This document shows positions 1-64,000 of a stretch of DNA of 64,000 nt, one piece after another (the first letter of the stretch is position 1; each line of letters starts with the position of its first letter). The stretch is from Pseudomicrostroma phylloplanum (lineage: Eukaryota; Basidiomycota; Exobasidiomycetes; Microstromatales). Both the position numbers and the translations under genes were made by a program. The notes beneath the pieces are model-generated. The model ran no database searches, was not told the origin of the DNA, and saw only the letters and a list, made by a program, of their open reading frames with translations. Location: contig BCHS01000012.1 of assembly GCA_039545275.1 (NCBI GenBank), forward strand, positions 558,001-622,000, written 5' to 3'.

Positions 1-533
1 GACTGCCAGTAGCTCTCCAAAGACCTGGCTGATCTCCGGAGATGTGATAAAGTCTCCCCTCGCGCCGAGTACATCCCTTCCATTGTCTTCTGCATTGGCA
101 GAGGCATAGTAGCCTTGCGAAGGGTCGAGGAGGGCTGTGCGCATGAAGGTGGCTACGGAGATGGGCCCGGAAGCCTGACATGCGGAGAAGAGGAAGCAGA
201 GCGTGTAAGTTAGATTGGCGCCTTGCAACAGAGTGACCTCGCAGAGCTGCTCACCTTGATCGAGTCAGCAATGAGGTCCGCGAGCGTCTTGCGAAGCTTG
301 TCAGAGCCTTGGTCAGGGAGAGTGCTGGCGGCAGACGGTCCTGCGGGACTGACATTGCGGGAGGCGGTAGCTGTGGAGAAGGACCGGTGACAGAGAGAAG
401 GGCCGCTACTGCTCTGAGGCGGGGTGTACGCCGTTGTCCTTGGTGGTGCTGCTATCCGTGAGGGTCCAGCAGCAGCGACGTGAAGTGACTGCCGTAGAGC
501 TGTACCAGCTGTACGAGGTGTTCTGGCCGCCAT
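1..533 (-). CDS. NDUFAF7: NDUFAF7/MidA-type mitochondrial methyltransferase, 5' part only
   Basis: The first exon (533 to 255) starts with a Ser/Ala/Arg-rich, acid-poor presequence typical of mitochondrial import and ends in DLIADSIK. A GTGAGC..CAG intron (254 to 175) follows, and exon 2 continues in frame with GPISVATFMRTALLDP, SQGYY and GDFITSPEISQVFGEL, then leaves the window at base 1. These blocks are the N-terminal signature of the NDUFAF7/MidA family. Family members bind S-adenosylmethionine and dimethylate an arginine of the NDUFS2 subunit during respiratory complex I assembly in the matrix. The SAM-binding core and C terminus lie outside the window, so activity cannot be judged. The gene is divergent from CK2 beta, with about 480 bp between the starts. 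Confidence 0.88.
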
Positions 534-1014
534 GATTGAAGGGGTGTGCTGTAGAGTGGAGAGGTGTGGGCTCGGCTGAAGCGGAGGGAAGCGGATCTTC
601 CTAATATGCGGTATGCCCTGCGTGTGTGTGTGCGTGTGCTTGTGCGTGTGCTTGTGCGTGTGTGCCGGTGCGTGGCTTCTGCCTTGATTGAACTTTTGCG
701 CCGAGGTTGGTTGCCTTGTGCGTGTGTGGTGTGCGTGTGTGGTGCGCCTGCAAGTCTATCCGTCCTTGCCATACCCGATCACCTTGTCCTCTCCTCTCTC
801 TCGCCATCGCAACACTGCTACTCTCACATCACCAGTTGCAGCCCCAACAAAGCCAGCAGTCTTGTCACCTCCAGACGAGCTACAAAAGCCGCGCCTGACC
901 GCGACCCCTTAGGCCAGCAAAGACACGACGACGAGGTCCTGCATCCCGAGCTGCTAGTCTGCCTCATACCTTCACAAGATACCCAGCGACTCATCCTACA
1001 GTCCCTCCATCGCC
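534..1014. promoter_or_regulatory. Shared divergent promoter of NDUFAF7 and CK2 beta
   Basis: This 481-bp gap separates two divergent start codons and should hold both promoters and 5' UTRs. Its visible feature is a TG-rich tract (about 617-745). Open frames here lack an ATG context and are built from the repeat, so no gene is called. Confidence 0.5.
617..745. repeat. TG/TGCG-rich imperfect microsatellite
   Basis: Alternating TG and GCGTG units run through 617-675 and recur at about 715-745 in the NDUFAF7/CKB intergenic region. Similar TG or CA tracts sit in promoter or flanking regions near 30603, 55552 and 61390. Confidence 0.8.
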
Positions 1015-2656
1015 ATGCCTGAATCACCATCCTCATCGTCCAACTCAGCCGCAAGGGCCGACTCTTCTCTAGCACCTCCAAATAGCACCGCAACACCCGC
1101 CGCATCTGAAGTCGTAAAGAGGATAAGGGCCGCTGAGCAGCAGGAGAGGCTAGAGCAACAAGCGCGAGAAGGAGGACATGATCCCGACCTTGGGATTCAG
1201 TCGGGAGACAATCAGCAGATCGATGATCAGGAAGAGGACGATATGGCTCATCTGCAGAACCTCAGGAGGGCGGTAGAGGGAGAAGAGCAGGACGAAGATG
1301 AAGAAGAAGAAGAGGACGAGTTTGACGATGGAGGGGGAGAGATGATCGGAGAAGACATGTATGGTGAGTCAAGCGAGAGAGAGCAAGGCAACTCCAGCTA
1401 CAGACAATTCTAACGTCTACCCCCTCACACAAATCACAGAGTCTGACTCAATCTCGGACTCTGGCACAGAGTCCCTGACCTGGATCTCTTGGTTCTGCTC
1501 CCTACCCGGCCACGAATACTTTGCAGAGGTATCAGAGGACTTCATCGAGGACGACTTTAACCTCACAGGACTCAATGCCCTCGTGCCCTTCTACAAAGAG
1601 GCACTGGAGATGATTTTGGATGTAGAGCCTCAGGAGGATAGCCTGAAGATTCCGGATGTTAGCATCGTGGAGAGCAGCGCGGAGCTGCTGTATGGATTGA
1701 TCCACCAGAGGTACATCTTGACAAAACAGGGACTACAGCAGATGGTGAGTTCGCAGCAAGGACAGGACCGACCAGAGACCGTATACTCACCAACGTTTCC
1801 TCTACTTCCTGCAACTCCACAGGTGGAAAAGTATGATGCAGGGCACTTTGGCTACTGCCCCCGTGTCTTCTGCCACTCTCACCCCGTGCTACCATGTGGT
1901 AGATCCGATCTTCCAGGACTCGACACTGTCAAGCTCTTCTGTGCCAACTGCATCGACTGCTACGCTCCCCCCTCTTCCCGCTTTCACGGCGTAGACGGCG
2001 CCTTCTTCGGCACGACCTTCCCTCACCTCCTCTTCCAATGCTACAGGGAGATCGCACCTAGCATCATCGCCCCTCCCGGGTCAAACGCCAATTCGCTCAA
2101 CTTGTGGAGCACAAGCGCCAGGGGTGGAGAGACGGAGCAGGTCCAGGGAACCGATGCTGCAAGCAACAACGATGTTGACTTGCAGATGGGCAGCGGAGCC
2201 ACCGTCGCCGAGACATCCACATCCACCTCAGCCGAGCAGCAACCCTCTTCCTCAAACGCCTACGGCCACCACTCTTCATCCTCCTCTCTTCAGTCCTCAG
2301 CACTCAACTCCTCCCTCACAGGTCAAAAAGAGCCCTCTGCCCGTCTCTACACCCCACGCATCTACGGGTTCCGCGTCTCTGAACTGGCCAAGAGTGGTCC
2401 ACGCATGAGATGGTTGAGGATGAGACCGGAGAATTGGCAACAGCTCAAAGAGGGGGTTTTACCTAGGGGTGGAGGAGCACCCGAGAGGAGCGGGACGGGG
2501 GCGGTCAATGTTGGGACTACTAGTGGGAGCGGGAGTGCGGGGAGTGGGATGGGGGTGGGAGAGGGGGATGAGGGGAGGGCGAGCTTGGCGGCTGGAACGG
2601 GAGCGGGGGGTAACAGGACGCAGTTGGGGAGGCCGATTGCTGGGAGGAGTGGGTGA
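1015..2656 (+). CDS. CKB1: Casein kinase 2 regulatory subunit beta
   Basis: Three exons (1015-1363, 1440-1744, 1823-2656) give about 495 residues. The conserved core starts at the SWISWF-like motif (TWISWFC) and runs through DEDFI/NLTGLN-like blocks and LYGLIHQRYILT. The zinc module has CPRVFC and CANC, and FPHLLFQ and RLYTPRIYGF follow. This is the regulatory subunit that dimerises through the zinc module and holds two CK2 catalytic subunits. Intron 2 is 78 nt with no stop, so it can be mistaken for coding sequence; splicing restores the QM-VEKYDAGHFGYCPR junction of the family. The protein is about twice the usual length, because of an acidic N-terminal extension of about 115 residues, a Ser/Thr-rich insert between FPHLLF and RLYTPR, and a Gly-rich tail. 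Introns are inferred from splice signals and homology. Confidence 0.95.
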
Positions 2657-2941
2657 AGGGGAGGCGTAGTAGAAGTAGGAAGGAGAGGAGTGGAATTCGG
2701 CCATTCACGTCACCACTCGTCCCAATGGCCATAGACATCCGCCAGATCATTGCATCTTTCCCCTTTTTTGTTGTTTGTTGTTGCTTTTCCCTCGCTTGGG
2801 GTTTCAATCGATATCCATCCCGAGTCTACTCCCCGCCTCGGTCATTGAAATTGGTATTTGTTCTGATTGCTTGGAGTGACTACTCAGAGCACACACATCA
2901 CTTCATGAAGAGGGGTATCTTGCATCATCGGCTGCGCTTCA

Positions 2942-4200
2942 CTACTTCTCCCCTCCACCCTGTCCCGCCACCTCCTCGATTTTAGCTGCGCCATTGGCGC
3001 CATTCGCACCTTCGTCCTCCCCACCGAAAGACTTGCCCTTGAGGAATCCCTGCATCTGCTTCTTCTGCTTGGCCAGCTTGGCCTCTTCGAGCTTGACTAG
3101 GTCGCTTGCTAGGGCTCGGATGCTCGAGTCTGTAAGGGTGAGGGGGTAAGGGGCGAGAGTAAGGGCAGAGGGGCGGAGAGAACAAAGAGTGTCTTATGTC
3201 AGGCTCTGCTCTACTCATTCGAAACGCTCAGCTCAGCCACTCCGGACGTACCTCCAGGTGCAAGCTCCATGGCCCTGTCGAGATCCCTTGCTGCCTTCTT
3301 CTCGTCCCCAAGCTCCTTGTAGGCCTTTGCGCGGCGGTAGAGGGCCTTTACATTCTTCTCGTCCAGCGCCAGGACTTTGCCCGCGGCGTAGATGACTTTT
3401 TCGTACTTTTTCTGCGGGGAAGGGAGATGAGGTTGAGAGAGAATAGGTAGAAGGGTCAATAGCTGAAGAGGGAAGTGATGCACTTGTGAAGAGCAGGCGA
3501 CAGACTCACGTCTGCGAGGTAGCAGCCTGGAGCGTGGTGTGATGTGGGAGTGGTGATTCGAGTGTCAGCAGCCATGACCCATCTGCCTGCCTTGCCTACA
3601 AGCTCACCCTACTCACTAGCGAGATTGTTTTGAACAGCCATGGTGATACTTTGGGCGTTCTTGTTCTGCTCATCGGTAGACTTGCTGCCGTACTGCGTTG
3701 CGAGGGAGTTGATACCGGCTGAATTGAGAAGAGCCTGAGTCGAGGGTGAATGGTTAAGGAGAGGCATGATAGTCTGCTATCAGCATACACGCAGCGACCT
3801 CCGCTGCAATAGTCTCTCGACTCACATGGTGCCACTTGGTCATCGCTCCCAGTCTGTCTCCCTTTGCAAAGAGGGCGTTCCCTTCCTCCTTGAGCTTCAA
3901 GGCAACACCGATCTGATGTGCGACCCTGTCTTGTGCAGGTGAAGCCGAGGCAGCGCTGCTGACCTCTGTAGTCGCATCGCTCTTCGAGTCCTGCTTGCTC
4001 TTGTCTGTGCCCGTCTGCGAGGTATCGGTGGTGTCTGATCCGGGATGAGGACGAGGATCTTCGCTGCCTACAGTGGCCGCGGTGGAGAAGGTCTCGTCTG
4101 CGATGGAGGTGGCATTGGACGAGGATGGGGGCAGTGAAGCGCCAGCCTCACGCTTGGTGGACGAGACTGCACTGGGAGCGGACTGCACGGCTTCGCTCAT
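2942..4200 (-). CDS. TPR-repeat co-chaperone-like protein
   Basis: Five exons are inferred: 4200-3826, 3734-3617, 3526-3510, 3411-3252 and 3129-2942, giving about 285 residues. The N-terminal third is Ser/Thr-rich and disordered. The rest holds TPR helices: LKEEGNALFAKGD, then AVQNNLASCYLADKKYEKV, then NVKALYRRAKAYKELGD and a charged C-terminal helix. This order resembles the TPR part of FKBP8/TTC-type Hsp90/Hsp70 co-chaperones, but no isomerase domain is present. The exact family is not settled. The third exon is only 17 nt, and without it the TPR helix is broken. The gene is convergent with CK2 beta (285 bp apart) and divergent from the SDR gene. Confidence 0.8.
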
Positions 4201-4580
4201 CGTCGTCGTCTTGTTGAGTGACGAGAATTGCGGCGCTGCACTTGTCGAGGTGAGTACTGCGCTCGATTGCTACCACGGATCGAGGAAATGAGTATTGCTC
4301 TGTACGTCCTGCGTAGTTTGGAAGTCCGCGCCGACGGAAAGAGACACGTGGACGACGCGTGTGGCTTTGCTCCCACGACTGGAACCTCCACCCCGCGATT
4401 GCCCACATTGGAGCATCTGAGCTCATTCCTAGTCAAGACGCTGAGCACTGAGCACGACTGAGCAACTTGGAAGGAGACGATGATCAGCGACAGCAGCAGC
4501 AGCATACCACCACCCATCGCAGCATCCTGATCCGCAGTGCTCCCTCTCTCCACCACGGCATACTCGACGACTCGCCCACG
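4201..4580. promoter_or_regulatory. Divergent promoter of the TPR and SDR genes
   Basis: The 380-bp gap between two divergent start codons carries a short CAG/CAGCAG-rich stretch near 4490-4505. The upstream open reading extension in the SDR frame starts without ATG and is taken as 5' UTR. No core promoter element stands out. Confidence 0.4.
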
Positions 4581-5594
4581 ATGTCCAGCTATATCGCCTC
4601 CTTCGTCAGATCTTTTGGCAACTTTGTATACTCGCAGCGCTTCGTCACACCTGCCTCACCAACGCAGTCCTTTAGCGGCCAGACTGTCATCGTCACTGGA
4701 GGCAACAATGGACTAGGCAAGGAGGCCGCTCGTCACATCACCCAACTCGGCGCGAGCAAGGTCATCATAGCTGCGCGCAACCTTCAAAAGGGACACGAGG
4801 CCCGTGAAGACTTTCTCAAGACCACGGGCAGGGATGGCGCCGTGATAGAAGTGTGGGAGCTTGACCTCTCGTCCTATGACTCTGTCAAGGCCTTTGCCGA
4901 GCGCGCTTCTTCCCTGGAGCGTCTTGACGTCCTGCTGGCCAATGCTGGCATGCAGACTTCTCGCTATTCCACAGCCGAGGGGCACGAGCGCACCATCACC
5001 GTAAATGTCATCAGCACCTTTCTCCTCGCTCTCCTCCTCCTCCCCAAGCTCAAGGAGTCAGCCTCTCGCTTCAACATTGAGCCGCGCCTGACCATAGTGT
5101 CAAGCGAGGTGCATTCTTGGGTCAACCCGGCCGCCTTCCCAAAGACGAACATCTTCCCCAGCCTCGACTCGGAGACGCTCCCCCTGAACCGCTACTTTGT
5201 CAGTAAGCTCCTCGAGATCCTCATCGTCCGTGAGATCGCCCCTTCTCTCCGCGACTCGCCAGTCATCTTGAACGTACTCAACCCAGGGCTATGCTACTCG
5301 GGTTTTGCAGCGCAGGACGGGGGCGGCATGATCAAGGATGCAGGCATCGCAGTCTTCATGCTCGTCATGGGCGCTCGTACCACAGAGGTCGGCAGTCGGA
5401 CACTAGTGGCTGCTGCTGCTGCGGGGAGGGAGAGTCACGGAAAGTACATGTATGACGGGCTTGTCAATGATGGGTTTGTTAGCCCTTGGGCACAGAGCGA
5501 TGAGGGTGCTCTGGTGGGGAGAAGGACGTGGGAGGAGCTGAGCGCAATACTGGAGAAGATCAGCCCTGGCGTGACCGGCAATCTCAGCTCTTGA
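4581..5594 (+). CDS. Short-chain dehydrogenase/reductase, retinol-dehydrogenase-like
   Basis: A single-exon gene of about 337 residues from the ATG at 4581 (MSSYIASFVRSFG). The Rossmann nucleotide-binding motif is TGGNNGLG. The structural NAG motif follows (LANAGM), then the catalytic Ser in TIVSSEVHSW and the YxxxK pair in NRYFVSK. This layout is the RDH/WWOX-like group of NAD(P)-dependent short-chain dehydrogenases. The substrate cannot be told from sequence. A hydrophobic stretch (FLLALLLLPKL) lies in the usual helix and is not a membrane anchor. The open frame extends upstream to about 4467, but no ATG supports that start. Confidence 0.88.
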   Translation: MSSYIASFVRSFGNFVYSQRFVTPASPTQSFSGQTVIVTGGNNGLGKEAARHITQLGASKVIIAARNLQKGHEAREDFLKTTGRDGAVIEVWELDLSSYDSVKAFAERASSLERLDVLLANAGMQTSRYSTAEGHERTITVNVISTFLLALLLLPKLKESASRFNIEPRLTIVSSEVHSWVNPAAFPKTNIFPSLDSETLPLNRYFVSKLLEILIVREIAPSLRDSPVILNVLNPGLCYSGFAAQDGGGMIKDAGIAVFMLVMGARTTEVGSRTLVAAAAAGRESHGKYMYDGLVNDGFVSPWAQSDEGALVGRRTWEELSAILEKISPGVTGNLSS

Positions 5595-6441
5595 GAAGAG
5601 GGCAAGGCAGCGATGACGAGCTCGGGACATGTCCGACTTCAGCAATCGGGAATGTCCGCACCTCAATCTGATACTCTTTGCAACAGCAAATGACGAGCAC
5701 AAGAGAGGTTCGCTGGGAGACGGGAAACATTGCGCACCTGTCACTGACACGTTGAGATTGCTGTTGAAGAGTACGCGCCCGGGTCAGAGCAAAAGGCATC
5801 GGAGCAAACGAGCTCCGCTTCTTGATAGCGGTCGCAAGTGGTTTACTAGTAGCTGCCGGGCTAGTGAGCAACGGGTCTGTCGACAGTGCTGGGACGCAAA
5901 AGCAATCAAGTGCGAGTGCGAGCAAAAGAAGCGTCGTGTGACAGCATTTTTCCGTCACCTGTCAATAGTCAGAACTTGGCCTAGGGCCGAGAGGGACTGC
6001 ACTGCATACCGCAAGACAAGACCTCGGCTTTGCTCCAAGACTCTCCGGAATACAGTACTGGTGACAAGCAAATCTTTGTGCAAGCATTGCGTCCAGACAT
6101 ACAAGCAAGCAGGAGAGAAGAGCCACTCTATAAGAGCAGGTCTTTTGCCACCCACGAGCCTCCGTCTTGTCTCCTCAGCAGTGCTCAATATCTTTTCCCT
6201 CCCGTCACCCCCCGCTCCGACTCATCTTCGCGTACCATAGCGGACTCTCGAGAGCGCGCTCGCTTCATAAGACTGGTTCTTACTCCTGAAGCGACTCAGA
6301 CCATCGCCACCTCATCGGGAACGCTTCGCTACTATCTGAAGGCACATCAGCTTGAAGGTAGGCAGAGAAGTAATAAGCTCACCTCCATTAGCTGCTCTAA
6401 CTCCCTCCCTTTTCAGCAGCACTCACTTAAAAAATCGCAAG
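5595..6441 (+). promoter_or_regulatory. Upstream region of the secreted cysteine-pair polyprotein, with TATA box and 5' UTR intron
   Basis: The 847-bp gap has a TATAAG box at 6129-6134. A likely 5' UTR intron lies at about 6358-6416: a GTAGGC donor, a CTAAC branch point near 6398 and a TTTCAG acceptor, ending 25 bp before the ATG at 6442. Open frames of up to 203 codons cross this stretch but show no start context, domain or codon pattern, so they are not called. Confidence 0.5.
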
Positions 6442-8865
6442 ATGCAACCAGCAACTACAGCGGTCCTCGTGGCATGGATTGCCATGCTGCAGCTCGCAGT
6501 CGCCATACCCCTAGCCAACCTCGGCACGGTCCGCAGTGGTGAAGGCTCCGCTACACGAGCTGGTAATCCACATCCCGGCGTCATTCATTCGACCGAGCAG
6601 TACGCTCCTCGCGACGTGTCCCAAGGCGCAGTTACACTGTATGAGCCAATGCCTGTCCGCTCTCTCCAGGCAGACGAGGGCACGATCGAGGCAAGGTTCA
6701 CACTAGCGCATGACGGCGAGCACTGGGTGGTCGTACCTCCCATTGCGCGACGCACCGACTCTGATTCTACCCGATACGAACAAGTCGGCCGAGACCTCGT
6801 CTCAGGCGAAGAGGACTTGGCCTTGCGAGATGTTGCGCGCTCCGAGAATGTAGCTCTGGTGGGCAGGGCCTTCTCGAAGCTCCAGTGCTTCACTGCTATC
6901 ATGACCCTCAGCTGGGGCAACGACGATGGGTGCTCCAAGCATCCCAAGAAGGCCACCAAACTCAAGATCTCCGAAGTGAGCACCAAGCGAGACGTACCAG
7001 AATCAGAGTCAAAGCCACAGCTAGAAGAGCGAGCTCTGGTCGAACAGCCAAAAGAAGAGACTGGACTGGTGCCGATCTTGAAGCGTGGCTACTCGAATCT
7101 GGCGTGCTTCACTTGGGTCATGACGCTCAGCTTGGGTAATGATGCTGGCTGCTCTAAGCACGCCAAGAAGGCGACAAAGCTCAAGATCTCCGAAGTCAGC
7201 ACCAAGCGGGATTTACTGGGTCTGCCTCAAGATGACACTGACTTGGCCACTAGAAGGGCTGTGATGCCCGAAGACAATGTGAGCTTGCTTGGTGGGCGGA
7301 CAGATTGAGTCTTGCGGTTTGTTGCAATCAGGGTCCACTGACACGGAGACTGATTCCCAGCTGACCGGTGAGCTCGGTGGACACTCCGAGGCCCTCGATG
7401 AGCGAGATGCTCCTGCAGGATTAGAAAAGGTGAGTGCCAACCAAAATCAGACAAATCGAAACGACCATGTGCGCAGGGACACTGAGGCGTGGGAGCTGCA
7501 TCAGTATGGGGTGCGTTCAACGGACGCAGGGAGCAAGGCGGCGCAGGAGCGCAGCGACCTATGGGCTGGACTTGAAAGGACCGCCAAGTGCATCCAGGCC
7601 ATCTCGTCTCTATTCCTCTGGAAGCCATATCGCGATGGTTGTGTATATAACAAGCCCTTCTACAAGCGGGAGATTGAGCGATCACCACTGGTGAGTTTCT
7701 TGATAGCAAGAATGGGCCGACCTGAGTTCAGACCTTATTGGTCTCCTGTCCGCCCTCAACAACAGGCTCAAAGACCATACCAAGAGCGACTTGTTCACAG
7801 CAACAGTCCTGCAGTCAACTTTGCCCGCCACGAGGACGTCGTCAAGCGCAACGCCCCTGCGGCTCCCAGGGTAGGTCTTGTTGAGGAGCCAAACCTCGAA
7901 AAGAGACGTTCCGTCGTCGATTGGTTGAATAAAGGCGCCAACTGCCTCTTGGCTTATGGACTTACTTTTGGGGTCGTGCCCATCTACAACGAGGGCTGCA
8001 AGAGGACTAAAAGGGACCTCGCCGCAGTGCAGGTGAGCAGCAGGGCGAGCACCTTTCCGATGGTTGTCCTGTAGCACACAAGTGCAAATGTAACGCCAAG
8101 CGTGACCTCACCAGCGTTGCGATGAGAGGAAAGCTTCGCCGGGGAGACGCACGTAGCACTTTCAGAGCTCGCCAGAGGCGTAAACTCACGCCCTCCTCTC
8201 CGTCACTGTCCCATCAGGAGGTACGGCGCAACATCGAGGACCAAGAGGAATTCTCAAGATCCCTGGTAAGTTGGGTCACAAAAGCAGAAAGCGGCTACGG
8301 GCGAGATGCCGTCGAGAAGTGAAGTTTTATGCTGGGTCATGGAACGTGATCGAGTGCGCTGGCAGAGCATTGTTTCGCCAAAGACTCCAGTCGCGAGAGT
8401 CAGTTCAATACTAACAATATGTGCCGAAGGGATACTATGCTGACAGACCCTCTCGCCAATCTTCCTGTCTGGTCTTGAGCAGACTGCACAGATTCAGAAG
8501 CGAAGCTCCCCGGACGCCGCACCTCTCTTCCACTTCGGTCAAGAGAAAGCTATTGTTGAGCGACGCAACGACATTGAGGTGGTGAGTGGGAAGCACTGTT
8601 CCGTTCCTCAGCGGCCGGCCATGGTCCCTGTCGAGCTTCATCTCGGCAGAGCCATTGGCGTGAATACCAAGAGGTTTCGACATGCTGACCTCCCTTCGAC
8701 TCTTCTCCTTAGTGGAACCGAAAGCGAGGAGTCGCGGGCTGCGTCATGTTCATCACGACGATGATGGGCGACTGGAACAGCTGTCGCTCGAGAAGTGCCC
8801 GCCGCAAGAAGGCATTCAAGAGGCCCTTCAAGAAGGCATACGACCATATCAAGTATCTCTACTGA
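6442..8865 (+). CDS. Secreted multi-module cysteine-pair polyprotein with dibasic sites
   Basis: The start at 6442 gives a clear signal peptide (MQPATTAVLVAWIAMLQLAVA, cleaved near AIP). Proposed exons are 6442-7278, 7361-7429, 7505-7690, 7766-8032, 8218-8265 (uncertain), 8447-8581 and 8713-8865. All have lengths divisible by three, giving about 560 residues. Five modules each hold a cysteine pair around a hydrophobic stretch (C-x14-C twice, then x16, x17 and x13), followed by a basic tail. The first two are near duplicates (FSKLQCF..GCSKH and YSNLACF..GCSKH) ending in STKRD. KR or RR pairs at STKR, ILKR, VVKR, TKR and QKR fit Kex2-type processing. No known domain is recognised. It resembles Kex2-processed repeat proteins in layout only. 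The exons between 8033 and 8446 are the weakest part. Confidence 0.62.
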
Positions 8866-9354
8866 AGAGAGGGTGCAGATTCGATCCAAGGAGACGGACC
8901 GGACTCAGTCAAGCTCATCAAGTGGAACGCGAGACACTTGGCGGTCAGACGTGGGGAAGGGCAAGTGGTGCGGAGAGAACAGTGCCTGAAATACTGACGG
9001 CAGCACTGCTTCGCAAAGATTGCTAATATCTATCCAGCCTGGGCAGGCCGACGTACTGACCTTTGCTCTCCACACTCTGAACATCTTTTCTCTATTTGCA
9101 GATTTCCTTCAAGACTCTTCAAGACTGACAAGCTTTTTATTAGCGAACCCCACCGCTTTGCGTCACTCTAAATCATGTCGCAGTTGTTCCCTCTACTTCC
9201 TTCAAATACATGCCATTCCGCTATGTCGATGTTGCGCGCCCAGGCCGAAGAAGGAGCCAAGACAATGCCGTTGATGTATAGATTCAGACATTTGGGGGAC
9301 CGCAAAGAAGGCGTTGATCCTGTACATTGCAAGAAACACACCATTGCTAACACA
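8866..9354. other. Intergenic, nothing recognised
   Basis: This convergent 489-bp gap lies between the cysteine-pair polyprotein and UTP10. No further module, RNA gene or repeat is seen. It should hold both 3' UTRs. Confidence 0.5.
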
Positions 9355-12300
9355 CTACTGCAAATAGCTATCAAGCGGCTCTCCCAGCACCCTCTCCACA
9401 GCAGCAATGAACGCCCTCGTCCTATCCACCACCTCCGTCTCATCACTCTCCATCAGTTCAGCAATATGCGGTACCGTCTCCGGCACGAGCCCAAGCAGAA
9501 CAGCCGCCAGGGTCGTCTCGGACCACATGGCAGTGGCGACATCAAGCGCTGCTACGCGCGTGGGCACCTCGTCGATGCGCAGCTGCGTCAGGAGCGCCGA
9601 ATTGAGCACCTTGAGCGAGGCTTCGTCCGGTACCGTCTTGGCCAATTGCGCAACGGCGGGCGCCAGCGCACGCGTTACCTCTTCATGTCCGCTACCGCCA
9701 GGCGTAACGGCGAGGTTCTTCAGGAGCTCAGGGTTGCGCATAGAGAGCTGACCGATAAAGGCAGGAGTGAGCTTGGAGAGACGCGATGGGTTCCAGAAGG
9801 TGCCCTCGTCGTGCGTGGCAGACTTGGCTATGCTGGCCACCACGGCAGACCACAGCTCGGCGTTCTGCACCTCGCGTGCGCGGAAGGCAGCCAAAAGCTC
9901 GATCGTGAGATCCAAGAGGGTCGAGTAGTAGTGCGACACGAGGCCTCGAAGCTGGTCCGAGAGGGCGTTGTTGATCTTGTAGAGGGCAATGCGCCTAGCG
10001 ACCAAGCCGACGTCATTGACAGGGAGCTCGCCGTCGCTCTCCTCGACCAGATCAAGCGCAGCCCAGTCGTAAATGCGCAGGAAGAGAGGTCGGAACGTCG
10101 TCTCGTTGAGCTTGAGGACCAGACGGACAAAGACGCGCACGGTAGAGTCCTCAACGGCATTGACATCTCGCAGAGCCAGCGTCTTGGTGAGGCGACGAAG
10201 ATCAAGCACTTGCAAAACAAAGCGGAAGACTGCCTTGTAGTTGGCCGAGATACCAGCTCGGTCTGTTTGGCTAAGCGCCTTGTTGAGCAGCGTGAGGACG
10301 GCCAAAAGGGATTCGGCACCAACGCTGTCCTTTGATGCTTCAGACCAGAGGTCAAAGATGCACGCAAACAGCTTCTCGGAGGGCATCCGCTTGATGACGG
10401 TAGTCAAGAGACGGTTCAGCGACTTGCCAGTCGGCGTAACAGAGCGCTCATCCAGTGAGCCACGTAGATGACTCTTGCTAAACGCACCCAAGACCTGCCT
10501 CAAGTGCGAGTCCATGAAAGTGGTCACAGACTTGAACAGGTTCTCCAATGTCTCAAAAGATCGAACAACGATGGCGACCGGCATTGCTGCATTGACGACG
10601 GTGGCCAGACTGAGCTCGACCAAAGGCTTGAGGTGCGCAATGACTCGCGGTCCGAGAGCACCAGCGAGACTTCGCAGGATAGAGAAGGTCTTCTGTCGCT
10701 CGCCAGAGGGCAGAGCAGCGTCTTTGGCTAGTGTCAGGACGACGGGGAGCGTCTGGCCCAGAGCGGACAGTTCCTGCGGGTCAGCAGACGCAGACAAGAC
10801 TTCAATGGCGGCAAGAGCAGCAGATCGGCTAGATGCATCATTGCCTGCGAGCTGGCTTCGAGCTGCATCGATGATCTTGGAGCTAGAGTTGGCCGCAATC
10901 TCCCTTTCTGCCTTTGTGGCTGTAGAGAGTCGGGTGGCAACCAACTGGAAACCGCTGCTTGCATGTCTGCCCTCAACCTGCGAAACGAGCTGCTCGGCAA
11001 TGCCCATAAAGAGAGGGATGGGGATGAGAGCCATGACTCCCTCCAACGTATCACGCGCCAGAGCCGCAACACTTTCATCCTGGCATTGCGCCATCGTCAA
11101 TGCGCTCTCCACAAAGGAGTGGTAGGCAGCATCCGAAGTCGCCAGTGTCTGCCTGCCGGCGAGGCCTCGCGAGGAAGCAAGAACGGCTTTGATGAAGCAC
11201 AGCAGAGCGAGTACCTGAGTCTTGGCGTTCACCTGTCGCTCCGAGTGTTCGCTGTTGATGTTGCTGAGCCTGTCGAGGAAGACCTGCTCTGTCATATCCG
11301 CAACGTCATGGTCCTTCGAGTCCCATAGCCTTAACACCTCTTGCCAGACCTCATTGAGTGCCTGCAGCTGAACGAGACCCGTCTGGGCACTGAAGACTCC
11401 GAGCGGCAACTGCAGGCTAGAGCTAGCCTCGCCTCTAGCCTGTCTTGCAATCTTGTGCGCGGATCGATCCACGAGGAGCATTGAGACGGCAGCCGCGTAG
11501 TCCTGTGCTCCCAATACCTCAACGAGGAGCTGGAAGAAGTTCTGGCGACGGTGGCGCGGTACATGGGTAGCCGAGTCGGTGAAGATACATAGGAAAGGAC
11601 GCGAAGCTTTGAGCAGGGCAAACGAAGACTTGCTGGCATCTCCACGGCTCTTGAGTGACTTGACCAGTGGGGGCAGGATACTTTGCAATACTCGCTCGAC
11701 AACGGTGAAGCTGAAGGCGTCATCCCTCTGCAGGACGGTCGATCCGACAAAGGTAAAGATTGGCATCGCGCTGTGCAGGACCAGCTCAGGAGCGAGACCT
11801 GCGACCATTGATAGCAACAGAAGAGCTTGTTGGAACGTCGAAGGGTTGCTAGAGGCCTTGATGACATTGACGACTGTGTCGACTCGCACTGACTGCACGA
11901 TGTCACTGGTGGGCATGGCAGCTTCGAGAAGCTTGTTGAGATTGCTCATACACAGGTGCAAGAGATAGTCGCCGTTGATGGTCTTGGACGAGTGAAGGTC
12001 GACGATAACTCGCAAGTCCTCGAACAGCTCCAGAATCAAGGGCCCGTTGGCCGACAGAGGGTGCGACAGACTCGATTCCAACAGCTCGCCTAGAACAGCG
12101 GCGCTGGTTTCCACAGACTGGTCTTCATCGCTCGTCTTGCTCTTCTTGGCTGTTGGCGCCTCTGCCACGCCATGCAAGCGTGTTGAGATATTGCCACGTA
12201 GCTGAGCAAAGAGCAACGTCAATACACCAGCGTCCATCTCGATGGAGGCAAGAGCTTGTCTGACCTCAGTAGGCGCTCGGGAGTCTGGCTTGGCGAGAAC

Positions 12301-15300
12301 ATTGACCATCGACTCCACGGCCTCCCTGCGAAGGTCTGGTGATAGAACAGGGTAGACACGAGCGAGACCTTGAGCCGCATTCTTGCAGGCAACCGGCTGC
12401 GAGGAAGAGATGCTTTTGATCAAGAGGGAGAAAGCGCCACTCGCGCTGTCTTGCAGTACCGGCTTCGAGCGTTTGTCGAAAGCCTCATATAGCAATGCAG
12501 AGAATTCCTCGCTCTCCTCGCCCTCGAGCTGGCCGTTGAACAACGGAATCGAGGCTTGTGCGGGTGCAACAATGTCGCCAATCAAGCGCATCAAGGACTG
12601 CAGCTTCGTCAGGTCTCGCACCTTGGAGAGAACGCGGAGGAGGGACAGCTTCGTCTTGTAGGATGGCAATGCATCAACGTGTGACAGCAAGTAAGCAGTA
12701 ACGCTTCGCTTGAAGTTGACCTCCTTCTTGTCCTGACCTTTGCTCGGGGTCAAGAGCCCGCCAAGGAGGGATGACACGAACGAAGCATCGTTTGTTAGAG
12801 ACTCGGAGTGCTTCGACAGCTCGAAGCAGAACTGGTATGTTGAGGCGCAGTCGAGGTACTTCAATGGTTCAGACGCAGTCCCGTAAATGCCATCGTAACC
12901 CCAGACTTCGACGTCGCTAGACGCCTTTGAGGCAGATCCCTCCTTGGCCATGAGCATGATAAGCTGCTGGCAGGCCAGAGCTCCTTGGCGGACGGCGACG
13001 GCAAAGTGGCCCAAAGCGATCAATAGAGTGGGAAGCAAGGTCTGGAAATCTCGCATGCGGGAAGTCTTATCGGTCGAGTAAGCGGAGAGGAAGGCTCTGA
13101 GATGCTTGAGTGCAGCTGTAGTCACAGCCTCATCCGTCTCAGCCGTCGAGCAGAGCCCAGCCAAAAACGATCCGGCGTTCTCGCCGAGCTGAGCGAAGAG
13201 GGCTGCAAGCAGCTGTCGACTGGCCTGGGCATCGTAGGTGTAGTGGTTGGCTAGCACGTACAGCTGGCGAGCAAAGGCGATGTGGTGGTTGGCATCTTCG
13301 GGCGACATGCCAAGCAGATGCTCGTCGCTAGCGGAGCTCTTGAGGTCGAGACTCTGGGCAGCGGAGATGAGACCTTGCCAGAATAGGAGGCCGAGCACCT
13401 TGGTTGGGCGTTCGTGCACGGCCAGCCAAGCTTGATCAGCTACTCCGCTGCCCAACAGTGAATAGTCTGCGCTCGCAGTCAGTAGATATTGCGAAGTCTC
13501 AGCAGCCTGCAACAGCCGACGAACGAGCATCTCAAATCTAGGGCTACCAGAGGTGAGAGCAAGCATCTCGTTGATGACAAGAAGGCTCAAGGCCTTGGTG
13601 CTGGCCTGGGCAGGGTTCGACTCGACTTGTGAGAGGCTGAAGAATAGGAACGACACGTGGGAAACCCAGTGGCTGTCGCTCTCAGCCTCATTGATCCAGG
13701 GCGCCAAGGCAGATACGACCAACCTGTTGGCCTTGATCGCTTGATCAGTAGAATCAGTCTCTGTAGCGTTCATTTTCTTGACAAGAGCGCCCAGCGGACT
13801 GCTACTGTCGGTGTTCAGAAGGGCTTGGCGCACTACCACTGCTTCCTTCTTGTTGCTCTTCGTTGTCAGTAGACGAGACCAGAGAATGTTGCGAAGGACG
13901 CGGTTGCTAGCTTTTGGATGGCGAGAGAGGAACGGCCCAAGCAAGAACTCCAAATGGGCTCGCAAAACAACGGGTGATACGTTCGGGGATACTGTCACCG
14001 CCTCGATTGGCTGGAGAAGGGCATCGGACGAAGTGACGGCGTTGAGCAAGACCTGCCCATTGGAAGAGTAGACGGTCTTCAGAACGGCTTCATCATCGTC
14101 AGCCAGGCGCGGCAGAAGAGCTTTCTGCACGGCCGGCGAGTCAACGCCAGATGCATACTCGGTGATAGACGTCATGAAGGCCTCTAGGGCAAGAGCGCGC
14201 TGACTGGGCTCTGCAGAGTTCAACTTCAACCACTCTACCGAAGAGCTCGATGAAGAAGCACCTCCTGAGCTGGCCATGTCGAGGCTGATGAGCTGCGAGA
14301 GGATGTCATTGACCCGGATCTTGTTGGCTGGAGTAGCATCTGGCCCTGTGAACGGCCGCAGAGCTGTGTTCCAGACATCTGGGCGGGACTGGCGGCATGT
14401 AGCCAGAATTGTGAGCAGTGCAGGTGTTGGTGCAGAGTTCTCACGAGCGACCTTTGCAATGAACGTCTCCAAGGTCGATGACTGGACACCGCCTCCCTGT
14501 TCGGGAAGGCTGACGAGGCCTTTCAGCGCCCGAGCGGCTGACTCGGCTAGCCGTTCGTCGACACTCTGAGCCAATGGGACAAAGGCATCGAAAAGACCTG
14601 CCAGGAAGGGCGCAATATCGTAGCTCTCGCTCATGGTCGCCAGCTCCGAGGCTAGACCGCGGTGGCGTAGGAGACTCTCCGCTGTACTGGTCGTGATGAG
14701 CTTATTGACGTTGTCCGCACCGACGTTGGTGCTCAAGGCTGCCGAGGCGGTGAGAAAGGCCTGAAATTGACGAACGTTGGGCTTGGCGCCGAGGGCTGTA
14801 TGCCAGAGCTCAGAGATGGTCGTTGCGGCGGCATCAGCGCTGAGATGGAAAGAGACGCCAATTGCACAGAGTACAAGAGTGCCGGCCGTCTGCGCCTCAG
14901 GTCCGAGGCCATTGGAGGTAGCGGCAGAGACGGCAGCCGGAAGGATGATGCTCAAGACGAGCTGCTCGGCGTCCTGCTTGGCCTGGGCGCTGGCTCCTGA
15001 CTTGCGCTTCTTTGCGGAGCTCGCCATACCCATTGAGGTCTCTGCTCCGCTTGTTACACCACTCAGACGGGTACAGAGCTGCACGAGCGTAGAAGACCAG
15101 AAGAGAATCTGCGGTCGCTGAGGAGCCTTGGAGCTCGACGAGCTAGTCAGGCTTTGCGTGACGAAGCGGATGAGATCGAGAGAGTGGGAAGAGCTAGGCG
15201 GGGCAAGCATCGCTGAGAGAAGGACAGACGTCGGCAATGGCTGCGTAGTCTTTTGCAGAGGCTGGAGGAAAGAGAGGTAGGGCTGAGAGGAGAGGTCGAG

Positions 15301-15768
15301 GATGTGGATCATGCGAGCGAATTGAGGTGTCTGGTGGTATGGCAGGAAGACCCTAAGCACGGCGAGCGAGTTGAAGTCGTGTATCCTGAATCTCCTGACG
15401 AGCCATTCGAGACACTTTGCAGCGCTCTTGCTCAGTACCACTGGGCTGACCAGCTCGAGGAAGTCCTCGATTGTTCTGTTCAGAGCAGCATTCTCCTCGC
15501 CGCCCAGCATGGTTCGATCTGTAGACCTGGCCGCAGGCCCGAAGAGAGCTTGCCCGCCAGTCCACTTTTCGAATACACCATCTTCCAGGATGAGCTCGTT
15601 GAAGCCCGTCTCGCCGAGAGAGTAGACTGTGTCGAGATCCTGCGAGGCTGCCGTGCGTGGCGGGAAGAGGTAGGATGCGTGGGTGGTGAGGGCCGAGGCC
15701 GAGGCGAGGCGAGAGGCATTGAGCGATCGCAAGCCCGACAGCTGCGACGCCAGAGACGACGAGGCCAT
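9355..15768 (-). CDS. UTP10: U3 small nucleolar RNA-associated protein 10 (HEAT repeats)
   Basis: A single uninterrupted 2137-codon frame. The N terminus (SSLASQLSGLRSLNASRL), a block near residues 110-165 (CLEWLVRRFRIHDFN, LRVFLPYHQTPQFARMIHIL) and the end (AAVERVLGEPLDSYLQ) are hallmarks of UTP10/HEATR1. The middle is made of HEAT-like helix pairs and the C-terminal part is the BP28CT-type region. The protein is in the t-UTP/UtpA complex of the small-subunit processome in the nucleolus, needed for 18S rRNA processing and linked to rDNA transcription. Length fits the family (about 1,800-2,150 residues). No intron is needed. Confidence 0.96.
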   Translation of the reverse strand: MASSSLASQLSGLRSLNASRLASASALTTHASYLFPPRTAASQDLDTVYSLGETGFNELILEDGVFEKWTGGQALFGPAARSTDRTMLGGEENAALNRTIEDFLELVSPVVLSKSAAKCLEWLVRRFRIHDFNSLAVLRVFLPYHQTPQFARMIHILDLSSQPYLSFLQPLQKTTQPLPTSVLLSAMLAPPSSSHSLDLIRFVTQSLTSSSSSKAPQRPQILFWSSTLVQLCTRLSGVTSGAETSMGMASSAKKRKSGASAQAKQDAEQLVLSIILPAAVSAATSNGLGPEAQTAGTLVLCAIGVSFHLSADAAATTISELWHTALGAKPNVRQFQAFLTASAALSTNVGADNVNKLITTSTAESLLRHRGLASELATMSESYDIAPFLAGLFDAFVPLAQSVDERLAESAARALKGLVSLPEQGGGVQSSTLETFIAKVARENSAPTPALLTILATCRQSRPDVWNTALRPFTGPDATPANKIRVNDILSQLISLDMASSGGASSSSSSVEWLKLNSAEPSQRALALEAFMTSITEYASGVDSPAVQKALLPRLADDDEAVLKTVYSSNGQVLLNAVTSSDALLQPIEAVTVSPNVSPVVLRAHLEFLLGPFLSRHPKASNRVLRNILWSRLLTTKSNKKEAVVVRQALLNTDSSSPLGALVKKMNATETDSTDQAIKANRLVVSALAPWINEAESDSHWVSHVSFLFFSLSQVESNPAQASTKALSLLVINEMLALTSGSPRFEMLVRRLLQAAETSQYLLTASADYSLLGSGVADQAWLAVHERPTKVLGLLFWQGLISAAQSLDLKSSASDEHLLGMSPEDANHHIAFARQLYVLANHYTYDAQASRQLLAALFAQLGENAGSFLAGLCSTAETDEAVTTAALKHLRAFLSAYSTDKTSRMRDFQTLLPTLLIALGHFAVAVRQGALACQQLIMLMAKEGSASKASSDVEVWGYDGIYGTASEPLKYLDCASTYQFCFELSKHSESLTNDASFVSSLLGGLLTPSKGQDKKEVNFKRSVTAYLLSHVDALPSYKTKLSLLRVLSKVRDLTKLQSLMRLIGDIVAPAQASIPLFNGQLEGEESEEFSALLYEAFDKRSKPVLQDSASGAFSLLIKSISSSQPVACKNAAQGLARVYPVLSPDLRREAVESMVNVLAKPDSRAPTEVRQALASIEMDAGVLTLLFAQLRGNISTRLHGVAEAPTAKKSKTSDEDQSVETSAAVLGELLESSLSHPLSANGPLILELFEDLRVIVDLHSSKTINGDYLLHLCMSNLNKLLEAAMPTSDIVQSVRVDTVVNVIKASSNPSTFQQALLLLSMVAGLAPELVLHSAMPIFTFVGSTVLQRDDAFSFTVVERVLQSILPPLVKSLKSRGDASKSSFALLKASRPFLCIFTDSATHVPRHRRQNFFQLLVEVLGAQDYAAAVSMLLVDRSAHKIARQARGEASSSLQLPLGVFSAQTGLVQLQALNEVWQEVLRLWDSKDHDVADMTEQVFLDRLSNINSEHSERQVNAKTQVLALLCFIKAVLASSRGLAGRQTLATSDAAYHSFVESALTMAQCQDESVAALARDTLEGVMALIPIPLFMGIAEQLVSQVEGRHASSGFQLVATRLSTATKAEREIAANSSSKIIDAARSQLAGNDASSRSAALAAIEVLSASADPQELSALGQTLPVVLTLAKDAALPSGERQKTFSILRSLAGALGPRVIAHLKPLVELSLATVVNAAMPVAIVVRSFETLENLFKSVTTFMDSHLRQVLGAFSKSHLRGSLDERSVTPTGKSLNRLLTTVIKRMPSEKLFACIFDLWSEASKDSVGAESLLAVLTLLNKALSQTDRAGISANYKAVFRFVLQVLDLRRLTKTLALRDVNAVEDSTVRVFVRLVLKLNETTFRPLFLRIYDWAALDLVEESDGELPVNDVGLVARRIALYKINNALSDQLRGLVSHYYSTLLDLTIELLAAFRAREVQNAELWSAVVASIAKSATHDEGTFWNPSRLSKLTPAFIGQLSMRNPELLKNLAVTPGGSGHEEVTRALAPAVAQLAKTVPDEASLKVLNSALLTQLRIDEVPTRVAALDVATAMWSETTLAAVLLGLVPETVPHIAELMESDETEVVDRTRAFIAAVERVLGEPLDSYLQ

Positions 15769-16126
15769 GGTGAAGGGTGGTGGTCACCAGGTGTAGTCTC
15801 TTGCCTTGGTTTGAATCTTCAGATGGGTTTAGGAGTAGCGATGGCAGAGGTGTATGTCAGTAGAGGCCAATCAGGGAAGCACTGACTGACGGACCGGGAA
15901 AAAGTCTCAAAGGAAGGAACAGGTGCGGAGTTCACACCAAAAATTTGGCACACGCGGACCAGACGCACGACCATCGGCTCACACCTGCGACGCCTGACAT
16001 GCAGATCTCACAGCTCATCGACGGCGACGATGACAGTCAGCCGCATACTGTTACCATGATCCTGACCTAGCGAAGCAATGTCGCACCTCGTCAGTTTGAG
16101 AGCAAAAGTTCTGCCTGTGAGGAGGC
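15769..16126. promoter_or_regulatory. UTP10 upstream region
   Basis: This 358-bp stretch lies upstream of UTP10 and downstream of tRNA-Ala. It should hold the UTP10 promoter. No strong element is recognised. Confidence 0.35.
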
Positions 16127-16134
16127 AAAAAAAA
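16127..16134 (-). terminator. RNA polymerase III terminator of tRNA-Ala
   Basis: A run of eight A on the + strand (T8 in the transcribed sense) lies four bases beyond the tRNA 3' end. This is a standard Pol III stop. Confidence 0.85.
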
Positions 16135-16137
16135 TTC

Positions 16138-16225
16138 TGGACGAGCGGCGATTTGAACGCCGGGCCTCATGCAGCGGTGAACACTGTATTGCTAAGCAAG
16201 CGCTCTACCCCTGAGCTACACGCCC
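16138..16225 (-). tRNA. tRNA-Ala (AGC) with a 16-nt intron
   Basis: Read on the minus strand, acceptor GGGCGTG pairs with CTCGTCC and the discriminator is A. The D arm is GCTC-AGGGGTA-GAGC and the T arm CGGCG-TTCAAAT-CGCCG. The anticodon loop reads TTAGCA, giving anticodon AGC. A 16-nt intron sits after position 37, the usual eukaryotic site. The anticodon stem has one T-T mismatch (positions 28-42) and the acceptor one T-T mismatch that is also seen in other fungal tRNA-Ala. The acceptor and discriminator match the alanine identity set. Confidence 0.9.
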
Positions 16226-16549
16226 GAGTTTGATGAGATCGATGGAAGCGAGCTCTCGTTTTGCGTATCTATAGGCCGCCGTTCATTGATCACCTATTAA
16301 TCTCTCGTCAGGACTACCGTGGCATGCTCGTTCGCAAATCCGTAAGCGCAGAGATTGGATAGCATTGAGACAGGCAGCGAAAGCATTGGTGATGGCCTCA
16401 TCACATTTACCTTCTACTTCCGCCTACTCAGCTTCTGCAGCCCCCTTTCCCCCCTTCCCCCCTTCCCCCCTTCCCCCCTTTTCACGCCTTTCCTTCACGA
16501 AGCTGTAAGCGGCAGCCCCACTGACAACGAAGGCCATATTGAATGCTCA
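16226..16549. other. Intergenic with a CCCCCCTT tandem repeat
   Basis: This 324-bp gap between tRNA-Ala and secreted gene A has no supported gene. It holds the C/T repeat listed next and otherwise nothing recognised. Confidence 0.5.
16439..16482. repeat. CCCCCCTT microsatellite
   Basis: About four to five copies of a C6T2-type 8-nt unit, strongly pyrimidine on the + strand. It lies in the 3' flank of secreted gene A. Confidence 0.85.
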
Positions 16550-17383
16550 TCAACATCGGACTGCCAGATGGGCTCCATCCCCCTTCTCCTCGGGCGCAGA
16601 TGCATCGGCTTCATCTTCACCAAGATCCCTGCGCCTCGGAGGTAGACCTTGACCAAATTGTGGTGGGGGATCCTGGCCCTTGCTGCCAGGGTAGAGGGCC
16701 TTGTATCCGAGGTAACTTGCCAGACCCAGGCCGGCTAGCGTCAGCAGACCACCTGCAGCGAACGTCTTCCTTCCGGGCCTCCACGATCGGTCAGTCCTCG
16801 CTGTCAAGCGGTCCTCGCTGTGTTCGTCGGAGAGCATCATTTTATCGGTGACGTCCCTTCGACAACCTCCTCCGGAGTAAGCGGGGTCCTCGGGCAGAAA
16901 TTGCTGTTGTTGTTCTTGCTGCTTCTTGCGCTCTCGCTCCTTCTTGTCCCTCAACAGCTTACTGATCAAGAAATAGCCTCCGCTACCGAGCGCTCCGAGA
17001 CCTAAGAGACTCCCAATGATGACGTTCTTGCGGCTGTGTTGCCGTGCGTCCAAAGTCGAAGCGTCAGGCTCGTCTTCGGTTGAGCGAGCTTGCAATAGTC
17101 GCCTGACCAGGAAGCGCTGCCTATCCTGGAAGTCGGTATCTATGTCATCGTCCTCAGTAGCTCGGGTGACCCAAGCGCTCGAAGCCAAGTCCGGCGCGAA
17201 CTCCGGCAGACTACGGGCGAAGACTGCTTCGGCACTGGACTGCTGATGCTCGTCCGTTGCTTTTCGAGGCATAAATCTTGGCTCAGAGTCTTCTGGTCGA
17301 AGGAGACCCTGCGGAGGTGCCGGAAGGGCTGCGACACCCTCGAAGACGAGGAAGACGAGGACGAAGAGTTTTGCGCACTTCAT
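16550..17383 (-). CDS. Secreted glycine-rich module family, member A (two modules)
   Basis: A 277-residue single-exon protein of a family I cannot name. The signal peptide MKCAKLFVLVFLVFEGVAAL is followed by PAPPQGLL, the block shared with members B, C and D. Two glycine-rich hydrophobic stretches lie at about residues 120-143 (SLLGLGALGSGGYFLI) and 197-221 (AAGGLLTLAGLGLASYLGY). The first is followed by a long Lys/Arg/Gln tail, the second by GYKALYPGSKG. Basic pairs (VRR, CRRD, RRRD) lie between modules, as in a precursor cut by a Kex2-type protease. The stretches could also be membrane spans. A TATAAG box lies 166 bp upstream. Gene B is next to it in the same orientation, so the two look like tandem duplicates. 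Confidence 0.78.
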   Translation of the reverse strand: MKCAKLFVLVFLVFEGVAALPAPPQGLLRPEDSEPRFMPRKATDEHQQSSAEAVFARSLPEFAPDLASSAWVTRATEDDDIDTDFQDRQRFLVRRLLQARSTEDEPDASTLDARQHSRKNVIIGSLLGLGALGSGGYFLISKLLRDKKERERKKQQEQQQQFLPEDPAYSGGGCRRDVTDKMMLSDEHSEDRLTARTDRSWRPGRKTFAAGGLLTLAGLGLASYLGYKALYPGSKGQDPPPQFGQGLPPRRRDLGEDEADASAPEEKGDGAHLAVRC

Positions 17384-17548
17384 GGTAGAGGTTTCAGTTT
17401 ACTAGTGGGCAAATGGAGTTGTATCGTAAAAGGGCCAGCCTTGTGTTCAGAATGGTGGCTGGAATGACCAGCGAAGGATTTGGGGAGGGGGAGGGGTGGT
17501 GAGCACTGCTGACGGATCATCAACAAGAACGACAGCCCCAAGCCGATT

Positions 17549-17554
17549 CTTATA
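17549..17554 (-). promoter_or_regulatory. TATA box of secreted gene A
   Basis: TATAAG in the minus sense, 166 bp before the ATG. Members C and D have TATA-like boxes at a similar distance (170 and 145 bp). Confidence 0.5.
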
Positions 17555-18075
17555 GATGTTCCCTCCTCCGACCGACGACTAGGCAGCCCTTGCTTAATCG
17601 AAGTGTTGCTGGAAGCAAAGTTTCGACCCTGCCTTCGATCGTAGCAATAGTGTCTTGTTGCTTGAGGGCAATGTTCTTTGAGCACACTGCTTAGGACCAG
17701 GTCGAGATGACCGAAGAGATTGTCAAAGGCATGAGTGGGGGGTTGGAGCAACACACTGATATTGTGGGCGCCCTGCGATGATGCATTTGCTGTGCAGCAA
17801 ACGCCTACAAAAGGCCGGCGAATGCCTAGTAGCAATGGCGCTGCTGAGCCACGCGTCCTTGTGGCAGCCCCCTCACAACAAGTTCGCCCAGAGCAACGCT
17901 GCGTCATCCCGTCCACCGACTTCACAAGCGGTTTGAAGAATACACAATGTCTCGACGAGAGCGCTCGGAGTCCGGAGTGGGCTGATAATAAATCTCGAAT
18001 TGGAAGCAAGCGGGCAAAGTCGTAAACGACTTATGAAGGCACTGCATAACAATGACTGTCGAATTGACGCGATCC
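17555..18075. other. Intergenic between secreted genes A and B
   Basis: This is the distal promoter of gene A and the 3' flank of gene B. A 209-codon minus-strand frame crosses it, but it has no signal peptide or family motif and overlaps the TATA box, so it is not called. No repeat or RNA gene is seen. Confidence 0.45.
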
Positions 18076-20379
18076 TCAGCGACGCTCTTTTGAAGGCTTT
18101 TTGATCATGAGCGCCGGCCCATACTTCTTTGCTTCTTGGTATGTCTTTTGCTGTCGTTCTTCTTGCTTCTTGAGAGCGTTGGCAGCATAGAGAGATTCCA
18201 TCCCGAGACCACAAATCCCCACCACGCCTCCTCCTACGGTCCTACCCCAGTTGCCCTTCAGTCTCTTATCCAGTTGAGCTTCATCATGACCGAGGTCATC
18301 CGAGAAGGCCTGCTTGTTGGTAAGACAGGGGTTCCCTTGATGGAGGCTCCGTGGTCTGAGAACGGGAATCTGCTTTTGCGGCTGAGGGGCTTGCGCTTGC
18401 TCCATTGCCTTTGCCTTTGCGTTCTCCTTCCCCTGCTTGTGCTTGTGCTTGCGTTGCTTCTGCTTCTTAGCAGCATGGCCAAGAGATGCCATGGTCATCA
18501 TCGCGGTCGTAGCGCCTCCAATTCTGAGGAGGCCCTTTTGAGCTCCAGACATGCCCCGTTCGCTGAGCTCGAGGTCGCTTTCCTGACGAGATACCTCTTC
18601 TGCTCCGGTCTCTTGCCCGTGTTCCTCGTCGAGACTTCGAGTTACGGGCGCAGGGACAGCCCTTGGTGCAGTGACGTACCTCGGCACAGGAGTGGAGGCT
18701 GGTCCCGGGGCATGGTGGCCTTGCTGGCTTTGGCGCTCAGCTTTCGTATCCTTCAGCATCTGACTGACCAGGTAATACAGACCTCCTAGGGAAAGAACAA
18801 GTGCACCTCCCTTGGCTGCATTGTGGACCTGATGGAGGGTGATGGCTCGCTTTACCGGTTGACTTCCTGTAGTCGAGGCGCCATCATCGCCTGGAACGAC
18901 TCCCTTGTCAAAGACTTGTTCATGCCGAGCGTTGAGGCCACGAGGTTTCGGTGCAGGAGCAGATTCTGAACCCGGAGCGTCGTTGCCTGGGGTGAACGTT
19001 TGCCGACCGTCACTCTCACCACTGATCAGCTTGTACAAGCCATAGTACAGAGCAGCGATGGTAGCTGCCGCCCCTCCAAGCTTCCCCGCTTTGATCAGCC
19101 TTGTCTTTCGGTCTCTCTTCGCCAGCGAGGCTTGACCCACATCATCAAGACTGCGAGGCGTTGGCGGAGGCGTTGGCGAAGTGTCACCGGGCTGAGGGTA
19201 CGGGCCCTCGTCTGGCTTACCCTTATTCTTGTCGAAGACTAGTTTCTTCAGCAGAGCGTAGAGGCCACCGACGGTCGCTAAGGCAGCCACAGCAATTCCG
19301 CCCTTCACCATCTTGGATTGGCCGCTGCGCCTGGTGAGTGGATATTGACCGTCTTGAGCCTCGTTGTCGAGACTACGAGGTGTGGGGGAAGGCACGCCAG
19401 GCTGAGGGTGGGAGCCTTCATTGGAAGTACCCTTGTTCTTGTCAAGGACGAGTTTCTTGATCAGACCAGAGAGGCCGCCAAGGGCTACTAAGACGGCGCC
19501 AACGATTCCTGCCTTGGCCATCTTCGACTGGTTGTCTCGCCCGATCAGAGAGTAGCCATCGTCTGGCGTCTCACTTTCAAGGCTGCGGGGCGTTGGCGGA
19601 GGCGTTGGCGAAGCATCCCCAGGCTGAGGGTAGGGGCCCTCGTCTGGCTTGCCCTTGTTCTTGTCGAAGACCAGCTTCTTCAGCAAAGCGTAGAGGCCAC
19701 CTACGGTCCCTAAGGCAGCCACGGCGATCCCGCCCTTGACCATTTTGGACTGGCCGCTGCGACTGATGAGTGGATGTTGATCGTCTTGTGTCTCAATCTC
19801 AAGACTGCGAGGTGTTGGCGGAGGCACTGGCGAAGAACCACCAGGCTGAGGGTAGGGGCCCTCGTCTGGCTTGCCCTTGTTCTTGTCGAATACCAGCTTC
19901 TTCAGCAGAGCGTACAAGCCGCCGACAGTCGCCAAGGCAGCCGCGGCGATTCCTGCCTTGGCAAGCTTCCCTCTCTTCACGAGCGAAACATCATCCGTGC
20001 GTTGGATTGCCGTTTGCAGCTGTTGCTCGTTCTGAGCGTCTTGGTCTTGAATTCTGAGCGGCAAGTGTCGCATTATCTCCTGACGACGTCGGATCGCCTC
20101 AACAGTACGAAGTGAGGGGTGCTCCAACTGTTCCGAGTCGTCACTGCCGGCCTCCTGAGAAGCTTCGTGAGGTGAAGGGCTGAGCAACGCCTCGACCCTC
20201 TTTGCGTTGCGGTCGAAGTCATCCCTTCGGCGAACGGGTGGTGCTGCACCATCGCCTGTGTTTGCTCTTGAGCTCGACGAAGAGCCATCTGCTCGAAGAA
20301 GACCGTCCGGCGGTGAAGGCAGTGCAGCTACCCCTTCGAAGACGAAGAAGATCAAGACAAAGATCTTGTAGCACTTCAT
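18076..20379 (-). CDS. Secreted glycine-rich module family, member B (eight-module polyprotein)
   Basis: A 767-residue single exon. Signal peptide MKCYKIFVLIFFVFEGVAAL and PSPPDGLL match member A. A charged spacer (residues 30-134) precedes eight modules, beginning near residues 135, 207, 281, 350, 421, 511, 608 and 705. Each has a short basic or polar lead, a Gly/Ala/Leu-rich hydrophobic stretch of about 18-22 residues (for example AALGTVGGLYALLKKLVF) and a cationic tail (DKNKGK in modules 1, 2 and 4). Acidic/proline linkers ending in PRSL separate the first units. KR or RR pairs precede modules 1, 4, 5, 6 and 8. The layout is that of a precursor of several membrane-active or membrane-binding peptides, but no activity is shown. 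Ece1 of Candida has a comparable plan without visible sequence relation. Confidence 0.8.
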   Translation of the reverse strand: MKCYKIFVLIFFVFEGVAALPSPPDGLLRADGSSSSSRANTGDGAAPPVRRRDDFDRNAKRVEALLSPSPHEASQEAGSDDSEQLEHPSLRTVEAIRRRQEIMRHLPLRIQDQDAQNEQQLQTAIQRTDDVSLVKRGKLAKAGIAAAALATVGGLYALLKKLVFDKNKGKPDEGPYPQPGGSSPVPPPTPRSLEIETQDDQHPLISRSGQSKMVKGGIAVAALGTVGGLYALLKKLVFDKNKGKPDEGPYPQPGDASPTPPPTPRSLESETPDDGYSLIGRDNQSKMAKAGIVGAVLVALGGLSGLIKKLVLDKNKGTSNEGSHPQPGVPSPTPRSLDNEAQDGQYPLTRRSGQSKMVKGGIAVAALATVGGLYALLKKLVFDKNKGKPDEGPYPQPGDTSPTPPPTPRSLDDVGQASLAKRDRKTRLIKAGKLGGAAATIAALYYGLYKLISGESDGRQTFTPGNDAPGSESAPAPKPRGLNARHEQVFDKGVVPGDDGASTTGSQPVKRAITLHQVHNAAKGGALVLSLGGLYYLVSQMLKDTKAERQSQQGHHAPGPASTPVPRYVTAPRAVPAPVTRSLDEEHGQETGAEEVSRQESDLELSERGMSGAQKGLLRIGGATTAMMTMASLGHAAKKQKQRKHKHKQGKENAKAKAMEQAQAPQPQKQIPVLRPRSLHQGNPCLTNKQAFSDDLGHDEAQLDKRLKGNWGRTVGGGVVGICGLGMESLYAANALKKQEERQQKTYQEAKKYGPALMIKKPSKERR
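19123..19977 (-). repeat. Tandem coding repeat: four units of about 70-74 codons in gene B
   Basis: These are modules 1-4 of the polyprotein (residues about 135-419). Units 1, 2 and 4 are nearly identical in protein over GGLYALLKKLVFDKNKGK and EGPYPQPG; unit 3 has diverged. Units 2 and 4 differ at only a few residues but at many silent sites. Confidence 0.9.
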
Positions 20380-21024
20380 GCTTGTTTGTGAATGCGCAGA
20401 CCTGGCGCAAGCTTGTATAATGCAGGACCAGCCTGGCTGTCACAATCCCGAACGGGAGGGAGGGTAGCAAGTCTAGATGCGCTACCGTGATGTGGAATGA
20501 GAGGGAAGGCGCAGCCGAGATATCAAGGTTCCGAGGCTGCAGACTGGAACTTCTGGAATGCAGAACTCATATACGCCTTTGACGGTGCCCCTGTTGCCCT
20601 GCCTACCCTGATATTGCTCAGCTTCGGCAAGACACCATCGTAGCGCGACTGCTCGAGGCAAGGCAGCCCGCGTTCGTCTTTGCTCGAAGCAACTCGACTG
20701 GGCTCGACCTCTGGACCTCCGAAGCCTTCGGCATGCTCACTGCAAAACCTATAAGCGAGCTGGTGCTGTATTGCTGTATGGACTTGTCGAGCGGAAGTGA
20801 AGCGACACCTTTGCTGCTATCCGCCGTGGCTCTCATCTGCTCCGCAGGCTTGGCAAACAGTGTATTGCGTGATCGTAATGAATCCATGCCTTTTTCCAGT
20901 CACCTTTGCTGCCGCTCTCGCCACCTCCGTCGTGCCGGGAATCGAGTCTGCCGCTATTGCAATATGATTTATCGCTGTGTTGGTATTGATTGGCTTCTGG
21001 GATTGCGTGACCCGGATGTTCCAA
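20380..21024. promoter_or_regulatory. Upstream region of secreted gene B
   Basis: This 645-bp gap contains a TATATG element (20568-20573, minus sense) about 190 bp before the gene B start. The rest is the 3' flank of the WKF-domain gene. No other gene is supported. Confidence 0.4.
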
Positions 21025-22303
21025 TCATTGCGCCCCCAGAATACTCAGTACAGTTTGCGCCCTGGCAGCTTGCCACCTAATCCGTTCTCTTTTTGCCTTC
21101 TCGACGTCCTCCTTCGCGCTGCTTTGCTGGTTGCTCTCATCGGCCATGTCTGCGAACCTCACACCCTTGCTTTCGCCGTTTGCCGTTTGTTCGGACTCGC
21201 TTGTTGGCGCAACGAGAATCTCTTGGGGTTGCTCGATCTCTGGAGCTTCGGCTGGAAGGGCCTCTCCCGCCGCAACAGCCCTCTGAAGCTCTTCTTTTAG
21301 CCTGTCCTTGCTCTTGCCTTGCATTGTCGACAAGTAGTGTCCAACAAGTGCGATGTATGAATCTGGAATAGAGTTGTCGACCTGTTCCTCTTGCGCCGCT
21401 TCGTCTGCAGGCTCGCCGCTGACAGTGTCGGTTCTAGCTGCAGGCTCGGCTGAGGCCGGCGCTGCAGCTTCTGTTGCAGCTGGTATCGGGTGGTCGAGGA
21501 GATGACGCAAGAGCCACCCTTCCTTCGCCTTTTGGAACTTCCACGCTTGACGGGAGGTATAGAAGATATAGGCATAGGTGAGAGCTAAAGAGAGGGGAGG
21601 GGGAAGGGGAAATGTGAGCAAGCTGGTAGTAGGCCCGGCAATGAGGGTGCGGCGGCTCACCATTCTTAGCTCCCTGGCTGATGGACTCCTCCTGCTCTGG
21701 GTTTGGTGTCTGGGCCAATTGCTTCACCAGCTCTGCGCCTGGCAGGGTGGCCGGTACTGAAGGTGCTGCAGCTGGGCCCGCGTCCTGGGCGACTTTGGCT
21801 GTATTGCTATCGTTGCTTGCAACGGCAGCAGTCTCTGCCTGTCCGCCCTTCTTCGACCTCTTGCGAGATCGTTTCCTTTTCCGCCCTGTTGCGTTCTCCT
21901 CGCCTCCTTCGTTGTCATCATCGCTGCCTCCGTCATCTGCTTCTTTCCTGGCCGCTTCTGCGGTTGTGACCGGAGCAGCTGTTGCAAGGGTAGCAGGTAC
22001 CTTCACAGGCTCCACGGGCTGATCTGCTGGTACCGAAGCCGTCGCCTTTCCCTTTCCCTTCGAGTTTGCAGCGTCAGCTGAAGCATCATTGCTTGCAGCA
22101 TTCGAATGACCGCCGGCGTAGGAAGTCTCCTCGCCATCTTCATCCTCGTCGCCTTGGTCCTTGGCGCCTGCAGCTGCTCCAGATTTCCTTTTTCTTGTAC
22201 GAGCCCTTTTGCGCTTTGGGAGGTCGTTGTTTGCGTCAACACTCGCATTGAGAGCATGTGAGCTCGAAGACGGCCCTGCGACTGGCTCTGCCAGCGTCGT
22301 CAT
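21025..22303 (-). CDS. WKF-domain protein (C7orf50-like)
   Basis: Two exons, 22303-21661 and 21584-21025, joined across a GTGAGC..TTTAG intron, give about 400 residues. The N-terminal half is low-complexity with basic clusters (KRKRARTRKRKSG, RKRKRSRKRSKKGG) that look like nuclear or nucleolar targeting signals. After the splice comes the WKF motif (SRQAWKFQKAKEGWLLRHLL) and the helical SYIALVGHYLSTMQGKSKDRL, matching the WKF domain of human C7orf50, a nucleolar protein of uncertain role in ribosome biogenesis. The intron falls just before the domain. The gene is divergent from SET-TAD3. Confidence 0.85.
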
Positions 22304-22709
22304 GATGTTGTAGTAGGAGTGGAATGGTATATATGCTACCCTGGTACAGATGTGCTCTGGTCTGCGAAGGTCTGGAATGCCTTGATGGTGTGTGTGAGTC
22401 CAGGAAATCTGTGTTTGAACTTTTTCCTTCCGTCGGTGTCGCTTGGCCTGTGTCGCGCAGCTGAGTCAAAAATGTGGCAGCAAAGGCAGCCCTGGGTGTC
22501 AGGCGATACGGAACAGATCTTCTCGCCGTTGCTGTCACAGAGTCATCCTACATCATCATCATCACCACCCATGGGGCAGCATCGTGAGCGGTGAAGGAGA
22601 GATCACGAGAACGCTGGTCACTCCCGTAGCTCGCCGTCCTTGACAGAAGCCAGCAAGAGGTTCCTGGCTCGCGCCGCTCGTCGCAGCCTCTGGCCCGCAT
22701 TCGCCCAGC
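22304..22709. promoter_or_regulatory. Divergent promoter of the WKF and SET-TAD3 genes
   Basis: A 406-bp gap between divergent start codons. A short CAT/CAC trinucleotide run lies near 22549-22568. Nothing else is recognised. Confidence 0.4.
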
Positions 22710-25335
22710 ATGGATTGCTCCTACGCCTCGTCTTCCGCTCACACCCTGGACGATGATTTGGCCGGTGATGATAAGTCAAGCTTTCTAGATCAAGCTACGA
22801 CAATTAGAGTCGAAGAGGAGAAGCAGATTTCCCCAGCGACACAGTATTACCCGCCCTCCACACCTCACCTCAATCCGAACCATCTTCTCATCCTCTCGCA
22901 TCAGTCTAGAGGTAGGGGCGTGTACGCATCAAGGCCTCTAGCGGCTGGCACCGTCGTTGAGATTAGTCCTGTCCTGATATTTGGCAAAGATGAATGGGAA
23001 CATCATGGATCTAAGACCGTCCTGGACTGCTACACCTTCAAGTGGGGTAGAATGGGGGAGATGGCACTGGCATTGGGTCTTGGTGAGTTACCTTACCTGA
23101 TATGGAGAAGGTCATCTAGAGCCGGACAAGCCCTGACATTCCCTGTATCTTGTCATGTCCACAGGCTCGCTGTTCAACCACTCAGCATCGCCCTCTGTCG
23201 CGTTCAAGCTCGATCGTCCCTCGCATTCCATTCGCTATACACTCGTACGAGACGTGGTAGCGGGGGAAGAGCTGTGCATCTCCTATGGCCCTTGGGGGCA
23301 ACAGTATGAGGAAGGCTCGTCAAACCCGGATAGCGGGAATGTATCCGACTACGATGAGCGTAAGGACAGAGAGCTTGCAGACTTTCTCAAGATCGGCGAG
23401 GAGAGGAGTGACAGCGAAGGAGAGACTCCAAGTCAGAGGACAGGGGTACAGCGAAAAGTCGTCAGAAAGACGAGGACGAGGTACATCAATGGCAATGGCG
23501 CAACGAAGCCTTCAAATAGCACCAATGGCAGCGGAAGTGACAGCGGGATAGAGCGTACAAGTAGGAGCGCAGAGGGGAGCGAAGCGCTCAGAGCAGCAGT
23601 CGGATCGCACTCGTCAAAAGATCACACCCGGAGCTTCGACAAGGTAACAGATCAAGGCGCATCCCATGCCTCATCGTCAAACTCGCATAAGGGTGTCCGA
23701 GCTGTCAATGGCACCTCCGCTGCCTCTTCGTCCGCTCCCGTCTGGCGGCTCTCCTCCCTACCGGATCCTATGACGGTCCCGCTACAATTGCTCTCCTGCT
23801 ACGCTCTGCTCATACCTCCGCGATCTTCCTCGGAGATCATGAAGTTTCTTCGAAAGCATTCGACCTTCTTGGGGCGGTCCAAAATTCCCGGCTCAGAGGA
23901 CGATGTGATACGGCACGCAAAGACCCTCATGAAGCACCCCGACGATGATGGGAATCTTCGATCTCTCCTGTGCCCAGCTGCACATGTGGACGAGGCGGCT
24001 TTAAAGCAATTGCTCAAAGAGGATGGCCTAATGGATGCGGAGGAGAGGGAGACGAAGCTGCTCCGCGTTGACGTAGCCTCGACGCCTGCTCCAATCAAGA
24101 TTAGAGCAACGGAATGGTCAGCGTCTTGGCCCGTAGCTCTCCGATCCATGGCCAACTCGTCAAGTAGCGCTGCCATACCTTCACCTGGTACCCCAGGCCA
24201 AGGCGGCAGCCCTTCCACACCATCTGCCATCCATGCCCCAACGAGGCCAGGCTTTATCGACCGGAAGATTGACGCGGCCTTCTGGTCAGAGAAGAGGGTA
24301 CACTGGGTCATCAGGAAGCTAGCTAGATGTGTGGTGCTTGCTCAGGACGCCAAGGACCGAGGCGAGGTACCGGTCGGAGTCCATGTCTGCCCGAGTATTC
24401 TCGCAACGGCGATTGCAAGCAACGGTGGTGCAGGGATCTCTTCAGCCCCGTCTTCAACAGCCACACCAGAATGCGTCGGCAGTTCCGGTACCGATGCGGT
24501 GACGCTCGTGCCCTCCCCTGCGCCCTCGGAGGCACAAGCTGGCGGCTCCGCTGCTCTTGCTGCACCCTGGTATGGTGGGTGGGACTCCGATGGCATTCCT
24601 CTGCCAGGCGGTGAAGCGATCGAAGTAGACGCCTTCGACACGAGGAAGTCACAAAGGAATCCCATCAAGCATGCGGTGGGCAATGCCATTCAGAGAGTGG
24701 CAGAGCTGAGGGCTTATAAGCGCGGGGTAGCGCCGAGCGGCGCCGAGCAGCAGCAGTCAGTCACGAGAGGTCGGCCCACGGGTAGCGAGCCTTCCAGCGA
24801 TCACTCAGCGGATCCGAGCGTTTCGCCAGCTGCTCGCCTCGCACTGAATGGCGATGCGAATACCGACGCAGCGCTCGCCTCATCGACGTACAGCCATCTG
24901 GCTTCGCTGTCCTCCTCTCCCGCCCGGCCGGCTTCTCCTTCTCTCCCACTCCTACTCAATGGCCAAGACTACCTCCTCACCTCCCTGACCCTCTTCACAA
25001 CCCACGAGCCCTGCGTCTATTGCTGCATGTCTCTCGTGCACTCGCGCGTCCGCACCCTCATCTTCCTCGAGAGCTCCAGCGGATCGGGTGGATGTTGCGG
25101 CAGTCAACTTCCCGATGGGAAGAGATGCAACGATGGTCTGGGTGAAGGGACAGAGGGAGGACCTTATGCTTTGCAGGAGCAGAGGGGCTTGAACCATCGA
25201 TTCGAGGTTTGGAAGTGGAGAGGTGGAAGGGAGAGAATTGAGGAGGAGGTGGCGCGGCTGCGTGGTGAAAAAGAGCAGGAGGAGGACCTAGCGAGTCTCT
25301 TGGATCTGAAGAGGTGGGGAAACATCGATCCGTGA
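22710..25335 (+). CDS. TAD3: SET-domain methyltransferase fused to tRNA adenosine deaminase subunit TAD3
   Basis: Exons 22710-23082 and 23165-25335 (82-nt intron) encode about 847 residues. The first 200 hold a SET domain: RGRGVYASRPLAAG, then SLFNHSASPSVAF and GEELCISYGPWG. A long low-complexity linker follows. The last 450 residues are TAD3/ADAT3-like: NPIKHAVGNAIQ, then TTHEPCVYCCMSLVHSR and a C-terminal GLNHRFEVWKW. In TAD3 the catalytic Glu of HAE is replaced by Val; here it reads HAV, with the PCxxC zinc ligands kept. TAD3 pairs with catalytic TAD2 to convert A34 to inosine in tRNAs. The second exon spans the SET C-terminal half and all of TAD3 in one open frame, so the fusion is not a splicing guess. 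The target of the SET domain is unknown. Confidence 0.88.
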
Positions 25336-25876
25336 GAGCCCCACTGAGATCCTGTCCGGCCCCTCTTTTCCCCTACTTCATCATGCTGCGGGCTGTACAG
25401 CACCGATACTTGCCATCAATGTAGCCGTAGTGCTGTCTAACAGTCCTTCTCTGTCTGTGAACTCTTTGCCGGCAACAAGGGTGGGCTCAACAACGGCCCC
25501 TCGGCAGCTCGCCCCTTTGCGATCCTCCTCATCGAAAACGTAAATCAGACTGCCGTTGCTGCTCAGGGTCCAGCTTCGTGATACTATGTTTCGTATCCTG
25601 TAGCAAATGTGAACCGCTCACCTCGGCTCGGCTCAGCTCCGGCCCGGCAATGTCGATTGTTGTGATCGTGTGGAGGTGATGTCAATCAAAGGCGGGGGGC
25701 CAGTGCGCGAGGCCTTGGGCCAGCGAGGGGCAAAGACGGAAATAGGCTGGACATGACTTGACCACTGGTGTCCCTCACACCTCGTTCCTCTTTCCACCTT
25801 ATACTAGGCGAAGCTTGGAAGACAGCTTCGCAGCATACATTCACTTCCTTCTTCGGCACCCACTCCATCCGCCACG
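25336..25876. promoter_or_regulatory. Upstream region of BBC1
   Basis: This 541-bp gap lies between two + strand genes. No gene, repeat or clear promoter motif is recognised. Confidence 0.35.
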
Positions 25877-28800
25877 ATGTCTTCTTTCCCTTACACGGCG
25901 CGGTCCATCAAGAAATACCGCTCCCCACACGCCCAGGACCTATCTTTTCCTAAAGGAGCAGTCATCCGAGTCCTCTCTCTAGCGCCAAAGGCCGAAGTGG
26001 ATGAGGACGATGATGATGAGGACGAAGATCAATGGCTGATAGGAGAACTTGCCGATGGCAGCGCGAAAGGCTCATTCCCCGGAACGTGCGTTGTGGCAGC
26101 GCCTGGAGAGGACGTACCTCCCTCCGAGGGTGTCGCAGCTAGCTCTACTGCTACGGACACTGCCAAGCCGACGATGGAGGAGGCCGGCGCTACCGCAACA
26201 AATGCTCCAGTGGCTCAATTGCAGACGGCAGAAGCTCCATCTATTCACGAAGCTGCTACAACTGCTGGCGAAGAGCTGTCCGTACAGGACGTACCCACAT
26301 CAGCCGCTCCAGATGCGCAATCCGAGTTAGGGACACAAGGGTTGAAGGAGCCGACGCATACCCCAGCACCGCTCTCTTTAGACCCAAGGACGGAAGCCAC
26401 CGAGCCCGTCCCTCCTACTCCAGCACCAGAAACCGCGCCAACAGCATCAGCAGCAGCATCTACTCCAAAAGCGACATCACCAGCGCCCACAAGCCCCGCA
26501 AAAGCTGGTCCGCCTCCACCCAAGCCCAAGCCATCAGGCCTCGCTGCGAGGATTGCCGCGTTCAACCAGCCAGCAGCAGGATCTGCAGCACCTCCTCCGC
26601 TCCCCAGAGGTGGGAAGCCGCCTGGTAGCTCGACTGGAGGCTGGAAGCGCCCGCAACCGAAAGAGGGCGAGAAGCCTGTCCTGCCTGGAGCTGCACCGGC
26701 TGTGGCTGCTAAGCCTGCGTACGCTGCCAGCTCGAAACCAGCACCTGATGTAAGCCAAGAGCCTGTTCAGGCGACATCAACCGAAAGCAGTAAAGAGGCT
26801 ACGGAGGAAGGGAAGGGCCAGGGGACGGGCTTTTCGGCAGCAGACGCGGCCTCATCTATCAAGCTGTCGTTGAAAGAGAGGATGGCCGCTTTGCAGCGTG
26901 GTGGTGGTGACGGCGAAGCATCAGGAGCCTCACCTTCCAGTCCTTCTTCTGCCAGGAGTCCTCCACCTCTGGCTGCAAAGCCCGGAAGACTGACGGCAGA
27001 TCGGAGAGCGGCAGCGATGGTTGGCATGGGCGTTGGTGGGACGGCCGCCAAAAGCTCCGAGAGCCTACTCAGCCCTACTGGAGACGCTGCCCAAGCCGTT
27101 GATGCGCAGACTGCTGCTTCTGTGGAGCCGGTGAGACAAGCTACAGATATCGAGGGAGCCGGATCAAGTTCGACGCTCGAGGGCGAAGAGGGAGCGCCAA
27201 AGGAGCAGCCAACAATAGCTGTTCAGAGCGAAGACGATGGAGGCGCTGCGACTGAGGTCTCCGCGGAAGAGGAGGAGGCACAGCGTCGTGCAGCCATTGC
27301 CCAGCGGCTGGCTCGACTCGGCGGACAGCGAGTAGGAGGACAGGGTCCTCCAATGTTCGGTGCGCCCAGGCCTCCGCCAGCAAAGAAGACTAGCACGAGC
27401 AGTACCGACAGTGCCGCTGTTTCTGCTGCCCCCGCAGACCTGCCGACGACTACAGACCTGGCACCGAGTACAATGGAGTCAGAGCCCTCTGTTGCAGAGC
27501 AGGAAGAGGAGAAGCCAAAGACGCTCGACGTGCCCCGCAGAGCTGCCCCACCTAGGAAGAAGAGAAGTGCAGCCTCTCCTCTACCGAGCGAGACCGAGTC
27601 TACGGCGCTGTCTCCGACTTCGACCGATCTGAACCCAAGTGTTACAACCAATCTGACTGGCGCCGACGATGTCTCCACCATGGCTAGGGCTAGCTCCCCA
27701 GAGCCGGTAGTCCCTGCCGTAGAAGAGGGTCTGCCTTCACAAGACGTCGTGATGGAAGAGCCGCTTGAGTCTTCCTCCGCCACGTTTCCCGCTGCACCAG
27801 AGGACTCGATGCCGCCTCCGCCTGGGCTACCGGATGAGGATCCCTCTGAAGGGCCAGAGCTTGTATCCGGCCCCCCACCTCCCGAACAAGTCGCAGATCC
27901 CGGAAGCACGGCTGAACACATCAAGAGTGTCGAGAGGACTGCGCCCATCGAGGAAGCTGGCAGACAAGCTGAGCGCGAGGTTGAAGAGAAGCAGCAAATG
28001 CCTCTCGTACAGGAGGACGATGTTGAAGATGTAACTCTCAAGCTCCAGGCTGCCCGCCTAGAAGCTTTTCTCGCCGGATCGCAAGATAGTGCACCAAAGC
28101 GCTATGGCGACTCGCTGGATGCTGATGAGGATGACGAGAGTTCGGCAATTCCCTCGCCGCTCGCGCGTCAATTGGGTCTTGCTCCGACGCAAGAAAGCGA
28201 GGATGGAAGTGGCCAGAACGCTGGAGCCTTTGGCGACGAGCCTTCAGCGATCGAAGCGGACCAGCGGCGAATAGGCGAAGAGCTCAATGAAGCTCGAGGT
28301 GCTACTCCGGCTCCGGTCGAGACCGAAGATGGCGGACTCGCTTCTGTGCCTTCGCGTCCAGGCTCGACTCGACCACCCATCCCACTTGGTAACAGGCCCG
28401 CTAGTCGTGCCTCAGTAGGTCCACCAGCGCGTACGGCGCCCACTCCTCCCGTTCCGACATCTGCTCCGGAAGACAAAAGGTCATCTACTATCAGCTTGGG
28501 TCGGCCGCCTATCCCTCGCAGTCCACCCCCGAGAGCCCCGAGCACTTCGATCGAAGAGACCCTCATGGGCAATCGCAACTCGCACGCCGATGAGCAAGAA
28601 GCAGAAGGTACAGAAGGCATAATCTCGCCTGCTGCCGGACCTGCGCTTGCAGCACCACTTGCTCGAAGAGCTATGCCGGTTGACGAAGACGAAGAAGGTC
28701 AGGACTTGGAGGACGGACCGAACGATGTGCAGGACTCTAGTGCACCGTCAGACGAAGCAGCTGCTATGCCTGCGGCTTCTGAAGCCGTTGAAGAGCAGCC

Positions 28801-30580
28801 AGCACATGAAGCAGAGCCCGAGGAGCCTCCAGTCTTGTCGCCTGAGCAAGAGGAAGCCGCACGTCGAGCTGCCATCGCCAAGCGCATGGCCGCCTTGGGC
28901 GGGCACAGGATGGGCGCCCTGCCGCCCATCATGGGAGCTCCGATGCCTGCAAGGAGGAAGGCTCCCGAGCCTACGAACGAGCCTGAGCCAGCGGAAGAAG
29001 AAGCGGTGGCACCTGCACCAGCTCGAAGGGCTGGCCCACCACGCGGCGGCATGGCCATACCGGGTATGACAAGACCCATTGAGCCAGTCGCAGCTGAAGC
29101 TGAAGCAGACGAGGAGGCATCTCGAGAAGCTGAACACGTACAACAAGAGGACGTCGATGCTGATGCTGAAAAATCGAACGCGGTCGAAGAAGACGCATCT
29201 GCTCGTGTCAGCAGCCCTCCTCTCAAGCCAACCAGTCCTCCTCCTGTGCCGTCTGGCGTCAATCGTGCCTCGTTCATCCAGGAGTACAAACCAATGACCC
29301 CGCCTCCGCCCCCACCTGCGGGTGCCGGCCGTGGCTCGATTGACGAAGGACTAGCCAGACGAGGCTCTACCTTCCGCCCGCCCATTCCTGGTGGAGCTCC
29401 TCCTCCTCCGCCGCCGCCCAAGGCTGTCAGTCAGGTCGACTCGCAGTATGACCAGCAGCCCTCGATCGAGTCGTCATTGGCTGGCTACGAGGAATCTGAT
29501 CCGCAGGACGAAGAAGAGGAAGACGAGGAGCAGGAGGTCTACGGTCAACAGGCCGTCCCACCAGCACTGCCTTCGAGCCCACCGCCCCGAGCTCCTTCGG
29601 CTGCTCCTCCTTCAGCTCCGCCTCCGGCTCCCCCTGCAGCTCCGACCTCGAGCGCTGCTGCTTACGAACCGCAATTGGCAAGATCAGGCAGTCTTTCGGC
29701 TCAGGGTACGCCGACTCGAGCTCCTCCCGGCACTCGTACATCGATCAGCGGACCTATGGGCGGCAGATCCTCTGCTCGTGACCTGGACCTCGCGCCTCAC
29801 ACCCGCTGGTGGAGAGGTAGCGGCGAGCTAGACCCCATGCGCCTGCCGCCGAGCATCTCCAATCGCCCCGATGCAATCTACTACGTCGAGAACGCACCGT
29901 CAGCACAAGCGGGAGAGCATCATGCGGTGGTCAAGGTCCTCTTCGAAGACTTCTCGGTGACGCTAGTCAACGTCGTCTGGTTTGACGGAGATGAGGATGA
30001 GACGGAGACGCGCCTGGAGCAGGAGCACGCCTTTCCTCCCAAGAAGCCCGAGGTGGACGAGATGAAAGGATGGAGCAGCACCCTGGGCGTGGATCTCGCT
30101 CAGCGGGCGCTCATGCTTCTGCAGTCCTCCGGCAGAGGCGCGCCCTCCCCTCCGTACCCGCACTCCCTCGCCCTCGTCTCTCATCTCATCCAATCATCGC
30201 GCTCATCCTGCCTGCCCCCAGTGGGCCTCGCTTTTGGTCCCACTGTCCTTTCGCAGGTGGGCCAGACGGTGCTGGACAAGGCCTCAGGAGATGAGCCTCC
30301 CCGCGCCGGGGACGTGCTCCTCCTGCAGGGTCCGGCAGACTTCAAGGGCAAAAAGGGACTAGGTAGCTCCTACCACGTCGCGTACGGAGGACCGAAGCAG
30401 CCACTCTTTGCCATTGTCGTCGAAGTGGACAAGGGCAAGAAGGGAGGACTGAAGATCAGGGCGGTCACGCAGCAGACTACCAGTGTGGAGGAGGTGAAGC
30501 TGAAGTTGGAGGATCTCAAGAGCGGTGTGCTCAAGGTCATGCGCGTAGTTAGGAGGGGCGAATGGGTCCGCGACTGGTGA
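25877..30580 (+). CDS. BBC1: BBC1/MTI1-type actin-patch protein
   Basis: A single exon of 1567 codons. Residues 1-75 form an SH3 domain (SPHAQDLSFPKGAVIRV, DQWLIGELADG, GSFPGTCV). The long middle is disordered and proline-rich. It has repeated motifs of the type RRAAIAxRxAxLGG followed by a proline stretch (residues about 470-500 and 995-1025), plus PPPPPP runs. The last 280 residues match the C-terminal domain of fungal BBC1/MTI1 (TRWWRGSGELDPMRLPP to the end). In yeast, BBC1 sits in cortical actin patches, binds type I myosin and Las17, and restrains Arp2/3-driven assembly during endocytosis. NECAP and a YSC84 homologue, also endocytic, lie elsewhere in the window but far from it. Confidence 0.93.
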   Translation: MSSFPYTARSIKKYRSPHAQDLSFPKGAVIRVLSLAPKAEVDEDDDDEDEDQWLIGELADGSAKGSFPGTCVVAAPGEDVPPSEGVAASSTATDTAKPTMEEAGATATNAPVAQLQTAEAPSIHEAATTAGEELSVQDVPTSAAPDAQSELGTQGLKEPTHTPAPLSLDPRTEATEPVPPTPAPETAPTASAAASTPKATSPAPTSPAKAGPPPPKPKPSGLAARIAAFNQPAAGSAAPPPLPRGGKPPGSSTGGWKRPQPKEGEKPVLPGAAPAVAAKPAYAASSKPAPDVSQEPVQATSTESSKEATEEGKGQGTGFSAADAASSIKLSLKERMAALQRGGGDGEASGASPSSPSSARSPPPLAAKPGRLTADRRAAAMVGMGVGGTAAKSSESLLSPTGDAAQAVDAQTAASVEPVRQATDIEGAGSSSTLEGEEGAPKEQPTIAVQSEDDGGAATEVSAEEEEAQRRAAIAQRLARLGGQRVGGQGPPMFGAPRPPPAKKTSTSSTDSAAVSAAPADLPTTTDLAPSTMESEPSVAEQEEEKPKTLDVPRRAAPPRKKRSAASPLPSETESTALSPTSTDLNPSVTTNLTGADDVSTMARASSPEPVVPAVEEGLPSQDVVMEEPLESSSATFPAAPEDSMPPPPGLPDEDPSEGPELVSGPPPPEQVADPGSTAEHIKSVERTAPIEEAGRQAEREVEEKQQMPLVQEDDVEDVTLKLQAARLEAFLAGSQDSAPKRYGDSLDADEDDESSAIPSPLARQLGLAPTQESEDGSGQNAGAFGDEPSAIEADQRRIGEELNEARGATPAPVETEDGGLASVPSRPGSTRPPIPLGNRPASRASVGPPARTAPTPPVPTSAPEDKRSSTISLGRPPIPRSPPPRAPSTSIEETLMGNRNSHADEQEAEGTEGIISPAAGPALAAPLARRAMPVDEDEEGQDLEDGPNDVQDSSAPSDEAAAMPAASEAVEEQPAHEAEPEEPPVLSPEQEEAARRAAIAKRMAALGGHRMGALPPIMGAPMPARRKAPEPTNEPEPAEEEAVAPAPARRAGPPRGGMAIPGMTRPIEPVAAEAEADEEASREAEHVQQEDVDADAEKSNAVEEDASARVSSPPLKPTSPPPVPSGVNRASFIQEYKPMTPPPPPPAGAGRGSIDEGLARRGSTFRPPIPGGAPPPPPPPKAVSQVDSQYDQQPSIESSLAGYEESDPQDEEEEDEEQEVYGQQAVPPALPSSPPPRAPSAAPPSAPPPAPPAAPTSSAAAYEPQLARSGSLSAQGTPTRAPPGTRTSISGPMGGRSSARDLDLAPHTRWWRGSGELDPMRLPPSISNRPDAIYYVENAPSAQAGEHHAVVKVLFEDFSVTLVNVVWFDGDEDETETRLEQEHAFPPKKPEVDEMKGWSSTLGVDLAQRALMLLQSSGRGAPSPPYPHSLALVSHLIQSSRSSCLPPVGLAFGPTVLSQVGQTVLDKASGDEPPRAGDVLLLQGPADFKGKKGLGSSYHVAYGGPKQPLFAIVVEVDKGKKGGLKIRAVTQQTTSVEEVKLKLEDLKSGVLKVMRVVRRGEWVRDW

Positions 30581-30731
30581 GGCGGGGGTGAGCTGAGGAG
30601 ATTGTGTGTGTGTGTATATACTTCAGCGACGAATATCAAAAAGCTATTTTCTTCCCAATCTCTACGTGTTGTACTGCGTACATCGGTCTCGCTCGGAAAG
30701 ACAGGGTACAAAAAGCGCTGTTTCCACGGCC

Positions 30732-30736
30732 AAAAA
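30732..30736 (-). terminator. RNA polymerase III terminator of tRNA-Ser
   Basis: Five A on the + strand (T5 in the transcribed sense) lie 12 bases beyond the tRNA 3' end. Confidence 0.65.
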
Positions 30737-30748
30737 GATTGCGTCGTG

Positions 30749-30844
30749 CGAAGGTGGCAGGGTTCGAACCTACGCGGGCAGAGCCCAAAGGATTAGATCA
30801 AAGTTGATTCAAGTCCTTCCCAGTAACCACTTTGGTACACCTCC
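30749..30844 (-). tRNA. tRNA-Ser (UGA) with a 14-nt intron
   Basis: Read on the minus strand, acceptor GGAGGTG pairs with CACCTTC (one G-T) and the discriminator is G, as expected for serine. The anticodon stem is AAGGA/TCCTT with loop CTTGAA, giving anticodon TGA. A 14-nt intron interrupts after position 37. The long variable arm (GGGC-TCT-GCCC) is the class II mark of tRNA-Ser. The T arm is GTAGG-TTCGAAC-CCTGC. Confidence 0.92.
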
Positions 30845-31014
30845 GTTGAAAGCCTAAGCGAGTCAGTGCGCACTGAATGGACGTACATATACGCTCAACA
30901 CCCGTTGGTCTAGCCGCCGAGACTTATCAGTGATAAGCTACCGGGCCGCGGCCCGGGCTTCCGCTTCCTCCTTTCCCCAATCTCCATGCTTCCTTCGTCT
31001 GGTTTGGCTACGCA

Positions 31015-33790
31015 ATGCAGTCCACCGAGGGCTCCGGCGAGAACGCCGCCGACTCGTCAGGCGTACGGACTGCTCTACTGGGCAGGGCAAGGCTGAGCTG
31101 TCTACCTTGGTGAGAGATGACGCAGGGGAGGTTGGAGCGGTGCCTTCGCGGATGAAGGATGATGTTACTAATGCATGCTCGCCAATGGGACTGTGATCTC
31201 GCCTCGCGTCGCCTCACCCCGTCTCTCTCAGCCGCAAGAGGAAGTCGAAGTGCGATGAGGAAGCAGTGAGTCTTTCGATAAGCACTTTAAGCCCATGGAA
31301 TGCTGATTCAACCCGTCCCATCACTACCCCGCGTTCAGCCCTGCTCATCTTGTGTTCTGCGAGGGACAGAGGATGTCTGCCAACTACCCGAAAAGCAGAC
31401 GGCCACGCCCACATTACGGACGGACTCGCCAGTCGCTTCTACTTCAAAATCACAGCTGCAGTCTAGTGGATCGGGCTACAGAGATCCATCCCCATCTGGA
31501 GACGAAGTCTCAGCTCGGCCGAGTCTGAAGAGGCGACGGACGAGTCGGCTCGACGATGTGACCTCCGGTCGGCAGCTCTCAGATGCCTACGAAGAGATAT
31601 CACGCCTGAGACGAGGGCTAAATCGACTGGAAGAGGCCTTCGGTGATTGCTCGTCTACGACGCCTCCGGCTGCGCCGCCGTTTCAATCTTCGAAGCGGTG
31701 GCCTAAGAACGTCTCTTCGACGAGGGAGTCCGAAAGAACACCCGAGCCAGACCCTTCCTTGGTCAGAGAAGCAACACGGATCTTTCCAAGTCGTACAGAT
31801 TGCGAAGTGCTTCTTGAGTATCTCATGCAGGAGACGGACTGGTTGGTCAATTGTACAACAGCCTATTGGCTGCAGCCGATTTGGTCTCGTTTCATATACG
31901 GTGGTCGAGTAACGCAGGTCGAGGTCGCCGTCATTTCGGCAGCCCTAGCCGTGGCAGCATTCTTGCTCTCGGAATCGCCGCACGTCTATTACATCCTGAG
32001 CGAGCCGGCCTCCACCCTGCATCTTCGCCTCTTTCAGCATACACTGCAGATACTGCGCTTAGAGAGCGACCTCTTGCGCTTTGCAAAGACCACGGGTGAG
32101 GTCAACCTGGACTCTATGATCGCCTTTGGTCTCGCATTAGATTACGTGCGCTTCTCAGGCACGAGGCGAAAAGAGGGCTGGATCCCGCTACGAGCATCTA
32201 TTCGCAAGAGGATGATAGAGGGCGGCCTAATGGATGAGACCACACCAGTCTGGGAGACTTGGAACGAAGTGGAGAAAGACGTCGTACGGAGGATCGTCTG
32301 GCAGCTGGTCATTGATGAGAGGTGAGTCATGGTCGAGGGCTGTAGGACTTACATCGAGGCTTGTATCTGATCTTGCGACCTTGTGCCACAGCTGGAGCTC
32401 TCTCTACGCTGATCAAAGAGGCCAATACTCTTCCCACTTTTCGTTGCAGAAGACGCGAATTGCGGTGCGGCATCCATACTGGCTACCTGTTCGGCTAGCT
32501 GGCGCTTTCGGCCCCGGAACCCCTCCGGCTGACAGTCAGGGCTATGCGGACATGACGTCGTCTTTTAGACCTGCTGCAAGAATTACCGCTCGTGTGCACC
32601 GCTTGAAGGACGAAGAGGAGTCTTCCAATGCGGCAGAGATCTCAGAGCTGGCCATCACCCTAGCTGAATGGGCAGCTCGAGCATCCGAGTACATCTCGGC
32701 GATCAAGTCATGGCAGAAGGAGAGTGTGGCGATGGCTCCATTCCACCGTGACCAAGATAGAGAGACTCTACTGGTACAGGGCGTGACTTTATGCGATCAG
32801 ATCAAGGCCTGGCGAGCAAGTATCCAGCCAGTGGTGTGTGAGCCTGGCGCACTCGACGCCACGGACTTCCACGACTGCCGCAGGGCTAGTCAAGCTTCGA
32901 CCATTCACACTGGCGTGCGGCAGATTCTCAATGCCATGCTAGCGGCCTGGGTGACCCAGGACCTCGTGGCAGACGTCTCGTCTCGCACGCTAATTCAGCT
33001 GCAGAGAGAGGCTTTGAGCAATGCCAAAGACACAGTCAGGACGATCGGACTCACAAGAACATTGCTGAGCTGTGGTATCACCACTTACTTTGGCTGCTGG
33101 GCTGCCTTCAGCTTCTTCAATGCTGCCACCACCCTGGCCATTCCTCTCCTAGGAGGCCAGAGGGTGCGCGAGGAGGCTAGGAAGGCGCGGGAGAAGCTCG
33201 GCGGCATAGGCTTGACAGATCGGTATACTTCGAGCGGCAAGCGCGAGGATGGCCGCACAGGTATTAAGGAGAGGGGACTCCAGCCCTCTGCTGGTTCTGC
33301 TACCTCCTCGATGATCACGTCGGGAATGTTGAGCATGGATGAGCTCCGCACCCTTGCGCCAGACATCCTGCAGATTCTGGAGTTTCTACCGATGATTCAG
33401 ACTTCGCCTCTGGGCAAAGAGGCGACGCAGAGGTTAGCCTCTCTCGTCGATGCGTATGGCATTGGTGTGCCTGGCAGCGGTATGCCCGGTAACGGCACGC
33501 ACTTGCCTCACGAGCCCTACGTGGCCTCGACACCTTCCTCTCACCACAACCGTATGCTGGCGATGTTCCCGCACAGAGACGAGCCAGCAGAGATCGGTGC
33601 GAGGAACGGTTTTGCCTCCCCAACAATGGCCATGACCATCTCCCATTCCGGCTCTTCCCCGACATCGGCTAGCCTGAACGCTGTGAGCGCGCCACTGCAA
33701 GACTCGCGAGGATACGCCGTGCTAGACTCGCTCGTGGCGCTGGACGACGCTTGGTGGGATCAGCTCTTCGCTACTGAAACGCAAGGGTAG
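31015..33790 (+). CDS. Zn2Cys6 fungal transcription factor
   Basis: Four exons: 31015-31109, 31232-31265, 31339-32321 and 32392-33790, about 836 residues. The zinc cluster is split over the first three exons. Splicing assembles CLPCRKRKSKCDEEAPCSSC followed by VLRGTEDVC, a perfect C-x2-C-x6-C-x5-C-x2-C-x8-C pattern with the basic DNA-contact region between the second and third Cys. A short coiled coil follows (EEISRLRRGLNRLEEAF). From about residue 130 onward lies the fungal-specific middle homology region, with helices such as TDCEVLLEYLMQETDWLVN and FRVWQLV-type repeats near the exon 3 end. Such factors regulate metabolism or drug response in the nucleus; the target is not predictable. The exact zinc spacing after splicing strongly supports the intron calls. 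Confidence 0.9.
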
Positions 33791-34386
33791 GGTTCACGTC
33801 CTGTAACAATGCTCTGTATTCTATCGTTGGTCGCAATGTACTTTATTACTCTGCGCCTTGGCCGTTGTTCGTGCTAGCCTATTGTATTTGCCCTGCCTAC
33901 GCGTCGGTCACCCGCCCGTGTCTCTTTCCGTGTGATTTGGTTCTCCGTCCGTTCAGTCGGAGCAACGCAACCAACCACTTGGCTCACCTTCACGTAGGCC
34001 AATTGGCCTATTCACTCACCAATCATTCGGCCAGCTCAGCCAATCTCAGCCTATCAGACCTCTACCGGCTCCTCTACGCTGCGGCTATATCTACGTCGGA
34101 AGTGGTACCACTGCCTTGCAGACGCTACCTCGTCCACGCCGAGCGCTTGGCTGGGCCTGCCTGCTGTGCCTACTTCCACTGCCTCCACCAGCAAGCGCCG
34201 ACTAACCAAGGAGTATGCCAATGAGCTCGGACGAGTCGCAGAAGACTGCATAGCGTCGCTTCTCCTTGCGAGCAACCTATTGTGACTACCAAGATCTCGA
34301 GGCTCGGTTCCATTTGCGTGTCCAACGCCTCGTGTGCAGCATAGCTTGGGTAGGACAGGCAAGCTCTCAGCTGCACTGGGGCCAAG
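33791..34386. promoter_or_regulatory. Upstream region of ULP2 with a CCAAT-box cluster
   Basis: This 596-bp gap has three forward CCAAT pentamers at 33999, 34019 and 34040 and one reverse ATTGG at 34002, all within 50 bp. This is a plausible site cluster for the HAP/NF-Y complex, about 350 bp before the proposed ULP2 start. No gene is supported in the gap. Confidence 0.45.
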
Positions 34387-37300
34387 ATGCGCCGCGGCGA
34401 GTTCCCTGATGGCAATCGGCCGCCGTGAGTCAAGATATGAGGACAGCGATGATGTCTCTGCACTTCCAATCTACTGACTCAACACATCTGCTTCTCTCCA
34501 ATCCTTGCCACCCGAAAGAGCGAGGCCTCGCAGAGATCATTTCCCCTCTAATAGTGTGAGTAGCTTATGCTCAGCGAGCTCAGCTTGCTTCCGGGGAGCG
34601 GACTTTGACCATCTCTTAGGGCAACGATACTGACGATTTCGTCTCTACTGTTTCGTGTCTGCGCCTTCTTTGCGTGCTCGCTCTCAGATCGAAGGGCGTG
34701 CCCTGGACATCGAGGAAGGGGATCGTGCGGCAAAGCAGTCCTGGGGCAGGCCGGGGGCAAAGGCGCCACGAACCTCATCGAGTATTGCTTCACCGTTCGC
34801 CGCTCCTCATGATACCCTCAACTCTGGAAGGGGAGGAGGTGCAGGGCCCTCTTCCGTCGCCAGTGGCTCACGTAGCCGGGACTCGGCGCAGTGGCCGGGC
34901 GACGGCAGTCCATCACAGAGGAGGTCCGATCCGAGGGAAGACACTAGAGGAGCAAGGCGTAGTGGTACAGCCTCAAAACGGGACGGGCAAGATCAGCTAG
35001 ACAGCGAAGAATTCCCGACTAGCTCCGCCCAGAGAGTTCGGGGCCAAGAAGGTGAGAACCATAGAAAGGATGCCGCCCAGTCCCACTAGATGCTGACGAG
35101 GTATTCCCGATTACTTGCAGGCTCTAAGCTCGTCATGTCTAAGGGCAAGCCAAGCAGACCTCAGTCAGACTGGATACCGGGCTCGAGCTCGGACGATCAG
35201 CCACAATACCGCAACGCTAGCAAAAACAGAAATCGTCAAGCCTCGAATGGATCTAGAGCAGTCCAGGCTATCAACATCGAAGACAGCGACGAGGAGAGCA
35301 GCAGAGAGTTGAAGGCTTCGACTCCCCATCTTCCGCTTCAAGAGAAGTCTCGTAGTACTTCGCCGACGGGTGAGAGAGGGAAGCTAGACAAAGCGGAGCT
35401 GTCCAGTGCACTCGAGGCTGAGGCAGGGTACGGTATCAAGAGGAAGTGGTCGGCCGACTCAGTCGAGGAGGGGTCAGCAGCCAAGTTGCAGAAGGAGAAC
35501 GCTGCGTTCAGAAGGAGGGTGGATTCGCTCTCAGCCCACGAAGACAGCATCGACGAGCTTGACTTACTCACCTCGTCGTCGTCGTCCAAACTACCCCAGC
35601 CATTTAGTCCGCCGCCCAGCGGACGCGGAAAGATATCGAGCAGGATGGGGCTAAAAACACAAAACGGTCATCTAGGATCTTCGAATCAGCTGAAGGGGAG
35701 TCTAGCGGAAAAGAAGACTACAATGTCTGAAGCAAAATCAATCCCTAGCGGTACATCGAGGTCCGCATCGGAATCACAGCTGACTCTCGAGCAGTTCCGT
35801 GTCGGCGATATCGATGCCAAGTCTCCCAAGGATGTCCCGGTGATCAAATATTGGAACAACAGGAAGGAGTTCACTGTTCAATGGACTGATACCGATGGCC
35901 GCGGCTCGGTCAAGATCGTCATAGGGGACCTGCAGGAGGTTCGAGTAGCGATACCCGAAGCTTCAGATAAGCGATTGATCTGGCTTGCGGTGAATCCGAT
36001 AAGTCAGACCGCCAAGGCGGTCAAGAGCGCCTTTCCTCTATGGGACGGAAAAAGCTCATGTGCGGAGCTCAGTTGTCTTGCTGCGACTGATAAAGAAGCA
36101 GAGTATCTCGCCTTCCGCGTTTGGCTCAAAAGTGGAACTACCGGGGAGTGCTTCACCAACATAGATACATCAGCTGTGAAAACGCTATTACGTAAGACTG
36201 AAAGCTGTGTCAAGTCGAAGCGGATGGCTCAGGACTACCCTGAGAGTCATTCTGTCAGTGGGCGCAAGAGTCCACCACGCCTCAAATTGACACGCGAAGG
36301 AGTAGCCCCTTTGTCAGGCAATGGCTCAATATCACGTACTCCCCGAGGTGATACTGGCAAGGCTCCAGCATCGTCCACGCAATTCTCACCGACGACCATC
36401 ACAAGCACCAGACCAAAGGCTCGGCCCATTGTCTCGATCCCAGCTCCTGTGCGGCAGACTCGGAGCACGTCTGGTGGGCAGCCTCTCTTCTTACCTACAA
36501 AGAACGGCGATGGGCCAGCCGCCGCTACGGAACCACCTCGCCGCAGGCCAGACCGTACGACGGATGCACTCAAGCTTCGGTATCCTTTCGAAGGTCCTGG
36601 CTCCGTCTCTGTGTTCGAGTCTGACTGCGACCGGCTTGAAGAGGGAGAATTTCTCAACGACACTTTGGTAGAATTTGGCCTCAAGATTCACCTGGCGAGC
36701 CTTCAGAAGAGGAACCCGGAGCTGTACGACAGCATGTACGTCTTCAACACTTTTCTGTACCGCCAGCTCACCAAGGTCCGCGGCAAGCAAGATGCTGGCT
36801 ACCAACAGGTCAGGAAGTGGACCGCCAAGACGAACATCTTCGACAAGAAATTCTTGGTGCTCCCCATCAACGAGAATCTTCACTGGTATCTTGCTATCGT
36901 CATCAACCCTGGCAAAGCCCTAGACTTCGTCAAGGTGGAAGATGAGGACATAAGCAGTGGCGAAGGTGGTGGTGTCAAGACTCGCGGCAAGCACAACGGG
37001 AGCCGGAGGTCTTCTCTTGCGGCGGAGGAAGAGGAGAGCACACGACCTCCAAGCTTAGCCCGATCTGAGACCTTTGGCACCCCGGAGCTAGCTACTGACA
37101 GGGGGAAGGAGGCACAAGTGATAGAGGTACAACAAGAGCCTGTCAACGTGGTGCCGGACAGCTTGACCGCCCCAGCAGCAGATGACACTGGTGTCGAAGC
37201 ATCGTACAGTCAGATGAGCATCGGAGGGAGGGCAGTGGCAGAGGCACCGGCTGAAGACGCCAAGCAAATTGACCCCGATGCTCTGGAAGAGGGCAGAACA

Positions 37301-38982
37301 GCTGGGCATCAGAACGGCTTCGAGGAGGACGTCAAGGCTGCTATCCATTACATGGAAGAAGACACGAAGGTTGAGAGTTCCACAAGTCCGCCAGGCGCGC
37401 CACCCTCATCGAACCCACCTCCTTCGGAGCCAGAGCCAGTCACTGTCCAGTCGAATGAAGATGCTCCTGTCGCTTTGACGGAGCAAGCGTCGAGCCAAAC
37501 GGAATACATACCGACCGGGCTCAATGGTGCGACCTTTGTTCGACATTCCTTCTTAGGACTGGGAGATCTGGATGAAGAAGAGCAGAACGACGCAAAGGGA
37601 GCAGTGCAACCTGTGCCCTCTTTACAAGAAGATCGCCCCACGGAGGTCCCTGTTGAGGGGAACGTAATCGCTATCAGTGACGACGAGGATGATGACGGCG
37701 ACAAGGATCTGTCGATGCATGATGTCTCATCAGTCTCGAACATCCACAACAAAGGCCGTGGTACGTTCTTTGGTGGTGGTCCGATCCCTTCTTCATCATT
37801 GGGGACCTTGTCGCCATCGCCTCCTATGGCAGCGACGAAGAAGCCGGTCCTTATCAACCCTGGAGATTCGATGAGTAATTGGCAGAAGAGGCAATCGCCG
37901 CCAGAGCCAGCGAAGCGCAGCCTACCTTCCGCCGGTGGCTCTAAGTCTGGAGGCGTGGCAAGCGCAGCCAGCTTCTACGGATCAACGGTGGCCAACAAAA
38001 AGTCAATTGGCGCCTCTGCCGCCACATACGAAAAGCCGAACGCCCCTGGCAAGCGGAGATTGAGCACCAAGCGCCTAGCTGTAAGCTCAGATGACGAGGA
38101 AGGCGACGTCTCAGTTCCGGAACCCTCTCAAGAGCCAAGGTTGCCAGGTCGAGTCAGAAGGGTGTCCTCGGTAGACCTGTCATCCACCAATGAAGTAGCA
38201 CAGCCAGCCAAGCAGAAGTCTCAGCGGGCGCCCAGTGCTAGTGCCTTGGCCAACGTTGCAAAGAGGCGAGAGCAGCTGGAAGGGCTAGTCGTCCTCACCT
38301 TTGATTCCTTGGGAGGTCGACATCCCGCTGTTCAGACGGCGGTGAAGAACTATCTCCGGAACGAGGCGTGGGACAAGAAGGGACTGCGGATCGATCCTCA
38401 GCCTGCGTACATCGACGTCAATGTGCCTGGCCAGAGCAATTGGTGCGATTGTGGACTGTTCGTGTTACTTTGTGAGTAGAGAGGCAAGACAAGAGACAGA
38501 AGATGTGGAGCTAGAGCTTCGTACTGACGCCGTTCGTGTTGACTTCCTCTGCTATCTTTCCAGACTTCGATCGCTTCTTCTCCAATCCCTCACATTTCAT
38601 CAAAGAGATCATTCCGGAGCGTGACGACGAAGCCGAGGCCTGGCAAGCCGAGTCAGCTGGTCAAGCCCGCAAGAATCTCCGCAAGCTCGTCGATGGTCTG
38701 AGTGCCGAGTGGCTAGAGCGGAGAAAGAAGGTCGAGGAAGAGGCGAAAGCTGCGGGAAAAGGAAGCGGTGACGAAGGAGCGGAGGGAGACTCGCAGAGTG
38801 ATGTTGAGGTCGTGCCGGAGGTCAAGGCGCCGCCTGAGAAGGTCGCCGAGAACGATACGACAGATGCGCCGCCGTTGCCGCCGCAGGAGCCGCCGCAGGG
38901 TGAGAAAGAGCAGGACAAGGATGCAGAGGATGAAAGGGACGATGCATCAATGGAGGCGCACCCCTCTACCTCGCCTGTATAG
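34387..38982 (+). CDS. ULP2: ULP2/SENP6-type SUMO protease
   Basis: Proposed exons: 34387-34424, 34519-34555, 34688-35051, 35121-38471 and 38564-38982, about 1,400 residues. The C48 peptidase domain starts near LKLRYPFEGPGSVSVF and LEEGEFLNDTLVEFGLK. The triad is visible: His in NENLHWYLAIV, Asp in LTFDSLGGRHP and Cys in QSNWCDCGLFVLL. About 450 residues of acidic, low-complexity sequence separate His from Asp, a known trait of the ULP2/SENP6-7 branch as opposed to ULP1. The last intron (92 nt) falls right after the catalytic block and restores LLYFDRFF. ULP2 trims poly-SUMO chains in the nucleus. Exons 4-5 are secure. The two tiny first exons are inferred from splice signals only, and a different start is possible. 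Confidence 0.9.
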
Positions 38983-39209
38983 CAACACAGCATCGCCTCG
39001 TCGGACACAACCTTACAATACCATCATGACAATCTCGATCTTGCCGTGTCTTTGCGGAGTTGGTTGCAATTCAGGGTCCATGTGGAGGGCAATCTCAGAA
39101 AATGTGGCGCCACAGTCCTTCCCGTCCCTGCTTAGTCCGAACTACTGGATTTTCTGTCCTGGATCATTACCAACCTACCATTGCCTATTTCCAGATCTTC
39201 TTAGTAGCT

Positions 39210-39593
39210 ATGGTTCGATTTCCTTCTGCCCTGTTCAGAGCGCCGCGCTTAGCCGTCGCTGTGCCGACGCCTCTGTCTCGGGGCATTGCACCAATCGCCA
39301 CTAGATTCAACTCGAGCAGCAGCGCCAATGCTCCCCCGAAAGACGATGCCGCCGCTGGGTCTTCGATGGAGGACGATGCTACCCAGCCCACCAGCACTGC
39401 TTCAAAACCCTCTACAGAGCAGCAGCCGGCGCCAGAACCGAAGCGCAAGCTGACGATTGCCGAGCAGGACGCACTAGCCTTTAAGCAGCTGGACGATCGC
39501 GAGGGGTCTGGCGCGGGTAATGAGATCCTCGATGGCGAGTATGAGAAGGGTATGACGAGAAACACGCGCAAGAATCAGTATAGAGTCATCTGA
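39210..39593 (+). CDS. Small mitochondrial-type protein of unknown function
   Basis: 127 residues from the ATG at 39210. The first 35 residues (MVRFPSALFRAPRLAVAVP, then RFNSSSS) are Arg/Ser-rich without acids, a likely mitochondrial presequence. After a Pro/Ser-rich linker comes a conserved-looking end: KRKLTIAEQDALAFKQLDD, then GEYEKGMTRNTRKNQYRVI. I do not recognise the family. The pattern of presequence plus a short conserved C terminus suggests a small assembly factor or subunit, which is only a guess. It lies 227 bp after ULP2 and is convergent with secreted gene C (94 bp). Confidence 0.6.
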   Translation: MVRFPSALFRAPRLAVAVPTPLSRGIAPIATRFNSSSSANAPPKDDAAAGSSMEDDATQPTSTASKPSTEQQPAPEPKRKLTIAEQDALAFKQLDDREGSGAGNEILDGEYEKGMTRNTRKNQYRVI

Positions 39594-39667
39594 GGTGCGC
39601 AAGATCTGGACAAATATCGGGACATGGGAGAGGTATCATCAAACCCCTCGAATTTCGATGCGACTTC

Positions 39668-39696
39668 CATCAACATCAACATCAACATCAACATCC
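39668..39696. repeat. CATCAA hexanucleotide microsatellite
   Basis: About five copies of CATCAA that overlap the stop codon of secreted gene C (39688-39690). Confidence 0.85.
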
Positions 39697-40245
39697 CATG
39701 CACCAGGGTCCGTCTTGCGGCGCCTGAACGGCGCCATGTTGCACCTCCGGAGGCTGCGCTCGTGTCTGCTCCTCCTTTCTTCTCCTATCGCGCTCCTTGA
39801 GCCAAGCTGCGTAGGAAGCAAGTCCGCCGATGGCCGTGAGGGTCGTACTGACGATGCCGATACCCATGAGGGGGCGCTTCCAGTTCCGCGCGGGCTGCAC
39901 TCGCGGGAGGAGATTACTGCTGGCTTGGCCATCGTCTTCCAAGGTGACGGAGCGCTCTTCGAGAAAGATTGTGGCTCCGTTTGCGACCTGCCTATCCACT
40001 GAGGCCGAGGGAGAGGAGGAGCGAGAAACTGGGACCGAGAGCTCAGACAATACGGCGCTCCTGGCGTTTTGTACATCCTCAAATTCACGGCTGTGAGTCA
40101 GCACTGTCGATGTTGTGGGCTGCGTAGGTCGAGTCTCGGGCTGGCCCCTCTTGGCTGAAGTTAGTAGGCCTGGAGGCGGCGTGGGTAGTGAGGCTACGCC
40201 GTGGATGAGGAGAAAGAAGAGGACGAACAGTTGGGAGCACCTCAT
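39688..40245 (-). CDS. Secreted glycine-rich module family, member C (one module)
   Basis: 185 residues, single exon. Signal peptide MRCSQLFVLFFLLIHGVASL and PTPPPGLL match members A, B and most closely D. The middle shares DVQNARSAVLSELS with D (DVQSARRVVLSGLS). One module at about residues 121-150 (MGIGIVSTTLTAIGGLASY, then AAWLKERDRRRKEEQ) has the hydrophobic glycine-rich stretch and basic tail of the family. A basic pair (AKRG) lies soon after the signal peptide. It is the left copy of a tandem duplication with D and ends in a Cys-Met-Gly-Cys tail. Function unknown. A single-pass membrane protein cannot be excluded. Confidence 0.78.
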   Translation of the reverse strand: MRCSQLFVLFFLLIHGVASLPTPPPGLLTSAKRGQPETRPTQPTTSTVLTHSREFEDVQNARSAVLSELSVPVSRSSSPSASVDRQVANGATIFLEERSVTLEDDGQASSNLLPRVQPARNWKRPLMGIGIVSTTLTAIGGLASYAAWLKERDRRRKEEQTRAQPPEVQHGAVQAPQDGPWCMGC

Positions 40246-40604
40246 CTTGGCTATCGCAGATGGACGGCTAGCTCAAGGAAAAGCATTCGCCTGGGGCGTC
40301 GATAAGGATGCGAAGAAGGCGGACTGTCACGGGCGATAGCAACGCTTTGGCAAGGGAAAGATTTGAGCACAGCTGGGATGCACAAGCAGAAGACAGCCGC
40401 CCGGTTTGTGACCTTATACTACCTGTATCCGGCCTTGTGCTACAGTAGAGAGCACCCAGAAGTGCCGGCAACTCAGCAGCGTATTGCCCGCGCAAGCAAG
40501 CTTGCAAGCACAACGCAAAGTTTCACAGCAGCTAGCAAATGAACGCCCTGCTTTTGCTCAGCCGAACATGCTCTGCGTACGCATATGGTTTAATACCGCT
40601 CTAG
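40246..40604 (-). promoter_or_regulatory. Promoter of secreted gene C, homologous to that of D
   Basis: A TATAAG box (40413-40418, minus sense) lies about 170 bp upstream of the start. Stretches such as GGCGTCGATAAG, ACTGTCACGGG and TTGAGCACAGCTG recur in the same order upstream of member D (41570-41660), so the promoters were duplicated together. Confidence 0.6.
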
Positions 40605-40890
40605 CTATTGTCCTGTATATACACAATTGCCTGCTGTCCGTCAAACTGCTCTGCTCTCACATTCGTTTGTCCTCTCCGGCTTGGTGGTGGTGGGAGCAAC
40701 CATCCGCCCCTCAAGCCACCGAAGCCACTACCTCCAGATGTATTCGGATCGCGAACCTTCCTGCCTGCAGACCTTGATGCCTGTAGTGCATGCGATAGAT
40801 GTGCGGGGGGAGGGGAGGATGGACTCAGTGCGCTCCCCGTCATGAAGCCTTCGCCTGATTGATACGCACTGAATTGCGATTTGGGAACAA
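40605..40890 (-). pseudogene. Broken 3' fragment of NECAP
   Basis: This stretch matches the 3' end of the intact NECAP gene (42130-42420), including its downstream flank (TCCTGTATATACAC), the last exon (codons for RKxRDxNTS, GFGGL, LLPPPPSRRG) and part of the last intron. The equivalent of the TAG stop has become a sense codon. The intron donor GTGAGT reads GTGCGT and its acceptor CTACAG is altered too. Upstream exons are missing. It therefore cannot make NECAP. It lies between the promoter of C and the 3' end of D, as expected of a leftover from a tandem duplication. Confidence 0.8.
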
Positions 40891-40958
40891 AGTTAGGCGC
40901 TGAACGCAACGTATTGATCATCAGGCGTACATGAGGCGGGTAGAGGTTCATCTCCACC

Positions 40959-41546
40959 TCACTCAACCCATCGAACTTCAAGTCTGCTGATTGCCCCAAG
41001 ATCCCTCTTCGCACCAGGCTGCGGGTGAGGGGGCTGCGCTCCCGGCGGGTGTGCCCTGGCTCTTGCCTCCTCTTCCGCCTTCCTCTTCCTATCACGCTGC
41101 TTACGCCAATCCAGATAAACTCCGAGTCCGCCGAGTGTTGTGAGGATTGCACCGATGACACCAAAACCACCTACGGAGTTTCTCCATTCTGGTGGATGGC
41201 GCATTAGCGCTCGTGGTGGAAGAGATGTGTCGGCTTCATCGGCATCCCTGGTGGCCACGAATCTGGGTGAGATGATGGATGTCTGCTTGACCTGCTCGTC
41301 TGTAGAGCGATGGGACCTCGTCGAAAGCCCAGAGAGTACGACTCTCCTGGCACTCTGTACATCCTGAATATCACGACTGTTGGCGGACGCCTGCGCCTCT
41401 GCCGCTGCCGCTGTCGTGGAGTCTTGATAGTGAGACGCCGGCTGGCTTCGCTCGGCTACAGGCAATAAGCCTGGAGGAGGCGAGGGGAGCGAGGCCACGC
41501 CGTGGATGGTGAGAAAGAAGAGAACGAACAGCTGAAGGCACTTCAT
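40959..41546 (-). CDS. Secreted glycine-rich module family, member D (one module)
   Basis: 195 residues, single exon. Signal peptide MKCLQLFVLFFLTIHGVASL and PSPPPGLL. The Ala/Ser-rich spacer contains DIQDVQSARRVVLSGLS, shared with C. One module at about residues 121-150 (GGFGVIGAILTTLGGLGVY) is followed by the basic tail DWRKQRDRKRKAEEEARARA. A KR pair (GAKRD) lies near the C terminus. The TATA-like box is TTAAAAG at 41687-41693 (minus sense), 145 bp upstream. C and D are sister copies and more distant from A and B, mainly by having one module instead of two and eight. Role unknown; export is likely. Confidence 0.78.
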   Translation of the reverse strand: MKCLQLFVLFFLTIHGVASLPSPPPGLLPVAERSQPASHYQDSTTAAAAEAQASANSRDIQDVQSARRVVLSGLSTRSHRSTDEQVKQTSIISPRFVATRDADEADTSLPPRALMRHPPEWRNSVGGFGVIGAILTTLGGLGVYLDWRKQRDRKRKAEEEARARAHPPGAQPPHPQPGAKRDLGAISRLEVRWVE

Positions 41547-42213
41547 CTCAGCTGTTGAGGATCAATGGGCGACGTCGATAAGTCTGCGACGGGTCTCACT
41601 GTCACGGGTGATGACAATGCTACGGTAAGGAGGCAAGTTGAGCACAGCTGAAGGACAAGCAGAGAAAAAAGTCGCCTGCCTTGCGTCTTTTAAGCCCTTC
41701 GCCTCACGCCAGACAGCGGCCGCAATACAGCGTCGAGCAGCACTTCTATTTGATTGATCTTTGCTCTCGTCTGCTGAGGACAAGGAAGAGTGTAGCTGGG
41801 GTCGACCCCCTGCCTCTTGCGATACACTACCATGAGCAACGAGCTATTGCAAATGCGAATTTGGCACCGTAACCCTCGCGGTCAGAGCGTGACCCTAGCA
41901 GTTGAAGCATGACCCTCGCGGTCACAGCATCTTTTAGCATGGCTCGTTGCAGAGGTGAGTTATCGAAAAGTGGCGAGTAGTCACTAGCCGCACGATCAGG
42001 GTTGCCCCCGCAATCTAAGAGCTGCTCTTACTGCCTGCCATCTATTGCGCCCGGGTCAGCTCTTCTCTGCGTTGCTCCAAGCCGGTCACACTTTTGCTGT
42101 TTGTACCGTGTAATTCATTCAGTCATTCCCGGTCTCCTGTATATACACCATTTCGTTGCTCTCTGCGTCATCTAGTCTTCTGCTGCTTTGCTCTGCTCTG
42201 CTTTCACCATTGT
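41547..42213 (-). promoter_or_regulatory. Promoter of secreted gene D and 3' flank of NECAP
   Basis: It has the same ordered blocks as the promoter of gene C near the start, then about 200 extra bases with the 3x20-bp minisatellite, then the NECAP 3' flank that is also present in the left copy. No additional gene is supported. Confidence 0.55.
41869..41928. repeat. Three tandem 20-bp units with an inner palindrome
   Basis: Units at 41869-41888, 41889-41908 and 41909-41928. The best unit contains TGACC-CTCGC-GGTCA, an inverted repeat with 5-bp arms. Units 1 and 3 keep it almost intact and unit 2 is decayed. It lies about 320-380 bp upstream of gene D and is absent from the gene C promoter. 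Confidence 0.85.
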
Positions 42214-43224
42214 CTATCCTCTCCGACTAGGCGGCGGTGGAAGCAATCCTCCGCCTCCCAAACCACCAAAGCCACCGCCTGCCGATGTGTTCGAATCGCG
42301 GATCTTCCTGCCCCCTGCGCCTGGGATCTTGATGCCTGTAGTGAGGTAGATGCGCAGGGAAATGATGAGCTCGGCGCTCTCGAAGCCTACCCCTGCCTGA
42401 TACTCACTGAAAGTCTGTCCCTGCTTCAAGCTCAAATCCTTGGGCCCTTCCTTGGGTATATGAATACTCGGCCCACTCTCCCCTCCTCCGAGAAGATCTC
42501 CTGAAGCAGTCTCCCCTTTGCTGGCTGCCTCCTGTGCGAGCTTGGCGTTGCGCTGTCGTTTCACCCAGTCCTGTAGTGCGACGTTGAAGTCGAAGGAGTC
42601 GGAGCGATCCTCGAACTAGTAGTGCGGGGGAAGCGGATACGAAAATGAGCTCAATTAAGCTATCAAAACAAAGAGACCGGACGAATGTCTTGCATTCCTG
42701 AGGCCATACTCACGCCCATGCCGATGTAGGCTTTCTTCTTGTTGCCGGTGGAGGGGTCTTGCGACTCTACCCGCAGGACAAAGTACCGCGATGAATCTAG
42801 GACGGCCTCTACGCTGTTGCCTGAGATGTCGTATGGGCACAGAGCAAACAGCTCGCCTGTATAAGGGGTCAGGAGCAGATGCATGGTGGCCGGTCAGCTT
42901 TCCCCTCCACACTGGCGGTATCACACCTTCACCACTGTGCCTAGCGCTACACTACGACTGACCACTCTCCGCATCCTCCAATCTGATCTCACACTTGCCC
43001 TCCCTCTTCTCTCCTCCCATGTCACCGCTACCACCAACGACGATCTCGCTCTCCACTACCTTCATCCTCCCCTTCCAGATGGCGGTGCTGGCCAGATCTC
43101 CCGTCTTGGGATCGGACCAATCCGACGCCTTGTACCCCGCTGTAGATGAGGCGCGGGGCGGGATACGATACACGTACACAAGCCGGGTCTGGAAGAGGGT
43201 CGAGGCGTAGTCGAAGCCGGACAT
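42214..43224 (-). CDS. NECAP: NECAP-type adaptin-ear-binding endocytic protein
   Basis: Four exons: 43224-42963, 42856-42714, 42615-42408 and 42335-42214, about 244 residues. The PH-like NECAP fold is seen in order: VYVYRIPPRASS, AIWKGRMKVVE, GELFALCPYD, DSSRYFVLRVES, KKKAYIGMGF, EDRSDSFDFNVALQDWVK, then LKQGQTFSIKIPG. The protein ends in LLPPPPSRRG. NECAP binds the AP-2 adaptor and acts in clathrin-mediated endocytosis. The last intron (42407-42336) is 72 nt and has no stop, so it can be read as coding; splicing restores GQTF-SIKIP. A decayed copy of the 3' end lies at 40605-40890. Confidence 0.92.
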
Positions 43225-43480
43225 GTTGAAGGGGAAAGGTGAAAGGGTGGTACGATATGATGAGATATGGTATGATGGGTGTTGGTTCTGAGGTGTTGAT
43301 CTGCGGGCGATCGGGCTTCGGATCGTCGTCGGCTGCCAAATCTGGCTTCTTTCCGTGTCGCGCTCAGAAGACAACGGAGGGCGATACGGTGACTGGTGAT
43401 GGTGACCATCTCTTCCTGTCCATCCTACGAATCGCATACAACATCATCGCCTTCTTCCTCCTCGTCCTCCGCAGCTCACC

Positions 43481-46050
43481 ATGACGCGGGACATCAAGGT
43501 GACCCTGGCAGGCGACGCCGACGTGGGCAAGTCCTCCCTGGTCACCGCCCTGGTGCGCGACTCGTGGTCCTCCTCTGTGCAGCGAGTCGTACCGGAGATC
43601 CTCCTCCCCGCAGACGTCACAGAGACGGGCGTGAGCACCCGCATCGTCGATACTGCCTCTTCCCCTGCCCAGAGATCGCACCTGGAGTCTTCCCTGCGCT
43701 CCTCACACGTCATTATACTCGTGTACTCCATTGAGGCACCAGCGTCCTTCGATCGGATACCCACCTACTGGCTGCCCTATATCCGCTCATTGGGGATCAA
43801 TGTCCCTGTGATCCTCGTGGGGAACAAGATTGACCTCAGGACAGAGGCAATGCTCAATACTAATGAGGCACTCGAAGACGAGCTTGCGCCCGTCATGGCA
43901 GAGTTCAAGGAGGTGGAGAGCTGCATCGAGACGAGCGTCAAAGAGGGGATCAATGTCAGCGAGGTATTCTACTTTGCCCAGAAGGTAAGTGGCTAGAGGC
44001 AGGGAGGCTTGGAGGGGAGACGTTTGCTCATTGGTATTCTTTCCTCGCTTCTGCTCTTTGGTAGGCCGTTCTATATCCCACCGCTCCTCTGTATAATAGC
44101 ACCTCTCACACCCTCAAGGAGCCCTGCGTGGACGCTCTGAAACGCATCTTCAAGCTCTGCGACTCGGACAAGGACAATCTCCTCAGCGACGACGAGCTCA
44201 ATGACTTTCAAAGGAGATGCTTCGGTGCGCCGCTTCAACAACAGGAGCTGGAAGGGATCAAAGACCTAGTCCTCTCAGCACCAGTATCCAATAGACCGTC
44301 CCATCCCGACTTTAGGGAAGGCGGTGGCAGGTTGTCTACGGGAGGTCGTAGCGCTGCCTCTTCTGCTTCAGGAGCGAGCTTCAATGGGGATGCGAGCTCG
44401 GTGTACAACAGTCATTATCACCCTCACCTGCGGGATGGCAAGCTGACCCTCGCTGGCTGGCTCCATCTTCATACGCTGTTCATTCAGCGAGGACGGTTAG
44501 AGACGACATGGGCAGTCTTGACTTCGTATGGCTATTCGCAATCTCTCACCCTCTCCCCGGACTATCTGAACCCACCAAGCTTCTACGTCCCTTCAGACTG
44601 TTCCGTAGAGCTCTCCCCCTATGGCTACTCTTTCCTCACAGACATCTTCGAAGTGCACGACAAGGACCGGGACGGGGCTCTCTGTCAAGAAGAGCTGAGT
44701 GAGCTCTTTGAGACTGCCCCTGGTGGAAGACATCCTTGGGAAGGCAGTGGGTTCCCCAATACGACGGTGACGAACGAGCATGGAGCGGTGACGCTGCAAG
44801 GCTGGCTCGCGCAGTGGAGCATGACGACGTTGCTTGACTACAAGGTGACCTTAGCCAATCTAGCGTATCTTGGGTATCCCAACTTCATTCTCGGAGGCGG
44901 AGGCTCGGGGGGTGGAGCTGGCCCTTCGAATTCGAGTTCTGGCCAGTCTTCTGGCGGAGGCTCGGGCTCCTCTATACACACGCCCTCTCCGCCTCCTACC
45001 ACTATTGCCCTCAAACTCACAAAGCGCAACACCCGTCGGCTCTTCTCTCCTTCTTCCTACTACCCTTCTTCCTCGTCTACATCACCAAACAACTCCACCT
45101 CGTCTACGCAAAAGAAGAAGAAGAAGAAGGGCGACCCAGCCGAGCGTTCCGTCTTCCTCGCCTACGTCGTCGGCCCTCCCGGCTCGGGGAAGAGCTCCCT
45201 CCTGCGCGCCATGGCAGGCAAGTCCTTCCAGTCGCACTATGAGCCCACCAGCCATACGCACTCGGTCGTAAGTGCAGTGGAGCAAGAGGGCGGCACGGAG
45301 CGCTACTTGGTCCTGCAAGAATTCGGCTCCCGCTACGAAGGTGACGCACTGCGCTCTGCCAGCCGACTAGCAATGGCAGACGTGATCCTCTTTGTGTGGG
45401 ACTCGTCCGACACAAACTCCTTCAGCTACATCTCCAACCTCCGGCAAAAATACCCCGCTCTTGCTGGCTTACCCAGCCTGTTCGTTGCGACGAAAGCGGA
45501 TCTGGACTTGGCACAGCAGCGCCATGAAGTCCAGCCGGACGTGTACTGCCGCAAGCTGGGCCTGGGCCGCTTCTCGCCCATGCACGTCTCGGTGCTGGAG
45601 GGCATGCCCTCATCCGCCGCGTCCGACGAACTCGCGACAAGCGCAGCAGCCAATGGAGACGTAGGGATCGCCGGGCGTCGCGGAGGGCTCACAGAGCTGT
45701 ACGCCGTCACGTGCCTCATTGCTCAGGATCCGCGTGGGTCGGGTGCCATACCCGGTGGAGGATCGAGGAGGAGCGGTGGTGGGCTTATGCCTGCCTCGAC
45801 GGGAGGGAGGATCGCGGCTGCCCTTGGTCTTGTTGCCATCTTGGGACTGGCGGGGACGGGGGCGTACCTTTGGATGGGCGCAGGAGGAGCGGGAGCAGGA
45901 ACAGGGACGGGGGCAGGGGTGCCCAAGGGAAGGATGGGCAGTGGCGGACCTGGTGGTGGTGGTGGTGGTAGGATGAGCACAGCAAAGGGCTCTGGTGTGG
46001 GTGTGGGGACGGGATCGCTCAATTGGTTGCGGAAAAAGATCGAGCTGTAG
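43481..46050 (+). CDS. GEM1: Mitochondrial Rho GTPase Miro/Gem1
   Basis: Exons 43481-43984 and 44065-46050 give about 829 residues. GTPase 1 has the P loop GDADVGKSSL and the base motif GNKIDL. After the intron come AVLYPTAPLYN and two EF hands (DSDKDNLLSDDELNDF and HDKDRDGALCQEELSELF). The second GTPase has GPPGSGKSSLLRAM and ATKADL. A C-terminal membrane segment (AAALGLVAILGLAGTGAYLW) would anchor it in the mitochondrial outer membrane. Gem1 acts in mitochondrial inheritance, shape and ER contact. A low-complexity Gly/Ser linker lies between EF hand 2 and GTPase 2. Unusually, about 50 Gly-rich and basic residues follow the anchor instead of a short tail. The start is 256 bp from the divergent NECAP start. 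Confidence 0.95.
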
Positions 46051-46172
46051 AGGGCATCGCGACGCAATGACATACCACTTTCCCCTGCTGCAAACGCAAT
46101 GCCCCCTCGCTGCAAGGAAGTAAGTGATGGTCATCTATTCCTTGGTCCTCTCCTCTCTCTCCCCACCTCAGC

Positions 46173-49100
46173 TCAATCAATCAACCCCCTCCCCCTCATC
46201 CTCTCCTCCCTCTCCCTCTCCTCCTCCCTCACCTTCTCCTCCTCTTCTGCCCTCCTTGCCCGTTTAGCCTTCGCCCGACTGATCTTCCTGAAACGGGAGC
46301 GCACCTCGAGCGTCTCCTCTTCGAGGTGAGGGGTGTTGCGCGCCAGACCGAACTCGCTTAGGAGGAGACGCTCCGCGGCCGCCTGCTGCTGCTGGGAGGA
46401 ACTGAGGCTGAGGGGAGGGAGAGGGGAGGTGCGAGGGGGGAGAGACCCGGCGTCGTCGTCGCCACTGTCTTCCTCGAGTGCGAGTGCGAGGGGATCCTCG
46501 TCTACCTCCTCGGTGACTACGGCTGATTGCGGCGGTGCACTCTGTCGATGTCCCGACACCTGCTTCTTGATCTTGTCTCCTACTATCCCCTCTCTCTCCT
46601 CCACTGTCTCCCCGATCGGGCTCGGACTACCAAAGAGCGGATCCCGCCCCGCCGCTCCAATCTTCGGGAACGCAATCACATCCCGGATCGACGCGCTCTC
46701 CCTATCGGTCAGCAAGCTCACCAACCGATCAAAGCCCAGCGCGATCCCCGCATGAGGGGGACATCCCGAGTCTAGCGCTCCGAGTAAATGAGCAAAGCGT
46801 GCAACTTCCCCCGAGGAGAGCTGGTGGATGGAGCGGAGCACGCTTTCTTGCAAGTGGGCAGAGTGGATTCGGACGGACCCGCCGCCGATCTCGACGCCGT
46901 TGAGAACGAGGTCGTAGTGCTGTCCGCGGATACGCCTTAGCCAGCTCTCGAAACCTGCTAGGACTTTTTCTTGCTCCGAGGTGGGAGAGGAGGCGAGGCT
47001 GCTGAGGATGCGTTGCAGGGCGGGGAGGTGGGTGTGCATTGGTGCGGTGAAGGGGTGGTGCGTTGAGGCCCATCGACCACCGGAGAGGACCGCCTTGTCT
47101 GTATCGGCGCGGGTGAAGAGGGGGAACTCGGTGATCCAGAGGAAGTGAGGGTCGGTGGGCAGTGTGGACCAGCCTGGAAGAGAGAGCGGATTAGGACGAT
47201 GACACGTTGGGGAGTCAGCATACAGTCCCGCTACCGCTACCTCTTACCAATCCATTGTGCTATGCGACTCACCCTTGTGCAAGACTGCATCCCTCAGCCT
47301 GACCCTCAAATCACCCAGCTCCGCCGAATCACCAACAGAAGGGTCCTCCCTCCTCTGTATCCAAATCTGCACTTCCTCATCCATCTCACTCTCGCTGCTC
47401 TGCCCCGCCTTGGGCAGATCAAAGCGACCCTTGTCGAGAGCATGCTCGATCTGCTTCGCAAGGACCTCGACGTCGACTTCGTCTGGGGAGAGGCCGGTGT
47501 CGGATAGGTAGGAGCGCAAAAGCGCGGATTTGAGGAGGAGGAGTTGAGCGATTGCGTGCGGTGCTGGATGGAGGGCCTTGAAGCGTTCGAGCTGTTCGCA
47601 GATGTGAAGAAAGACCGGTCAGCCAGATCGGGGAATACGCTTGCTGCTACGCAGTCGCTACTCACATGTCCTGCCCCTCCTGACTTGTCCCTCGTGAGCT
47701 CCATCGCCTCTTTGCGACTGAAAGCCTGACCTGTCTTTGGACCTCTGAATGCCAAAATCTCCAACGTGCCTGCCTTCTCCTTCATCAGCTTCACGTCGTC
47801 CTCGCCGCCATCCTCTTCTTCCGCCTCGCCCTTGAGGTAGTGTTTCTTGAGTCCAGCAGCCAGATCGACAATTTCCAGTGCAAAGCGCACGTCGGGCTTG
47901 TCCACGCCGAAGCGTTGCATGGCCTCTTCGTACGTCATGACGCGGAAGCCGCTCGACGAGCCGTTGTCAAGGTCGGGGAGGACGTCGACTCCTTTCGCTG
48001 CTGTCCAGATGGACCTGACCATCCCTTCGACGACTCGCCGCACTTCTGATCCACCTATCCTCCACCCAGAAGTATCTCCCGGCTCGCCCTGCCCACTGAC
48101 AAAGGCCATCTCGAGATCGATCTGTGTGAACTCGGGCTGCCGGTCCTTTCTGCTCGACTCGTCTCTGAAGCACTTTGCGAATTGATAGTACTTGTCCGTC
48201 ACGCCGGAGGCCATGAGAATTTGTTTGGGCTGTTGGGGCGATTGAGGAAGAGCGTAGAAGGTGGGGATCTGCGTGACGAGCTCGGATATGTAGGCGGAGG
48301 ACCCTTCCGAGACGTCTGTTGCGGTACGGAGGGCAGAGGGGGAGCGGGTGGGGACGAGGAACTCGCGAGCGCCTTCTGGTGTGGACCGTAGGAGCAGAGG
48401 CGTCTCGATCTCCGTGAAGCCTGCCACAGGACGATGGGTAGGAGGACACCCAATCAGCTGCCAGAACCGTGAAGAATCACATACCCAATGTCAATGTCTT
48501 ACTCACCTTGCCGAAACAGCAGACCTCTCACTGTATGAGCCACCAGACTCCTCAATCTGATATTGTCCGTCAAGCTTCTCCGCCTCAAGTCCAGATACCT
48601 ATATTGTATCCGCGTCTCCTCACTCTTGGGCAGCTCGTGCTCCTTCTCTGGGTAGAAGGGCAGCTGAGGTTTGGCGGCATTGAGGACTTTCCACGATGTG
48701 ACGCGGACCTCTATGGAGCCTGACGGAAGGTCCTTGGAGAGGATGGTCCCCTCTGGTCGGGCTTCGACTACGCCTTCGATATGGACCACAGACTCGAGCG
48801 GGAGAGAGAGAAGAGTAGCGTCTCCCCCTTCTGGTGTCTGCTGCAGCTGCGCCTTGAGCTGTAACGAGCCAGTAGAGTCTCTCAGGGAGTGAAATGACAA
48901 CTCTGCGTTGACACGGCGAGAAGATGCGAGCCATCCTGCTAACACCACTGTCTTGCCCACGTCTGAAAGACTTAGGCCGCCGGCTGAGGCATTTCGGGGT
49001 GCAAAGTAGCCATGGTATGCCTTGTCTTGCTGAGGAGATTTCGAGGTCGAGGCAGATTCGGTTGGAGAAGGAGGAGAGGCTGACCGGGCTGATGAAGAAG

Positions 49101-49278
49101 CATACCTGCGTCTTTGATCGGGCAGCCTTCGGGCAGACGTCGAGGCCATAGAAGAGGCCTTGAGGTGCCTCGTACGGACGGGTAGCAATACAGCAGGATA
49201 TGCTGCGACATGGTGGAGGCATGTGTGCGACGACAGAAGCCTGACACCACATGATAGCGATCTCGATGACGACGTCAT
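46173..49278 (-). CDS. MSD1: Mitochondrial aspartyl-tRNA synthetase
   Basis: Four exons: 49278-48507, 48420-47666, 47591-47273 and 47173-46173, about 948 residues. A Ser/Arg-rich presequence of about 70 residues precedes the OB-fold anticodon-binding domain ([16 protein letters not shown]). The class II core follows: [17 protein letters not shown], motif 2 ([16 protein letters not shown]) and motif 3 (GIALGFDRL). The GAD-type insertion of bacterial-type AspRS lies between motifs 2 and 3. The enzyme charges mitochondrial tRNA-Asp. After [17 protein letters not shown] the protein continues for roughly 135 residues that are acidic, then basic coiled coil; this is unusual for the family. All introns fall at GTGAGT donors and each junction restores a conserved block. 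It is convergent with GEM1 (122 bp). Confidence 0.93.
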
Positions 49279-49580
49279 ACTACCGCAGTCTGGCTCGTGA
49301 TAGCGTCAACGATGACGATGACGACGTCTCTTCACTTCTTTCTTGCTCCTCGATGGTTGGGTATCCAAGCAAGTCGTGCCTCTCTCACGGAAAGCGGTCC
49401 TTCCTTCCTTTCCGACTCATCGGATTTTTTGGCCGATTTTCCCGCGGCCCCGCTTTCCAAGGCTTCTTTCCGCCAAAGTAGAACTTCAAAGGTGGACGGT
49501 CCTTCTCCTCAACTTGACCTCCATACCACTTCTGTCCTCGTTGGTTCCCCTCCTGAGTAGCACTGGCTGTAGACATTGAC
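49279..49580. promoter_or_regulatory. Divergent promoter of MSD1 and DHR2
   Basis: A 302-bp gap between divergent start codons. A short GATGAC-rich stretch lies at 49305-49325. Nothing else is recognised. Confidence 0.4.
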
Positions 49581-52500
49581 ATGTCGGCGCCATCGTCCAT
49601 TCGGTCCTCTCCCGAGGCGGCGCCTACCATTGCAGGGCCATCGCGCCTGGCAATGGCTGCTCCTACCACATCTTCTTCACCACTCAAGCGGCTGCCCACC
49701 TCTGTACAGTCCTCCCCTTCCAAGAAGTCTCGCAACGATGACAAGAATGAACTCGAGCGCAAGGTGAATGGCGCACGGACTGCCAGCTTCAGCTCGCCCG
49801 TCAGGAATGGCAGCAAGAAGGCCAGACTTGAAGGAGAGCCTGTCCGAGGAGGAGGAGGAGGATCGGGCAAAGGCGGAGGATTTGTCAATGCTCCTAGTAA
49901 TGGATCAGCCGGTCATGGCCTCACTATGGCCGTGGATGAGAGCATCATGAAAGTCAGGCGCAGCTTGCCTGTGTGGTCGGCTAGGGATGCCATTGTAGAC
50001 CGGATACGGCAAGAGGAGACGGTCATTCTCATGGCGGATACTGGTAGTGGAAAGAGTACCCGTGAGTAGACCCTCGAGGCACAGACGTGACGTGGTGATG
50101 TCCATGGCTGAAATTTCGATGATCCTGGGCCTCATCGCTTCCGCTGGATAGAAATACCTCAGTTCCTGCACGAAGCGGGCTTCACCTCTGCATCCCACAG
50201 TACCGAGCGCCTACGGATGATCGGCATCACCCAGCCTCGTCGAATGGCCGCCCTCTCCCTGGCCAAGCGAGTAGCACAAGAGCTCGGCACCTCTGATCCG
50301 GGCGAAGACGATGGGGCATCCCGCTCCAAATCACTTGTGGGATTTGCGATCCGATTCCAGGACCGCACTACCAAACATACCAGGATCAAGTTCATGACGG
50401 ATGGTTGGCTGCTACGAGAGTTCGTCAAGGCGTCTGCGAGCTTGATCAAGGCGGGCACTACGCTCGATCAGATCAGTGACCCAAGTCATGAGTCGCTCTT
50501 GCCACAGTACTCTGTGTTGATCATCGATGAAGCGCACGAGAGGACTGTCCGGTCTGATCTGCTCCTGGGCCTAGCCAAGAGGATCCAGAGAAGAAGGCGA
50601 GAGCTAAGAAGGGACTGGGAGCAACGTCGGAAAGAAGTGCAGCTACGGGACGGAGAGCCCGAGCCTGAGCTTCTGAGGATGGTCATTATGAGTGCCACGA
50701 TCGACGCTGAGCTTTTCAGCAACTTCTTTGCTACGGAGAGCGACTCGAAAACCGAGTCTACACACGCCGCTGCCCTTGCGCAGGATCCGAATGGAGTGCT
50801 GATACCAGCGCCTGTACTGTACGTTAAAGGAAGAACTCACCCAGTCACACTCCAGCACCTACGACAGCCGGTAGAGGATTGGGTCGATGCAGCGAAGCGG
50901 CAAGTCCTCCAGCTGCACGTCTCGAAAGCCTGTGGGTCCAGCAACGGCACTGCTGGTGACATCCTCATCTTCGGCACGGGAGCGGAGGAGATCGAGTCTC
51001 TTGCTGCTGGTCTGCGTCAGCTCAGCGAGCACTTGCCGACTTGGGCTAGCGATCAAGAGAAAGTGACGGGCAGGCCGCACTCGCTTGCAAAGCTGCTAGT
51101 GGTACCTCTTTATGCCGCGCTAGGGAGCAAGGCGGTGGCTCAAGTGTACAAACCTACTCCGCCTGGCTACAGAAAGGTAGTGGTAGCGACTAATATCGCC
51201 GAGACTTCCGTCACCATCCCCGGTATTCGCTACGTGATCGACTGTGGTCTGGCCAAGGAGCGAATGCACATCTCCGAGATCGGCCGCACGAACGGCTCTG
51301 CCCCTCAAGCGACTTCCTCGAGCGCCTCTGGTGGGTCTTCAGCGGGCATAGAGACACTCACTACCCGGGCCATCTCCAAGTCGGCAGCTATGCAGCGAGC
51401 GGGACGAGCAGGACGAGAAGCGCCCGGAGAGTGCTACCGGCTCTACCCCGCTTCGGCATTCGAGGCCATGGAGCCCACTACTCTGCCGGAGATCCACCGC
51501 TCCAACCTCGGCTCGGTGGCACTGGACTGCTTCTCAGCCGGCGTGGACCCGAGAGACGTAGAGTGGGTGGAAGCGCCGCGCGAGGGAAAGCTAAGGGACG
51601 CTGTCCTCGGTCTAGCCAGTATGGGCGCTCTCGAACCCGTCGAAGATGGACAAGGCGAGAGGAGACTAGCCCTCACTGCTCTTGGCAGAAAGATGTCTCT
51701 CCTCCCACTCGCGCCACAGTTCTCCCTCTTGCTCCTCACCGCCGCGGAGCATTACTCGGAGAAGACGGTGCGACAGGCACGCGACCTCGTCGCTATTCTC
51801 TCGTCGGAGCGCAACGTCTTCGTCGACGCGACTATGTATGCCTCTGGCGACTCTGCCAAGGAGAGAAAGGGGAGTGCAAACGGCGCTGGAAAGGGGGAGG
51901 CGGATAAGATGCGCGAGGAGATGGAGCTGCTGGACTTGAAGAGGGCAGAGGCGGATAAGGCCAAGAGGGTCTTCCGCCATCGCAGTGGTGATCACATCAC
52001 CATGCTTCGCGCATTCTACAAGTACCTCAAGGTCAAGGCGGAATACTATGCCGAGGCCCAGGTCGGCGAAGCTGGTGCTTTGAGCAATGGTAATGGAAAG
52101 ACGCACACGAGAAGAAATGGAGCGCAAGGATCTCCTGAGGGCAGACTCAAGCAGTGGTGCACAAAGCACTATATCAACCTGCGCAGCATGAAGGAAGTCG
52201 AAGATGTGCGCGACCAGCTCGTGGGGATTTGTCAGCGCGCTGGGATTCGAGTGCAGGAAGCCCAAGAGGGGGCCGAGGACTCTGCAGCGCTCAACGGCTC
52301 GGCTGCTGCCGCTGCGCAAGGGTCGAGGAAGAAGAGGACCCTCTCTAGTCTGCAGACATCCGACGCTGCCTCTGACTCTGACCCGGAGCAGGCAGACGAC
52401 GACGACGGTGATGCTCCCCTCCTCGTCACTCGTGGTCCACGCACCAATGGAGGTGGTGACGAGGAGGAGGACGAGGAAGAGGATGAGGACTACGAGTCCC

Positions 52501-52953
52501 TCCTGCGCTGTCTGGTCCAGGGTCGCTCGGACAGCAATGTTGCGGCGCGGATGGACGAGGGGGAACATAAGGGCCATTTTAGACGGATACTGGGAAATGA
52601 GGTGAGTGAGCGGGCGAAGAGGAGAGCAGGGCGGTGGTCTTGGAGCTTGGGCGTTGAGCCGTCGAGAGTGGGAGCCAAGGCGCTGGATCTGACACTCCCC
52701 TTCTCCTTCCCTCCTACTTCTTCCCATGCGTCCACGGTAGATCTTCCGCCTACACCCAACAAGTGCCCTCTCCCCCCGGAACCTTCAAGCATCATCCTCC
52801 GGCGGCGGCAACGGCGCTGGTAGCACTGGTGGTGGGAGGGCCAGCGCACCAAAGTATATCCTCTTCGAGGAACTGCAGTACACTGCCTCCCTCTATGGAC
52901 GGTGCGTCAGCGAGGTGCAGTTGGAGTGGTTGAGCGCTGCCAAGGGGGATTGA
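49581..52953 (+). CDS. DHR2: DEAH-box RNA helicase, DHR2/DHX33-like
   Basis: Exons 49581-50061, 50152-52601 and 52741-52953 encode about 1,047 residues. The first intron cuts just after motif I (ADTGSGKST-QIPQFL). Motif Ia is TQPRRMAA, motif II DEAH, motif III SAT, motif V TNIAETSVTIPG and motif VI QRAGRAGREAPG. The HA2 and OB-fold region ends in IFRLHPTSAL, PKYILFEELQYTASLY and VSEVQLEWL, which appears only when the 139-nt third-exon splice is made; the unspliced frame stops at 52823 with an unrelated tail. The order and length fit the DHR2/DHX33 group, which acts in nucleolar pre-rRNA processing. A related DHX group cannot be excluded. The acidic insert near residues 890-930 is low complexity. 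Confidence 0.9.
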
Positions 52954-53103
52954 GTGGGGGAGAGGGGGCATGCAGAGGAGATGTGTAGGTGTCATCAAGA
53001 GGCAATAAACAAAAACGCAAGCGCCATCCATTTGACTTTGCAGGGATATCGATATGAACAGGGTATAAAAAAAGATCGACACATTTACCACCACCACCTC
53101 CCT

Positions 53104-55338
53104 CTACTCCTCCTCTGTTCGGCCCCTCTTCCCCCTCGGTAACGGCAACCCCTCCAACTCCCCCTCGTCGTACAGCCCCCTCACCTCCCCCTGGCTCATC
53201 TCCACGCCGTGTGCTCCACGGAGGTGCCGAGCGACATCGTAGAGGCGCGCGAAGTGGAAGGGGCAGGTGTCCATTTCCGTTGAGGGTGATGTTGATGTTG
53301 AGGGGACGGAGGTTGAGGGAGGTGCAGGGGCTACGGGAGAATTTGGGGACGAGGGGAGACGTGACCAGGGACAGGGCAGGGCGCGCGGTCTCTTACGACG
53401 AGGATGCTTTTGCGGTTGCGAGGCAGGAGAGGGGGCGAGAGAGGTAGAAGTAGCGCCAGCGGTACCGATAGCGGTAGCGGCATACCCGCGCCCGGTAAGG
53501 AGATCGACGATGCTCGCGGCTCCGTCCTCACCCTGGTCCTGCTCGCCCTCGGCATCGCTGGCCGGGAAGACTTCTCCGCGCTTCCTCTTCGCTCTGCGTG
53601 AGATCACGCTCGAACGGGCAATAGGGTGTCTCGCGAGGGCAGAAGTGTTCTCGCGATACTCCTCAGGTAGTGCGCCTCCCCCCTGGCGGAAGACGTCGTC
53701 TTCTTCGTCTTCGTCTAGCTCGCTTCCCAAGGCTGGTTCAGCTTCCTCTCCCTCTTCTTCACCGTCCGCCTCTTCGCCGCCTGCGTCCCCAGCTCGCTGC
53801 CGCTGCTCAGCAAGCAGCACAGCGCACTTGAGTTCATGTCTTCTCAGGAGGTGCTTATGTCCATAAGCCTTCCCGCAGCGACATTTGAAGGGTCGATCTT
53901 TCAGGTGGGCGACACGGATGTGTGTCTGCAGGGAGTGGGAGGACTTGAAGGATTTAGTGCAGGGTGCAGTGGGCGGTGTGGGCGCTGAGGTGGCGAGAGT
54001 GGCAGTGGAAGTGGAAGTCGTGGTGGGGCCGTTGATGTTGCCGTTGGTACCTCCGGTCTCGGGACGCCAGGTGCAGTGGAAGACGCGCAGGGATTTGGAG
54101 CCCTTTGACTCCTCTTCCTCATCGCTCGATGCCTCACACCACTCCTGCCCCTGCCCCTGACCCAACTGCTTCAGCTCTACATCCCTCTGTCTCTCTTTCT
54201 CCTTCTGTCCCTCCTCATGCTCCCTCTCCTCATGCCGCCTCAAATGCATCTTGAGGTTCTCCCGATTCTTGAAGACCTTTCCGTTGCAAGCCTCGTAGTG
54301 GCAGGCTGGGGGGTGCACTTCCCGCATATGGGCTTGCAGGGCGGACCAGGTTGGGAAAGTGAGGAGGGACGGAGCATTCTCACTAGATGAAGGAGCTTCC
54401 GAAGAGGTTGGATGTGTGAGAGCGCAGGTGTACCGATCCTGAGCGTGCGTCTTGAAGTGTGACTTGCGCTTCGAATTGGTTGGGAAGCGCTTGATGCACT
54501 CCGGGAAGGAGCAAGGAAAGGGGAGCTTGTTCCGCAGAGCAGCTGGCGTACCTGCCCTTGCTTCGTCTCCTTGCGCTATCTCGGCATCTGCATCTGCAGC
54601 ATCTTCCCCATCGGCATGATCGGTATGTGCCTCCCAGACATGTCTGCGCAATCTCTTCCTCTTGCTAAAGGCCTGTGTGCAACCGGGCTCTGTGCACTCG
54701 TACTGTCCAGACCTCCTACCATCCTCTCCATCGCCATCACCTTCTTCCCGCTCTGCATCCGTGGCACCAGCATCGTGTACACCCTCTACATGGCGCAGCA
54801 GATGCTGTCTAGTCCAGAACCTTCTCCCACAAGCCTGCCCGCTCTCGATTGCATGAGTGCATACGAACTTCTTCTCCTGCTCTTGCTGGAGAACGTCAAG
54901 GTGCGACTTGCGCTCGTGATCGAGAAGCTTGGACTTGGTGCGATAAGCGGCATCGCATCCTCGGTGAGAGCAGGCGTGGGGGCGCGAGTCGGAGTGGATG
55001 AGGAGGTGGGCTTGTAGCTTTGCAGGGCGGGAGAAGCTCTTGGCGCAGTGTGAGCAGGTATGTGATGGTCGTGAGGGCTCTGCAGTAGAATGAGCAGAGG
55101 CTGAGCCGGCATCAAAGGGAGGTTGGTCTAACGTAGATGCGGATGAGGAAGGGAGAGAGGATGAAGACGGCGGTGATGGTGCGGCACCCAAGGATGAGGC
55201 TCGGCTGTGCGGTGACTGCTGGTGAGCAGGCCCACGTTGATAGGGCGGTATCGAGCCCGAGCAAGCCTGTGGGGAGATGTTACTCCGCATCTCTGCCACT
55301 GATCGCCGCAGACAGGACGCCGGTGCGGCCATTGCCAT
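53104..55338 (-). CDS. TFC2: RNA polymerase III transcription factor TFIIIA
   Basis: A single 744-codon exon. It has a run of about nine C2H2 fingers: HTCSHCAKSFSRPAKLQAH, HACSHRGCDAAYRTKSKL, a finger with TRQHLLRH, YECTEPGCTQAFSKRKRL, FPCSFPECIKRFPTNSKR, a finger in YTCALTHPT with a long insert, CHYEACNGKVFKNRENL, a split finger, and FKCRCGKAYGHKHLLRRH. A last pair (DTCPFHF..HLRGAHG) ends the protein. TFIIIA binds the internal control region of 5S rRNA genes, and 5S RNA itself, to recruit TFIIIC and TFIIIB. Acidic and low-complexity inserts make it longer than animal TFIIIA, as in other fungi. No 5S gene is seen in the window. Confidence 0.85.
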   Translation of the reverse strand: MAMAAPASCLRRSVAEMRSNISPQACSGSIPPYQRGPAHQQSPHSRASSLGAAPSPPSSSSLPSSSASTLDQPPFDAGSASAHSTAEPSRPSHTCSHCAKSFSRPAKLQAHLLIHSDSRPHACSHRGCDAAYRTKSKLLDHERKSHLDVLQQEQEKKFVCTHAIESGQACGRRFWTRQHLLRHVEGVHDAGATDAEREEGDGDGEDGRRSGQYECTEPGCTQAFSKRKRLRRHVWEAHTDHADGEDAADADAEIAQGDEARAGTPAALRNKLPFPCSFPECIKRFPTNSKRKSHFKTHAQDRYTCALTHPTSSEAPSSSENAPSLLTFPTWSALQAHMREVHPPACHYEACNGKVFKNRENLKMHLRRHEEREHEEGQKEKERQRDVELKQLGQGQGQEWCEASSDEEEESKGSKSLRVFHCTWRPETGGTNGNINGPTTTSTSTATLATSAPTPPTAPCTKSFKSSHSLQTHIRVAHLKDRPFKCRCGKAYGHKHLLRRHELKCAVLLAEQRQRAGDAGGEEADGEEEGEEAEPALGSELDEDEEDDVFRQGGGALPEEYRENTSALARHPIARSSVISRRAKRKRGEVFPASDAEGEQDQGEDGAASIVDLLTGRGYAATAIGTAGATSTSLAPSPASQPQKHPRRKRPRALPCPWSRLPSSPNSPVAPAPPSTSVPSTSTSPSTEMDTCPFHFARLYDVARHLRGAHGVEMSQGEVRGLYDEGELEGLPLPRGKRGRTEEE

Positions 55339-55663
55339 GCGGTATGTATGATGCCTCCTACTATGGTTGGATGCAGTGGTAGGCGCTCAACTCCCAGAAT
55401 TTCTCCCTTTCCGTCGAGTGAGTGTGTGAGAATGTGTGTGTTATCGGGGTTTGAAAGTGGAAGTGTGCGGAGATTCAGTTCCTGGCAGCAACGACGACTT
55501 CGCGCGCAACCACGGCCATGACGTCGCATGGCGCAGGGGCCAAGCTTCCACACACACACACACTCATTCACACCTTCCTCGTTTATTCACTTGTTCGTAC
55601 CACACCTTGCTTCCCTTTGTCTGCGATACCCTGCTGCTGCGGCGTCTTGCATTCAACTCACAA
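55339..55663. promoter_or_regulatory. Divergent promoter of TFIIIA and the anchored repeat protein, with a CA tract
   Basis: A 325-bp gap between divergent start codons. A CACACACACACACA tract lies at about 55551-55564. The open frame upstream of 55664 is read as 5' UTR because the family-like start is MSKKAAGN. Confidence 0.45.
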
Positions 55664-58600
55664 ATGTCCAAGAAAGCTGCGGGCAATGGCGCAGCCCCAC
55701 AGCCAGTGCCCCTGGGCGTCGCACCCGCACTAGGCGGCAACGACGGCGGCAACGCGCCCATTCCCATCATCAAGTTCGACGATGATAAAGATGGACAGCG
55801 AGACCGCAAGCTGGCAACACGAAAGGAAATCAACAAAAGGGGAGGAGGTAGTGCTCGCACATCCAAAAAGGCAAAGGCGGGCTTCTTTGCCCTCCTCACC
55901 TCCCTCGTCTTCCAGGCCGGAGTGGCTTACCTCCTCGTAGGAGCCTTTTGGTCTTGCCCGGCCACCTGGGGACACACAGACTACGACCTCAATGACAGCA
56001 GAGCGACCTGCAGGACTCTAGCTCAGGCCAAGTCTCAAATTGCACCCGTAGTCACCCCGTACTATCACGCAGCGCAGGCAAAGGTGGAACCCTACACTAA
56101 GCCTTACGTCGATGCCGCCTCTCCTTACTACCGGACAGCACACAAAGCCGCACTGCCTTACTACAAGACTGCCAACAAGCTGAGTAGAAAGTACTACAAG
56201 ACGACCAACCAGCTGGGCCGAAAGTACTACAATCGCAACATCGAGCCACTGCGAAAGCGCGCCATCAAGCGCAGCCAGGCCTTTGCCGACCCACACCTAA
56301 AGGTCGCGCAACAGCACTACAGCAAGCATGTAGAGCCCCACGTTGTCGCCGCTCGCAAGGCTGCTAAGCCCTACCAGGACCTCTACCGCCGGGATGTCGC
56401 TCCAGTACTCAATGATGCCTACCTCCAGTCCCTCGCTGCGGGCACTGGCGCCTACAAAGCCTACAACAAGCACGCCCATCCACTTGTCCTCTCCTCTGCC
56501 AAGCAGGGACACTCTTTCTACGTCAACCACTTTGACCCGGCCGTGAGAAGGACCTATGCGCTCTACATTCGACCACAGGCGGACAAGGCCCTGCAGAAGA
56601 TCTTTGACTGGAAGGCCCATGCGATGAGCAGTGAGGCAATCAAGGATGCCAAGCGATGGGCAAAGTTGGCAAAGAAGGAGGCCAAGGCGGTCGAGGACGA
56701 GAAGGTCGCGGAAGCAGTGAGTGAGCCGTGGGAAATGACAGTGTAGATCAGTGCGCCGACTGATCATCGTGACTCCCCTCTTCTGCAGAAGGCTTCAGCC
56801 GCGCATGCTATGAATGATCCCAGTGTCCTTGACCGCATCAACATCGCAAAGGACCAAGTCACCGGCGGCCCTCTAGCGGCAGCCGACCCAGTAGCCTCGG
56901 CCGTCTCAGATGCCGAGGAAGCAGCCGAGCTCAGCAGCACACAGGAGCAGCTCGAAGCATGGGAGAAGGGTCTCGCCGCACTCATTGACGAGGAACACAA
57001 GCTCGTACAGACCAGGTTCGACGAAATCCACGCCAGATTCGCAGAGACGGTCCCTGAGAAGTTCGACGTGCTCACCGAAGACGTCGAGATGGAAGTGGAT
57101 GGCGTCTTTGCCCAGCTGGCCAAGTCCTTCCAGAAGCTTGCCAAGCAAGAGGAAGGGTCAGAGAGGTCCGAGGCAGGCAAGACCCTCGTCGAGAAGCAGC
57201 ACGGCAAGCTCTCGCGCTCTAGGGAGAGGGCCGTCAGGTCCCTCGGGGGCCTCTTCGGCGAGCTCGAAGCAGAGGAGAACGCAACGCAGCGCGCTTCTGT
57301 AGAAGAGGTGGAGCGCTTCATCGCCGAGGCCACCAAGGCCCACCGCTCCCTGATCAAGTCTGCCAAGTCTGACAAGACCCGCGAGCAGTTCTCCAGCTGG
57401 GACGAAGGCATCGTCTCCCGCGCCCAGACCTTCTCTCAAGAGCTCGACTCGCTCAAGACGGGCAACAAGAAGCTCACACGTGGCGTGGTGGGTGTGAGCG
57501 GCGGCAAGAAGGGCGACATCCAGCGCAGGATCGGCACTCTGCAGAGCTCTCTCGAGGGACTCTACGATACTGCCCTCGCCGAGCTGGGAGCCTTTGGAGC
57601 CAAGGAGCTCAGCGCACTCGGTGCTGCTGGCGCAGCCGCTAGCGTCCTCGAGTCCATTGTAGGCGGTACCAAGCAGTTGAGCGAGGATGCCCAGAACGTC
57701 ATCAAGGAGGCAGCCGGCTCCCTCGGTGGCAGCGGATCCGGCGCCGCCTCTCTCGTGAGCGCAAAGGCGAGCGAGGCATCTGCTTCCGCCAGCTCCCTCC
57801 TGAGGGAAGGAGCCAAGAGCGTAGGCGTCAGTGTCGACCCTGAGACACCAGGCGAGTATGTCGAGTCCGTGTACGAAGCCGCAAAGTCTGCTATTCCCGG
57901 ATCGGGCTCTGCTACGGGCCGCGCTTATGCCAGTGAAGCCTCTGCTTCTGCTAGCTCTCTGGTGCGAGAGGGTGCCAAGAGTGTGGGCATCAAGGTGAAC
58001 CCTGAGACGCCAGCAGAGTACGTCGAGTCGGCTTACGAGGCAGCCAAGTCCGCTATGCCCGATACTGCTTCTGCCAGCTCGCTCGCAAGCGAAGCCTCTG
58101 CGTCTGCTAGCTCGCTGCTGAGAGAGGGTGCCAGGAGTGTGGGCATCAAGGTGAAACCTGAGACGCCTGGAGAGTACATTGAGTCGATCTACGATGCCGT
58201 CACGTCCGGTGTCCCAGGTTCTGCCTCTGCAAGCTCGCTCGCAAGTGAAGCCTCTGCCTCTGCCAGCTCATTGCTCAGGGAGGGCGCCAAGAGCGTGGGC
58301 ATCAAGGTGAACCCCGAAACTCCAGGCGAGTACGTCGAGTCCGTCTACGACGCTGCCAGATCCGCCGTCGCAGGCACCCCCACTGCTTCAGGCAGTCCCA
58401 TCATTAGCAGCGCTTCTTCCATCGGCAGCGAGTACTACTCTCAAGCCAGCTCCATTGCCCGTGGAGCAGCGCAGCGTGCTGGAGTACAATTTGAGCCTGA
58501 GTCGAGCGGAGAGATGATCGAATCGATTGTGAGCGAGATCTACTCCTCTGGTTCAAGCATCGGTAGTGTCGCCTCGTCCGTCGCATCCAGCGCCACATCC

Positions 58601-59437
58601 AACGTCGCAGGAAAGGTCCCAGTAGACTTTGACACTAGCCAGGCCTCGAAGATCGCCTCGGCCGCCTCCGTAGGCATGTCATCCTCGGCCACCGCCCTCG
58701 GCTCAGCCGCCAGCTCCGTCGCTCGCTCTGCAGCGCAGGCGGCAGGTCTGCGCGTGCAGCCCGAGTCCCCAGGGGAGTACATCGAGTCGGTCGCTGGTCT
58801 TGCAACAGATGGCGCTGCCTCCCTTGCTGGAGAAGCCTCGTCTGTCCTGCACCAGGCTACGCGCAGCTTGGCCTCTGCGGTAGGAGTTGAGGCTACACCC
58901 GAGACGCCCGGGGAGTACGTAGAGAGCGTCCTCGAGGCGGCGCAGGGTGTCGGAAGCGATGTAGCCGGCGCGGCCGGGTCGGTCTACTCGCGTCGGGGGC
59001 GCGTAGTGTCGAGCGCCTCGTCCCTCGTTGGCGAAGCAGGCAGCTCAGCCTCCTCTCTTGCGGCGCAAGTAAGCAGCTCTGCTTCGTCCCTCGCTCCAGG
59101 TGCAGGAAGTAGTGCTTCTTCTCTGGCGTCGCAGGCATCAAAGAGCGCCTCCTCCCTCAGCTCAGACGCATCAAGCAGCGCCTCCTCCCTCTCACGGCGA
59201 GGTCGTGTCGTCCTCGGCTCCTCTAGCGCCGAGGGCGCAGTAGGCTCCGCAGCCTCCTCCGCTTCCTCCCTCCTCTCCTCTCTCGGCTCATCCGGCTCCG
59301 AGGTGGTGCACCACGCGACGCGCTCTGCCAGTTCGGCACTGGGCGCTTCCCCGAGCCCGGAGAGCGCGGAAGAGTATGTTGATGCGGCTGTTCAGGGTGT
59401 GAAGAGTGTAGTGGATAGGGTGAGGGAGGAGTTGTGA
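55664..59437 (+). CDS. Membrane-anchored amphipathic repeat protein with PETPGEY modules
   Basis: Exons 55664-56716 and 56789-59437 (72-nt intron) give about 1,233 residues. A membrane segment (GFFALLTSLVFQAGVAYLLV) is followed by many short units with PYY, PYV or KYY at about 11-residue spacing (VVTPYYHAAQAKVEPY, ASPYYRTAHKAALPYY). Fungal proteins with this front half are often auto-labelled transcription factor hoxa13; no homeodomain is present, so that label should not be used. Exon 2 encodes a coiled-coil region (residues 370-590), then eight modules of about 45-60 residues built on Ser/Ala runs, REGAKSVG-like helices and PETPGEYVES. The role is unknown. The anchor and amphipathic repeats suggest a structural job at a membrane. 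Confidence 0.7.
57765..58930 (+). repeat. Tandem coding repeats around PETPGEYVES
   Basis: Seven units lie here, centred on PETPGEY, PETPAEY, PETPGEY, PETPGEY, PESSGEM, PESPGEY and PETPGEY. An eighth, PESAEEY, lies near the end at about 59355. The first four are nearly identical (SEASASASSLLREGAKSVG). Confidence 0.9.
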
Positions 59438-59599
59438 GTTGGTGAGAGGGTGAAGGAGGGATTGGGGGAAAGAGAGAGAATAGTGTCGGATGGAGGGAAG
59501 GGGACCGCAAAAGAGTCGTGAACGATGCAACTGTATGAATGCAGGGGCTGGAGAACGAACTGGAGACCTACTCTAGTACTCTACCCTCGCTAATCGCAC

Positions 59600-59637
59600 G
59601 CAACGCTACGCAACGTAATGCAATGCAATGCAATGCA
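59600..59637. repeat. GCAAT/GCAACG pentamer repeat
   Basis: Imperfect ACGCAACGCTACGCAACG units pass into three perfect GCAAT units. Confidence 0.8.
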
Positions 59638-59681
59638 GCTTTGTCTCCGTATCCTGACTGATTCGTTGCTTGACCGCCTGG

Positions 59682-59705
59682 CTCGCTCGCTCGCTCGTTC
59701 GCTCC
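59682..59705. repeat. GCTC tetranucleotide microsatellite
   Basis: About five to six copies of GCTC/GTTC at the 3' side of the convergent pair. Confidence 0.8.
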
Positions 59706-59825
59706 TCTTGCAAAGTACAAGTATCGCTCATTCATTGTCCGAAAAGAAATGACAGGAAAGCTCCCTCTCCCGCTCCCGCTGACACTGACGGCCACAGATG
59801 ACCTCGAGGGGCGGACAGCTCTAGC

Positions 59826-61220
59826 TCAGGGCTGGTCAGCATCAAAGACGGTCTTGTTTCCCTTTTCCCCGCTCGTGGCAGTACTTGCAGTGGAAGCAGC
59901 GGTACTTGTGGTGGACATAGCTCCTGCGGGTACTTCATATGGCGCTTCTCCCGCCGACACTCCACCACCAACAGCACCACCACCACCACCATACGCCTGT
60001 TGTCCCTGTCCTTGCTGGGTCGAAGTCGCCGTATACCCCCCTTCAGCCGTAGGTATATAGCTTGCCTGCCCAACCCCACTCTCATCAACCGCCTCTGCTG
60101 CCTCAATGACCTCATAAAGTGCACTGGCTGCTTCTGGTGCGGGTACTTTTCCTGTGAGGAGGTCGAGAGCCGGGATGGGTTGACCGTAGAAGTGGGCATT
60201 GGCTTCTTTGCGCTCTACCAGGACGGTGCCTTCCAGGGAGAGACCGGCGAAGAGACCTGCGCCGAAAAGGAGGTGAAGGGAGAATAGGGTGATGAAGAGG
60301 TGGTCAGCTTGGACTCCCATCTTCAGCTCTGTGAAGCCATCTCGCCGTCTCTCCTCTCTCTCAACTCACCCTTTGACCTTGAATAGCTGAACATGGGCGC
60401 CGGATGGGCAATGGCGGCATTGATTGCTCCACCTGTCCCGATGGGACCTGCTGCTGCGCTGAGACTACCTCCGATTTGTAGGTTGCCGGCCATTGCAAAG
60501 GAGCGGACCGCGTCGGGTGAGTTCATGACGACGACGAATTCAGAGAGGTCGGCGCCGATCTGTGGGGAGAAGAGACGAGGCGGTTAATGATAAAGGGTGA
60601 CAATGAGTCGGTCTCGCTTTTAGTGGGACTGTCACTTTCGCTTGCACTACCCGTGCTCACCTGGAATCCCACCCCCACCCCACCCGTGGCGATACAGCTC
60701 GGCGCACTCCAGCTCCCATCGGCCAATCTCGCCACCACAACTCCACTCCCCACCTTCCCACTCCAAAGGAACCCCGCTTTAACCACACTGAATACCGCCA
60801 ATCCTTTAGCATTCTCCAATACCGCTTTAGGGATAGCGTTCAAGGCAGTATCGGGGTGTTCGGGGTCGGCGAGGAAGGATTGGAGAATGGTAGAGGCACG
60901 CTCGCATTCTTTTGGGAGGGAGAAGCCGGCTTTTGCTAGCTGGGCTTGCTCGGAGAGTTGGCGAGAGGTTTGTTGGGCAAAGGCGGTGGCCTGGAGGGGT
61001 GGTGAGGGGGTGGGAGAGCGTAGTGGTGAGCAGTTGCTCAGTATCAGTTTGCCAAGGGTCGATGAACCCCCTATATGCTATCAAAGGAGCATACAATCGA
61101 CATCTCTGCCATCACGATATCTCCTCGTTACTTCCATCCCCTCCCTCGTCGTGCAAGAATGCTCACCTGAATGCCAGCCTTGTTGGCGGCGGACTTGAAT
61201 CGCTCTAGGTAATTCTCCAT
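59826..61220 (-). CDS. YSC84: YSC84-type SYLF-domain lipid-binding protein, without SH3
   Basis: Four exons: 61220-61167, 60990-60661, 60559-60370 and 60256-59826, about 334 residues. The SYLF domain is complete: ENYLERFKSAANKAG, ECERASTILQSFL, IPKAVLENAKGLAVFSVVKA, GSWSAPSCIATGGVGVGFQ, IGADLSEFVVVMN and SYSRSKGLFAGLSLEGTVL. Yeast Ysc84/Lsb3 bind phosphoinositides and F-actin at endocytic patches, with SYLF followed by SH3. Here the domain is followed by about 85 Gly/Thr/Ser/Ala-rich residues ending in KTVFDADQP and a stop. No SH3 is present in the downstream 380 bp. All four exon joins restore family blocks. Confidence 0.9.
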
Positions 61221-61629
61221 GACGTGTATGGGTGGGGAGGTGGGTGTATGCTACGACTATCGTCGCGCGTTGAAGGATGAGGTGGTATGAAAGAGGTAGT
61301 GAGCGTAGCTGCGGCGTTGGTACTGCTCGTCGTCGTGGTGGTGTGCGATGTGATGGTCCTCCCCTCTTTGGTATTCTAATCTGGGTATGGCAGTGTGTGT
61401 GTGGATGCGCCTGCGTGTGTGTGCGTGTGACTGCGTGTGTGTTCCACTGTAGGTCTCGCCCAGTGTCGCCCTCGCGTGGCTTGCGCGCTCGCACGTCCCC
61501 GCGTCATTCACGCACGGCCGCCTTGCGGAACAAGCGACATCTGCATACCCAAGCCATTGTACGATTTCGACCACCTCGCACCTCCTACCCACCCGCAGCA
61601 TCCCTTACCCCTCTTGCTCACCACCAACC
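61221..61629. promoter_or_regulatory. Divergent promoter of YSC84 and HADH with a TG tract
   Basis: A 409-bp gap between divergent start codons with a TG/TGCG-rich tract at about 61390-61443. Small frames here read as Thr/His-rich low complexity from the CA strand and are not called. Confidence 0.45.
61390..61443. repeat. TG-rich microsatellite
   Basis: Imperfect GTGTGT and GCGTGTG units, similar in type to the tract at 617-745. Confidence 0.8.
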
Positions 61630-62714
61630 ATGTCCTCCCTCACTAATCCCATCAAGCGCCTCGCCATCATCGGCGCAGGTCAAATGGGCACCGGAATAGC
61701 CTACGTATCCGCCCTCCGTGCCCGCTGCCTCTCCGTAACCCTCGTCGATTCCTCACCCCAGCAACTCTCAAAGAGCAGTACATTCCTTGAGTCACTTTTG
61801 CAGAAAGACCTCAAGAAGGGGAAGATACAGGAAGAGGAGGCACACCAGGCGAGGGGAGCTTGGAGGACAGTGGGAAGTGTGGAGGAGCTCGGGCGGGCAT
61901 ATCCGGGGAAAGCGGGAGGGGGGGAGGGACTGGATATGGTTATTGAGGCTGCGACGGAGAAGCTGCCCGTCAAGCAGTCCATCTTCGCCTCCCTCGCTCG
62001 CGCATTTCCTGACCCGCACACGATACTGGCGACCAACACTAGCAGTATCTCCATCAGCAAGATAGCCGCAAGCGCCGTCCTCCCCTCCTCCTCCTCCTCC
62101 TCCGAGGGAGAGGAAGCAGAGGGGCCGGCCAACAGCAGCAGTGCCACCCGCGTCGTAGGTCTACACTGGATGAACCCCGTCCCCGTTCTGCCCCTCGTGG
62201 AGATCATTCCAGCTCTGCAGACGAGCGTCGAGACGCTGCACCGGGCCCGCACCTTTGCAGAGCTCTGCGGCAAGACCATCGTCCAATCCAAAGACTCTCC
62301 AGGGTTCATCGCCAACCGTCTCCTCATGCCATACATAAACGAAGCGATCATCTGTTTGGATGAGGGAGTGGCTTCAAAGGAGGATATTGACACGACGATG
62401 CATCTTGCAATGGGACATCCGATGGGACCACTGAGGCTGGCAGATTTCATTGGGTTGGATACCTGCGCGAGTATTATGCAGACGCTGTATGGAGAGACGG
62501 GAGACTCGAAGTATAGACCGGCGGTATTGCTGGGGAGAATGGTGGATGCGGGATGGGTGGGGAAGAAGGGTGGGAAGGGGTTTTATGAGTGAGTTGAGTC
62601 CGGTGCAGCCCTGCCTTGCCTTGCCTGGCCTGGCAGCTGGGGAGATCCCTTCGAGCAGGCTGATATTGAATCTACTGTCCTTGTCTTCTGTACCGCTCGC
62701 CGAACAGCTACTGA
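61630..62714 (+). CDS. 3-hydroxyacyl-CoA (3-hydroxybutyryl-CoA) dehydrogenase
   Basis: Exon 1 (61630-62588) has the NAD-binding motif GAGQMGTGIAYVSA and the acidic DxS of VTLVDSS. It continues with MVIEAATEKLPVKQ, LATNTSSISISKIA, and the catalytic His region VGLHWMNPVPVLPLVEII with SPGFIANRLLMPYINEA. A GTGAGT donor at 62589 and a CAG acceptor at 62707 add a 7-nt last exon, which changes the end from GFYE to the canonical GFYDY stop. This L-3-hydroxyacyl-CoA dehydrogenase acts in short-chain beta-oxidation. No clear presequence is present, so the location may be peroxisomal or cytosolic. A Ser-rich, acidic insert lies in the middle. Confidence 0.9.
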
Positions 62715-63459
62715 GCCATTCTCGATATCTGCAACCCGGGCCTCCAACCTAAGGATACCATCCCGCTTGGTTCAGATGAGCCTGACAGCTGCGTCGCTCT
62801 CACGATTCCCGACGCTTCGCGACTGCTCTTTACGATTCTGAGGCCGCGTCGGCTCGGCAGAGCCTTGAGCTTTCTCTCAAGATTTCCGTTTCTTTGCTCA
62901 AGAGCTCGCTCGGAAGACTTTAGAAAGTCGGCAGCACAGTCACCCTCGGTATCAGTCTGTACAGCAGTCTCAGCTCAACGAAAAGGACTCAGTCGTATGT
63001 ACGCGAGAAATCTTAAATTTCAATTTGGGCAGAAGAGGGAACCAGGCGGCCTATACAACGGCACTCCCCTTCTTCATGGTCCCCAAGGGTACTGCATATC
63101 CTAACTTGCTTGTCAAGAGATATGCAGGTGTATGTTAAATTCCTCCAAACGTTCCTTTCGCTTGTCGATATCAAAACAGGCGAACCAGAATGTCCACCTC
63201 GACGTCGACGACTAGGGCTAATGAGCTGGTGGCGCTCGTGTCCTACCAAGAATGCCTCCAGCCATAGTTCTTTGATCTCCTATAATTAAAGTTGCTGCTT
63301 GTCCTTCCACATCGTTCGCTTGGCCTTGCGAGCAGACGCTCGCTCACGGGAGAACTGGGTCGACCGCGGTGGCTGGAGTCCGAGTTAGGACCTTCCTCGT
63401 CCGTGCCCTCTGCGTCGCATGTTCCTCGCAGGAGGAGTCACAGTACGCAGTCCGTACCT
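62715..63459. other. Intergenic, nothing recognised
   Basis: About 745 bp without a supported gene. Short frames occur on both strands but lack start context and domains. The AT content rises somewhat near 63100-63160 and 63270-63300. Confidence 0.4.
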
Positions 63460-63555
63460 TGTCGTCCATCTCCTACGGCTACGAGGGAAGGAATAGAGGG
63501 AGCGCTCTGTCGTCCGCCTTCGACCGCTACGAGGCATGAAGTCGACGGTGCGCTG
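63460..63555. repeat. Two tandem imperfect 48-bp direct repeats
   Basis: Copy 1 (63460-63507) and copy 2 (63508-63555) both start TGTCGTCC and share CTACGAGG and a GCGCT end. The second overlaps the stop of the possible gene listed next. Confidence 0.7.
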
Positions 63556-64000
63556 GGCTTGACTGAGCCTCGGTAGGTCTCGACGTCTCGTAGCAGATCT
63601 GAAAGGTGATACAGAGGACCACGAGATAGAGCCAGTACCTGATGTGGTCGTGGCAAACGGTCTTGCAGGCGCCGCGGATGACATTCGGGGGACCTATCAG
63701 CAGTCGCACGTTTCCGGGCTCGTATCCCAGTGTGGGGTCCAGGCGATCGACTGTGGCCCACTTGAGAGGGAGGATGGCGCCGCAAGGGTCCTTGCGCTCT
63801 GACACCCACTGGACACGATCGGTGTCCACCGCTGGCATCTGTAGGCGCTGCCGATGAGAAGCGGCGGCGGCGAACTGTTCCTTGTATGCCAGAGAGATGC
63901 TGCAAAAGGCAACGAGTGACGCGCCTGAGCTCCTGGTCGATGGCATGCTCGCTGGTGGGCAGGACCGGGCTGAAGATCTTTGCGTGTCGGGCGATGGCCC
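63527..64000 (-). CDS. Possible partial gene, HNH-like or zinc-lacking fold, runs off the right edge
   Basis: An open frame without stop reaches from the right edge to 63527. It includes PLKWATVDRLDPTLGYEPGN and VRLLIGPPNVIRG. The string VDRLDPxxGYxPxNVRL resembles blocks in HNH-type or related nuclease-like proteins in fungi and phages (order D-R-L/I-D, G-Y, N-V-R/Q). No HNH histidine pair is visible in the part shown. A 40-nt intron (donor after DHIR, acceptor CTTTCAG) might replace the last hydrophobic stretch. I cannot fix the start, which may lie outside the window. Treat this as a tentative gene. Confidence 0.32.
   Translation of the reverse strand, partial: GPSPDTQRSSARSCPPASMPSTRSSGASLVAFCSISLAYKEQFAAAASHRQRLQMPAVDTDRVQWVSERKDPCGAILPLKWATVDRLDPTLGYEPGNVRLLIGPPNVIRGACKTVCHDHIRYWLYLVVLCITFQICYETSRPTEAQSSPAHRRLHAS

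What the first reader, a model, noticed from the sequence alone, without database searches (positions are those of the whole stretch)
18076..20379. Eight-module secreted polyprotein of glycine-rich, cationic-tailed peptides
Seen: one signal peptide, then eight units, each with a hydrophobic Gly/Ala/Leu stretch of about 18-22 residues followed by Lys/Arg. KR or RR precedes modules 1, 4, 5, 6 and 8, and PRSL-ending acidic/proline linkers separate the first units. Known: Kex2-type proteases cut after KR/RR, and some fungal precursors (Ece1, Rep1, Hum3) release several peptides this way. Inference: this is a precursor of several membrane-active or surface peptides and may be undescribed. Multi-pass membrane structure is the main alternative.
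Basis: partly seen in the sequence, partly recalled or inferred. Interest (0 to 1): 0.88.

Follow-up and report, generated by a model that had tools for sequence, protein, structure and literature searches.

The report
Secreted fungal polyprotein of membrane-like peptides
A fungus related to Microstroma carries a gene for one long secreted protein that looks built to be cut into eight short, positively charged, helix-forming peptides that could sit in membranes or coat surfaces; it belongs to a small family for which we found no description and which published surveys could miss.

Summary
In detail: a 767-aa ORF (complement 20379..18076) with a signal-peptide-like start and eight modules, each an uncharged Gly/Ala/Leu core with basic flanks. 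Comparative evidence favours a kexin-processed polyprotein over a multi-pass membrane protein. Two orthologs carry 6 and 7 modules. A second site (PxPR type before SL/GL) ends 16 of 18 linkers (shuffle mean 0.2). Cutting A8 at both gives peptides of 54-70 aa. Peptides are conserved (64% of positions identical in three species), spacers are not (27%). Modules score less favourably for membrane insertion than three presumed TM controls. Three paralogs lie in the window and three architecture-alike genes elsewhere in the genome; database relatives are from Microstroma glucosiphilum or unnamed contigs. One published Kex2 survey discards TM-positive proteins, so such precursors could escape it. Cleavage and function are not shown. 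Single-module paralogs also fit type I membrane proteins, and the B-type paralogs fit a hairpin. Filed as a new variant of Kex2-processed repeat precursors.

The parts
18076..20379 (-). A8: 767-aa eight-module secreted precursor (whole ORF)
   Evidence: orthologs P0001 and P0002
20323..20379 (-). signal peptide, residues 1-19 (VAA|LP by the -3/-1 rule, by eye)
   Evidence: hydrophobic N-terminus; residues 1-20 are 90-100% identical in 3 species and similar in paralogs
19972..20322 (-). N-terminal pro-region, residues 20-136, poorly conserved (37-58% pairwise over 21-136)
19807..19971 (-). module 1 peptide (type I), residues 137-191, LVKR before, PTPR at end
19585..19758 (-). module 2 peptide (type I), residues 208-265, LISR before, PTPR at end
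19375..19536 (-). module 3 peptide (type I), residues 282-335, LIGR before, PTPR at end
19153..19326 (-). module 4 peptide (type I), residues 352-409, LTRR before, PTPR at end
18940..19113 (-). module 5 peptide (type II), residues 423-480, LAKR before, PKPR at end
18637..18846 (-). module 6 peptide (type III), residues 512-581, PVKR before, PVTR at end
18349..18555 (-). module 7 peptide (type IV), residues 609-677, LSER before, LRPR at end
18079..18261 (-). module 8 peptide (type V), residues 707-767, LDKR before, runs to the C-terminus
16550..17383 (-). B2: adjacent paralog, 277 aa, 2 modules; a 424-aa relative in M. glucosiphilum (P0005) has 3
40959..41546 (-). D1: paralog, 195 aa, 1 module
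39688..40245 (-). C1: paralog, 185 aa, 1 module, tandem duplicate of D1

Best explanation
A8 is a secretory pre-pro-polyprotein. The signal peptide takes it into the ER. Its eight Gly-rich helices are hydrophobic, but less favourable for insertion than ordinary TM helices, so the chain mostly passes into the lumen. In the late Golgi the kexin cuts twice per linker: before each module at LxxR (with KR/RR or monobasic) and after its proline-rich tail at a PxPR-type site before S/G-L. This frees eight cationic peptides of about 54-70 residues and discards the pro-region and the spacers. The peptides then act outside the cell, either inserting into membranes (membrane-active) or coating the fungal surface. 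Shown by computation: architecture, repeat variation, motif enrichment, conservation split, a kexin gene. Inferred: cleavage, secretion, peptide fate and function. My estimates, not calculated: kexin processing about 0.75; given that, membrane-active about 0.45, surface coat about 0.35, other 0.2.
For: (1) Module number and order: window I-I-I-I-II-III-IV-V, P0001 I-I-II-III-IV-V, P0002 I-II-I-II-III-IV-V (my grouping); B-type 2 against 3. (2) LxxR within 32 aa upstream of the core: 18 of 21 A8-type modules (null mean 3.67, max 11 in 1000 shuffles), B-type 8/8, C/D-type 5/5, E 8/8, F 2/3; together 41 of 45. The three A8-type exceptions read PVKR, VAKR and PVKR, so 21 of 21 fit [LIVAP]xxR by inspection. 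The motif (P4 Leu or other aliphatic incl. Pro, P2 Lys, then Arg, Thr, Pro, Glu, Ile) is from PMC8528282 (parts 1-2 of 3 read). (3) Linker exit [LIVAP]x[KRTPEI]R[SG][LVF]: 16 of 18, null mean 0.20, max 3. (4) In-silico digest of A8: peptides 54-70 aa, net +4 to +13; the 7 spacer regions between them are net acidic in 5 and net 0 in 2. (5) Identical in all three species: 0.64 of 297 peptide positions, 0.27 of 96 spacer positions; 1 of 392 circular shifts does as well. (6) Modules 2 v 4: 13 synonymous nt differences, 1 amino-acid codon of 42. (7) No odd/even charge alternation in the three A8-type proteins; LxxR before even modules 9 of 10, odd 9 of 11 (counted). (8) Insertion score -0.01 to 3.42 for the 44 modules scored, against -1.09, -1.79 and -3.04 for three presumed TM controls (parameters recalled from memory). 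(9) One P-domain match in the genome, in a protein with peptidase S8 + P domain.
Against: No peptidomics, expression or localisation data. Six of the 21 A8-type entry sites are monobasic with Ser, Gly, Glu or Asp at P2; the older Kex2 matrix gives weight only to K/R at P2 and gives Pro at P3 and Leu at P4 low weight, and a third of the selected proteins tested there were not cut (PMC2515848, section 7 and section 14 part 1). Type I modules score 0.20-0.87, close enough to zero for partial insertion, and a control expected to be soluble (SDR-like) scored -0.38. Single-module C/D paralogs (basic C-flank) fit type I membrane proteins. In the B-type proteins P0005 and P0006 the middle module has the opposite charge asymmetry from its neighbours, as a hairpin would. 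The LxxR test was applied after seeing A8; B, C/D, E and F are only partly independent, and distances from site to core vary from 2 to 22 aa. F 2 of 3 is not significant on its own (P=0.06). The same digest rules miss the ARGL exit of P0001 and cut inside module 4 of P0002.
Confidence: 0.7

Rival explanations
1. Small single-span membrane proteins. Kexin (or nothing) removes the pro-region, and each module stays as a type I membrane segment with a basic cytosolic tail; the multi-module form is a concatemer of such units.
For: C1, D1 and their relatives have one module with a basic C-flank; D1's confident helix is the module, residues 122-165, block pLDDT 80-88 in its middle; UniRef names P0005 and P0007 'Mid2 domain-containing'; type I modules score 0.20-0.87, near threshold.
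Against: No Mid2 family match in Pfam for P0005 or P0007 at E<=1. In A8-type proteins a membrane-inserted array would place every other linker in the cytosol, out of kexin's reach, yet LxxR is kept before odd and even modules alike. Modules of types II-V score 1.03-3.42.
Confidence: 0.17
2. An uncleaved multi-pass membrane protein of 8 (6, 7) spans.
For: Eight hydrophobic segments with 19-aa hydropathy averages of 0.95-1.87. B-type proteins P0005 and P0006 show odd/even charge asymmetry.
Against: Number changes parity between species (8, 6, 7; 2, 3), the flanks of A8-type modules do not alternate, near-identical modules would have to face opposite ways (m1/m2 78% identical), and A8-type modules score 0.20-3.42 against -1.09 to -3.04 for three presumed TM controls. 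No family above cut-off in Pfam, none at E<=0.1 in NCBIfam.
Confidence: 0.07
3. A secreted but uncut structural (cell-wall or matrix) protein in which helices and proline-rich linkers act together.
For: Proline-rich tails and low-complexity composition; predicted cleavage is unproven.
Against: Conservation boundaries coincide with the predicted cuts; spacers diverge while both kexin-type motifs are kept.
Confidence: 0.06

Closest known systems
KEPs (Kex2-processed repeat proteins; Le Marquer 2019 PMC6339444, Umemura 2020 PMC7329392)
   Same: signal peptide, several similar units, kexin-type sites between units
   Different: entry sites fit LxxR, only partly KR/RR; a second PxPR-type site and a spacer per unit; units are TM-like helices, whereas the 2019 pipeline removes TMHMM-positive proteins; both surveys require dibasic sites. 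Whether relatives of A8 are in their supplementary lists was not checked
Rep1 / Hum3 repeat precursors of Ustilago maydis
   Same: same subphylum (Ustilaginomycotina; for Microstroma, recalled for Ustilago); secreted precursor of many units; Rep1 gives ten peptides of 35-53 aa and one of 228 aa with a hyphal-surface role (review PMC4617103, passages; PMC8528282)
   Different: those repeats are described as amphipathic; the cores here mostly are not. No hit named Rep1 or Hum3 among the 2 and 6 hits of the protein searches; not compared directly
Ece1 / candidalysin precursor of Candida albicans
   Same: kexin-cut polyprotein releasing short helical cationic peptides (mBio review PMC12153327, passages)
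   Different: Ece1 is cut at KR motifs and its active peptide is amphipathic and 31 aa; here 54-70 aa, Gly-rich, with proline-rich tails; not among the hits
K2PP effectors (kexin-removed pro-domain; PMC8528282)
   Same: a pro-region ending in LxxR before the mature part; the single-module paralogs C1 and D1 have this layout
   Different: the mature part is a TM-like helix rather than a folded domain, and A8 repeats the layout eight times

Membership tests
KEP (Kex2-processed repeat protein) | N-terminal signal peptide | tested here: met
   hydrophobic h-region with VAA|LP site, conserved; by hydropathy and eye, SignalP itself not available
KEP (Kex2-processed repeat protein) | at least three similar units of under 100 aa | tested here: met
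   modules 1-4 are 52-94% identical to one another, modules 5-8 are distant from them; peptides 54-70 aa
KEP (Kex2-processed repeat protein) | dibasic sites between the units | tested here: inconclusive
   5 of 8 modules in A8, 4 of 6 in P0001, 6 of 7 in P0002; the other six have only monobasic LxxR; published pipelines not re-run
KEP (Kex2-processed repeat protein) | not a TM protein by TMHMM (2019 pipeline) | not testable with these tools
   TMHMM not available; hydropathy suggests it may be flagged
KEP (Kex2-processed repeat protein) | peptides actually released by kexin | not testable with these tools
   needs peptidomics
Rep1-type repellents | amphipathic repeats | tested here: inconclusive
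   most hydrophobic 18-aa windows 0.06-0.26; with flanks 0.24-0.51, 4 of 21 modules beyond 95% of shuffles; the core measure (0.07-0.23) leaves out charged residues by construction; Rep1 itself was not measured
Rep1-type repellents | sequence relation to Rep1/Hum3 | tested here: inconclusive
   2 and 6 database hits, none named Rep1 or Hum3; searches limited to candidates sharing exact words; no direct comparison
Ece1/candidalysin family | peptides of about 31 aa released at KR motifs | tested here: not met
   predicted peptides 54-70 aa and not all entry sites are KR; definition from PMC12153327 passages
UstYa-type RiPP (dikaritin) precursors | UstYa/DUF3328 gene nearby | tested here: inconclusive
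   no match in the genome, but no control rang and introns are not handled
Polytopic membrane proteins | alternating flank charge (positive-inside) and fixed span number | tested here: not met
   A8-type: N-flank net positive in 21 of 21, no alternation, parity varies. B-type P0005 and P0006 do show asymmetry
K2PP effectors | LxxR or KR/RR between a pro-region and the mature part | tested here: met
   LxxR before 41 of 45 modules; disorder of the pro-region not tested
K2PP effectors | effector function on a plant | not tested
   no expression or host data

The most novel reading that the evidence does not exclude
A class of fungal polyproteins ships membrane-spanning-competent helices through the secretory pathway. 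Each helix is kept just below the ER insertion threshold and bracketed by two kexin sites, so that a Golgi protease arms many membrane-inserting peptides at once. Because published surveys of Kex2-processed proteins drop TM-positive proteins or ask for dibasic sites, such precursors may be common and unseen.
Probability: 0.35. Interest if true: 0.75.

Novelty: new variant of a known kind. Interest (0 to 1): 0.56.

Why it matters
If true, it gives these exobasidiomycetes an orphan family of secreted helical peptides made in sets, with gene birth by tandem duplication and in-frame unit gain and loss visible in one window. It points to a concrete blind spot of Kex2-peptide surveys (a TMHMM filter in one, dibasic-only sites in both that I read) that can be tested at once by re-mining fungal secretomes with LxxR and TM-like units. 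It also raises a testable cell-biology question: how TM-like helices avoid being inserted on their way out.

Tried and rejected
Known family: rejected. Pfam gave nothing above cut-off for the 10 module proteins scanned, NCBIfam nothing at E<=0.1 for 6, PDB sequences nothing at E<=1 for A8, a scan of prokaryote genome contigs nothing. Weak Pfam listings such as RIC3 on P0005 (23.4 bits, cut-off 28.9) and DUF6215 on A8 (17.3, cut-off 27.1) are below cut-off and I treat them as compositional.

Dibasic sites as the main evidence: rejected as too weak alone. A8 P=0.016, P0001 P=0.17, P0002 P=0.03; B-type 6 of 8, P=0.12; C/D 1 of 5; E 4 of 8, P=0.39; F 2 of 3, P=0.28.

AlphaFold of A8 from 3 sequences: mean pLDDT 33, not usable as a structure; it draws a helix over modules 1-7, one beginning within the core of module 8, and others outside modules, at 94-101 and 112-128, and a short one at 700-708. 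D1 from 5 sequences: mean pLDDT 57; the module helix is the confident part, lower-confidence helices lie at the N-terminus and in the pro-region. No fold search was run because confidence was too low.

The core measure excludes charges by construction; with flanks included, 4 of 21 modules have a clearly amphipathic flank window.

Hydrophobin count as a hint for a surface role: inconclusive. PF01185 no match, control silent; PF06766 one match slightly over cut-off (25.7 against 24 bits) in a long frame that does not look like a hydrophobin gene, and one below cut-off.

E (1019 aa) found no database relative at E<=1 among 7995 candidates scored. Papers: searches (open-access PMC subset only) listed no paper that I recognised as describing this family; the locus prefix BCV69DRAFT gave 0 papers. 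I saw listings, and of seven papers passages or sections (PMC6339444, PMC7329392, PMC2515848, PMC8528282, PMC9769878, PMC4617103, PMC12153327); none was read whole.

Dropped rows: P0008 (lacks the N-terminus) was left out of the motif counts; P0003, P0004 and P0008 were not given insertion scores; G was found after the motif count and judged by eye (LEKR).

Full report
What is there. The ORF lies on the minus strand, 20379 to 18076, 767 aa, no intron needed. The window belongs to a 17.08-Mb, 20-contig genome held without a name. The nearest named relative of the protein is BCV69DRAFT_35770 of Microstroma glucosiphilum (P0001, 608 aa, 69% identity in the alignment); a second relative, P0002 (684 aa, 59%), has no name; these were the only 2 hits with E<=10 among the 7995 candidates scored. 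So the genome is probably from a Microstroma-like exobasidiomycete of a different species (inference; lineage of M. glucosiphilum).

Anatomy. After a signal-peptide-like N-terminus (MKCYKIFVL..GVAA|LPSPPDGLL) and a pro-region there are 8 hydrophobic modules. P0001 has 6 and P0002 has 7. By pairwise identity I group them into five types: type I 42-94% alike, II 47-72%, III 65-67%, IV 67-74%, V 83-87%; across types at most 33%. Orders are I-I-I-I-II-III-IV-V, I-I-II-III-IV-V and I-II-I-II-III-IV-V. The front of the array gains and loses units; the last three are fixed. Modules 2 and 4 are 88.9% identical in DNA over 42 codons, with 13 synonymous nucleotide differences and 1 changed amino acid, so the peptide sequence looks to be under purifying selection. 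Module 3 is further off (16-17 changed codons of 42 against modules 1, 2 and 4).

Cleavage sites. That is 5 of 8 in A8 and 15 of 21 in the three species (null means 7.9 and 8.8 by two nulls), modest evidence. PMC8528282 (parts 1 and 2 of 3 read) describes an expanded Kex2 motif: Leu or another aliphatic at P4, Arg at P1, Lys preferred at P2 with Arg, Thr, Pro, Glu, Ile ranked next; its authors searched for LxxR. LxxR within 32 aa upstream of the core is present in 18 of 21 A8-type modules (shuffle mean 3.67, max 11 in 1000), 8 of 8 B-type, 5 of 5 C/D-type, 8 of 8 E and 2 of 3 F (P=0.06 for F alone). By inspection the three A8-type exceptions read PVKR, VAKR and PVKR, within the same motif. Site-to-core distance varies from 2 to 22 aa; it is 18 or more in P0006 m1, E m4, m7, m8 and F m2. 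At the other side, 17 of 18 A8-type linkers carry [PATRK]R[SGND][LVFYM] and 16 of 18 the stricter [LIVAP]x[KRTPEI]R[SG][LVF], shuffle mean 0.20, max 3; the two that miss the stricter form read KARGL in P0001 and RRRRL in P0002. Cutting A8 at these sites yields eight peptides of 54-70 aa, net +4 to +13; of the seven spacer regions between them five are net acidic (-1 to -8) and two are net 0 (the fifth is the sum of two fragments). The same rules give less tidy products in P0001 module 3 (exit missed) and P0002 module 4 (cut inside).

Conservation agrees with the cuts. In the part that is collinear in all three (residues 352-767) 64% of 297 peptide positions and 27% of 96 spacer positions are identical; 1 of 392 circular shifts of the mask does as well. 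This is the usual pattern of mature parts against pro-parts (general knowledge).

Membrane question. The cores are uncharged and Gly-rich. The most hydrophobic 18-aa windows of the 21 A8-type modules have moments of 0.06-0.26; including flanks the maxima are 0.24-0.51, and in 4 of 21 (the three type IV modules and P0002 m5) the flank window is more amphipathic than 95% of its shuffles. So most modules look like spans, with an amphipathic N-flank in type IV. A position-dependent insertion score (parameters recalled from memory, checked on controls) gives -0.01 to 3.42 for the 44 modules scored (P0003, P0004 and P0008 not scored), against -1.09, -1.79 and -3.04 for presumed TM segments of a window ORF, a Miro-like protein and the kexin, and 1.11 to 4.11 for four presumed soluble proteins; a fifth presumed soluble control, SDR-like, scored -0.38. 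A multi-pass protein would need alternating flank charge and a fixed parity: N-flanks are net positive in 21 of 21 A8-type modules, odd and even modules differ little (N minus C means 0.5/1.5, 1.3/0.7, 2.2/3.3), and numbers are 8, 6, 7. LxxR is kept before 9 of 10 even and 9 of 11 odd modules (counted). Against this reading: in the B-type proteins P0005 and P0006 the middle module has the opposite asymmetry (odd 1.0 and 3.5, even -5.0 and -2.0), which a hairpin would explain, and the C/D proteins could be type I membrane proteins.

Family. Searching the genome with A8, D1, P0005 and C1 finds three paralogs, all in this window and on the same strand: B2 (2 modules), D1 and C1 (1 each), sharing the N-terminus. 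Relatives of D1/C1/B2 in the protein database are P0003-P0008, 6 hits at E<=1 among 7992 candidates scored. P0001, P0005 and P0007 list the same longest-contig length (685,773) and P0002 and P0006 another (11,354), which suggests that the cluster is kept (inference from lengths). P0005 has a 135-aa stretch, residues 96-230, without a match in B2. More distant, architecture-alike secreted proteins are E (contig C1, 1019 aa, 8 modules; L012), F (C20, 562 aa, 3 modules; L010) and G (C3, 268 aa, 1 module; L034). Their homology to A8 is weak and could be partly compositional: in one-genome searches E with A8 3.0e-4, F with D1 7.9e-6, G with E 3.5e-5. The D1/C1 pair arose by a tandem duplication of about 1.3 kb that also copied the tail of the gene upstream.

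Processing enzyme. One P-domain match in the genome, in a protein with peptidase S8 and P domains, that is, a kexin.

Known things. KEPs were defined by signal peptide, repeats and kexin sites. The 2019 pipeline discarded TMHMM-positive proteins and cut at KR or RR, else at KK (PMC6339444, section 24); the 2020 one required at least 3 repeats between KR, KK, RK or RR sites (PMC7329392, section 13). Whether A8's relatives are in their supplementary lists I could not check. Rep1 and Hum3 repeats are called amphipathic (PMC4617103, passages). Kex2 substrate tests: acidic or small P1', P2', P4' favoured, a third of the selected proteins uncut (PMC2515848, section 14 part 1).

Verdict. It works like a KEP; as a member it meets the signal-peptide and repeat criteria, is inconclusive on dibasic sites, and is untested for release. 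Function is not known; my leading guess is peptides that insert into membranes or coat the surface.

Noticed in passing
window 6442-8074, + strand: A second, unrelated-looking secreted gene (apparently with introns) has four units of the form C-x(13-18)-G-C, with LVGR, ILKR or LEKR shortly before three of them and basic residues after: another possible kexin-cut precursor, of Cys-hairpin peptides.
   Followed up: partly
window 40646-40765 and 42193-42312: 79% identical DNA copies: the tail of what looks like a gene upstream of D1 was copied when D1 and C1 were duplicated in tandem (start-to-start spacing about 1.3 kb in the genes, 1.5 kb here); the inner copy looks like a leftover fragment.
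   Followed up: partly
L012 49-3108 - (C1), L010 178-1866 - (C20), L034 766-1572 + (C3): Three more secreted-looking proteins with the same layout (8, 3 and 1 modules) elsewhere in the genome; E found no relative in the protein database at E<=1.
   Followed up: partly
window 16138-16225, - strand: tRNA called Ser(GCT) by ARAGORN in bacterial mode, also found by Rfam; by eye it reads rather as tRNA-Ala(AGC) with a short intron.
   Followed up: no
window 56810-59437, + strand: 875-aa ORF with long Ser/Ala-rich repeats (SEASASASSLLREGAKSVGI and similar), unrelated to the finding.
   Followed up: no
P0005, P0007: UniRef names these relatives 'Mid2 domain-containing', but no Mid2 family match appears in Pfam at E<=1.
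   Followed up: yes
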